The translations under genes were made by a program, and so were the position numbers. DNA of 38,047 bases from a virus: the IMG/VR virus record IMGVR_UViG_3300044611_002810, positions 1 through 38,047 of that record, one strand, 5' to 3'. Shown piece after piece: positions 1-38,047 of this stretch (position 1 is its first letter; each line of letters starts with the position of its first letter). The notes beneath the pieces were generated by a model that saw nothing but the letters and a program-made list of their open reading frames with translations, did no database searches and was not told the DNA's origin.

Positions 1-753
1 GGATAGCTCTCCTGTGATTATTTATCGCGCCTGACAAAGCGCGAGCCCTACCGCGCCGGACTCGCTCGGCCCTGTTCAGTTGCAAGAGATTGGTCCATCA
101 GACGTAACAAGCGCGTATCAAACCCACCTCGTCGGTATTTATCAAATGACCAACACGCTGCCGCTTAGTCCAGTACGGTAATCTACTTGCCCTGACCGTA
201 GCGCCATAAAGCTTATCATTACCAGGACATAAGAACCTGCGAAGCGCTCTGCATTCGCGCCGGCGTTGACAACTTAACCAATACCGTTTGTGTCACCTCG
301 CGCAAGATGGGCGCCAGCGCGCCAAAGTCTTCACCAACACACCTGCCTCCCTCGCCACCGTGACCACATCAGCGCTCTCCGGTGGCAGCAACCGCGCCAC
401 TGCCCTGTTCTTGAATGTTTCTCCATACCTTTCCATCGCTCTTCCTTATTGCCCTCAAGTTCAAGATCATATCGAATCGACAACTTCTGACGCGGGGGCC
501 AGTTCGACATGCATGGCAACGTATCAGAAATTGTCTCCGACTCCAGGCACAACATTAATGAAGGCGCTCCGCAGGATAGCTGTACCCGGGTGAGCGGTGG
601 AGACTGCAAAAAATTTGAACATTGAGGGGGCTTTTTTCGACTGTCCGTTTGGGATCACCTCTTACAGTTGCGGTCGGTATATCAGTGAACGCGCCAGGGT
701 TGTTTCAGGGAAGCAAGAGACAGGTAACGGGCATCAAGAAGGACAAATGTGAG
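1..753. other. Gene-poor left flank of lower GC
   Basis: Apart from the transposase remnant at 293-436 I see no gene here. Base composition is visibly less GC-rich than the phage operons. The short open frames on both strands have no family resemblance and no ribosome binding sites. A 16-base stretch at 494-509 lies about 60 bases upstream of the remnant's start and could belong to the end of a degraded insertion sequence. No tRNA-like fold or clear attachment core was found. This is either host sequence beside a prophage or a degenerate non-essential phage region. Confidence 0.5.
293..436 (-). pseudogene. Truncated IS transposase N-terminus (orfA-type HTH)
   Basis: A 47-residue frame starts MERYGETFKNRAVARLLPPE and continues with a helix-turn-helix reading VAREAGVLVKTLARWR. 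This matches, from memory, the N-terminus of IS transposase proteins common in Betaproteobacteria (opening MERY.E.F..RAVARLLPPE). The ATG at 436 is preceded by AAGGAAG, a good ribosome binding site. The frame stops right after the HTH, and the usual continuation (about 60 more residues plus a downstream catalytic gene) is absent. I read it as a degraded insertion-sequence fragment. The exact IS family is uncertain. Confidence 0.6.
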
Positions 754-1212
754 TCATGGACATAGCAAAACCACCTCTTCCTCGCGCCGGACTATCAATC
801 CGGGCAATACTTTCCCGCCGCCTCGCACCCAGCGCCGCAGTTCGATCACAACATTTGACCAGTCCCTCTGATTGATCCTCCGCCGCAGCGCAGAAGTCTG
901 TAGTCGCCCCACCCCCAAATTGAATGTGAAGTCGACAATGGCCGCCAAGCGCCCCTCCGGTTCAGTAGCCAGCACCGGACAGTAGCGTAGCGTGGCGGCG
1001 AGAGCCAATTGCAGGTCGCGCGCCAGATAGACCTCGGCTTTGTGTTCGGTAATCGGTGGGTGCGTCGGATCGCAAAGATGCCCGTACCCAATCGTCCAGT
1101 ACCCCGCCGGACACACATACGGGTGTGCCCGGCGCAGCGGATCCGCCTTCGGCACCCGATGGAAACCCTCGAACCGTTTGGCCAAATCAATGGCAGCTTG
1201 GGGCACCAGCAT
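754..1212 (-). CDS. Endolysin, GH24 (phage lysozyme) family
   Basis: A 152-residue muramidase expected to cleave the glycan backbone of peptidoglycan at the end of infection. Glu15 in FEGF is the predicted catalytic acid. Cys34, five residues before Thr40 in the GYWTIGYGH motif, takes the place of the usual Asp; such E-(D/C)-T triads are known in this family. The Glu-Cys spacing (18 residues) is about ten longer than in the P22 type because of an insert at residues 22-31. There is no clear signal-anchor, so export would need the holin. The start codon overlaps the holin stop as TGATG. No Rz/Rz1 spanin follows before the gene-poor flank. Confidence 0.9.
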   Translation of the reverse strand: MLVPQAAIDLAKRFEGFHRVPKADPLRRAHPYVCPAGYWTIGYGHLCDPTHPPITEHKAEVYLARDLQLALAATLRYCPVLATEPEGRLAAIVDFTFNLGVGRLQTSALRRRINQRDWSNVVIELRRWVRGGGKVLPGLIVRREEEVVLLCP

Positions 1213-1685
1213 CAGCGCACCCGATCAAACACGCGGCCAAGAAACCAGAAGTTCAGCACCCCGGCCCACAACGCCTGATCGGCATCCGTCCAGGCATGGA
1301 CCACCGCCACGCTCCAAAGCGCCCCGCCGTTAATGGCTGCGGTGAAGGCCGCCGTCTTGGCCGCGCAGTACAAGGCCATGAACCAGTAGGTGACCACCGG
1401 CCGCACGCTGGATGACAGTGCATCCGCCCAAGCCACTCCGGTTTTCTCACCCTGGGTGCGCACGGCATCCTTCAGCGCCTCGATGGCTCCGGTGTTCCAC
1501 GCCGCTTCGGCACTCGCGCCGATCTCGGCCATGCGCTGTGCGCCTCGAATCTTCTCGAACTCCAGCGCCTTGTCCTGCATCGCCAGCTCGTGTCCACGCT
1601 CGCCTTTGCGATCCAGCCACTTCAGCACCTCGGGCGCGAGTCGAAACGCCCCGCCCAGCAATCCACCCAGCAAGGTCTCGATCAT
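1212..1685 (-). CDS. Putative holin (3TM type) / lysis membrane protein
   Basis: 157 residues. The N-terminal half starts with an amphipathic GG-rich segment (about residues 1-20) and then a charged helical region. The C-terminal half carries hydrophobic stretches at about 93-118 (RPVVTYWFMALYCAAKT) and 122-152. This layout, with the RPVxTYWF signature, resembles the gene-transfer-agent-type three-TM holins as I recall them. Position directly before the endolysin supports a role in membrane permeabilisation. Its ATG overlaps the preceding stop as ATGA. The holin assignment rests on topology and context. Confidence 0.65.
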   Translation of the reverse strand: MIETLLGGLLGGAFRLAPEVLKWLDRKGERGHELAMQDKALEFEKIRGAQRMAEIGASAEAAWNTGAIEALKDAVRTQGEKTGVAWADALSSSVRPVVTYWFMALYCAAKTAAFTAAINGGALWSVAVVHAWTDADQALWAGVLNFWFLGRVFDRVR

Positions 1686-1975
1686 GGCGCGCTCCCGAAT
1701 ACCTTCAGTTTCAGGGCGGTGCCGGCGACGACCGCCAGAACCAGGCCGGTAATCAGCATCTTCACAATGGTCAGGCCAGCGGTCTTCTTGGCCTCGTTGA
1801 AGGCATCCAGCAGATTGCGCAGTTCGCGGATGTCATGGGCGGCGTCCTCGCCGTCCAGTCCGACGCTGTGGAGTGCCGATTTAGCGCCCTTGGCAGCGGC
1901 GCATTCCAGGATGCGTTCCAGTTCTTCCTGGGGAATCGTCACCGACTTGCGACGTTCGATCAGGGGTTCGGTCAT
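1682..1975 (-). CDS. Small membrane protein of the lysis cassette (DUF6127-like)
   Basis: 97 residues with a charged N-terminus, a predicted amphipathic helix carrying the EDAAHDIRELRNLLDAF segment, and one C-terminal transmembrane helix (about residues 68-88). It resembles phage proteins I know as DUF6127, which lie beside holins. I chose ATG 1975 over ATG 1990 because GGAGGACAGAAAC precedes it at good spacing. A terminator lies just upstream, so this gene probably opens a separate lysis transcript or is fed by read-through. A holin-antiholin role is possible but unproven. Confidence 0.65.
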   Translation of the reverse strand: MTEPLIERRKSVTIPQEELERILECAAAKGAKSALHSVGLDGEDAAHDIRELRNLLDAFNEAKKTAGLTIVKMLITGLVLAVVAGTALKLKVFGSAP

Positions 1976-1997
1976 GTTTCTGTCCTCCATAAATGCA

Positions 1998-2020
1998 AAA
2001 CCCGCCTCAAGTGCGGGTTT
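1998..2020 (-). terminator. Rho-independent terminator between tail and lysis genes
   Basis: A perfect 8-bp stem (AAACCCGC/GCGGGTTT) with a 7-base loop. On the minus strand the stem ends in TTTTGC, with a further T-rich stretch. It sits after the last tail gene (stop at 2044) and before the ribosome binding site of the lysis gene at 1975. Because the stem is symmetric it could act on both strands. Confidence 0.7.
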
Positions 2021-2043
2021 CAGGGTTGCGCGTAAAACGTGCT

Positions 2044-2262
2044 TCAGACGGGATAGTTGTGTCGTGCCACTGGTGCTCGGGTGGCCATGCCGTGACGGAT
2101 CAGCACGCGGTCGCCGATGGCCAGGACATCGAGAGAGCGCGCCGTCACCGCGCCACGTTCGGTGGCCACACGCACCAAGGTGCCATTGAACCCCACCACT
2201 GAACCGACCAAGGGTGAGTCAGGCGCGATGAGGCGAGACAGTGCCTGCAGCGGGAAGGTCAT
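2044..2262 (-). CDS. Hypothetical small tail-region protein
   Basis: 72 residues, start overlapping the preceding stop as ATGA. The sequence alternates short hydrophobic and polar stretches (VGSVVGFNGTLVRVATERG, then LDVLAIGDRVLI), suggesting a small beta-barrel or KOW/SH3-like fold such as is found in phage tail and baseplate accessory proteins. I do not recognise a named family. It is the last gene before the tail operon terminator. Confidence 0.6.
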   Translation of the reverse strand: MTFPLQALSRLIAPDSPLVGSVVGFNGTLVRVATERGAVTARSLDVLAIGDRVLIRHGMATRAPVARHNYPV

Positions 2263-2555
2263 CGCGGCTGCTCCAGGCTGATGCGGGTATCGATCGCCGC
2301 CTCAGTCACGCTGATCTGGATGCCGGTGATCTTGGCCCGGTAGGCGCTGGCGGTGGATGGGTCGGTCGCCTCGACGATCTGGCCGAGCCGGAATCCTGGC
2401 CGGAAGACCACTTCCATCTCGATCTGATTGAAAGCATGGGCATGCGCATCCATTTCGGCGATACCCCGCTGCAGCAATGCCTCGTCCGACAGCAGTGGTT
2501 CGGCGAGGGGCGTGCCTTCGCGCAAACCATCACCGCGATAGACCGAGAGGATCAT
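2259..2555 (-). CDS. Hypothetical tail-region protein
   Basis: 98 residues, unrecognised. It contains a beta-rich centre (MEVVFRPGFRLGQIVEATD) followed by AKITGIQISVTEAAIDTRISLEQ. This pattern resembles C-terminal domains of tail-hub proteins that list coordinate axes or derivative functions, but that is only an impression. It overlaps both neighbours by 4 bases (ATGA), which ties it to the 175-kb-free tail-tip operon running from 8667 to 2044. Confidence 0.6.
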   Translation of the reverse strand: MILSVYRGDGLREGTPLAEPLLSDEALLQRGIAEMDAHAHAFNQIEMEVVFRPGFRLGQIVEATDPSTASAYRAKITGIQISVTEAAIDTRISLEQPR

Positions 2556-3064
2556 GTCGCACTCCCCTTGATCAGCGCCAGAATGCTGAAATCGCTTTCC
2601 CCATTCAAACTGGCGGGAGAAGCCAGGGCATAGACCAGGGCTTGCGCGTCATACGTCAGCTTGGCCACGCCCACCCCCTTGACCGAGGCTTTCACCGTCA
2701 CCTTGTCTGACTGGAGCGTGAGCGTGCCCAGGCTGCGGCCATACCAGACTGACGCACTAATTCCCGCTCGGGCTGGCACGCTGAGGCTGGCACTGTCGGT
2801 ATCCTCGAACATGACTTCGTCGGTCATCGTCACTATCGCCGTGCCCTGCGCCGAGAGAGAACCCGCCGAGCAGATCGTATCGGTGATGCTGACGTTGTCC
2901 GACTTGTAGACGAGGATGCGCACGGTCTCACCCGGGCTGAATGAATTTTTACCGCCATTCAAACCCTGTGGCCGAGCATCGACCTCGGCTGAGAGATGCC
3001 CTTGGCTTCCGCCGCTTTGACCATCAGGGCTGCCAAATTGAACACGGATAGTGGCATTGGCCAT
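2552..3064 (-). CDS. Hypothetical virion/tail protein
   Basis: 170 residues, mostly beta-strand by inspection, with repeated Ser/Thr/Val alternation, no signal peptide and no membrane segment. I do not recognise the family. Start chosen at ATG 3064 because GAAGGAG lies 7 bases upstream. The longer reading from TTG 3079 would overlap the preceding stop and lacks a binding site. The location next to tail-tip genes suggests an immunoglobulin-like or other all-beta decoration or tip component. Confidence 0.65.
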   Translation of the reverse strand: MANATIRVQFGSPDGQSGGSQGHLSAEVDARPQGLNGGKNSFSPGETVRILVYKSDNVSITDTICSAGSLSAQGTAIVTMTDEVMFEDTDSASLSVPARAGISASVWYGRSLGTLTLQSDKVTVKASVKGVGVAKLTYDAQALVYALASPASLNGESDFSILALIKGSAT

Positions 3065-3075
3065 GTATGACTCCT

Positions 3076-4665
3076 TCAAGCGTCAACCAGGATGAACTGG
3101 ACTGTCTCGTCGTCGGCCAGCGCGACGCGCCAATCAAGTGATGATGTGATGTAGGTCAGATCGAGCAGGCTGTAACCCGGCACGGCGGCAAGCAGATCCT
3201 GGCCGTCTGCCGTCACGACCCCAAGATCAGTGTGCTGCCAGGTCGCACGGCTGATCGCTGTGACTGGATAGTGCGTGCTGCCGTGGCCTTCGATGAATTC
3301 GATCAATTCAGACTCAACACGAGTTACTTCCCCCTGGTTGGCGATCACGGTCGCCGGGTGCCCGGTGTGGGTAAGCAGCACCGGTCGCGCGGTCGCCAGA
3401 TAAGCCCGAAGCGTGCCCTGGTTGGCGTCGTCAGCATCGGCGACATACTCGATGCGATCGGCGGCACGTCCATTTGCCGAGTCCTCATTGGCCAGCGTGA
3501 TGCGGTTGTAGCCGCGTGCCGGCGCAATCTGGGCGCGGCTGGCCAGGACGTCGGCATCGAACAGGTTGTGGGCGATCGGCGCTTTCCCATAGTCGGGGAT
3601 GCTCACCGGATGCCGTCGGCGGCAGACCACCGTGCCATCGGGATGGCTCTCGACAATCCCGCCGATGGCGGCAACGATGCTGCGAGCGGCAGACAGCGGC
3701 GTCACGCCTTCCATCAGCAACCGGCCTGCCGGGATGGTCCAATCCAGCAATTGCCAGTCCACGTTGCCGATCAGATCTTCCACCGCCGTTCGCGCTGCCA
3801 CCGCATCTGGCTGGAAGTAACGCAGGGTTGCTGCGAAGGGGGCGTCCAGCAACGCCAGCGGCGAGATGGCGGTGAGTTCAAGACGCTGGAGCGTCTGCGA
3901 CTCACGCGACAAGGTTTTGCCATCCACCACCAACGCGAATGTTTCAGCACCGAGTTGCAAGGTGATGACATCGCTGATGGCGATGGCGGCGAAATCCGCC
4001 ACGCGCGACACCTCAACGGTTGCAATCCAGAACGGACTGTCCTCATCGCAACTCAAGCGGGCTTGGAGGATCGGGATGGTCAGCCCTTGCCAGCGCATGA
4101 CCGGCGTGTTGACGACCGACTGAATGGCCTGATCGCGCAGCACCGACCAGGCGATAGCGTGGCGTTTGGCGACGGGATCGTGGACCGACAGCGCATAGCC
4201 AACCGCAAAGCAGGTGCGGTTGGCGACCATCAGACCATAGTGCAAACGCAAACTGGAACGCATGCTGACCTTGTCCGCGTAGTCCATCCGAAGACCAGCG
4301 CGAGCAAGCGCAGAGTCCGAATAAGGCGAATGCAGATGGGTTCGCACGACCCTCTTGTCCTCGTAGATCGACCGCAGCATGGAACGAATAAATGGACGGT
4401 CACCATAGTCGGTCTGCAGCCCGCGCGCATGCCGACGCAGGTCAGCGTAGGGCAGCCGCTGAACGCTTGTAAGACGCAACCCCCAGACAAGGTGATGGGC
4501 TGCAGCCAAACAGATCGACCAGTGTGTCTGGTGCCGCCTGGCATTTAAATCGGTCAGGTTCCAGGCGCAGACATGGCGCACGGCGAGTGCATTCGAAGGC
4601 GCGGTGACCGACGTGCCATGCACGAGGCCGACCTGGCGAACAAACGCCATCCGCAATGCGAGCAT
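3076..4665 (-). CDS. Putative tail hub/tip protein
   Basis: 529 residues, unrecognised at family level. The N-terminal 170 residues are Arg/His/Tyr-rich with imperfect internal repetition (RSMLRSIYEDKRVVRTHLHSP.. then RAGLRMDYADKVSMRSSLRL..). From about residue 190 there is a hub-like beta domain (PILQARLSCDEDSPFWIATVEV, TLQLGAETFALVVDGKTLSRES). A later segment (LFDADVLASRAQIAPARGYNRITL) looks like the hub proteins of lambda-like and GTA-like tails. Two bases separate it from the previous stop. It is the best candidate here for the J-like central tip, though much shorter than lambda J. Confidence 0.6.
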   Translation of the reverse strand: MLALRMAFVRQVGLVHGTSVTAPSNALAVRHVCAWNLTDLNARRHQTHWSICLAAAHHLVWGLRLTSVQRLPYADLRRHARGLQTDYGDRPFIRSMLRSIYEDKRVVRTHLHSPYSDSALARAGLRMDYADKVSMRSSLRLHYGLMVANRTCFAVGYALSVHDPVAKRHAIAWSVLRDQAIQSVVNTPVMRWQGLTIPILQARLSCDEDSPFWIATVEVSRVADFAAIAISDVITLQLGAETFALVVDGKTLSRESQTLQRLELTAISPLALLDAPFAATLRYFQPDAVAARTAVEDLIGNVDWQLLDWTIPAGRLLMEGVTPLSAARSIVAAIGGIVESHPDGTVVCRRRHPVSIPDYGKAPIAHNLFDADVLASRAQIAPARGYNRITLANEDSANGRAADRIEYVADADDANQGTLRAYLATARPVLLTHTGHPATVIANQGEVTRVESELIEFIEGHGSTHYPVTAISRATWQHTDLGVVTADGQDLLAAVPGYSLLDLTYITSSLDWRVALADDETVQFILVDA

Positions 4666-4667
4666 GC

Positions 4668-5477
4668 TCAGAAGCTCTCGAAATCAGCCGGTGAGCGGAG
4701 TGCCAGGAAAGCGAAGTCGGCATGTCCGAACACCCGCCAGCCCGGTGCGGCTTCCTCTGCCCAGGCGTAGCCATCGGTGGCCATCATGACCGCGTCCAGT
4801 TCCCCCATGCACGCGGCGGTATAGGTGCTTTTATCCTCGATGCTGAATCCGGATGCCGGAAACAGCGGTGCAATCATGCGTGGCAGCGGCGAACCGTCAT
4901 GTCGATCGGCGCGGCGCAGGCCCAACGGTGAATACAACGACAAATAGGCATCCCCGATGCGCACGCCATTGTCTTGCCGGACGGCATACGGCACCTGGAA
5001 ATGCAGCCCATCGGACGCATTGATCAGCCCGAAGCGGGCGACCAGTCCCTCGATCTGATCGGCGGAATAGCGACGGCTGGTCGCGCCGACGATCAACGTG
5101 ACCAGAGTATGGGTCGTCGTCGTTCTGGCCGCGATCCACCACCAACCCGCGCGGAAACTGGCCGCAGCATAGAGTTCTACCCCCTCCGTTTGCGGGCTGA
5201 CGAATTCAGTGTGATTGGTTTGTTCATCGACAATGTAATCCGGCGTGCCGATATAGGCGTAGGGTTGGTAGTCGGTCCCGGAAATGCGCCAGAACGGCGT
5301 GTCGTCGACCTGTGCGCCGCTCACCGCGCCTGCCGGCCCCCAGCGGTATTCGTCGGCATCATCCCATTGCCACATCACGCCAGCATCGGAGAGGCGCAGC
5401 TTGAATACGTCGATGAACGCGGCAATCGCGTCCGCATCGAAGGTCCCGTCCGCATAGGTTTTGCTTAGACCAAACAT
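4668..5477 (-). CDS. Tail-tip protein, unknown family
   Basis: 269 residues starting MFGLSKTYADGTFDADAIAA. Start chosen at 5477 because its ATG overlaps the preceding stop as TGATG; a longer upstream reading frame lacks support. The sequence is rich in Trp, Tyr and Asp and all-beta in appearance. No transmembrane segment or enzymatic motif is visible. Tail-tip placement comes from its position between the tape measure and the lysis genes. Confidence 0.65.
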   Translation of the reverse strand: MFGLSKTYADGTFDADAIAAFIDVFKLRLSDAGVMWQWDDADEYRWGPAGAVSGAQVDDTPFWRISGTDYQPYAYIGTPDYIVDEQTNHTEFVSPQTEGVELYAAASFRAGWWWIAARTTTTHTLVTLIVGATSRRYSADQIEGLVARFGLINASDGLHFQVPYAVRQDNGVRIGDAYLSLYSPLGLRRADRHDGSPLPRMIAPLFPASGFSIEDKSTYTAACMGELDAVMMATDGYAWAEEAAPGWRVFGHADFAFLALRSPADFESF

Positions 5478-6487
5478 CAGGCGCTCTCCCCCTGTATGGC
5501 CAGCGACGCGAAGTCGTTGGCCAGACTGGCGGTGCCGGGCGGAATCTGACGGCAATACCAGATTGGAATCGCCGCTGGGTGGGTCTCGAAGGTCACCGTG
5601 TCGCCGGCCTGAAACGTCCCGTTCCAAGCCAGGGATTTGAGCGTGAAGTAAGGCGTTCCGCTGGCGGGGTTCAAGGGCGCGAAATCAGCACTGGTGACGC
5701 CGACAGCCGCCAACAAGCCAAGCGTGTTGCCGGTCAGCGTAAAGCTCGTCGTGGAACTGAAGTTAAGCGTCCATGCCTGCTCGATCGCACCCTTGTTGTG
5801 GGCGACGAGGTTGTTTTGCGGGGCAGTATCAAGACTGCCGCCTGCACTGTTGACCAAGACTCCGGCGACTTCCGCCACCAGGCTGGGTGTCTCGTAGACG
5901 CTGGAAACCAAGGTGTTCAGCGTGGCAAAGCCGTTCGTGAGCGCCGGAGAGAAGTCAATGGTGGCGAAGTCCGGGCCATAGACGATGCCGATCACGCTCA
6001 CCCATTCCTCGTTGCCAGCCCCGCCGGTGCTCGGTCGATCCGAAATGCGGAGCACATCACCGACGCGGAACGGCTGCAGGCTGGCATATTCGGCGTTGTG
6101 TTCGCAGACCACCTGGATCTGGGTGGTGGCGCCCACGACTGGCGCGTACAGCGTGCCGATACCATAGGGGCGGCCACCGATCTGATCTTCGGTGTCGGTG
6201 GCGCTGCCAGGTTGGAACACCACGAAATCACCCGCCGGGGTGAGCGCATCGAGGAATATGCGCGCATTGATCAGCGCGCTGTCGGTGGCCGAGTTGAGGT
6301 GGATGAAGGCCTTGCGCCAGTGAACCGCGCCACCGCTGCGCTCGGCTTGCGATACATCCGGAAACAGGTTGTTCTTGACGCCCGACACCAGCGTCGAATG
6401 GGCCATGCGACCGCCGTTCTGCGCCGGCACGCTGCCCGATTGCAGCAAGGCGGGCCGCCAGACGATTTCTGAATCAAGTAGGGGCAT
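5477..6487 (-). CDS. Tail/tip structural protein, unknown family
   Basis: 336 residues starting MPLLDSEIVWRPAL, with AAGGAGA 7 bases before the ATG. The protein has no obvious catalytic motif. Beta-rich segments such as DTVTFETHPAAIPIWYCRQI near the C-terminus resemble carbohydrate- or virion-surface folds. Similar proteins occur in siphoviral tail operons of Betaproteobacteria, from memory, without assigned function. It abuts the small gene at 6497 and overlaps the next gene by TGATG. Confidence 0.65.
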   Translation of the reverse strand: MPLLDSEIVWRPALLQSGSVPAQNGGRMAHSTLVSGVKNNLFPDVSQAERSGGAVHWRKAFIHLNSATDSALINARIFLDALTPAGDFVVFQPGSATDTEDQIGGRPYGIGTLYAPVVGATTQIQVVCEHNAEYASLQPFRVGDVLRISDRPSTGGAGNEEWVSVIGIVYGPDFATIDFSPALTNGFATLNTLVSSVYETPSLVAEVAGVLVNSAGGSLDTAPQNNLVAHNKGAIEQAWTLNFSSTTSFTLTGNTLGLLAAVGVTSADFAPLNPASGTPYFTLKSLAWNGTFQAGDTVTFETHPAAIPIWYCRQIPPGTASLANDFASLAIQGESA

Positions 6488-6496
6488 GTTGTCTCC

Positions 6497-6877
6497 TTAA
6501 ATGGTCATGAGCTTGAGGGTGGCGAGGTAGTAGTCGCCGGGCTGTGGGGTCGCCCGGTTGACCAGCGGCTTCGCCTCGAAGGCGGGCGGGTCCTGGTGGC
6601 GGAACATCACCTGATGGGTCTGGCCACGCAGCAGCAAGGGGAAGATGCCGCCCGGCATGGCAGCCAGTGCGGCGAGTCCTTCGACCAGTTCGCGCGTGAG
6701 CCAGCCGGCGTCGGGTTCAGACGCCAGGGTGATCGGCACCCCTGCGCTGTACTGGCCGTAGAACACCACCAGTGAGCCATCCAGGGTGCGCTGGGTGGTC
6801 TGCGGCACCGACTGAACGTCGAATTCATCCAGCCAGATCAACCCATCCGGAAGCAACAGGGTCTCAAGTTGGATCAT
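6497..6877 (-). CDS. Small tail protein, distal-tail-like
   Basis: 126 residues starting MIQLETLLLPDGLIWLDEFD. The opening (short strand, then a Trp-Asp-Glu patch) and the LDGSLVVFYGQ segment recall N-terminal distal-tail (Dit) domains that form the ring at the end of the tail tube. The similarity is by eye only. ATGA overlap with the 597-residue gene upstream. Confidence 0.55.
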   Translation of the reverse strand: MIQLETLLLPDGLIWLDEFDVQSVPQTTQRTLDGSLVVFYGQYSAGVPITLASEPDAGWLTRELVEGLAALAAMPGGIFPLLLRGQTHQVMFRHQDPPAFEAKPLVNRATPQPGDYYLATLKLMTI

Positions 6878-8667
6878 GGCGACAGGGTCTGGTAGCGGCG
6901 CACTGGACCTGGCACAGGCAGATGGTCGAAACCCGTGCCATTCGCACGCCGCCGCCGATTGGCGCTATCGTAGTTAAGCTCGAGTTCGACATTCACGCTA
7001 GGCGGCGAAGCGGTCGCCAGCCGCAGCGTGAAGACCCTCGGTACATCGATATCCCCTTCGACGCACATGTACTGCTTCGATTGCACTGTACCGTTCGGCC
7101 AGGTCACGCGGATCACCCCCCAGATGCAACCGAAGGCATCACAGGGCGCGGCATGGTCAACCACGCGCAAGGTCAGGTAATGATTCCACATCACTTGGCC
7201 GAAATAGGTTTCTACCACGCTCCAGCTTTCAATCACGGCTCTGGCCTGACTGTCGCGATCAGGTAAAAAGGCATCGCAGCCGTCCCACGAGATCGCAACC
7301 CGTGCCATCAGATGCGGCCACGAGCCCGACAAAGGAAAGCCAATGTCGATATCCATCGGCACCAGACGAATATCCAGGTCTCGATCCCAGTGGTAGATGC
7401 CGCTCAGTCTTGTCAGTAACAGCTTGATCGTTTCAGGCGTGGCACCCGCAACGACCCGCACCCCGATCACGTTATCCTGGGGAAATTTGATGTAGTCCTG
7501 AATGCTGTCCGGGGCGATCTGCACCTTGCCAGCGATGCAAGCCGGCAGCGTCACAACGGCTTCCACTTCTTCCCCCAGCGCAGCGGGTCCGACATTGACT
7601 TGTTGCGCGATGACCAGGGGCGTTCCAGGGCTGTTGATGACTCGATGGCGGGCAAGAATAGGCCGCGAGTCGATCGTGCCGGTGTGGTTGATGCTGAGTG
7701 TGATCGTATCCAACAACCTGCCATCACCCGCCAACACCCGGATCAGCGTCGTAGCGCTAGGCAGCGCCCTGAAGACAAAGTCCTCGATGCAATTACGTGG
7801 CACTAACTCGAGCAGGTCGTGCGCGGGCATCGTCGGTAACCACCAAGAACAGTCGACGTAGTAGCAGTAGAAATCGACATAAGCAGCCGTACTGCCGGTT
7901 ATCGACCAGGTATCCAGCACCGCGCCGTTCATGGCCAATTCAGACGAGAAATCAAGGCGGATAGCCAGCACTTCAATTTCGGTTTGAAGATCGTCAATGA
8001 CAACCACCCCGGCCGGAATTGGCAGTAAGCGGTGTCCGGTGATGCGCACCGCACTCTGCACCCCTTCGGAGTCCAGCTGCAGATCCCGCAACGACAATGG
8101 ATTATCTGGATTCATGATGCTGTTGACCGGCCGCATCGCCTGCTCCAAGGCATCCAGGTCGTAAGTTGCGGTAGCACCCATCCAGAAAGTGGAGAGCGGC
8201 AGGCTGACCGGCTGCGCATTCGGGTCGACCGGATAAACAGGGTTGTCCGGATCAAAGTTGGGATCGAATGGATCGCACGGTTTGTACGTCTGGCCTGTCG
8301 GGGAGAAACGCACATTCACCTGCGTCGACAACGCCATTCCAGGTTTGCTTTCGCTGACGGACCTTCGTGCATCGAGTTTCGAAGTCAGGCGCAGTTGCAG
8401 GCCTGTTTGCTTTTTTGTGTCGGTGATGCCGGCTTGCAGGCAATCCTCATATTCCTTATCAGCCGACGTCAGCGCCGCACGATACGGCTCCTCCCATTTG
8501 TCGAGCAGCCAGTTGCGCGCGTAATCGGTCATCAGGCCGCCATGCTGGTTGAGATACCCGGGAATCCACTCGAAGCCAGGCGGCGTGCAGGCCTGCGGAT
8601 GCGGCTCCCGTCGGACGCAGGTGTTGAAGGCAATGCGCAAGCTGGTGTGTGGGTCGATCGGCATCAT
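6874..8667 (-). CDS. Large tail-associated protein, unrecognised
   Basis: 597 residues, directly downstream of the tape measure, where lambda has gpM and gpL. It shows no NlpC/P60 or other enzymatic motif. An N-terminal helical part with several Cys (residues 17, 27, 76) is followed by a Pro/Asp-rich linker (PCDPFDPNFDPDNPVYPVDP) and then long beta-rich stretches with further Cys. Possible roles are baseplate hub or receptor-binding protein. Two ATG codons at 8667 and 8664 overlap the tape-measure stop. Confidence 0.65.
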   Translation of the reverse strand: MMPIDPHTSLRIAFNTCVRREPHPQACTPPGFEWIPGYLNQHGGLMTDYARNWLLDKWEEPYRAALTSADKEYEDCLQAGITDTKKQTGLQLRLTSKLDARRSVSESKPGMALSTQVNVRFSPTGQTYKPCDPFDPNFDPDNPVYPVDPNAQPVSLPLSTFWMGATATYDLDALEQAMRPVNSIMNPDNPLSLRDLQLDSEGVQSAVRITGHRLLPIPAGVVVIDDLQTEIEVLAIRLDFSSELAMNGAVLDTWSITGSTAAYVDFYCYYVDCSWWLPTMPAHDLLELVPRNCIEDFVFRALPSATTLIRVLAGDGRLLDTITLSINHTGTIDSRPILARHRVINSPGTPLVIAQQVNVGPAALGEEVEAVVTLPACIAGKVQIAPDSIQDYIKFPQDNVIGVRVVAGATPETIKLLLTRLSGIYHWDRDLDIRLVPMDIDIGFPLSGSWPHLMARVAISWDGCDAFLPDRDSQARAVIESWSVVETYFGQVMWNHYLTLRVVDHAAPCDAFGCIWGVIRVTWPNGTVQSKQYMCVEGDIDVPRVFTLRLATASPPSVNVELELNYDSANRRRRANGTGFDHLPVPGPVRRYQTLSP

Positions 8668-11636
8668 GCCCCCCGACTCAATTCACGCAGCGCGCTGGCC
8701 AACTGCATGGCGGTGTCGCGCGAGGACTGGACACTGTGCGCCTTGCCGCCGATGTGGAAACGTAGGTCGACCACATCGCGGGTGGGTGCGGAGGACGCAC
8801 CGCTCCCCATCGTTGCCTGCGCCACAGCATTGGCTACCGCGCCGCCAGCGGCGAAACGCGGAATGTTGGGAAGTGCATGCGGCAGAAAGCCGGCGTTGAG
8901 TGCGGCGAAGAAGCCCTCACCGAACTTGCGCACTGAAGCCGCCCGTACCACGAACTCTCCGTGCGACAGCAGCGCCGGCACTGAATCCGACGTCTCCGTT
9001 CCCGGCCCGAAGATGCGCCCGGACATTCGTTTAAATCCCTCTGCGATGGCCTGGCCGCCTTCGGCAAACCGCTGGATCAGACCGCCTTGGGCGTTGGTGG
9101 CGACCTTTTTGACGTAAATGGTGTGCCAACTGCTGGTGGGGCGCATGAGCTCCGAGATTGACGCGCGATAAACCCCCATATCCGGTTGCGGCGTGTGCTT
9201 CGCTGCTGTCGGACTGGATAACACCCCCCGCGCATTCTGGGCGAAGGAAGCCAATTCCGCACGCGGCTGCTCGAAGGACACCAGCGCCGGGATTTCCACC
9301 TTCGCCGCCGACAGCGTGCCCTTCAATTGTTCAATGTCGGCCATCACCTGCGTGGTGTCGGTCGCGACCTTGGCGACCAGCGCCAGATTGCCGGTGTCAG
9401 CTTTGAGCTTTTCCAGAGCGGCTTCGGCTTCTTTCGTGTCAACCTGGATCTTGGCGATCAACTGCTGGGCGTCAGTCAGCGCTTTCAGCTTCTCGATGCC
9501 CGACCGGGCGCCCTCGATATCAACCTCGAGTTTCAGCTTGTCTTGCGACAACAGTTGCTGGCGCAGTTTGCCAAGCTCGTCGGACACCGAGACCAGCGCG
9601 CGCTTGGCCTCATCCGCCCCGGCCCCAGCCGCCGTGGCCGCCTGTTTGTGAGCGTCACCCAGCCCCTTCAACGCGGTATCCGCGATACCGGCGGATTCCT
9701 TGATCTGGCCGATGGCGGTGGCGGCAGCCTGTCCCTCGGACACGATCGTCTGGGTGACCGTTTTGCCATTCTGCTCGACTTGCTGGGTGACAGCGGACGC
9801 TGAACGCTCAGCCAGCGCGATGGCTTCTTCCGCCAGCTTGCGGGCCTGCTCAAAGTTGCCAGTGGTCAGGGCGGCCTTCGCCTGCGCCTGCTTTTCATCG
9901 ATCTGGCGCTGCCGGTCCTGGTAGGCGGCGTAATCGTCCATGCCCTTACGGCCCAACTCGCGAATGCGATCCTCGACCGACAGCTTCAAATTGAGCCGCG
10001 CCTCATCGGCCGCCTTGGCGGCATTCAGATGCCGCTGCTCCTCGGCGATCAGCCGGTCGACGGTAGCGCGATAGGCCGACTCCAGTTGGCCATAGAGGGA
10101 AACGCGCGCCTCGACCGCCTGACGTTCAATGGCGGCCACATCCTGGCCAGCGGCCCGCGCCAAGGCGACAGCCTGGGCATAGGTCGCCTGCCAGGCAGCT
10201 TCCATCTGTCGCGCCCCGGCTTCGACGGTGGCGAGTTTGGCTTGCTCGGCGGCAAGCAGGTTCTGAGTCGAACTCTGGATCGCCGCTGACTCGGAACGCG
10301 CCGCTGTTTGCGCGGCAGCTTCCTGGCGCTTGTAGTTGCGCTCGATCTCGGCCACACGCGCATCCCAGATCGCTTTGATGTCGGCGGCGACCTGCTTGTA
10401 ACTGGCAGCCAACTGCTTGACCGATTCGGCGGCCTTCTTGGTTTCCGCATCCAGCGCCTGGCGGATGGCTTCGCCGGCTTGGGTTGCCGCGCCCTGTATC
10501 GCGCGCAGTGCGTCTGCTGTTGCCGGCAATGACGCCTTCAAGCGTTCGGCCGCCAAGGCAGCCAATGCCATCTGGGTTTTGACGCTCACGGTGCCGGTCG
10601 CGGCCAGTTCCTGCAGCGCGGCGTCGAGTTGATCGATCTGTGCACGCTGCCGGCCCAGTTCGTCAAAGGCGCGATTGGTTTCGCGGATGTCCTGTACGGT
10701 CTTGATGAGTCCTTTGCCCATCTCCCAGACGGCTACCGCCGCCAGGATAGGCAGGAAACGGGTGAATGCGGCCTTCAACAAGTTGACTGATTCCAGCAGT
10801 TTGGCCGCCGCTGCGACGCCCTTGACCGCCAGCACCCCCACCAGGACTTCCCCCAGCGCGCGCATCACCACCAGAATCGCATCGCTGTGACTGGCCAGGC
10901 TGACCAGTGCGTCGGCGAAGCGTTGCAAGGCGGGGAGCGCGGCTTCTGCGATGCGTACCCCGATGCCGGAAAGCGCCTGCTTCACCGTATCAAGGGTGTC
11001 ATTGAACAATTCGGCGGCTTTCGCGGTGTCGCCGCTGATCTCGAGACCCAGTTCCTTGAATCTCTGCTTGAGTGCCTCGATGCCGGCACGCCCCTGGTTC
11101 AGGAACGGAATCATCTCGACGCCGGCCTTGCCAAACAACTTCACCGCCAGCGCCGACTTCTCTGCCCCATCCGGCATCGCCGAGAAAGCATCGGCCAGAT
11201 CGAGCAGCACCGCTTCGGTGGGGCGAATCTGGCCAGCGGCATCCTTCACCGACACGCCCAGACGACTGAATACCTCGACCTGCTGTTTGGATCCTCCAGC
11301 CGCTTCAACCATCGACGTGGCCAGCTTCTGCATGCCCTTGGCCAGGCCTTCCAGCGAAATGCCAGATTGCTCGGAGATGGGTTTCAACAGAGACAGCGAC
11401 TCGACCGAGATACCCGTCTTCTGCGACAGCTTGGATAGATCGTCGGCGGTATCGATTGCCGCCTTGCCGGTGGCGATCAGCCCGGCTACCGACAGCGCTG
11501 CGCCCAAGCCCGCCAACACGCCATTGATCTTGCCAGCGACGTTCGACAGTCCTTCCAGGTTGGCTTTCACCGAGGCGAGCGCCGCCTTGGTCTGGTCAAC
11601 GGCGGTGATCAGGATTTGCGCGCGTTCAGAGGCCAT
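8664..11636 (-). CDS. Tape measure protein
   Basis: 990 residues, the longest gene here. It contains long Ala/Lys/Glu/Gln-rich coiled coil (about residues 340-800), a hydrophobic segment at about 37-60, and the conserved N-terminal block DDLSKLSQKTGISVESLSLL typical of lambda-like tape measures. It sets tail length and is packed in the tail tube. By the usual scaling of about 1.5 angstrom per residue the tail would be near 150 nm (inference). The C-terminal part (about 870-930) has the GHGEFVVRAASVRKFGEGF-like region often seen at the end of this family. It follows the DUF6441-like gene after 6 bases. Confidence 0.93.
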   Translation of the reverse strand: MASERAQILITAVDQTKAALASVKANLEGLSNVAGKINGVLAGLGAALSVAGLIATGKAAIDTADDLSKLSQKTGISVESLSLLKPISEQSGISLEGLAKGMQKLATSMVEAAGGSKQQVEVFSRLGVSVKDAAGQIRPTEAVLLDLADAFSAMPDGAEKSALAVKLFGKAGVEMIPFLNQGRAGIEALKQRFKELGLEISGDTAKAAELFNDTLDTVKQALSGIGVRIAEAALPALQRFADALVSLASHSDAILVVMRALGEVLVGVLAVKGVAAAAKLLESVNLLKAAFTRFLPILAAVAVWEMGKGLIKTVQDIRETNRAFDELGRQRAQIDQLDAALQELAATGTVSVKTQMALAALAAERLKASLPATADALRAIQGAATQAGEAIRQALDAETKKAAESVKQLAASYKQVAADIKAIWDARVAEIERNYKRQEAAAQTAARSESAAIQSSTQNLLAAEQAKLATVEAGARQMEAAWQATYAQAVALARAAGQDVAAIERQAVEARVSLYGQLESAYRATVDRLIAEEQRHLNAAKAADEARLNLKLSVEDRIRELGRKGMDDYAAYQDRQRQIDEKQAQAKAALTTGNFEQARKLAEEAIALAERSASAVTQQVEQNGKTVTQTIVSEGQAAATAIGQIKESAGIADTALKGLGDAHKQAATAAGAGADEAKRALVSVSDELGKLRQQLLSQDKLKLEVDIEGARSGIEKLKALTDAQQLIAKIQVDTKEAEAALEKLKADTGNLALVAKVATDTTQVMADIEQLKGTLSAAKVEIPALVSFEQPRAELASFAQNARGVLSSPTAAKHTPQPDMGVYRASISELMRPTSSWHTIYVKKVATNAQGGLIQRFAEGGQAIAEGFKRMSGRIFGPGTETSDSVPALLSHGEFVVRAASVRKFGEGFFAALNAGFLPHALPNIPRFAAGGAVANAVAQATMGSGASSAPTRDVVDLRFHIGGKAHSVQSSRDTAMQLASALRELSRGA

Positions 11637-11642
11637 ACCAGT

Positions 11643-12305
11643 TCAAAGACCTTTTGCAGTCAGTTGTTGCAGGATGTTTGTTGCCAACTTGGGTAGCTGC
11701 GCGCGCACGATGCCGGGCAGATCGAAGCGACCGCGCAGGGTCACGCTCGGCACCAGCACGGCAATTGGGATTTCCTGCCCGCGCTTGATCGATTTCGCCC
11801 CGGTGCGCCCTTTCTCGGCGCGCTTGAAGCGGCGCAGTTCAGAAGCGTTGTCGCGGATGTTCTCGGCCATCAGGATGACCTTGCCGTTGCGCTCGATGAA
11901 GAAGGCATTGCCGGCGCGCATCAGTCCGTCGATCACGCGTTTGAAGGCACGGCGGCCGATACGCTGGTGCTCGGGCAACAGCGGGATCAGCAACTTCCCA
12001 CGTTTGCCGGTCACCGTGCCGCCCTTCATGTGCAGGCCCAGCCAGGAGATTTTGGAGCCCACCAACAGCGCCGGGAAGCGCTCCGGGCTGCCGGCATACA
12101 CATTGGATCGCATCGACTTCAGGAAGCCGGCTTTTCTGACTTTGAACGCCGACTGCATGCGGCTGCGCGCCGCATCCGCCATCTCGCGACCGACCACTTT
12201 CATGGCGGCTTCCACGGCCTTGCGGATGGCCCGGCGCTTCTCCGGCACCCAGCTATCGAGCCGCTTCGGGTCGAGCAGGCCGGATGTGCTCAGCGACAAC
12301 TTCAT
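11643..12305 (-). CDS. Tail assembly protein, DUF6441-like
   Basis: 220 residues, very basic, starting MKLSLSTSGLLDPKRLDSWV. It resembles, from memory, the DUF6441 phage proteins found between the tail chaperones and the tape measure. Features include KAVEAAMKVVGREMADAARSRMQSAF, an amphipathic helix, and a KVILMAENIRDNASELRRF segment. The fold may be related to HK97-gp10/minor tail proteins, which act in head-tail joining or tail initiation. ATGA overlap with the end of the GT frame. Confidence 0.7.
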   Translation of the reverse strand: MKLSLSTSGLLDPKRLDSWVPEKRRAIRKAVEAAMKVVGREMADAARSRMQSAFKVRKAGFLKSMRSNVYAGSPERFPALLVGSKISWLGLHMKGGTVTGKRGKLLIPLLPEHQRIGRRAFKRVIDGLMRAGNAFFIERNGKVILMAENIRDNASELRRFKRAEKGRTGAKSIKRGQEIPIAVLVPSVTLRGRFDLPGIVRAQLPKLATNILQQLTAKGL

Positions 12306-12873
12306 GGTTTGAGTTCTCGCAGAAGGGATTTGATTTCGCTGTTGCCGCCGCGCACTGCGGTCACCAGCAGCGCGAATTGGGCAGCGAGTTCCAGGCGCTC
12401 ACTGCGTTCGATCTCTTCGATGAACACGCGCACCTGGGCCACCGTGTAATTCAGGACTTCGGGGTAGCGGTGGCCGTGCCCGACGAGGCGTTGGAGAAGC
12501 GCGCCCCAATCGTCTCCACCCGAGTTGCCACCCGCGCCAGCACCGGGGCCAGGCGCTGGATAAAAAAATCGGCGTTCACTTCGAACACCGCCTCGCTCAA
12601 CCGAATCGCCTCGTCCAGTTCCCGCGCCGCCACCCACTCGCGCGGCTTACGGATAGCCACCGCCAGGGCGGAGACCAGATCCTCGCCACGCTCACCAAAC
12701 AGGACGAGCCAGTCCACGTCTCCGCTCAGATGCTGGGCGAAGGGACGGATGGCGCGGATGAAGGTCGGCAACTCGCCCACCTTCAAGGGGGCGATGGCCA
12801 ACGTCTCGCCGGCAATCTCGACGACCACCGGCTCCGGTACAAAGGTTTCCAAGCTCATGGCGCTCATCCTCAT
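12302..12873 (-). CDS. Tail assembly chaperone fusion (GT) by -1 frameshift
   Basis: The second frame has no proper start and overlaps the G frame. A -1 slip at the heptamer T-TTT-TTT (12562-12568) joins residue 104 of the G frame to a Gly/Pro linker (YPAPGPGAGAGG) and then a helical T domain ending LLRELKP, giving about 190 residues in total. This matches the G/GT organisation of lambda-like phages, in which a minority product binds the tape measure and recruits tail tube protein. Both frames lie in the expected place between tail tube and tape measure genes. Frameshift efficiency cannot be judged from sequence. Confidence 0.75.
12451..12873 (-). CDS. Tail assembly chaperone G
   Basis: 140 residues, terminating in the 0 frame with ATATPKS. 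It contains a beta-strand N-terminus (VVVEIAGETLAIAPLKVGELPTF) followed by helices, a pattern typical of gpG-like tail chaperones. I take ATG 12873 because it overlaps the tail tube stop as TGATG; ATG 12858 (MSLETF) is an alternative. G coats the tape measure before tube polymerisation and is absent from the virion in relatives. Confidence 0.75.
   Translation of the reverse strand: MRMSAMSLETFVPEPVVVEIAGETLAIAPLKVGELPTFIRAIRPFAQHLSGDVDWLVLFGERGEDLVSALAVAIRKPREWVAARELDEAIRLSEAVFEVNADFFIQRLAPVLARVATRVETIGARFSNASSGTATATPKS
12562..12568 (-). other. Programmed -1 frameshift slippery site
   Basis: Seven consecutive T on the minus strand, in register T-TTT-TTT within the G frame (after the GA of an Asp codon). 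Both tRNAs can re-pair fully after a -1 slip. The run lies in the only region where the two frames overlap without a stop in either, and it leads directly into a Gly/Pro-rich linker. Confidence 0.75.
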
Positions 12874-13628
12874 CAACCGATCTGCACGATGCGGCCGAAC
12901 TGGCCCAACACCGCGTCGTAGGGTTTCGAGGCATCCGCCAGTAGCGAACCCTCCAGTTCGAACTTGTTGTAGTCGTTGGAGATCAGCGCCAACTCCTTCA
13001 GCGGGTCGAACGCCACCCGATACAGTTCCACCAGTACCCGGGCATTGCCCGCAGCCGTGTTCACCCCTTCGAGCCGCAGGAAACGTTCGGGCAGCGGCTG
13101 GGTGAAGAGGCCGATCTCGGTCACCACGCCGAAGGCATAGCTGGCCTTGAAGGGCGCGGTCAGGCCGGTGATGTCCAAAAACTGGACGGCACCGAAGTCG
13201 GTATCCGTCGTGAAATGCGTGCCCAGGGTCAGCGTCGCGGGCGTGGCTGCGCTGTCCTGCACCACCAGGGTGGATACCTTGGGGTGGGCCAGGAAGTAGC
13301 GATCGCCAATCATCGGAGTGGCACCGCCGATCGGCTCGTCGGTGACGGTGCCGTTGCTGCCGATGACGGAAGTGCCGTAGAGCGCGAGGGCCAGGTTTTC
13401 AGCGGTGAATTCCTGGATGGTGAGGTTCACGCTGGCCGACTTGGACTTCACCATGCGGTGATCGAGCGAGCGCTGGCCGGATTGCGATTCGTAGTGCTCC
13501 AGCACCTCAGTCTTGAGGGCAAGTTTCAGTTCCGCCACGTTGCCAGGCGAACGGACTTCGACCGGATTGCCGGCGACGTCACGCTTGCCCAGATAGACGC
13601 GGCCCTGGAAGGATGCATAGGTACTCAT
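12873..13628 (-). CDS. Major tail tube protein
   Basis: 251 residues starting MSTYASFQGRVYLGKRDVAG. This opening, and the helix-poor, beta-rich composition with the segment KSASVNLTIQEFTAENLALALYG, are characteristic of siphoviral tail tube proteins in Proteobacteria. It polymerises as hexameric rings around the tape measure. It lies directly upstream of the chaperone pair, as expected. ATGA overlap with the preceding small gene. Confidence 0.85.
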   Translation of the reverse strand: MSTYASFQGRVYLGKRDVAGNPVEVRSPGNVAELKLALKTEVLEHYESQSGQRSLDHRMVKSKSASVNLTIQEFTAENLALALYGTSVIGSNGTVTDEPIGGATPMIGDRYFLAHPKVSTLVVQDSAATPATLTLGTHFTTDTDFGAVQFLDITGLTAPFKASYAFGVVTEIGLFTQPLPERFLRLEGVNTAAGNARVLVELYRVAFDPLKELALISNDYNKFELEGSLLADASKPYDAVLGQFGRIVQIG

Positions 13629-13858
13629 GAAGCGGTCTCCTCGGATGGATGGGTTGGGGTAATAGGAGGTGGCGTGCGGATGGATGACGTCCGGCGTCGG
13701 GCGTGCGGCGGTCTATCCGGATCGCTGACCAGGAACGGACGCGCCACACCCGCATCCACCAGCCAGCGGGCGAGTGCCGTGTCAAGTTCGATGCGGTCAC
13801 GCGGCTGGTGGTCGCGGCCGGCGTGGGTGTGGGGTTTCAGGAGTTCAACGACGGGCAT
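13625..13858 (-). CDS. Small phage protein, DUF7210-like
   Basis: 77 residues starting MPVVELLKPHTHAGRDHQPR. The ELLKPHTHAG opening is the hallmark of a family of small head-tail region proteins I recall as DUF7210. The C-terminus here is extended by a Pro/Arg/Thr-rich tail (about residues 48-77). Function unknown. It sits 3 bases after the tail terminator-like gene and is coupled to the tail tube gene. Confidence 0.65.
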   Translation of the reverse strand: MPVVELLKPHTHAGRDHQPRDRIELDTALARWLVDAGVARPFLVSDPDRPPHARRRTSSIRTPPPITPTHPSEETAS

Positions 13859-13861
13859 GGC

Positions 13862-14317
13862 TCATCCCTGGCTGGCAATGTCGTGGGCCAAGGTGCGGTA
13901 GGTGATCTGGTAGCGGGCGGGGATCAGGGCCGCCGTGGCATCGGCGTCCTCCACGTCCCACTCGCAGTCCAGTTCCTTGATGCCCAGGCACAGGCCGCCG
14001 AGGTTGGCATTGTTGTTCACGCCATTGAGCAGCGCCGCGTGTGCCGCCACCAGCAGCCGGTCGGCGATGGTCTCCGGCGCTTCACCACCGGTCTCACGCG
14101 CCAGTGCCACCACCCGCACGACCAACTGCCGCTCGACGCGGTCGTTCGGACGCTGGGTGATGGCATCGGACTCGGGAAACACCAGCAGCGCCGGGGACTG
14201 CTCACGCGGGATGCCGGTCGTGGGCGAACGCAAAAGGAGCGCACCTTCTGCGGCGGCAACGGGCAATAAAAGTCCCATCACCGCTTGCAGGATCTGCTCG
14301 CGGATCGAGTTGGGCAT
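13862..14317 (-). CDS. Putative tail terminator / minor tail protein
   Basis: 151 residues. The N-terminal helix (MPNSIREQILQAVMGLL), the central VVRVVALARE strand and the C-terminal YQITYRTL strand match the pattern of gpU/gpZ-like tail completion proteins, which cap the tail tube and mate it to the head. Position between the FII-like connector and the tail tube gene agrees. Family identification is by pattern only. Confidence 0.65.
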   Translation of the reverse strand: MPNSIREQILQAVMGLLLPVAAAEGALLLRSPTTGIPREQSPALLVFPESDAITQRPNDRVERQLVVRVVALARETGGEAPETIADRLLVAAHAALLNGVNNNANLGGLCLGIKELDCEWDVEDADATAALIPARYQITYRTLAHDIASQG

Positions 14318-14325
14318 GGCCAGTC

Positions 14326-14610
14326 CTACAGTCGGGTAAGGGAAGCGCGGGCCTCGGTGCCATCGCCCGTCACGGTGATTTCACGCACGCGATAGCTGCG
14401 CCCGGATATCCACAGGGTGTCGCCGGAAGCTAGTGCCGACAGTCGGCTCAAGGGATAGCAGATGCTGTAGTTGCGTGAGACGCCCAGACCATCCAACACG
14501 TCCTCATCGGGGGCACGGAAGTCGACCATGACCTCCGTACTTCCAAATGCAGCGCGCGTCAGCATCCCAGACCGGGCCGCCGCGTCATACATGGATTCAA
14601 TGACTATCAT
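14326..14610 (-). CDS. Head-tail joining protein, lambda gpFII-like
   Basis: 94 residues. The segments MLTRAAFGSTEVMVDFRAPDE, then SGDTLWISGRSYRVREI, match the small beta-barrel FII/attachment family: a strand, then a short motif with Gly-Arg-Tyr-Arg before the last strands. It would bridge the connector and tail terminator. Start at ATG 14610; its binding site is weak. The 312 bases between this gene and the capsid gene are occupied by an opposite-strand gene. Confidence 0.7.
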   Translation of the reverse strand: MIVIESMYDAAARSGMLTRAAFGSTEVMVDFRAPDEDVLDGLGVSRNYSICYPLSRLSALASGDTLWISGRSYRVREITVTGDGTEARASLTRL

Positions 14611-14648
14611 GGCGCTCAGTTTTGAAAGTTGTGGGATGGATCAGAGAC

Positions 14649-14936
14649 ATGAAGAAAGCGAAGACGGCGGCGGACGCATTGGCATTGGAGGCCATCCCCA
14701 ACATCGGCCCGGCGGTCGCCGGGTACCTACGCGAGGTCGGCATCCACCAGCCGGTGGACCTTGTGGGGCAAGACCCCTACGTCCTGTTTCAGCAGCTGTG
14801 CGGGCAGAACGGGGTTAACTACGATCCGTGCCTGCTCGACACCTTCATCGCCGCCACCCGTTTCATGGCCGGCGACCCGCCGCAGCCCTGGTACCGCTAC
14901 ACCAAGGAACGTCAGAAGAAGCTCAAGACATCGTGA
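14649..14936 (+). CDS. Helix-hairpin-helix protein (Cdd1-like), lone plus-strand gene
   Basis: 95 residues starting MKKAKTAADALALEAIPNIG. The segment IPNIGPAVAGYLREVGI is a classic helix-hairpin-helix, and the C-terminal half (PYVLFQQLCGQNGVNYDPC, then DPPQPWYRYTKERQ) matches the Cdd1/pathogenicity-locus family I recall (PF11731). HhH proteins bind DNA non-specifically. It is the only plus-strand gene inside the minus-strand structural region and its 3' end overlaps the capsid gene by 14 bases. This looks like a moron, an independently expressed cargo gene. I see no convincing promoter. Confidence 0.8.
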   Translation: MKKAKTAADALALEAIPNIGPAVAGYLREVGIHQPVDLVGQDPYVLFQQLCGQNGVNYDPCLLDTFIAATRFMAGDPPQPWYRYTKERQKKLKTS

Positions 14937-15930
14937 GCTTCACCAGCAAGCCGGGGCGGTGGCACATGGGCAGCGGATTGCTCTGGGTGTGCAGATCGGT
15001 GCCCCGGTCAAACTTGCGCGGCTCCTGCTTGGCATAGAGCGGCTGGCCGAGCGTGTTCACCGTCTCGTTGAAATCCGCCGGTGCGAAGTAGGTGGCGAAG
15101 GTGTCCACCGTACCCAGGGGGAAGGCGTGGCCCTCGTCCTCACCGATGAAGCTGCGCGTGGTGGTGCCATCCGAGGCCTCGCCGAAGTATTCCTCGAAGG
15201 TGATGCCGGCGAAGGTGAATCCCGTGCGCAAGTCGGAACGCAGCGCCAGGCCGGTCTGCCAGTCCTTGTAGGCTTCCTTCACATTGGCATGTCCGGTCAA
15301 AGCATCGAAGAAACCGGGCGAGACCAGGCAGTGGATGCCGGTCATGAACTCGCCCTGCAGGTTCTTGGAGACATAGCGCTTGATCCCCAGGCAGACCTTC
15401 TTCACATCGAGATCGGCGTTGCTGAACTTGAAGTCCACCACCTTCGGCGTGATCTGGAATTCGTCATAGAGGTCGTAAAGCATTGAGCCGTCCGCATCCA
15501 GAATCACGCCCTTCAAGGCGCCCATGCGCAGGTGTTCCAGGGTGATGGCGTGTTTGTTCCGCATGGTCTGCAGGTGCTCGACCATGACGTTGGAGATGGA
15601 CTGCAACTCGGATTCCATGCCGAAGGCGCGGATGCCCTGTACCTCCTCCGGCAGCACCACGTCCTCGTGCGGGATATGGGGGATGGCGAAGGAGCGCAGC
15701 TTGCGTTTGCCGCGCACGCCCACGGTACCGGGCGAGCCCACCGGCAACGTCGGCAACAGGCTCAGGACGCCGTTCTTCTCCTCGATGGCGATCTGGCGGA
15801 AACGCACCGGCTTGGCCGGAAACAGGTTCATCTGGTCCATCAGCCCATAGTTGTTGGGCAGGATGTTGATGGCGGTGGACAGCGCCGACATGGAGAACGC
15901 CGGGTTGTCGAAGGGATTGTTCATGGGCAT
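14923..15930 (-). CDS. Major capsid protein, lambda gpE-like
   Basis: 335 residues starting MPMNNPFDNPAFSMSALSTA. It has the hallmarks of the E family: an N-terminal helix, a central conserved core (IPHIPHEDVVLPEEVQGIRAF), then GIKRYVSKNLQGEFMTGIHC and the C-terminal GRPLYAKQEP-like segment (here GQPLYAKQEPRKFDRGTDL). HK97-fold capsid subunit. GGAGTCTGACC precedes the ATG. Its 3' end converges with the opposite-strand HhH gene. Confidence 0.93.
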   Translation of the reverse strand: MPMNNPFDNPAFSMSALSTAINILPNNYGLMDQMNLFPAKPVRFRQIAIEEKNGVLSLLPTLPVGSPGTVGVRGKRKLRSFAIPHIPHEDVVLPEEVQGIRAFGMESELQSISNVMVEHLQTMRNKHAITLEHLRMGALKGVILDADGSMLYDLYDEFQITPKVVDFKFSNADLDVKKVCLGIKRYVSKNLQGEFMTGIHCLVSPGFFDALTGHANVKEAYKDWQTGLALRSDLRTGFTFAGITFEEYFGEASDGTTTRSFIGEDEGHAFPLGTVDTFATYFAPADFNETVNTLGQPLYAKQEPRKFDRGTDLHTQSNPLPMCHRPGLLVKLTMS

Positions 15931-15932
15931 GG

Positions 15933-16319
15933 TCAGACTCCTTTGCGCACCAGGATGCCCAGCGCCTTGAGTTGGGCGCTGGCGGATTTTTTCTCGGCGA
16001 CGGTGATGCCCGTGGGCCAGACCAGGGCGTGGTCGGCGACGATGGCGTGGCGGGCGACGATGAGTCCGTCATCCCGGTCGGCCAGGTTGGCGTCCACCGC
16101 CTGGATCAGGATGCCGGCAGCAGCTTGGGAGCCATCGGTGGCGGAGGGATCGACCACCTTGACCTTCGAGGATGCGGTGATCACGCCAACGACCGCGCCC
16201 AGCGCTAGAACCTGGCCGGCGGCGACGGTGACCTGGTCGCGGGAATACAGATTGGGGGCCTCATATTTGAGGAGGTCCCCCAAGTTGAGGCCTTCGGTGA
16301 ATACGGGTTTGGTCGGCAT
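15933..16319 (-). CDS. Head decoration protein, lambda gpD-like
   Basis: 128 residues. Contains LGDLLKYEAPNLYSRDQVTVAAGQ near the N-terminus and the core GAVVGVITASSKVKVVDP, both typical of gpD trimers that cement the expanded capsid. Length and position between protease and capsid genes fit. AAAGGA precedes the ATG. Confidence 0.9.
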   Translation of the reverse strand: MPTKPVFTEGLNLGDLLKYEAPNLYSRDQVTVAAGQVLALGAVVGVITASSKVKVVDPSATDGSQAAAGILIQAVDANLADRDDGLIVARHAIVADHALVWPTGITVAEKKSASAQLKALGILVRKGV

Positions 16320-16322
16320 GGA

Positions 16323-16631
16323 TCAGTCCTTTCCGGCACGGGCACGTGCCTGGGCGATGAGGGGGTTGTCCTTGAGGGCTTCCGGCTTCGCGGCCATGGC
16401 TTCAGGGGTCAGGTGGGAGGCAATCTCGGGACCTTCAGCGCGGAGCGCCAGCAACGTGCGGCGCACGTTGGCCACCGGGGTCTGGGCCGCGAGGTAGCTC
16501 GCGGTGCGCTCGGGCACGCCAGCCAGTTGGCAGAGTTCGGCCACCTCGACGGCGTCGGCGTAGCCCATCGTCATTTGCTGCACGGCGGCGGGCGCATCGG
16601 GGATTTCGGTTTGAGGCTCAGGTTGTGTCAT
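16323..16631 (-). CDS. Nested capsid scaffold (Nu3-like), internal start
   Basis: In-frame ATG at 16631, preceded by GAAGGAAATACCC, gives a 102-residue protein identical to the C-terminus of the protease (starts MTQPEPQTEIPDAPAAVQQM). In lambda the same arrangement yields Nu3, the prohead scaffold. The product is acidic at its N-terminus, helical in the middle, and ends in the basic KDNPLIAQARARAGKD, matching scaffold design in which the C-terminus binds capsid. Internal initiation is inferred from the binding site and analogy. Confidence 0.65.
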   Translation of the reverse strand: MTQPEPQTEIPDAPAAVQQMTMGYADAVEVAELCQLAGVPERTASYLAAQTPVANVRRTLLALRAEGPEIASHLTPEAMAAKPEALKDNPLIAQARARAGKD

Positions 16632-17531
16632 GGGTATTTCCTTCTCGGAGCAAGACGTGGGGAGAACAACAACCTCGGCCCGTGCCGCAGCCAAGCGCTG
16701 CACGGTTCGAGGAGTCAGGAAGTCGGCCATCTCGGCCAGGGTGTCGTCGAAAGTGGCCACGGCATCGGCCAGTCCCGCCGTCACAGCGGCGTCGCCGAAA
16801 TAGAGACCGGCCTCGGTAGCGCGCAGGGCATCCGCGCTGAGGCGTCCATGGCTCGCCACCGTGTCGATGAAGAGGCCGTAGAGCCGGTCCACCTCGGCCT
16901 GCAACATGGCGCGGGCCTCGTCGGTGATGGCGGTGTGCGGCGAGAGGTCGTTCTTGTGGGCGCCAGCGACGATCGGCGTGTACTGCAGCCCCGCCTTCGC
17001 ATCCAGACCGGACTGGTCGATGTGCATCGCTATCACGCCCACCGAGCCGATCCCGGACGTGCGCGTGACCACCAGCCGGGAGGCTGCGCTGGCCAGGGCA
17101 TAGGCCGCCGAGAAGGCGGACTCGTTGGCGATGGCCCAGACCGGCTTGATCTTGGCCGCCGCTGCAATGCGGTCGGCCAGGTCGAATACGCCGCCGGCCT
17201 CGCCACCCGGCGAATCCACATCGAGCAGGATGCCGGCAACGGACGGATCGGCCAGCGCTGCTGCCAGTCCGATTTGAATTGCCTGGTAACTCAGGAGCCC
17301 CGATTCCGCCTCCATCCCCAGGGTGCGGCGCACCAGGGAACCGTGGATAGGCAGGATGGCAATGCCCGGCGTGGGCGAGGCGACTGGCCGGGAGGATGGG
17401 AGTGCTGCTTGCGGCAACGTGCCGTCGAGCCCGAGCCGGGGTGCCATAACCGAGAGGATCACGTCCAGCTTGGGGCGATGGATCAGCAGCGGTACGCCGA
17501 ACAGGCGTCCCACCAGATGCGGATAGAGCAT
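16323..17531 (-). CDS. Head maturation protease, S49 family (lambda gpC-like)
   Basis: 402 residues. The S49 clan signature is visible: GILLDVDSPGGEAGGVF, then the nucleophile Ser in NESAFSAAYALASAA, and the general-base Lys in the AGAHKNDLSP segment (SppA-like Ser-Lys dyad). The protease domain covers about residues 50-270. The remaining 100 residues form a scaffold-like helical tail that can also be made alone from an internal start. It matures portal and scaffold during prohead assembly. AAAAGG precedes the ATG. Confidence 0.9.
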   Translation of the reverse strand: MLYPHLVGRLFGVPLLIHRPKLDVILSVMAPRLGLDGTLPQAALPSSRPVASPTPGIAILPIHGSLVRRTLGMEAESGLLSYQAIQIGLAAALADPSVAGILLDVDSPGGEAGGVFDLADRIAAAAKIKPVWAIANESAFSAAYALASAASRLVVTRTSGIGSVGVIAMHIDQSGLDAKAGLQYTPIVAGAHKNDLSPHTAITDEARAMLQAEVDRLYGLFIDTVASHGRLSADALRATEAGLYFGDAAVTAGLADAVATFDDTLAEMADFLTPRTVQRLAAARAEVVVLPTSCSEKEIPMTQPEPQTEIPDAPAAVQQMTMGYADAVEVAELCQLAGVPERTASYLAAQTPVANVRRTLLALRAEGPEIASHLTPEAMAAKPEALKDNPLIAQARARAGKD

Positions 17532-17543
17532 GGGGAAACCTTT

Positions 17544-19067
17544 TCAGATCAGGAGTGCCGGATCGGCCGCCTGGGGATCAGAGGTGGGATCGGCAGGAGT
17601 GGGTTCTGCCGGTGTGTTTCTGGATGGCATGACGGCGGTGGGCTGGTCGTGCCTGGGGTCGGACTCGAACACCAGCCCCAGGGCATCCGCCCGCGCGTTG
17701 TCCGCCGCGATCTCGCGATCGATGTCCTCGGCGTCGTAGCCGAAGGAGGAAATCGCCTCCGAGCGGGACAGCAGCCCGGCGCGGATGGCGGTGACCATGG
17801 CGTTGAATTCCTTCTGCGGATCGACCCACTGCCAGCCCTGGGGAATCCACTTGCAGGCCAGGTATTCACGCCGACGCTTCGCATAGGCGGGCAACTTCAG
17901 TGCGCCCGACAGCACCGCCTGCTCCATCCAGGCCGACCAGATCGGCCGGCATAACTGATGCACGATCACGCCGTGCTGGATGGCCTCGCAGCGGCGGCGA
18001 AACTCCAGCAGCCCGGCCCGGATCGAGGAGTAATTGACTTGGGTAAGGTCTCCGGTCAGTTGCTCATAGGTGACGCCCATGGCAGCAGCCACCGCGCGGA
18101 ACTGCATGCGCAAAAATTCACCGTAGGACGCACCGACGTCGGCCGGCTGCGAGAATTTGACGTCCTCGCCCGGCTCCAAGATTTGCAAGGTGCCCGGTTC
18201 CAGCCCCGCTAGGGCGACCCCGTTTTGATCGGAATTGCCTTCCCCCATCAGGTTGTCCTCGGGGGAAAGCCTGGTGATGAATCCGGCGAACATGGCGGCG
18301 GTCTTCTTGCGCACCAGTTCGGCGTCGTCGTACTGGTCAAGCTCGTTCAGCTTCACCAGGGCGCGGGAGAGCCACGGCTCACCGCGTATCTGGCCAGGCC
18401 GCAGCGGACGGAACAGGTGAATGATCTCGGCCGCATCCACCCGCACGGTGTCGTTACCCCCCTGGCTGGACATCGGAGCCAGTGCGCCATCCTCCGGATG
18501 GCTGCGGTACAGGTGGTAGGCGACGCGCCGCCCCAGCTTGTCGAACTCGATACCGGCGCGAATCACATTGCCCGAGGGCAGATCGGTGTTCATGGACACC
18601 GGCAGGTGCTCGGGTTCCAGCAACTGGATCTGCAGCGGCACCGCCAGTCCATCTTCCTCACGACGGGGGCGCAGCCGCACCAGACATTCGCCGCCTTCGA
18701 GCATGGCGCGGCAGGCCATGGCCTGCAGGCCGTAGAAATCGGTCAGGCTGGCGGTGTCAGCCTCCGCACACCAGTCCCGCCACAGTGACTGAATGCGCTC
18801 GCGTTGCGCGGGATCCACCAGCATGGACTGAGGCTTGATGCCGGTGCCGATGGCATTGGCCACGAATCCTTCCAGAGCCGCATTCGCCCACGCATTGCGG
18901 CGCACCAGATCTCGGCTCTTGGTGCGCAACTCGGATTGCGTGGCTAGCATGGCCGCCACCGCGCCCGGATTGCCCGGCATCCATGCGAGTGCGCGTCGAC
19001 CACGACCAGCAGCCTCGTGGACGGGCGTACCGCCAAAGAACGAGCGAAATTTCCCAAAGAATGCCAT
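17544..19067 (-). CDS. Portal protein, lambda family
   Basis: 507 residues starting MAFFGKFRSFFGG. It contains GRRALAWMPGNPGAVAAM, ELRTKSRDLVRRNAWANAAL and FVANAIGTGIKPQ, all typical of lambda gpB-type portals. The C-terminal part is Pro/Asp-rich and probably disordered. It forms the dodecameric ring through which DNA enters. Start at ATG 19067 lies one base after the upstream stop; the longer frame to 19148 overlaps the preceding gene and is unlikely. Confidence 0.92.
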   Translation of the reverse strand: MAFFGKFRSFFGGTPVHEAAGRGRRALAWMPGNPGAVAAMLATQSELRTKSRDLVRRNAWANAALEGFVANAIGTGIKPQSMLVDPAQRERIQSLWRDWCAEADTASLTDFYGLQAMACRAMLEGGECLVRLRPRREEDGLAVPLQIQLLEPEHLPVSMNTDLPSGNVIRAGIEFDKLGRRVAYHLYRSHPEDGALAPMSSQGGNDTVRVDAAEIIHLFRPLRPGQIRGEPWLSRALVKLNELDQYDDAELVRKKTAAMFAGFITRLSPEDNLMGEGNSDQNGVALAGLEPGTLQILEPGEDVKFSQPADVGASYGEFLRMQFRAVAAAMGVTYEQLTGDLTQVNYSSIRAGLLEFRRRCEAIQHGVIVHQLCRPIWSAWMEQAVLSGALKLPAYAKRRREYLACKWIPQGWQWVDPQKEFNAMVTAIRAGLLSRSEAISSFGYDAEDIDREIAADNARADALGLVFESDPRHDQPTAVMPSRNTPAEPTPADPTSDPQAADPALLI

Positions 19068-19068
19068 G

Positions 19069-19338
19069 TCAGGCGGCCAGCCTGGCGGCTTCGCTGCGCG
19101 TGCGGCGATCCTGCTTGAGTCGCTTGCCTTCGATGAATCCATCGTCATCGATAGAGAACGTCACGCCAGGATGCCCGCAGCGTTGTACTTTCAGCATCTC
19201 GCGCTGATAAGCCGGCGTGCAGTCGGTGCAGTAGCCGCTTTTAGGCATGCCGGTCCGTTTTGTTGCGGCCAGCCAGTTCGCGAATTCGCCTATCGATTTG
19301 AAGCAGGCCGGGCGAACCGGCGTGATTGTGGTGTTCAT
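19069..19338 (-). CDS. Hypothetical Cys-containing protein
   Basis: 89 residues. Carries a YCTDCT pair and a later RCGHPG, plausibly a small zinc-binding site, followed by a basic C-terminus (EGKRLKQDRRTRSEAARLAA). AAAAGGATTC precedes the ATG, which directly follows the gpW-like stop. Function unknown. Its position between gpW and portal may be an insertion into an otherwise fixed pair. Confidence 0.7.
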   Translation of the reverse strand: MNTTITPVRPACFKSIGEFANWLAATKRTGMPKSGYCTDCTPAYQREMLKVQRCGHPGVTFSIDDDGFIEGKRLKQDRRTRSEAARLAA

Positions 19339-19560
19339 TCAGAATCCTTTTTGGGTAGTGACGCGGATCTGCCGGGGCGCTTGTGGCCACAGGCCGGTGT
19401 CGACCGCCTGGCGATGCAGATCGGCCTGCACTTCGCGGATCGCGGCTTTGAGTTCATCGACGGTGCGGTATTCCACGGTCTTGTCGGCGAAGGTGACGCG
19501 TTTCTCTCCTTTGGCCAGGGCGGTCTGGAGGACTTCGAGTTGTTCTTGCGTGTAGGCCAT
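19339..19560 (-). CDS. Head-tail joining protein, gpW-like
   Basis: 73 residues, MAYTQEQLEVLQTALAKGEK, then VTFADKTVEYRTVDELKAAIREVQADL. The fold signature is a helix, a short beta-hairpin with an aromatic Tyr, then a second helix, exactly as in lambda gpW (68 residues), which binds the portal after packaging. TGATG overlap with the preceding gene. Confidence 0.85.
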   Translation of the reverse strand: MAYTQEQLEVLQTALAKGEKRVTFADKTVEYRTVDELKAAIREVQADLHRQAVDTGLWPQAPRQIRVTTQKGF

Positions 19561-19949
19561 CAGCGGTAGACCACGACGTTGATCTCGCTGGAATCAGACA
19601 GCGTGCCGGAGGGTGTGGCGCAGACCAGTTCGACGTCGTCGGTCGTCTTGTCATCGCAGTTCACCCGGGCAGCCGCCAATTTGAGGGTCTTGTCGCTGTT
19701 GCGGGCAAAGGCCAACCAGCAGTAGTGCGCGTCGGGCATGGGGTCGGCGAAGACCACGCGGTACTTGCCGGTGGCCAAGCGCATCACCTTCTTTACGTTG
19801 TGTCCGGCGTGGATCACAACCTCACCCTGCACCCACCCAAAGCACACCCAGGCGCGGGCGAGGCCCGGATGCTCAGGGGTGACTCGGGCTTTCAGTTCCT
19901 GGCCGATGCGCGTGGCGAGTGCTGCAATGTGCTGCGCTAGCGTCATCAT
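19560..19949 (-). CDS. Small virion protein, fibre-domain-like
   Basis: 129 residues. The C-terminal two thirds (WVCFGWVQGEVVIHAGHNVKKVMRLATGKYRVVFADPM, shortened here) form a run of beta strands of the type seen in tail-fibre or head-fibre tip domains: a G-K-Y-x-V-x-F-x-x-P-M block followed by YCWLAFARN and a terminal VVVYR strand. This pattern is known from C-terminal fibre domains; here it stands as a separate gene. I take ATG 19949 (TGATG overlap), although GTG 19952 is possible. Confidence 0.65.
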   Translation of the reverse strand: MMTLAQHIAALATRIGQELKARVTPEHPGLARAWVCFGWVQGEVVIHAGHNVKKVMRLATGKYRVVFADPMPDAHYCWLAFARNSDKTLKLAAARVNCDDKTTDDVELVCATPSGTLSDSSEINVVVYR

Positions 19950-20725
19950 CACAGGCGCACCGAGGCGGTAAGCAACCGACGCTCGGCGGCCAGGCGTTTG
20001 ATCAGGGTGCGGTCACCCCGGTACTCGATCTGGTAGTCCTGCGGCAAGGGCACCAGGATGCGTTGCGTGGGCGGGGCGTAAAACTGAACTTCAGCGATGG
20101 CCAGGGCACCTTCGTAATCCGGCCTGGCGGTTGCCGTGACGTTGATCTCCCAGCAAGTAAAACTGGCTGATTGGGACAGGCTGAATTCACGTCGCTGACT
20201 GTTGCTCCAGGTCACACCAGCACGCGCGTCCACCTGCGTCCAGTTCACCCCGTCGTAGGAACCGCGCAGGGTCCAGTCACGTGGCGCACTGTCGCCATAC
20301 GCGTTGCGCGCGGTCATGGCGTAGCTCAGGAGGATTTTGGGTGTCGGGAAACAGCAGCGCCACCAGCCACTGGTGAGGTAGGGACCGGCTGTCCAATGCA
20401 TGGCGAGATTGCCATCGACCGCGCGCCAGGGCCCGTCAATCGTGGGATGGGTCGTCGACGCAGAAATCGTGCATTGGGGCGATATGTTCCCTGTCATCAC
20501 TGGAATCAGACTGCCACCCGGCTCGATGACCAGTTCTGCCAGGGAGAGCAGGCGTTGATATTCCGAGTCGCTGGCGTGAACAATCTCCAGCGTTTCGCCC
20601 GGGCCAATATCCAGGGTTTGCCTGCTGCCAGGCAAAACAGCGGGAACAGGCGGGGTGGCATTGCCCAGCCGCAGTTGGGTGATCCAGTCGCGAACCGTGC
20701 CCAGATGGGTGTCGAGTGTGCTCAT
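19949..20725 (-). CDS. F5/8-type C (discoidin-like) virion protein
   Basis: 258 residues. An N-terminal helical part (1-40) is followed by a short beta region, then a galactose-binding/discoidin-like domain at about 90-220. It is recognised by NAYGDSAPRDWTLRGSYDGVNW, shortened here to its SYDGVNWTQVDAR core, and by the closing AIAEVQFY strand. Such domains bind sugars; on virions they may attach to mucus or host glycans. The gene lies between terminase and connector genes rather than with the tail, so a head-borne fibre is plausible. GAGGT precedes the ATG. Confidence 0.75.
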   Translation of the reverse strand: MSTLDTHLGTVRDWITQLRLGNATPPVPAVLPGSRQTLDIGPGETLEIVHASDSEYQRLLSLAELVIEPGGSLIPVMTGNISPQCTISASTTHPTIDGPWRAVDGNLAMHWTAGPYLTSGWWRCCFPTPKILLSYAMTARNAYGDSAPRDWTLRGSYDGVNWTQVDARAGVTWSNSQRREFSLSQSASFTCWEINVTATARPDYEGALAIAEVQFYAPPTQRILVPLPQDYQIEYRGDRTLIKRLAAERRLLTASVRL

Positions 20726-20757
20726 GAGATACCTCGATCAAGAAATGGGAGCCCGGC

Positions 20758-20789
20758 CCTGCCCGAAGGTAGGAAACCGGGCGGGCAGG
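20758..20789 (-). other. Hairpin in the leader of the discoidin-like gene
   Basis: An 8-bp stem (CCTGCCCG/CGGGCAGG) enclosing a 16-base loop that can form a second CCCGG/CCGGG pairing. It starts immediately after the stop of the fibre-like gene at 20791 and precedes the ATG at 20725. No T-run follows, so it may attenuate or protect mRNA rather than terminate. Confidence 0.4.
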
Positions 20790-20790
20790 T

Positions 20791-21282
20791 TTAGATCAGA
20801 GCGGCTTCGAAGGCGGCGACGAAGTCGAAGGCGGTGTCGCCCACGTCAGCAGCGGCAATCGCACCGATGTTGCTGCGGGCCTGAGCCTGTTCCGGTGCGG
20901 TCAGGGCTTGAGCCGCGTCATAGCGCACGCGCTTATTGACGGCGTCCAGCAAAGCCGTGGAAGCCGATTCACCCGTCTGCAGTGCTTGCTGGATTTCCAG
21001 CAAGGTGTCGAACGCGGCATCGGCGCCACCCAGGATGTCAGCCTTCAATGCGTCGAGCAGGCCGACGATCTTGGAAGACGAGTAGGTGGTGCTGGTGGTG
21101 ATTTGAGCGTCATCGATGCTGGTGGACGCATTGACCGCGTTCTTCAGTTCGTTGATCGCCGACACCAGGCTGGTCTTGTCGGTCGTGGACAGGGATGCCA
21201 GCGAGCCGATCTTGGTGGAGACGGCGTTGAATTCCTGGGCGGCGCGCAGGACAAAGCTCTGGATCTGGGTTTGCAAACTCAT
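20791..21282 (-). CDS. Fibre-like coiled-coil virion protein
   Basis: 163 residues starting MSLQTQIQSFVLRAAQEFNA. The middle carries heptad-like and fibre-like segments (TDKTSLVSAINELKNAVNA, SSKIVGLLDALKADILGGAD). The C-terminus has the LTAPEQAQARSNIGAIAAAD motif, which is widespread in phage fibres just before the tip domain. The gene ends there, so the tip is either missing or supplied by the next genes. AAGGAAA precedes the ATG. Position upstream of head genes suggests a head fibre. Confidence 0.75.
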   Translation of the reverse strand: MSLQTQIQSFVLRAAQEFNAVSTKIGSLASLSTTDKTSLVSAINELKNAVNASTSIDDAQITTSTTYSSSKIVGLLDALKADILGGADAAFDTLLEIQQALQTGESASTALLDAVNKRVRYDAAQALTAPEQAQARSNIGAIAAADVGDTAFDFVAAFEAALI

Positions 21283-21330
21283 GGTGCATTTCCTTATTGA
21301 AGATTGAAGGTTTTGGGCAAGACGCCCACA

Positions 21331-23283
21331 TCACCCGATCCAGCGGCTCTTGATGACGCGGCGCGCGGGTTTCGGGATTCCAGAAACACCGAGGCCACCG
21401 CTAGGGGTGGCCTCGATGGGGAATTCGGTGTCAGTCGTTTGTGGATCCGGGGGCGACAGCCCCATCTGCCGCTCCAGTTCGCGCCAATGGCGTTCCTCAA
21501 AGCGGTCCAGCCCTGCGGCAGCAGCGGCTGCTCGGGCGTAGACGTAGCAGTCCAGCGCCTCGTTGCGCTCGCGGGTCTTCTGCCATTCCCGCACCGGAAA
21601 GCCGTTGCGGTTGCGGCGGGTGATCAATTGCTCGGCGCAGAGTTGCTGGATGAACTCGGCGTCCACCTTCGGCAGATGCACGAAACCAGCGGGGTAGATG
21701 GCCGTGACGCCGTCCTCATCCACCTCGGCGGCTTTGCGCAATGCGTTGTAGAACTCCAGCTTGGCGATGCCCACGGCGACCGAATAGACCTTGATGCCCC
21801 GGCGCAGCTTCTTGCCGGCCTGGGTCACGTCCACTGCTTTGGGTGTCCCAATCAGTGCAGCGCCCCGAGGCACGCCTTTCACCGCCATCAGCCGGTGATC
21901 CTTTGCCATCCGCACGAAGGCATAAGCCTCCTGCGTGGCGAAACCGGTATCCAGTGCGATGCGGGCCAGCGGCAGTCGCGCGCCGGAGGCGTGGATCCAG
22001 GTTTCAGTCAGTATTCCGGCCAACTGACGCCACACCGTGTCCCGCGCGGTGTCGCCCATCAGCACCCGGTGCTCGATCAGCCATGCCTCTTTGCCGCGCC
22101 CGAAGGCCCAGATTGAGGCCTCGATGCGATCCTTCTGCACGTCGGCCCCACCCACCAGTAGCAGGCCGCCGGCCGGGATGGAACCGATGCGGTAGTCCTC
22201 GCGCCGCTCCAGCAGTCGCTGCCAGTCCGGCGCCTCGCCTTCCTCGATCCAGGTCTCACCCAGTTCCGTGTTCTTGAAGGTCTTGATGGCGCTGGCCGAT
22301 CCGGATTCCTTGTTCACGGAAGACTCCCAGGCAGCAGCGATGTCGCGCCAGGATCGCCAACCGATCGGGCTGTAGAGGGACGAGAGGTGGAAGCCTGCCG
22401 TCTTGCCATTGCTGGTTCCCAGCGCCCGCCACTCGCCGGCCGCCAGCATTGCGGTCTTGTGATGTTCGGCTATGGCCGTGTCGCAGGTCTCGCAGACATA
22501 GGCCGCCGTCTCCGGCTGATGCTTGTCCCAGCGCAGTTGCTCGAAGCGCAACCACTGGCGGTGGCCGCAGTGCGGACACGGCACGAAGTAGCGGCGCTGG
22601 TCCGATGCCTCGTACTCGCGCTCGATGGCCGACACCCCAGCAATGGTTGGGGTCGAGACAATAAAAATCTTGCGCCGCGCGAAGGTGCGGGTGCGGGCCT
22701 CGGCGAGTGAAATTGCATCCCCTTCGCCATCGACGTCCAGGGGATAACCATCCACCTCGTCGAGGAACAAATACCGCACCGGCATCGAGCGCAGGCCGAC
22801 GGCGCTGTTGGCTCCGGTCATCACCAGCACGCCACCCCGGAATTCCTTCGCCAGGATGGTGTTGCCCGAATCGCGGCTGCGAGCCGGTGAGATCAGTTCC
22901 TTGAGGGTGGGTGACTCCTCGATTAGCGGATCGATCCGCTGTTTGGAGTTGCGCTTGGCCATCTCCACCGTGGGCGACACCGCCATCATCGGTCCGGGCG
23001 CGTGGTGGATCACATAGCCGATCCAGTTGTTGCCGCACTCAGTCTTGCCCAACTGGCCGCCAGCCATGAACACGATGCGTTCGATGGGAGAGGTCGGCGA
23101 CAGGCAGTCCATGATCTCCTTCAGATACGGCGTGCGGCTGGTGCGCCAGCGCCCTGGCTCCGAGGAGGACTTGCTGGAAAGAATCCGATGCCGGTCGGCC
23201 CATTCCGACAGCGTCAGCATCGGATCCGGAGTGAGCCCCTCGCGCCAGGCGCTTTCGATCTCCAGTCCGCCTTCGTAATCCAT
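21331..23283 (-). CDS. Terminase large subunit, GpA family
   Basis: 650 residues. Walker A GGQLGKTE at about 75-82, Walker B YLFLDEVDGYP at about 168-178, and a zinc-binding-like CPHCGHRQW with a later CETCD. The C-terminal nuclease half begins near GGADVQKDRIE, with further Asp in ALDTGF. This is the lambda GpA architecture: ATP-driven DNA translocation plus cos cleavage. ATG 23283 overlaps the small subunit stop as TGATG; the longer form would begin with TTG. The last residues are separated by 48 bases from the fibre-like gene. Confidence 0.95.
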   Translation of the reverse strand: MDYEGGLEIESAWREGLTPDPMLTLSEWADRHRILSSKSSSEPGRWRTSRTPYLKEIMDCLSPTSPIERIVFMAGGQLGKTECGNNWIGYVIHHAPGPMMAVSPTVEMAKRNSKQRIDPLIEESPTLKELISPARSRDSGNTILAKEFRGGVLVMTGANSAVGLRSMPVRYLFLDEVDGYPLDVDGEGDAISLAEARTRTFARRKIFIVSTPTIAGVSAIEREYEASDQRRYFVPCPHCGHRQWLRFEQLRWDKHQPETAAYVCETCDTAIAEHHKTAMLAAGEWRALGTSNGKTAGFHLSSLYSPIGWRSWRDIAAAWESSVNKESGSASAIKTFKNTELGETWIEEGEAPDWQRLLERREDYRIGSIPAGGLLLVGGADVQKDRIEASIWAFGRGKEAWLIEHRVLMGDTARDTVWRQLAGILTETWIHASGARLPLARIALDTGFATQEAYAFVRMAKDHRLMAVKGVPRGAALIGTPKAVDVTQAGKKLRRGIKVYSVAVGIAKLEFYNALRKAAEVDEDGVTAIYPAGFVHLPKVDAEFIQQLCAEQLITRRNRNGFPVREWQKTRERNEALDCYVYARAAAAAAGLDRFEERHWRELERQMGLSPPDPQTTDTEFPIEATPSGGLGVSGIPKPARRVIKSRWIG

Positions 23284-23819
23284 CAATCCACCTTCGGGCG
23301 CAACTCGCCCAGTTCCATCAGATGCGTGCGCACCGCCGCGTCCAGTGCGATGTGCAGGATGTGAGCATCCATGCCGAGGGTGGCCGCCATCTGCGCAGAG
23401 ACCCGCGCCGGCCAGTTGAGCCAGGCATCGCGTTCATTGCGCGCCAACTGGAATACATGGGCGATGGCCTGGGAGCGATCAACCAGGTCGCCCTTGAGCC
23501 GGGCCAGGCGCACTTTGTTGGTCTGCGCTTTGACCACTTCGTTGACCGTGCGCGCCTGCAGCAGTGAGGTGCCGCCGGTGCCCAGGGAGGGTGCCAATGA
23601 CTCCGCTGGCGCCTGTGGTTCCTTGACGTTGATGGTATCGGCCCGGCGCTGGGTGCCCTGTGCTGGCGCCTCGGTGTTCTTGTTCCACTCCCGATCGACC
23701 TTGTCTGGATCCAGTGTGCCATCCGCTTCGGGCGTGATGCGGCCAGCGCGAATTGCCTTGTGTACGGCGGTGTCGGACACCCCCCGATGGCGGGCGTAAG
23801 CGCGAATCGAGAGACCCAT
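23283..23819 (-). CDS. Terminase small subunit, Nu1-like
   Basis: 178 residues. The N-terminal winged-helix/HTH (SIRAYARHRGVSDTAVHKAI) and a Pro/Gln-rich linker precede a helical region (VRLARLKGDLVDRSQAIAHVF) that binds the large subunit. This is the Nu1-type layout; it recognises cos/pac and nucleates packaging. It is first in its operon. The short region upstream to 23858 could contain part of cos, but no cos pattern can be proven here. Confidence 0.85.
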   Translation of the reverse strand: MGLSIRAYARHRGVSDTAVHKAIRAGRITPEADGTLDPDKVDREWNKNTEAPAQGTQRRADTINVKEPQAPAESLAPSLGTGGTSLLQARTVNEVVKAQTNKVRLARLKGDLVDRSQAIAHVFQLARNERDAWLNWPARVSAQMAATLGMDAHILHIALDAAVRTHLMELGELRPKVD

Positions 23820-23858
23820 GAAATCCAGTGAATAAATGATGGTTTTGTTCGAGATAAA

Positions 23859-23889
23859 GCTTGGCTTGTATCTGGCACAGCGCGTTCAT
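23859..23889 (+). promoter_or_regulatory. Repeated 31-bp element, copy 1
   Basis: GCTTGGCTT, ten variable bases, CAGCGCGTTCAT; 34 bases before the ATG at 23924. An A-rich patch (GATAAA) lies immediately upstream. See finding on the five-copy element. Confidence 0.75.
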
Positions 23890-23923
23890 GACTACACCAT
23901 CCACCACGTCCACGGAGACGACC

Positions 23924-24193
23924 ATGACCACGCAAACCCCCGAAAAACGCCAGGAACTCGTCGACGAACTGCGCGAGATTCAGATGCAGATGCTCGAGTG
24001 CCTGGAGCAAGCCAAGACCCTGATCAAGCAAAGCGGCCAGGAGATGACGCTGCAACGGGCCGAGTCCTACTGGCTTGCCCACGCCAAGATCGCCCTGACC
24101 AACGACCACAGCTACCTGGGCGGCTCAATGTGCTCGATGGAAGACACCATCGCGGAAATCGAAGAGGCCACTGAGGACGACGACGAGGACTGA
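23924..24193 (+). CDS. Small acidic hypothetical protein
   Basis: 89 residues starting MTTQTPEKRQELVDELREIQ. Helical N-terminal two thirds and a very acidic C-terminus (EEATEDDDED). No family recognised. Start chosen at 23924 because ACGGAGACGACC precedes it and because the element-to-ATG spacing then equals that of the other copies. The upstream in-frame ATG at 23888 lies inside the repeat element. Confidence 0.65.
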   Translation: MTTQTPEKRQELVDELREIQMQMLECLEQAKTLIKQSGQEMTLQRAESYWLAHAKIALTNDHSYLGGSMCSMEDTIAEIEEATEDDDED

Positions 24194-24218
24194 TCGAGAT
24201 CGGGAAGCCCGGCGAAAT

Positions 24219-24249
24219 GCTTGGCTTCCCGCTCGAACAGCGCGTTCAT
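24219..24249 (+). promoter_or_regulatory. Repeated 31-bp element, copy 2
   Basis: Same half-sites and same 10-base spacer; 36 bases before the ATG at 24286 and 25 bases after the preceding stop. Upstream sequence allows GGGAAGCC to pair with GGCTTCCC of the element. Confidence 0.75.
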
Positions 24250-24285
24250 CCCATCACCATCAACGACGTCAGAAGGACCCCGACC

Positions 24286-24495
24286 ATGAGCCAGATCGAC
24301 ACCATCTTCACCCTGATCGCCCAGAAGCACCTGCGCATCGACACCCTGGAAACCCGCCATTCGGACCGCCTCGATTTCCACGACGTGGCGGTCTGGAGTG
24401 TCCGCGACGCACTGGAAGCCGCGTTCAAAGCGGGGGTCGAAGTCGGCATGAACGTGTCGCGCCCCTCCGAGCAGGACATCGCCAGCGCCGACTGA
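24286..24495 (+). CDS. Small phage protein, DUF6900-like
   Basis: 69 residues starting MSQIDTIFTLIAQKHLRIDT. The block ETRHSDRLDFHDVAVWSVRDALEAAFKAG is the diagnostic core (its middle, SDRLDFHDVAVW, is best conserved) of a small family I recall as DUF6900, found in phages and plasmids. Function unknown. AGAAGGACC precedes the ATG. Confidence 0.75.
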   Translation: MSQIDTIFTLIAQKHLRIDTLETRHSDRLDFHDVAVWSVRDALEAAFKAGVEVGMNVSRPSEQDIASAD

Positions 24496-24522
24496 ATTTA
24501 GATCGAAGACCAAGCGCGAAAC

Positions 24523-24553
24523 GCTTGGCTTCCTGCTTGAACAGCGCGTTCAT
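24523..24553 (+). promoter_or_regulatory. Repeated 31-bp element, copy 3
   Basis: Identical half-sites and spacer length; 34 bases before the ATG at 24588 and 27 bases after the preceding stop. Here CCAAGCG upstream pairs with CGCTTGG at the element edge (loop CGAAA). Confidence 0.75.
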
Positions 24554-24587
24554 GACATCACCATCAACCACCCCGAAGGAGCAGCAA

Positions 24588-25226
24588 ATGACCACCCTCC
24601 AACTCACCGCCACCCAACACGCCGTCCTGGCCTATGCCATCCATCACACTGACGGCAAGATCGATTGGTTCCCGGAGAACATCAACGGCGGCGTGCGCAA
24701 GAAAGTCATCGCCGGATTGTTCAACCGCGCTCTGATCACCCCCAACGGCACCGACTGGTTCGTCGCCGCCGAGGCTTACGACGCCCTGGGCTGCACGCGC
24801 CCCGCGCCCATCACGCCGGAAGCGGGCGAGGCCGACGCCGACGCCAACAACGCCGAGGCAGCGCAATACGGTGCAAGCCATGTCCTGCTTGACGAGGTTG
24901 GTGGCGAAGACCCGACCGACGCTGAAATTGACGCCAGCCACGACGACGATCCCGAGATCGAGGCTGCAGTGGCCGCCGCCGAAGCGACTTGGCAGGACAC
25001 GACCAAGGCCGCCAAGCCCCGCACCCGCGAGAACAGCAAGCAGGCCACCGTGATCCAGATGCTCCAACGCCCCGAGGGGGCGACGATCGCCCAGATCTGC
25101 AGCGCTACGGGTTGGCTGCCCCACACCGTGCGCGGCACCTTCGCCGGCGCGTTTAAAAAGAAACTGGGCCTTGTCCTGACATCGGAGAAGGCCCAGGGAG
25201 GCGACCGGATTTACCACGTCGCCTGA
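24588..25226 (+). CDS. DUF3489-type protein
   Basis: 212 residues. N-terminal helical domain (TATQHAVLAYAIHHTDGKID), an acidic linker rich in Glu, Asp and Ala (about 80-140), and a C-terminal winged-helix-like module of the DUF3489 type: RENSKQATVIQMLQRPEGAT, GWLPHTVRGTF, then GDRIYHV. DUF3489 proteins recur in phages and mobile elements and probably bind DNA, but no function is established that I know of. CGAAGGAGC precedes the ATG. A GC-rich hairpin follows the stop. Confidence 0.8.
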   Translation: MTTLQLTATQHAVLAYAIHHTDGKIDWFPENINGGVRKKVIAGLFNRALITPNGTDWFVAAEAYDALGCTRPAPITPEAGEADADANNAEAAQYGASHVLLDEVGGEDPTDAEIDASHDDDPEIEAAVAAAEATWQDTTKAAKPRTRENSKQATVIQMLQRPEGATIAQICSATGWLPHTVRGTFAGAFKKKLGLVLTSEKAQGGDRIYHVA

Positions 25227-25233
25227 TTCAGTT

Positions 25234-25252
25234 GGGGCGGCTTGTCCGCCCC
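25234..25252. terminator. Bidirectional hairpin between convergent genes
   Basis: Perfect stem GGGGCGG/CCGCCCC with loop CTTGT, placed between the convergent stops of the DUF3489 gene (25226) and the HU gene (25258). No T-run follows on either strand, so it may rely on Rho or act only as a 3' end stabiliser. Confidence 0.55.
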
Positions 25253-25257
25253 ATCCA

Positions 25258-25590
25258 CTATTTCTTCTTGGCGGGTTTTGCCGCTTTGGTGGTCTTGGTG
25301 GCATTGGGCTTCTTCACCGGATTTACCAAGGCTTTCAATGTGGCGCCTGCTGTGAATTTCGGCACCGTTGCGGCAGCAATCTTGAGCTTCTCTCCCGTTT
25401 GGGGATTCTTGCCCTCACGCGCGGCACGCTGGCTGGTCTTGAAAGTGCCAAAGCCGATCAAGGTGACTGACTCCCCCTTGGCCATCGTTTCAGACACGGT
25501 ATCCAGAACAGCAGCCAGTGCGCGACCTGCATCAGCTTTGGTGAGTTCGGACTTGGCAGCGATGGCGGCAATCAGCTCGGTTTTATTCAT
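25258..25590 (-). CDS. HU/IHF-family DNA-binding protein with basic tail
   Basis: 110 residues starting MNKTELIAAIAAKSELTKAD. The HU core (about 1-88) has the beta-arm RAAREGKNPQTGEKLKI and the GFGTFKT turn. A Lys/Thr/Pro/Ala-rich tail (about 89-110, KKPNATKTTKAAKPAKKK) follows, as in histone-H1-like HU variants. It would bend or compact DNA and may serve phage replication, packaging or transcription. GGAGAAGC precedes the ATG. It is encoded opposite the surrounding small genes. Confidence 0.93.
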   Translation of the reverse strand: MNKTELIAAIAAKSELTKADAGRALAAVLDTVSETMAKGESVTLIGFGTFKTSQRAAREGKNPQTGEKLKIAAATVPKFTAGATLKALVNPVKKPNATKTTKAAKPAKKK

Positions 25591-25678
25591 TTTGCTTCTC
25601 CGGGTTTTGGAGGTCGCATTGTCACCAAGGAATTCCTGGGCTTGCAAGCGATGAACCTGCAATCTTCTGCTTGGAATA

Positions 25679-25709
25679 GCTTGGCTTCATTCCATGTCAG
25701 CGCGTTCAT
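25679..25709 (+). promoter_or_regulatory. Repeated 31-bp element, copy 4
   Basis: Same half-sites and 10-base spacer; 33 bases before the ATG at 25743. It lies in the divergent gap between the HU gene and the next plus-strand gene. An imperfect hairpin (GGGGGCGT/ACGTCCCCC, one bulge) follows in the leader. Confidence 0.75.
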
Positions 25710-25742
25710 GGGGGCGTCAACCACGTCCCCCGGAGCCACCAC

Positions 25743-25883
25743 ATGGACTTCCATCTCTACAAAGCCATCCGCGCCGACGGCACGGTGTACTTCTTCCACC
25801 ACCGCAGCATGGAGGAGGCCAAGGTCTTCGCCAGTGACGCGGTGAAGGTGATCGATTGCCACAGCCAGGAGGATGCGCAATGA
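25743..25883 (+). CDS. 46-residue hypothetical protein
   Basis: MDFHLYKAIRADGTVYFFHH, then RSMEEAKVFASDAVKVIDC. A compact alpha/beta pattern: strand, hairpin, helix, strand. Supported by CCGGAGCC before the ATG, by the conserved element spacing, and by the ATGA overlap of its stop with the next gene. No family recognised. Confidence 0.65.
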   Translation: MDFHLYKAIRADGTVYFFHHRSMEEAKVFASDAVKVIDCHSQEDAQ

Positions 25884-26143
25884 ACACCATCGCCATTGAA
25901 ACCTTGGGACAAAAACTCGGCACAGCAGCACTGACTGCACTGGTTCGTCTCTGCCCCGAGATCAGGACCGCCAGCCCGGCGCGACAGGAGGCCGCGTGTG
26001 CGGCGATGCGCGCCAAGTCCAAGGATGCCATCGACGAGTTGCTGTCGGACGCCAAGGCTGCGCCCTGGCTGGCCGAGGTGGCGTTTGCCAGCGCGGTACT
26101 GACCATCGCCAACGAAGGCATCAGGGTGCTGCGGGTTGACTGA
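25880..26143 (+). CDS. Small hypothetical protein
   Basis: 87 residues starting MNTIAIETLGQKLGTAALTA. All-helical in appearance, no recognised family. Translationally coupled to the preceding small gene (ATGA), with GGAGGATG in the preceding coding end as binding site. A hydrophobic C-terminal helix (WLAEVAFASAVLTIANEGI) is too polar at its ends to call membrane-spanning. Confidence 0.65.
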   Translation: MNTIAIETLGQKLGTAALTALVRLCPEIRTASPARQEAACAAMRAKSKDAIDELLSDAKAAPWLAEVAFASAVLTIANEGIRVLRVD

Positions 26144-26171
26144 TCAAACTCACGGAAATGCAGGTGAATAC

Positions 26172-26202
26172 GCTTGGCTTCTCAATCACACAGCGCGTTC
26201 AT
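26172..26202 (+). promoter_or_regulatory. Repeated 31-bp element, copy 5
   Basis: Same half-sites and spacer; 36 bases before the ATG at 26239 and 28 bases after the preceding stop. A GAATAC patch lies just upstream. Confidence 0.75.
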
Positions 26203-26238
26203 ACGGGTGTCGCAACCAACCACCTGCAGGAGAAAACG

Positions 26239-26607
26239 ATGGCCACCACCAACAACACCCCCGCCACCCAGAACGACGCCTGGGGCTTTTTTGGCACCAT
26301 GAACGAACACGCCGACGCCGCCTGGCCGATCGCGATGCGCGCGGTTGCCGAGGCCACCGGCCAGTCGCTGGAAACGGTTCGAATCTTTATGGACAGCCGG
26401 TACGGACGCCATTTTGCGGACAGCGTCCTTGAACAGATGTTTCTCGGCGCAGATCTGGATGCCGCGATCGCAGCCGCCACGCAGAAGTGGATGTGCTGGA
26501 CTATTGGCCGCATCACCAGCAAAGAATACGGGATCCCGCGCGGGATGCCCTACCTGACCGGGTTTGTGATTCATACCGAGATCACTGACGAAGCGCTTGC
26601 CGCCTGA
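26239..26607 (+). CDS. Hypothetical protein
   Basis: 122 residues starting MATTNNTPATQNDAWGFFGT. It carries several Trp and Met, with no signal or membrane segment. The C-terminal half (AAATQKWMCWTIGRITSKEYG) may form a helical bundle. GCAGGAG precedes the ATG. The 3' end overlaps the end of the convergent methyltransferase gene by 37 bases. Family unknown. Confidence 0.65.
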   Translation: MATTNNTPATQNDAWGFFGTMNEHADAAWPIAMRAVAEATGQSLETVRIFMDSRYGRHFADSVLEQMFLGADLDAAIAAATQKWMCWTIGRITSKEYGIPRGMPYLTGFVIHTEITDEALAA

Positions 26608-27851
26608 TCGAACGCAGCATCGAAGGCCACCCCATCCGACTGGCGGGTGGCCCGGCCGCCAGCGAACTCCTGCCAGCGGCGCACGATCACATCCACGTAC
26701 TTCGGATCGAGCTCAATCAAGCGCGCCTGGCGGCCTGACTTCTCAGACGCAATCAGCGTGGTGCCCGATCCGCCGAAGGCATCCAGCACGACGTCCCCTG
26801 GGCGGCTTGAGTTGCGGATCGCCCGCTCCACCAGTTCTACCGGTTTCATGGTCGGGTGCAGATCATTCTTGTGCGGCTTCTTGATGTTCCAGACGTCACC
26901 CTGGTCACGGTCGCCGCACCAGTGGCGCTTCGAACCCTCCGGCCAGCCATACAGGATCGGTTCGAACTGGCGCTGGTAATCGGCGTGGCCTAGGGTGAAC
27001 GTGTTCTTGGCCCAGATGATGAAAGTGGACCACTTGCCACCGGCGGCGCGGAACGCGGATTGCAGCGTGTCGAGTTCAGAGGAGGACATGGCGATGTAGA
27101 CCGCGCCATGGCAGTGCGCCAATGTTGGCGTCAGCGCCGCCAGCAGGAAATCGTAGAAGCCATCACCTAGGTTGTCGTTCAGGATCGCCCGATCCTTGCC
27201 ACGCTGCCTGTCCTTGGCCGTGTTGGCGTAGTTGACGTTGTAGGGCGGGTCGGTAAAGGCCATGTCAGCCCGCTCGTCGACCAGCAGTGCCTCATAGCAA
27301 TTGGCATCGGTGGCGTCACCGCAGAGCACACGGTGGTCGCCACAGATCCAGATGTCGCCAGGCCGGGACACCGGAATCTCCGGCACATCGGGCGCGGCAT
27401 CCTCATCGGTTTGCCCATCTGTCGTGGTCTCCTCGCCGGCCAACAGATCGGCCAGTGCATCGGCGTCGAAACCGGTGAGCGACAGGTCGAAGTTGTCGTC
27501 CTGGAGGGCCGCCAGTTCCACCTGGAGCATGGCCTCATCCCAGCCGGCGTTCTCAGCAATGCGGTTGTCCGCGATGACCAGGGCGCGGCGCTGGGTGGGT
27601 GTGAGATGGTCAAGCACCACGACCGGCACGGTCGAGATGCCGAGCTTCTGGGCGGCGGCGAGGCGCCCATGCCCGGCCACGATCACGCCGTCGCCTCCGG
27701 CGAGGATGGGATTGGTGAAACCGAACTCGGCAATCGATGCGGCGATCTGCGCGACCTGGGCGTCGGTGTGGGTGCGGGCATTCCGCGCATACGGCAGCAG
27801 CTTGCCGGTCGGCCACTGCTCGATCTTGTTGGCGAGCCAGGAGATGCTCAT
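26571..27851 (-). CDS. ParB-N / DNA adenine methyltransferase fusion
   Basis: 426 residues. Residues 1-100 form a ParB/Srx-like nuclease-type domain (NARTHTDAQVAQIAASIAEF, then VIVAGHGRLAAAQKLG). From about 155 the methyltransferase follows: AdoMet-type D12 class beta with catalytic DPPY (MAFTDPPYNVNY) and the later motif VVLDAFGGSGTTL. DPPY suggests N6-adenine (or N4-cytosine) methylation. Orphan methyltransferases of this build in phages protect DNA from host restriction or tune regulation. ATGA overlap with the upstream paralogue. No cognate nuclease visible. Confidence 0.92.
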   Translation of the reverse strand: MSISWLANKIEQWPTGKLLPYARNARTHTDAQVAQIAASIAEFGFTNPILAGGDGVIVAGHGRLAAAQKLGISTVPVVVLDHLTPTQRRALVIADNRIAENAGWDEAMLQVELAALQDDNFDLSLTGFDADALADLLAGEETTTDGQTDEDAAPDVPEIPVSRPGDIWICGDHRVLCGDATDANCYEALLVDERADMAFTDPPYNVNYANTAKDRQRGKDRAILNDNLGDGFYDFLLAALTPTLAHCHGAVYIAMSSSELDTLQSAFRAAGGKWSTFIIWAKNTFTLGHADYQRQFEPILYGWPEGSKRHWCGDRDQGDVWNIKKPHKNDLHPTMKPVELVERAIRNSSRPGDVVLDAFGGSGTTLIASEKSGRQARLIELDPKYVDVIVRRWQEFAGGRATRQSDGVAFDAAFDQAASASSVISV

Positions 27852-29314
27852 TGCGCCAACTCCATTGTGCCAAGCCGTTCGGCGGCAACGGCGTCAAACG
27901 TCTGACCACTGGCAATCAGTGTCACCGGCACGCCGGGATAGTTCTGTTGGAAACGCTTGATGGCCACGTCCACATATTCCGGTGCGATTTCCACCGCCCT
28001 TACTTTTCGGTCGGCCCGTTGCCCAGCAAGAATCGAAGTACCGGAGCCACCGAAGGGCTCGAACACGATCCCGCCCACGTCGGTGAAGGACTTCATGATG
28101 AGGGCCGGCAGGTCTACCGGGAACACGGCCGGGTGATCGATGTCCTGACCGATCTTGCCCTTGTGCCGCATGACCCGGATCACCGAGTCGGGGATGCGGT
28201 AATCCTGGGTAGGCTGACCAGCAGCGGTCCAGCCGCCGACTTCGCCATCCTTGCCGCGCATGGCCGTTGAGGAGCCGTCGGCGCGCAGGTGCGTTTCCTG
28301 CCCCGCGAATTTGCAGGGCACGATCTTGTTGGGTTTGCGGCAGGGTTTGCCCGTATCGCGGTTGAAGTGGAATACGAACTCGAAGCTCGGGGCTAACCGG
28401 CCAGACCAATCTCCAGGCATCCCTGGCCCTTGGTCCCAGACGTACCATGCAAAGCGCCGCCAGCCTTGGCTGCGCATCCAGTCGAGCCAACCGTTCCAGT
28501 AGGGAACGACTTCGTTGTCGCGGTGGATCAACCCGAGGTTGACCAGAACCTGGCCATCAGGAGCCATGGGCAGTCGGGCGAAGACGCCGCACATCAGGTC
28601 ATCCCAATCAACGATGGCGTTGGTGTAGTCACGTTGATTGCCATAGGGCGGCGAGGTGAAGCACAGATCGGCGGACTCGCCGGCCATCAGCTCAGCAACC
28701 ACATTGGCGTCGGCGGCATCACCACAGATCATGCGGTGCGCACCCAGCTGCCAGACATCGCCCTGGCGGGAGACAGGATTGGCCGGTGCGTCGGGTACTT
28801 CGTCAGCCGCATCCGGCTCGTCACCTGTCGGCTCGCCGTCGGGTTCGTCTTCAACCCCGACAGCATCGGCCAGCAGCCGTTCGATCTCGCCATCATCGAA
28901 GCCGGTAAGTAGGAGGTCATAGCCGGCCTCCTGCAACTCGGCCAGTTCCAGCGCCAGCAGTTCCTCGTCCCAGCCTGCCTGCAACGCGAGCTGGTTGTCG
29001 CCGATCACGTAGGCCCGCTTCTGGGTCGGCGAGAGATGGCCCAACTCGATCACCGGCACTTCGGCCAGCCCCAACTTGCGGGCGGCTGCGAGACGTCCGT
29101 GGCCTGCGATGAGACCGTTGTTGCCATCCACCAGGAGCGGATTAGTCCAGCCGTATTCCACGATGCTGGCCGCGATCTTGGCTACCTGCGCCTCGGAGTG
29201 GGTCCGGGGATTACGGGCAAAGGGGATGAGCGTCTCAACCTTGCGGTATTCGACGGCGAGCGTGTTCAGATCAAGGATCTCCGAATGGGTGCGCTGTTGC
29301 GCTGGAAACGACAA
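27848..29314 (-). CDS. ParB-N / DNA methyltransferase fusion, TSPPY type
   Basis: About 488 residues from the start used here. ParB-like N-domain (NPRTHSEAQVAKIAASIVEY, then GLIAGHGRLAAARKLG), an acidic linker, and a methyltransferase domain with TSPPY instead of DPPY, then FEPFGGSGTS. SPPY is typical of N4-cytosine enzymes. It is the upstream partner of a related gene (4-base overlap). The start is unclear: homologous N-termini should begin near DLNTLAVEYRK, but no ATG is there. Candidates are TTG 29314, CTG 29269 with GGAG upstream, or GTG 29497, whose reading would run through a terminator hairpin. Confidence 0.85.
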   Translation of the reverse strand: MSFPAQQRTHSEILDLNTLAVEYRKVETLIPFARNPRTHSEAQVAKIAASIVEYGWTNPLLVDGNNGLIAGHGRLAAARKLGLAEVPVIELGHLSPTQKRAYVIGDNQLALQAGWDEELLALELAELQEAGYDLLLTGFDDGEIERLLADAVGVEDEPDGEPTGDEPDAADEVPDAPANPVSRQGDVWQLGAHRMICGDAADANVVAELMAGESADLCFTSPPYGNQRDYTNAIVDWDDLMCGVFARLPMAPDGQVLVNLGLIHRDNEVVPYWNGWLDWMRSQGWRRFAWYVWDQGPGMPGDWSGRLAPSFEFVFHFNRDTGKPCRKPNKIVPCKFAGQETHLRADGSSTAMRGKDGEVGGWTAAGQPTQDYRIPDSVIRVMRHKGKIGQDIDHPAVFPVDLPALIMKSFTDVGGIVFEPFGGSGTSILAGQRADRKVRAVEIAPEYVDVAIKRFQQNYPGVPVTLIASGQTFDAVAAERLGTMELAQ

Positions 29315-29345
29315 AGCCCGCCGACGATCAAACCATGGGCGGGCT
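29315..29345 (-). terminator. Terminator-like hairpin upstream of the methyltransferase
   Basis: Stem AGCCCGCC/GGCGGGCT, 15-base loop, followed on the minus strand by TTTGTCGTTT. It lies inside the longest possible reading frame of the methyltransferase, which argues that translation starts downstream of it, or that it regulates that gene. Confidence 0.6.
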
Positions 29346-29363
29346 CGGGAAATGGGTGCGGGG

Positions 29364-29408
29364 TGCAAACCTGCAAACCCCGCAAACCCTGCAAACCTCG
29401 GTTTGCAG
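29364..29408. repeat. 9-bp tandem repeats ending in an inverted repeat
   Basis: GCAAAC occurs at 29365, 29373, 29382 and 29391 (spacing 8, 9, 9). The last unit is part of a 20-base palindrome, CTGCAAACC-TC-GGTTTGCAG at 29389-29408. If translated on the minus strand it would spell repeated Phe-Ala-Gly. It looks like a protein-binding array rather than coding sequence. Confidence 0.7.
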
Positions 29409-29499
29409 TCGGACACTATCGAAAGGCCGCGCTCTCGCCTCCCGCATGGCAGAGGCGACAGGAAGGACCCGTTGAATATCTGCCGACCATCTGACACTC

Positions 29500-29525
29500 A
29501 AAAAATGACCACCCGAAGGTGGTCA
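29500..29525 (-). terminator. Rho-independent terminator with UUCG loop
   Basis: Stem TGACCACC/GGTGGTCA closed by a C(UUCG)G tetraloop on the minus strand, followed by six T. A strong intrinsic terminator for the transcript coming from the toxin-antitoxin side. Confidence 0.85.
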
Positions 29526-29526
29526 G

Positions 29527-29549
29527 AAAAACCTTCCGTTGCGGAAGGT
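29527..29549 (-). terminator. Second tandem terminator
   Basis: Stem ACCTTCCG/CGGAAGGT with a 3-base loop, then TTTT on the minus strand. Directly precedes the terminator at 29500-29525. Confidence 0.7.
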
Positions 29550-29746
29550 CAGGGAGCTTGCGCGTCTGGTCGACGATAGCGAAATCCTACGTGAAAACTG
29601 CCTGAGATGTTGCACGCTGGAAAATCGCTCATGCAAGCCCATTGCCGCTCTATTGCTCGCATTCGCGCCAATTCACGTCAAATTGCTATGGCGTGACCGC
29701 TGATGTTGTTGACCCGATCATCAACCAGAAACCCGAAAATGACAAA
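29550..29746. other. Intergenic stretch without genes
   Basis: I see no gene here, and no clear promoter. Together with 29763-29847 it separates the toxin-antitoxin pair from the methyltransferases. Confidence 0.5.
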
Positions 29747-29762
29747 GCCGCCCGGAGGCGGC
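29747..29762 (-). terminator. Terminator after the toxin-antitoxin pair
   Basis: Stem GCCGCC/GGCGGC with loop CGGA; on the minus strand it is followed by TTTGTCATTTTC. It is about 85 bases after the antitoxin stop and the first of three terminators met by that transcript. Confidence 0.65.
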
Positions 29763-29847
29763 CTGTCGCCCTAAGAGCATGCCGGCGATACCGGACGGTC
29801 AGAGGGGGAGTTGTGAGCAAATCGTAAGCCTGAGGCTGCCGTCTTGG

Positions 29848-30222
29848 CTACCCCAGTGTCGCCACCATCTCGATTTTCGGTGCGATGGATCGCACGGCCT
29901 TCTGAATGCCGTGGCCAGGGTTCGCCTGCCGCTCCGATACGATCAGTCCCATCTTCTCCAGCAACCCGACATCCTTGGTGATGGCCGAACGATTTCGGTG
30001 CAAGCGATGAGATAGCTCGTTGATGGTCCTGGCCTCATGCATGACCTCAAGCATCAGTCGGCGACGCTCCTCCGACAGGACGGTAAACATCCGCTGCGGA
30101 TCTTCGAACGAGAGCGTGACCTTGCCTTCGAAGGCTTCGCCCCGATCAGCTCTGCGTGCGGCATCCTTGGCGCGCGCAAAGAAGCCTGCCACATCATCCG
30201 TGCGAACAACGACCTTGGTCAT
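29848..30222 (-). CDS. Antitoxin-like HTH protein, TumA / HVO_A0114 family
   Basis: 124 residues starting MTKVVVRTDDVAGFFARAKD. The second half is a winged helix (EARTINELSHRLHRNRSAIT, KDVGLLEKMGLIV) of the HVO_A0114 DNA-binding type, the usual partner of TumE toxins. The N-terminal half probably neutralises the toxin. Its start overlaps the toxin stop (ATGA), giving toxin-first order. It may repress its own operon, which has no evident private promoter here. Partner identification is from memory of the families. Confidence 0.85.
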   Translation of the reverse strand: MTKVVVRTDDVAGFFARAKDAARRADRGEAFEGKVTLSFEDPQRMFTVLSEERRRLMLEVMHEARTINELSHRLHRNRSAITKDVGLLEKMGLIVSERQANPGHGIQKAVRSIAPKIEMVATLG

Positions 30223-30551
30223 GGTTTCTTTCCTCGTGTTTTGTCCACAATCTCCAGCCACTCTTGCTGAAATCTTTCCTGCGTTGCTTCGTAACTCACG
30301 AACTCAACAGCTTCGATCACACCCAAGTAATGCCGGTGGTGATAACCATGGGCATTGTCAAAACCCAGAACCCGACCGTTGTCGCCCTGGTGGATCGCGT
30401 GGTTGATGTAGGCCAGGTTGTACCGGGTCACCACCGTCCGCCCCTTTTCGACATACCCCCAAACCTCATAGTTCAGAAGCCCGCCACCTGACTTCGGCTT
30501 GAGTTCGAATCGTTCCTGTTCGAGCAAGACTTCCTTGGGTGCCTTAGCCAT
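30219..30551 (-). CDS. Toxin of TumE family (DUF6516)
   Basis: 110 residues. The motif HGYHHRHYLGVIEAVEFVSY, followed by EATQERFQQEW, is the TumE/DUF6516 signature; YNLAYINHAIH lies before it. The mechanism is not established as far as I know; the conserved Tyr/His/Arg cluster suggests a ribonuclease-like active site (inference). The pair likely gives addiction or abortive protection. It follows the DUF6362-like gene after 9 bases, so it can be read as part of the early operon. Confidence 0.8.
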   Translation of the reverse strand: MAKAPKEVLLEQERFELKPKSGGGLLNYEVWGYVEKGRTVVTRYNLAYINHAIHQGDNGRVLGFDNAHGYHHRHYLGVIEAVEFVSYEATQERFQQEWLEIVDKTRGKKP

Positions 30552-30560
30552 AACGCATCC

Positions 30561-30983
30561 CTAACTCAGATGTGCATCACGGTAGCACACCTGAACAGGT
30601 GTGTCAGCACGATCATTGAGTCGTGCAGCTACCACGCCCAACGCTCGCTGCCAGCGTCGCCATGCCGTCGTGCGATCGCAGCCGATGCGCCGGCAGATGT
30701 CCTTCCACTCGCGCTGCTTGGCGCGCATCCAGATCAGGTGGCGTTGCTCTTCCTCCAGCCATTGCACCCAGCGCATGGCTTCCATCATCCGGTCGATCGC
30801 CTCGGGTGTGGGTGGCAGAGGCCGGTATTCGTAATCCTCACCAGCGAAGGTTTCCCACTCCTTGCGCGCGAAGGCGGGCCACACGTTGAAGTAGCCCTGC
30901 ACCCTGACGGGTGGCAGTCGCCGCCCCGTCTCGGCTGCCTCGAGGAAACGCGCAGCCACGTCGTCCATCGTCCACTCAGTCAT
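30561..30983 (-). CDS. DUF6362-like protein
   Basis: 140 residues starting MTEWTMDDVAARFLEAAETG. The sequence LPPVRVQGYFNVWPAFARKE is the hallmark of DUF6362. The C-terminal part (DICRRIGCDRTTAWRRWQRAL) is a plausible helix-turn-helix, so DNA binding is likely. The function is unknown. Start chosen at 30983 (overlap of 8 bases with the preceding stop). Confidence 0.8.
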   Translation of the reverse strand: MTEWTMDDVAARFLEAAETGRRLPPVRVQGYFNVWPAFARKEWETFAGEDYEYRPLPPTPEAIDRMMEAMRWVQWLEEEQRHLIWMRAKQREWKDICRRIGCDRTTAWRRWQRALGVVAARLNDRADTPVQVCYRDAHLS

Positions 30984-31179
30984 GACGCGGCCCTCCGTAG
31001 AGCCGCTCGCCAATGCGGCGAACGAACTCCTTCTCGACGAAATCCAGCCGCTCGTCCTGCTCCGACACCACGAGGATGTGCTGATCGCGCCAGCCGATTT
31101 GCTTGACCGCTTCGAGATCGGTGGTCTGCGGTTGCAGGCGACCGAGCGGGCAGCGATAGGTGTTTGCAGGAATCTTCAT
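30976..31179 (-). CDS. Small hypothetical protein
   Basis: 67 residues starting MKIPANTYRCPLGRLQPQTT. The end (EQDERLDFVEKEFVRRIGER) is helical. No family recognised. The ATG begins one base after the resolvase stop, with GGAGGTGTGAG upstream, so the pair is coupled. Confidence 0.7.
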   Translation of the reverse strand: MKIPANTYRCPLGRLQPQTTDLEAVKQIGWRDQHILVVSEQDERLDFVEKEFVRRIGERLYGGPRHD

Positions 31180-31180
31180 C

Positions 31181-31642
31181 TCACACCTCCTGCGTCTCGA
31201 TAGCCCAGTGCAGCAGGGCCAGCGCATCGGCTTCGTTGTCGTCGACTGGGGTGAAGCCGCGCTTAACAACGGCTGTGATCATTTCGGCCTTGCCGGCGTT
31301 GCCTTTGCCGGTCGCGTGCTTCTTGATCGTGCCCACCGGCACGCCCTGGTACGGAATCTGGTGGTGCTCGCACCAGGACGTCAGGGTGGCCATAAAGCCG
31401 CCGTAGGCGTGGGCGGCATCGACGCCGATGTGGCGACGCACTTCCTCGAAGTAGATGGCATCGATTTCGCCACTCTGCTTGATCTCCGTGAGCCACTTGC
31501 GGAATCGCAGGTAGCGCATGCCGCCGCCTTCGAAGCGTTGCGGCTTGAAGGTTTCGCTGTCGCTGATGATCTGGCCATCTATCAGGCGGATGGCCCAGCC
31601 GGTCTGTGTGCCCAGGTCCAGGGCGAGGATGCATGTCGTCAT
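31181..31642 (-). CDS. RuvC-like Holliday junction resolvase
   Basis: 153 residues. RNase H fold with LALDLGTQTGWA (Asp9), YFEEV (Glu66/67) and DDNEADALAL (Asp134/135, Asp139), the acidic quartet of RuvC-type resolvases; KKHATGKGNAGK is the basic loop. It would cut branched replication or recombination intermediates before packaging. Start at ATG 31642, with AAAGGAG upstream. A large inverted repeat lies directly in its leader. Confidence 0.9.
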   Translation of the reverse strand: MTTCILALDLGTQTGWAIRLIDGQIISDSETFKPQRFEGGGMRYLRFRKWLTEIKQSGEIDAIYFEEVRRHIGVDAAHAYGGFMATLTSWCEHHQIPYQGVPVGTIKKHATGKGNAGKAEMITAVVKRGFTPVDDNEADALALLHWAIETQEV

Positions 31643-31656
31643 GGTCAAAACTCCTT

Positions 31657-31745
31657 TTTGACCGAACCTGACTGTTCCACGGATTAACTCCCACACGCGC
31701 GTACGTGTAAGGCGTTAATCCTGGCGTCGGTACAGTTCGGTCAAA
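31657..31745. repeat. 89-bp interrupted palindrome in the resolvase leader
   Basis: Three nested inverted repeats share one centre near 31701: TTTGACCGAAC (31657-31667) with GTTCGGTCAAA (31735-31745); GGATTAAC (31681-31688) with GTTAATCC (31714-31721); ACACG (31693-31697) with CGTGT (31704-31708). The sequences between them do not pair well. It fills most of the gap between the primase-helicase and resolvase genes and ends a few bases from the ribosome binding site. Confidence 0.85.
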
Positions 31746-31793
31746 TCATTTGGATTCAGTGAGTTGCGTTGGCTTGAAAAGTATCCGGAGGGG

Positions 31794-34085
31794 TCAGTCG
31801 TCGCGGTAGGGCAAACGCTCACCGTAGTCAGTTGGCTTGAGCGACAGGCCGAGGAGCGCCTTCGCGCCTGTCGACGTTCGCCCTCGCTCGAAGCCCCGCC
31901 GCACCAACTGCTGCACCAACCAGCGGCTGGTGCCGATGTACTCGCCACGCTTGTCCGCCCGGCTCTTCCAGCGCTCGAAGATGTCCACGACGGAGACCCT
32001 GACCTGGGAATGCTGCTGGCACTCCTCATCGAGAAATTCGCCGATGGTGTCTTCCTCGTCGAAGTACTCATCAGTGGCGTCCACCACGCACTTGGGCGGC
32101 TTCAAACCATCACGTTGCCAGGCCAGGCACCCTTGCAATGCCCAGGCAAGAATCCCGTCACGCTCCTGCAGCAGCTTGGCTGACAGCGATTTGTCGCGCT
32201 TCTCCGGCGGCACGGTCAGAGTGAACGGGATGAGATGCAGACGCCGACGCATCGCCTCATCGATATTGCGCAACGCAGGTTTGTGATTGCCGGCGATGAC
32301 CAACTTGAACTGCGGCAGGTAAGTGAAAAAGTCCTGGCGCATGAAACGCGCCGAGACCCGGTCGCCGCCGGTGATCTCCTTGATCTTCGACTCGTTCCAG
32401 CGCCGCCCCTGCTCGGTTTCGGTCGCACCGACAAAACGGGCACCCCGAAGTCCGGCCAGGTCGGTTGGATGACGGTCGCCGCGTGATTCCATGAAGGTGT
32501 CCATGGGTGCGTTAGCCGCGTAGTCGCCGAGCAAAGTGAACAGCGTGTTCACGAACACCGACTTGCCGTTGGCCCCGGTGCCATACAGGAAAAACAGCGC
32601 GTGCTCCTGGGTGGACCCGGTCAGGCAATAACCCGCGAAGCGCTGCAGGTATTCGGCAAATGCCTTGTCGCCCTGGGTGACCTGATCGATGAAGTCGAGC
32701 CAGTGTGGGCAAGTGCCGCGCGGCGTGGCCGACGCGATCCTGGTCATCCGGTCGCCACGGTCATGCGGACGCATGCGCCCGGTGCGCAGATCCACCACGC
32801 CGCCGGGTGTGTTGAGCAGCCAGAGGTCGGCATCCCACTCGTCGGTGGTGGCGGCGTGTTTGCGGTCCGATTTGGCCAGGCGTTCCACGCCGCCGACGGT
32901 GCTGGCTCCGGCGAGCTTGGCCGCGACCTTGGGATTGTCCGCTTGGACCGAGGCATGTCGACACACCTGACGGATCAGATGGGTGGCCGCTAGCGTTTCC
33001 TCGGCTCGCCAGCGTTGACCATCCCACATCAACCACTTGCCCCAGGCGGCGATGTAGCGCCAGTCGCGTTGGTAGCGGCGGGTGAAGTTGAGCGCCAGGG
33101 CGTCCTCGGTACCCCACACAGTCTGCTCGTCGGCTGGATGGGGATCTGAACCCGTGGGTTCCAGTTCTTCCATGTCATGGACGGTCAGGCTGGGTCCGGT
33201 GGACAGGTACGTAGATACCTCGAAGCCTTCAGCGAGTGCGTCTGCCGCATCCCAGCCTTCGGGTTTGTCGTCTGGCGGAAACAGGATGTGACAGGTCGTC
33301 GCACCCGCTGCCAGGATGGCTTGTGAGGCCGCTTCGGCGTAACCCCAGCCCGGCTTGTCGCGATCGGGCCAGATCAGCACCGCTTTGCCGGCCAGCGGCG
33401 ACCAGTCGGTTTTCTCGACAGGGGCGTTCGCGCCGTGCATCGCCGTGGTCGCGCAAATCCCCGCATCGATCAGGGCCTGCGCACACTTCTCGCCTTCGAC
33501 TAGCACCACGGCATCGGCTTCCAGCATCGCCGGCTGGTTGTAGAGGGGCCGTGGCTCGGGCGGTGTCATCTTCTTTCGCTTGGCGTCCCAGGGGCGAAAC
33601 TCCTTCTTGCCTCCGGGCGGGTCGTATCGATAGACCACCGCGATCAGCTTGCCGTCGACATCAAAGTAATCCCACTTGGCCGTGGCCTTGCCTAGTTCGT
33701 CGATTGGGGCCTGCCGCTTGCCTTTCCGGGGCGTTGCCGGTGGCGCGCGCCCAAGCAGATCCGTGCTGTGCGCCAGCACCCTTGGGAAATCGTGATGCGT
33801 ATCGGCGCCGAAGTGACCGCCGATCAGCATAAATACGTCACCGCCGGAATCGTCGGCGCGATCAGTCCAGAGTCCGGCCTTCTCGCCATTGAGGACAATT
33901 TCGAGACTGTCACCAGGGCTGCCCAGGATGTCGCCGATGTAATACTTGCCATGACGCTTCTTGCCGGCAGGGAACAGCGTGAACAGCACGGACTCCAGAT
34001 TCGCGATGAGTGCCGCTCGAATCTCCTCACGTTCTGCATCCAGGTTGCGCTCGACCGGCGCGGGGATATCGTTGAAATCGATCAT
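31794..34085 (-). CDS. Primase-helicase, Toprim + D5/SF3 (P4-alpha-like)
   Basis: 763 residues. Toprim at about 192-290 with VEGEK (Glu198) and WPDRD (Asp241-Asp243); linker; D5_N domain; then SF3 helicase with Walker A GTGANGKS (502-509), Walker B-like GATETEQ and the B'/C motif KLVIAGNHKP. This is the self-contained P4/D5 replication protein that primes and unwinds. No N-terminal zinc finger is apparent. It starts with ATGA overlap after the HTH gene and is followed by the 89-bp palindrome. It implies autonomous replication from an origin nearby. Confidence 0.93.
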   Translation of the reverse strand: MIDFNDIPAPVERNLDAEREEIRAALIANLESVLFTLFPAGKKRHGKYYIGDILGSPGDSLEIVLNGEKAGLWTDRADDSGGDVFMLIGGHFGADTHHDFPRVLAHSTDLLGRAPPATPRKGKRQAPIDELGKATAKWDYFDVDGKLIAVVYRYDPPGGKKEFRPWDAKRKKMTPPEPRPLYNQPAMLEADAVVLVEGEKCAQALIDAGICATTAMHGANAPVEKTDWSPLAGKAVLIWPDRDKPGWGYAEAASQAILAAGATTCHILFPPDDKPEGWDAADALAEGFEVSTYLSTGPSLTVHDMEELEPTGSDPHPADEQTVWGTEDALALNFTRRYQRDWRYIAAWGKWLMWDGQRWRAEETLAATHLIRQVCRHASVQADNPKVAAKLAGASTVGGVERLAKSDRKHAATTDEWDADLWLLNTPGGVVDLRTGRMRPHDRGDRMTRIASATPRGTCPHWLDFIDQVTQGDKAFAEYLQRFAGYCLTGSTQEHALFFLYGTGANGKSVFVNTLFTLLGDYAANAPMDTFMESRGDRHPTDLAGLRGARFVGATETEQGRRWNESKIKEITGGDRVSARFMRQDFFTYLPQFKLVIAGNHKPALRNIDEAMRRRLHLIPFTLTVPPEKRDKSLSAKLLQERDGILAWALQGCLAWQRDGLKPPKCVVDATDEYFDEEDTIGEFLDEECQQHSQVRVSVVDIFERWKSRADKRGEYIGTSRWLVQQLVRRGFERGRTSTGAKALLGLSLKPTDYGERLPYRDD

Positions 34086-34309
34086 TTGCCCCCCTCGGCG
34101 TCATGCTGCCTGTGGTGCTGCGCCGACCACGCATCCAGTTCGGATAGGCGGAAGCGAATGGTTCGCCCGATCCGGTAGAACGGGATTTTCTTGGCCTCAC
34201 GGCTTTTGGGTTTGGTGAAGTAGTAGAGCGGCAAATTCAGGGCGCGCGAGGCGTGCCGGGCGTCGACCATCGGCTCCACCACCGGCGGTTGGGGAAGATG
34301 ATGTTTCAT
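34082..34309 (-). CDS. Excisionase-like / AlpA-type HTH protein
   Basis: 75 residues starting MKHHLPQPPVVEPMVDARHA. The SRALNLPLYYFTKPKSREAKKI turn-helix and the basic YRIGRTIRFRLSELDAW segment match small winged HTH proteins of the MerR/AlpA/excisionase group. It may control integration, replication or transcription. GGAGG upstream; ATGA overlap with the nuclease gene. No integrase is visible in the window. Confidence 0.7.
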   Translation of the reverse strand: MKHHLPQPPVVEPMVDARHASRALNLPLYYFTKPKSREAKKIPFYRIGRTIRFRLSELDAWSAQHHRQHDAEGGK

Positions 34310-35043
34310 GGGTGTGTCCTCCAGCAGCGTTCTGACCACGCGCACATCCGGCATTCGAAGTGGGTCTGCTCGGCATACGAGCGCGGCAGCAGTTCGCCGG
34401 CTTCGGTGGCGCTGATCACCTTCACCGCCCGGTCCGACATGCGCTGGGCCAGGGATGCATCAAAGGGCACGGACTCGGCGTAAATCTCCATCGTGTCGGC
34501 GTTGATCGCGGTGAACAGCGCCGGGTGCTCATGCAGATCGAGATAGGCCTGGTAGAGCGCGACCTGGGCGGAATAAACGGGTTTGCCGACAGCCAGCTTG
34601 TGCTTCTCCAGTTCGCGCCAGGACTTGCCGCCCAGACACTTCATCTCCCAGAGACAGGGATAGGCGTAGCCCTCGGGGCCGCCGACGATGACGCCGTCGA
34701 CGTGCCCCTGCAGCCGACCATCGAGCACGCTGAAACCGAACTGCTGGCCATCCCTGCCGTGGGTGCGCAACTCGAAGCCGGCGAGTCGCAACCACTCCAC
34801 CATCAGTGACTCGGTGGTGTGGCCACGCTCGAAGATGCGCAGGATGCGGCCGGAGAACTCCTTGCCTGGATCCACCGGTGCGGCGGCGTACTCGAACTGC
34901 AGTGCGCGTTCACAAGCCACCCCGAGGCGAGAGGCCCCGAGGTAGGTGCGGCGATCCTGCTGCCGCGCCTTTGCCTGCATGCCGGCGTCGACCAAGGTGG
35001 TGATCTGCCCGGAGAGGGAGGAAGTGGAATTGAAATCCAGCAT
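34306..35043 (-). CDS. Cas4/RecB-like PD-(D/E)XK nuclease with Fe-S-type cysteines
   Basis: 245 residues. Active-site pattern: His75 (FERGH), Asp116 (GHVDG), Glu133-x-Lys135 (LWEMKC). Cys44 and Cys231-x2-Cys234-x5-Cys240 form the C...C-x2-C-x5-C set of Cas4, AddB and related 4Fe-4S nucleases. It likely resects DNA ends for the annealing/recombination module. Start 35043 (TGATG overlap). No Cas genes are present, so this is a phage recombination nuclease, not CRISPR adaptation. Confidence 0.85.
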   Translation of the reverse strand: MLDFNSTSSLSGQITTLVDAGMQAKARQQDRRTYLGASRLGVACERALQFEYAAAPVDPGKEFSGRILRIFERGHTTESLMVEWLRLAGFELRTHGRDGQQFGFSVLDGRLQGHVDGVIVGGPEGYAYPCLWEMKCLGGKSWRELEKHKLAVGKPVYSAQVALYQAYLDLHEHPALFTAINADTMEIYAESVPFDASLAQRMSDRAVKVISATEAGELLPRSYAEQTHFECRMCAWSERCWRTHP

Positions 35044-35468
35044 CACTTCGTCTCCCACGGCAGGTCATCCGCCAGGTCCGCGAACGGACCACTCGCGTTG
35101 ACGCGGGCCTGTGCTTTGCCCATCACCTCCAGGTAGGTGGTGACGATGGCGTTGACCACCGCCAGGGCCTCGGCCTCGCTGTAGTGGCCCAGGGGTTTGT
35201 CGAAGCCGATCTCGCCGGCCGCTTCCCCGAAGGGACGCAGGCAGGCTTTCATGGCTGTGGTTTCCATTGCGGTCGGATCAACCATGAACTGCTCCTCCCG
35301 CGCGGGCGCCTTGTCTTTCCAGAACCCATAAAGGGCATGGAAGGCGTCCTGACACCGGCGCGAGCAGAAGACCCAGTCGAGCGGCGCGGACCGGAGATCG
35401 CCGGGCTTGAACCGGGTATCCAGGTGGCCGAAGCCCCGCGCGGGGCGATTGCATATCCAGCATGGCAT
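35043..35468 (-). CDS. Zinc-finger protein, DUF6511-like
   Basis: 141 residues starting MPCWICNRPARGFGHLD. An N-terminal CWIC pair and VFCSRRCQDAFHALY form a four-Cys zinc ribbon. It resembles the phage family I recall as DUF6511. The C-terminal helical part (SEAEALAVVNAIVTTYLEVM) is of unknown role. Encoded between the SSB-like protein and the nuclease, it probably assists recombination. GGGGAGGGC precedes the ATG. Confidence 0.75.
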   Translation of the reverse strand: MPCWICNRPARGFGHLDTRFKPGDLRSAPLDWVFCSRRCQDAFHALYGFWKDKAPAREEQFMVDPTAMETTAMKACLRPFGEAAGEIGFDKPLGHYSEAEALAVVNAIVTTYLEVMGKAQARVNASGPFADLADDLPWETK

Positions 35469-35480
35469 TCGCCCTCCCCA

Positions 35481-36098
35481 TTACTGCGCCCAGGCGGGCT
35501 TGCCGGTTGTTGCCGGGCGTTGTGGGGCAGCCGCGCTAGCCGGGGCCGGGTGCGGAGTTGCGTTGCCGGTGGGCGTGCGAGGAGAGGCGCCCATCAACGT
35601 CGCGTAGTCCTTGTGATCAGGCTCCACCGCCAGCTTCACGACATTGCGGTCTTCACCTTTGGCGTCTTTCTCCACATCGACCCGTACCAGGAATTCGATG
35701 CCATCCAGTTCGTTGAAGCCCTGAATGCGCCGCGCAGCAGCAGCCTGTGGCCCGTTGTCCTGCGGATGCACGTTGCGTGCGCTGTTCAGAATCGCCCGGA
35801 TCATGCTGCGCCCCATCTGCCCCCAGACTGGGCCCTTACGGGACTGGAGACCGATGTTCGACCACATCTTGCGTTTGGCGAATGGCCCTTCCAGCACCAC
35901 GAACTCGCAGGCGAGGTACACGCTGCCGGTGTCAAAGCTCTCGGTGGCGTAACCGCCTGTCCAACCTTGTGCCACATCATCGTGGCCACCCGGTTTGATG
36001 GTCATGCGCACGCGCACGATGCTGCCCTTCGGAATCAGGTCGAATGCACCCTGCTGGGCCTCTGCGTCATTGAAGTCTTGCCAATTGTTCTGGTTCAT
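35481..36098 (-). CDS. ssDNA-binding-like protein (DUF669-type)
   Basis: 205 residues starting MNQNNWQDFNDAEAQQGAFD. N-terminal 150 residues form a beta-rich domain (SIVRVRMTIKPGGHD, then YLACEFVVLEGPFAKRKMWS, LVRVDVEKDAKGEDRNVVKL). The tail is Pro/Ala/Thr-rich and ends with PAWAQ. The arrangement recalls DUF669/SSB-like proteins that accompany Sak4 recombinases. Unlike bacterial SSB it lacks an acidic DDDIPF tip. AAGGAAT precedes the ATG. Confidence 0.7.
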   Translation of the reverse strand: MNQNNWQDFNDAEAQQGAFDLIPKGSIVRVRMTIKPGGHDDVAQGWTGGYATESFDTGSVYLACEFVVLEGPFAKRKMWSNIGLQSRKGPVWGQMGRSMIRAILNSARNVHPQDNGPQAAAARRIQGFNELDGIEFLVRVDVEKDAKGEDRNVVKLAVEPDHKDYATLMGASPRTPTGNATPHPAPASAAAPQRPATTGKPAWAQ

Positions 36099-36135
36099 TT
36101 TGTATTCCTTGAATTGGGTGGTCAGGCCTGGGGGC

Positions 36136-36939
36136 TCAGTTGCCCTGAGCGCCGAGGCATTTCTGGATGAACTTGCCGAGATGCGGCTCTTCGATGGCGT
36201 CGAGGCGTCCGCTTCGGTCCTTGCTCGGATAGCCGTATGGGTTGTCGGCGCGGGTCACGAAACCCCGGTAGGGCGTGCCGTCATCCGCCTTGAGAATGGC
36301 GAGAGTCACCACTTCATCAAGTACACCTGGCAACTCCAGCGCGGTCTTGCTGCCTTCCAGTTGCAGCTGGAAGAAGCGCCGGTTGTAGTCGTCGGTTTTC
36401 TCCTCGAGGATCGCGACGTAGATGACGTGCTTGTCCCGGACGTGCTGCAAGTGGGTGAGCGCCGTGATCATTTCCTGGCCGAGCAAGCCATAAGCGCCCC
36501 GGGTATCCGGTTTGCCGTTCTTCTCCGAGTACGCCTGCGGCTGCGCCTTGCACCAGGCAAAACACAGGCGCGAGAGGACGGTCAGCGAATCGACGAAATA
36601 GAATTCGTACTTCGCCAACTGCGCCGGGTCACCGTATTCATCGCAGACATGCCGGAAATGCGCCTCGGAGAACGCTTGATCCGATGTCGCCGTGGGCAGT
36701 GGGCCAGCGAGAAACACCACCAGATCCCGGAACTCTTTCCAGGTGCGCGGGCGCACGGTATCGCCAGGCCAGTCCTTGACCGACAGGTCACCGGCCTCGA
36801 GATCGACGAACAGGGTTTTTTCCGGTGGCAGCGTTTTCAGCTGGGTGGTCTTCCCCACACCGGGGAAGCCCACCAGCCCGACCTTGGCGCTATGCCGTTC
36901 TTTGAGCCGCTCTTCGGCTGAGATGATGGGCAGCGCCAT
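36136..36939 (-). CDS. Sak4-like ATPase (AAA_24), recombination
   Basis: 267 residues. Walker A GFPGVGKTT (about 25-33), Walker B YFVDS (about 112-116) and a RecA-like core with QEMITALTHLQHVRDKHVIY. This fits AAA_24 / Sak4 RecA-like annealing proteins. Partner is the SSB-like gene next to it. TAATG overlap with the antirepressor gene, with AAGGAGG upstream, decides the start at 36939. Recombination role is from family and neighbourhood. Confidence 0.85.
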   Translation of the reverse strand: MALPIISAEERLKERHSAKVGLVGFPGVGKTTQLKTLPPEKTLFVDLEAGDLSVKDWPGDTVRPRTWKEFRDLVVFLAGPLPTATSDQAFSEAHFRHVCDEYGDPAQLAKYEFYFVDSLTVLSRLCFAWCKAQPQAYSEKNGKPDTRGAYGLLGQEMITALTHLQHVRDKHVIYVAILEEKTDDYNRRFFQLQLEGSKTALELPGVLDEVVTLAILKADDGTPYRGFVTRADNPYGYPSKDRSGRLDAIEEPHLGKFIQKCLGAQGN

Positions 36940-37688
36940 TACGCAGCCTCCTTCAGCAGTTCGGTCACCTCCGGCTGCCAGAGGATCTGGTAACCAGAAT
37001 GCCCGTTGCGGGAGTACGGCAGGGCCTCGCCCCAAGCACGACCGGCGTCGGTCAATTCCCACTCATCCCGGTCGTTGCGCTCCTGAAAACCCAGCGCAGC
37101 CAGCCGGAGATTGACCGTTCGAGCCGACAGGCCGATCTGCTCACCGAGCTTGGTGGGATTCACCGCCGCCAGGGGTTCGTTGCACGCCGGTAGCGCCCGA
37201 CGCATCGTTTCCACCGACAGGCCGGTGTTTTCCTGGATGCAGGTGAGCGTGGCCGCCATCGCGATGCCCTGCTTGACGCCTGACACCTTGGCCACCGCCT
37301 CGCCGATCAACAGAATCGCAGTGACGCGGTCCTGAGTTGGTGCCGGCAACGCGGCGACAGAACCGGGTACGGCATAGGTGCCGGTTTTGCGGATGGACGG
37401 CAGCACCTCGTGAGTGACCCAGCGCTTGAATCGCTTGGCTTCGGGTTTGCGGCTACCGAGCACCATGTTGAAGAGGCCGGATTCGCTGACCACGGTCATC
37501 TCCTGGTTGCCGCCAGGGGTGTGAATTGAACTCACACCCTTTTCGTCGTCATCCAGGCGCTCCAGGGCTTTGCGGTCCAGGTTAAGGGTGGAGAGCAGGT
37601 CGGCGGCGACGAACATCGGCACGCCATCATCATTCATGACGACCCGGACGTTGTGGGATTCAAAATCGAAAGCAACGATTTGGCTCAT
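36939..37688 (-). CDS. Bro-N antirepressor-like protein
   Basis: 249 residues starting MSQIVAFDFESHNVRVVMND. Bro-N domain at about 10-110 (VPMFVAADLLSTLNLDRKAL, then ESGLFNMVLGSRKPEAKRFK, WVTHEVLPSIRKTG). The C-terminal half ends in a winged helix (LGEQIGLSARTVNLRLAALG) and SGYQILWQPEVTELL. Antirepressors of this build bind phage repressors or DNA and switch lysogeny. CAGGAGA precedes the ATG, which overlaps the preceding stop (ATGA). Confidence 0.88.
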   Translation of the reverse strand: MSQIVAFDFESHNVRVVMNDDGVPMFVAADLLSTLNLDRKALERLDDDEKGVSSIHTPGGNQEMTVVSESGLFNMVLGSRKPEAKRFKRWVTHEVLPSIRKTGTYAVPGSVAALPAPTQDRVTAILLIGEAVAKVSGVKQGIAMAATLTCIQENTGLSVETMRRALPACNEPLAAVNPTKLGEQIGLSARTVNLRLAALGFQERNDRDEWELTDAGRAWGEALPYSRNGHSGYQILWQPEVTELLKEAA

Positions 37689-38047
37689 TCGGAAATCTCC
37701 TGAACGAAGGCAAGGCGGAAGGACGCCTTGCCGGGTTTGACGGTGCGGGCTGCGGCGAACTGCTCTTTGAGCGCCGGTGGCCAGTTGTTGAACCGGGTTT
37801 CGGAAACCAACAGGTCGACGTCCATGTAGTCCTGGACCCGCTCGCCGGAGGCGACGATGCGTTCGGCAATTTCCGCGAGCCGCTTCTGGTCCCACGAGAC
37901 GCGCTTGGGCAATTCGTAAGTCACGCGCAGCAGTCCATCGGAGAGATGCGACACGCCGAAGTCCCGGCCGGACTCCACCAGAGCGGCGCGCGCCTGCTCA
38001 CCGTAGCGTTGCTCCAGGGCGGTATTGACCCGTTCGCGTGCTTGCTT
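37685..38047 (-). CDS. Hypothetical phage protein, 5' end outside the window
   Basis: The frame runs in from the right edge (first complete codons KQARERVNTALEQRY) to a stop at 37685, at least 120 residues. GTG 37978 is an internal possibility but the frame stays open to the edge, so the gene probably starts beyond it. It contains GLLRVTYELPKRVSWDQKRL and VDLLVSETRFNNWP. No family is recognised. It is first in the visible early operon. Confidence 0.7.
   Translation of the reverse strand, partial: KQARERVNTALEQRYGEQARAALVESGRDFGVSHLSDGLLRVTYELPKRVSWDQKRLAEIAERIVASGERVQDYMDVDLLVSETRFNNWPPALKEQFAAARTVKPGKASFRLAFVQEISE

Follow-up and report, generated by a model that had tools for sequence, protein, structure and literature searches.

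A palindromic DNA element is conserved between the primase-helicase and the RuvC-like Holliday junction resolvase genes of well over 100 phages, judging by comparison of their sequences. The C-terminal winged-helix domain of the adjacent primase-helicase probably binds the element as double-stranded DNA, and the element is most likely the replication origin of these phages. Elements of this kind are already known, given that a stem-loop origin has been established by experiment in plasmid pRN1 and proposed for phage BIP-1. The layout described here, and the coupling between the arms of the palindrome and the putative initiator, appear to be new; a search of the literature for a palindrome between primase and RuvC genes found no description of one.

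The palindrome and its gene neighbourhood

The sequence analysed is an IMG/VR virus record, and the whole 38-kb stretch is referred to here as the window. The nearest prophage relative of this phage lies in a Hydrogenophilales MAG, in which the primase is 90% identical. The replication and packaging genes read leftward (the − strand at the palindrome) in the order antirepressor, Sak4-like annealing protein, Cas4-type exonuclease, P4-family primase-helicase, RuvC-like resolvase, DUF6362 regulator-like protein, two ParB/methyltransferase genes, terminase and head genes. Each of the two neighbouring ParB/methyltransferase genes (26571-29497) encodes a ParB-like domain fused to a DNA methyltransferase. 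At the site itself, the primase-helicase gene (31794-34085, − strand), whose product is the proposed initiator, is followed by the palindrome (31657-31745, − strand; approximately 89 bp) and then by the RuvC-like resolvase gene (31181-31642, − strand; phrog_159, E 7e-34), which has the ribosome-binding site AGGAG at about 31651-31655. The palindrome thus lies inside an intergenic gap of 151 nt.

The original prediction placed nested inverted repeats near 31701 between these two genes, and a mechanical search recovered them as arms at 31657-31691 and 31711-31745, forming a hairpin that is kept in relatives. It also gave three repeats a common centre, which holds for the outer stem TTTGACCGAAC (31657-31667 / 31735-31745) and the middle stem GGATTAAC / GTTAATCC (31681-31688 / 31714-31721), both centred on 31701, but not for the inner stem ACACG/CGTGT (31693-31697 / 31704-31708), which is half a base off. 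The arms carry iterons. Read directly on the + strand, the RuvC-proximal arm (31657-31675, TTTGACCGAACCTGACTG) has TGAC starting at 31659 and 31669, a spacing of exactly 10 bp, and the same TGAC-N5/6-TGAC layout is found in relatives. The primase-proximal arm (31726-31745, − strand) has the iteron TTTGACCGAAC and a degenerate second copy, TGTACCGAC. Between the arms lies an 18-bp alternating purine-pyrimidine run, CACACGCGCGTACGTGTA (31692-31709), which is the longest such run in the whole window and forms a core prone to Z-DNA or cruciform formation.

Judged from the window sequence alone, the palindrome is only moderately unusual, and it is the relatives that decide. Its fold z is −3.6 on the + strand and −3.0 on the − strand, it ranks second among the GC-adjusted hairpin loci in the 38 kb, and an ungapped measure scores two further inverted repeats in the window equally high. 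The top GC-adjusted fold (25130-25290, z −5.4) consists of several short hairpins round the stop of a + strand ORF (24525-25226), which may be a terminator separating convergent genes.

Conservation and pairing in relatives

Two scans of viral contigs yielded about 90 distinct loci in which a primase gene, a gap and RuvC follow one another, and a further 157 loci came from a scan with the C-terminal domain and from bacterial genomes. The prophage loci retrieved from bacterial genomes, mostly proteobacterial, number 80. Where the primase is of this type, the gap up to RuvC is mostly 117-157 nt long, and lengths of 114-158 nt cover by far the most relatives; the gap contains the nested hairpin in nearly all of them. 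Over 88 distinct gaps, fold z has a median of −6.1, and 5 of 2,640 shuffles fold equally well. RuvC is present at 148 of the 157 further loci, with unchanged spacing in nearly all. Actinophage primases that are 31-33% identical lack a palindrome-bearing gap after the primase gene.

Among 39 divergent palindromes, both-sided changes occur in 18 of the 20 consensus pairs, and 91.6% of cells are paired, compared with 65.8% after shuffling and 25-38% after sliding; double-change cells number 191 observed versus 66. The middle stem (helix 2) has 85.5% of its cells paired and double changes at 3 of 3 pairs, and in the outer stem two-sided changes are common and one-sided changes rare. The compensatory pairing that had been suggested as a check is therefore present, and of the two outcomes that would have spoken against the original prediction, relatives without the dyad and arms varying without compensation, neither was found. 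The alternating purine-pyrimidine core is likewise retained, dyad-centred and with a median length of 21 nt compared with 7.5 nt in shuffles. In relatives an arm contains two or occasionally three iterons with a TGAC core, spaced 9-10 bp apart, and the opposite arm has them inverted (for example TGACGGATC, TGACGCAGC, TGACGCATC, TGACCGAAG and TGAAGGATT). No second iteron cluster was found in the window or the long contigs examined for one.

A few loci depart from this arrangement. L137 and L150 have gaps of 255 and 268 nt with two tandem palindromes, an apparent duplication of the element. In L008 (3850-4010) the primase is cut after about residue 380 and fused to the right palindrome arm at a short shared sequence, which is either a deletion or an assembly error. 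RuvC is absent from L096 (3100-6600) and L231; beyond the palindrome, the opposite strand carries three tyrosine-recombinase-like ORFs, apparently those of a transposon that inserted at the right arm. In L093 the downstream region is replaced and the right arm lost, and in L330 the primase C-terminus is lost. These four loci were considered as clean cases of a palindrome without RuvC and rejected as non-discriminating, given the transposon, the lost arm and the lost C-terminus.

A palindrome that acts as RNA is expected to tolerate G-U far above A-C, whereas one that acts as DNA should show no preference, given that a G-T mismatch on one strand is an A-C mismatch on the opposite strand. Counted with an aligner that gives no reward for wobble, mismatches in the arms amount to 147 GU versus 195 AC, isolated mismatches to 44 versus 39, and mismatches in the second (prophage) set to 124 versus 155. 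Because G-T mismatches are no commoner than A-C, the pairing appears to be kept as DNA. This bears on the proposal, already part of the original prediction, that pairing in the RNA controls translation, that is, that a cis-acting RNA hairpin regulates RuvC. The RNA fold is strong, TTTTGACC near the start codon could pair with the arm GGTCAAA in the window, where the alternative hairpin GGTCAAAA/TTTTGACC is present, and TGAC occurs near the ribosome-binding site in many relatives. However, wobble pairs are not preferred in either set, 5-mers of the ribosome-binding-site region match their own arms (81) about as often as those of other phages (76; p = 0.31), and an Rfam search of the palindrome returned nothing at the gathering threshold, so that we regard RNA regulation as very improbable. 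A third iteron at the RuvC ribosome-binding site was also considered, and was rejected because the match is not arm-specific by the same comparison. An intrinsic terminator of the primase gene, which would explain a strong hairpin immediately 3' of that gene, has a negligible chance of being the answer: there is no terminator-like site, the T-run is missing after the hairpin in the reading direction, the next gene lies on the same strand with its own ribosome-binding site, and the coupling of the iterons would be left unexplained.

The protein that the arms follow

The primase-helicase scores 337.8 bits against TIGR01613 (cut-off 108.7), which places it in the P4 family, and its helicase part is related to P4 alpha by BLASTP (E 2e-9). 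Pfam finds only D5_N and DUF5906, and no archaeo-eukaryotic prim-pol domain. The C-terminus (approximately residues 640-763; 31797-32168, − strand) is predicted by AF2 to be a winged helix (pLDDT 81), and we propose it as the origin-binding domain on the basis of this model, the structural matches and the coupling to the arms. Foldseek matches it best to the RFX DNA-binding domain on DNA (E 1.5e-3, probability 1.00) and next to the tail of AsfvPrimPol, which has been grouped with the P4 origin-binding domain and RFX1 (PMC10516667). The P4 domain itself is absent among the 50 Foldseek matches listed, and the likeness to P4 at this level rests on that published grouping.

Arm k-mer distance was compared with protein distance by Mantel tests and in sliding windows over 78 loci. 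The arms correlate with primase residues 640-763 (Mantel r = 0.75) far more closely than with the primase N-terminus (0.27), the ATPase (0.16), RuvC (0.18) or RuvC residues 1-50 (0.18). The independent prophage set, drawn from genome contigs, gives r values of 0.69, 0.46, 0.32 and 0.17, the first for the primase C-terminus and the last for RuvC. In sliding windows a strong signal is confined to primase residues 640-763 (rho 0.66-0.79), with 0.1-0.4 in the N-terminal and ATPase parts and 0.18 in RuvC, and the per-column information peaks at residues 651-763. The partial correlation of the arms with the C-terminus is 0.77 when RuvC is controlled for, and that with RuvC is −0.07 when the C-terminus is.

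Individual pairs of phages present the same picture. L105 and L125 are 99% identical in RuvC and 94% in the primase N-terminus, yet only 61% in the C-terminus, and their arms are unrelated; L028/L074 and L089/L125 are module swaps of the same type. Some phage pairs have RuvC proteins that are 98-99% identical yet unrelated arms, and the primase C-terminus then differs too. Evidently, to judge from these alignments, arms and winged-helix domain have moved together between phages whose flanking genes are nearly identical. Because the C-terminal codons adjoin the arms, block exchange by recombination contributes to the correlation. Physical linkage alone cannot, on this comparison, explain why the coupling is one-sided, given that RuvC residues 1-50 lie about as near to the palindrome as the primase C-terminus does and show almost no correlation.

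A second class of 34 relatives has a RuvC that is approximately 75-81% identical, whereas the match to the upstream primase is limited to the N-terminal 300 residues, with an AAA_25 helicase part instead in the two primases scanned. Here the RuvC core is preceded by an in-frame N-terminal extension of 310-480 nt (100-160 codons), packed with a different inverted iteron, GTTGGCA/TGCCAAC, and the reading frame is open in 34 of 34 loci. Examples are L013 (3689-4000) and the regions upstream of the RuvC core in L017, L018, L027, L064 and about 30 others. In sequence the extension looks like an origin array within a coding region, and here again the iteron is a different one while RuvC stays, in keeping with an origin that follows its replication protein. 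In L068 another palindrome takes the place of CTCCTACTACGTAGGAG, the protein sequence being changed and the complementarity kept. In L003 (300-700; MW202473, a phage from Manatee Spring), the region upstream of RuvC has GGGTAGTACA repeats, both direct and inverted, which are yet another iteron sequence.

These observations also bear on the other roles that the palindrome could have. In poxviruses a D5 helicase is accompanied by a RuvC-fold resolvase that acts on palindromic junctions, and the original prediction saw in the palindrome a cruciform that could be a substrate for the resolvase that it precedes. Extrusion and binding or cutting by the RuvC-like enzyme, for regulation of its own gene or for genome resolution, would fit the nearly universal adjacency of RuvC (148 of 157 loci) and the second class, in which a RuvC about 80% identical has other palindromes at the same place. 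However, the arms follow the primase C-terminus and are nearly independent of RuvC, they change completely between phages with RuvC 98-99% identical, the conserved TGAC iterons would be superfluous for a structure-specific enzyme, and RuvC relatives in Wolbachia phage WO and MW202478 have no comparable palindrome. We therefore consider a resolvase substrate decidedly improbable. A combined role, in which the primase-helicase reads the arms of an extruded, Z-prone cruciform and the RuvC-like enzyme acts on the same four-way junction, coupling firing and processing, is improbable as well, if a little less so. The primase-helicase could also bind the site mainly as an operator of the downstream operon. 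This would account equally well for the coupling between arms and C-terminus, it suits a site upstream of RuvC and later genes, and operator and origin roles could coexist. No sigma-70-like promoter was found in 31000-32400, though, comparable sites in P4 and pRN1 are origins (by analogy; PMC4234260), and the alternating core and large dyad are more than a simple operator needs, which leaves a main role as operator unlikely.

Proposed origin and comparison with known origins

The option of an origin, one of several in the original prediction, is supported by the coupling of the arms to the primase C-terminus, by the iterons and by the conserved dyad. We infer physical binding, double-ring loading, core melting and origin activity. 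The winged helices of the primase-helicase would bind the TGAC iterons in both arms, the initiators of the two arms would assemble a pair of helicase rings face to face across the central core, and the alternating purine-pyrimidine core would then open or extrude, allowing primer synthesis. Several results do not favour an origin: the core is GC-rich, contrary to the usual AT-rich melting region; GC skew, which had been suggested as a check, does not turn consistently at the palindrome in the window and 12 long phage contigs; there is one iteron cluster where P4 has two loci; and the more distant actinophage primases lack the element. At origins of SV40-type SF3 helicases, short sites repeat in tandem within both halves of an inverted array, and two helicase rings assemble head to head. 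The inverted array of short sites and the two-ring assembly proposed here are similar, but the proteins and iterons differ, and AT-rich and early-palindrome elements were not identified here.

The crenarchaeal plasmid pRN1 needs, for its replication, a 100-bp stem-loop that lies downstream of its primase-helicase gene; this stem-loop can be moved, and its structure is conserved while its sequence varies (PMC4234260). Berkner et al. 2014 noted a similar stem-loop in phage BIP-1 (Bordetella phages BIP-1/BPP-1; PMC4234260). Both systems have an imperfect stem-loop of approximately 100 bp just 3' of a gene for a primase-helicase with a C-terminal winged helix, its structure is kept and its sequence is not, and the stem-loop has been suggested to bind the replication protein. 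In contrast, the pRN1 element is described without iterons, of which the arms consist here, and the pRN1 protein has an archaeo-eukaryotic primase whereas the window protein has no Pfam prim-pol domain. The alternating purine-pyrimidine core and arms that follow the winged helix are features of the element described here. Origin function in pRN1 was tested experimentally, and the window palindrome is an origin predicted from sequence. In Bordetella phage BPP-1 (L202, 2300-2720) the C-terminus of bbp29 looks related and GGCGTCAGC/GCTGACGCC arms follow its stop; the iterons are oriented opposite to those of the window, and a resolvase gene is not annotated beside bbp29.

P4 shares with the window phage a P4-family primase-helicase (TIGR01613), and its type-1 iteron, GGTGAACAG, resembles the TGAC-core iterons of 9-10 bp, which occur here as both direct and inverted copies. 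The crr of P4 sits a short way downstream of the alpha gene, in the position that the palindrome has relative to the primase-helicase gene. In P4, however, the iterons are not arranged as a single nested palindrome, and they occupy two separate loci (ori and crr) where we found one. By analogy, the element would work like the P4 and pRN1 origins while being a full member of neither description, because there is no second iteron locus as in P4, and because it has iterons and no Pfam prim-pol domain, unlike pRN1.

If the reading as an origin is true, a large set of uncultivated phages and prophages has a predicted origin at hand. The swaps of arms and C-terminus as a unit would make the rule of initiator-origin recognition directly testable with natural matched and mismatched pairs. 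On the comparative argument, stem-loop origins of the pRN1 type may belong to the same family as the P4-type iteron origins.
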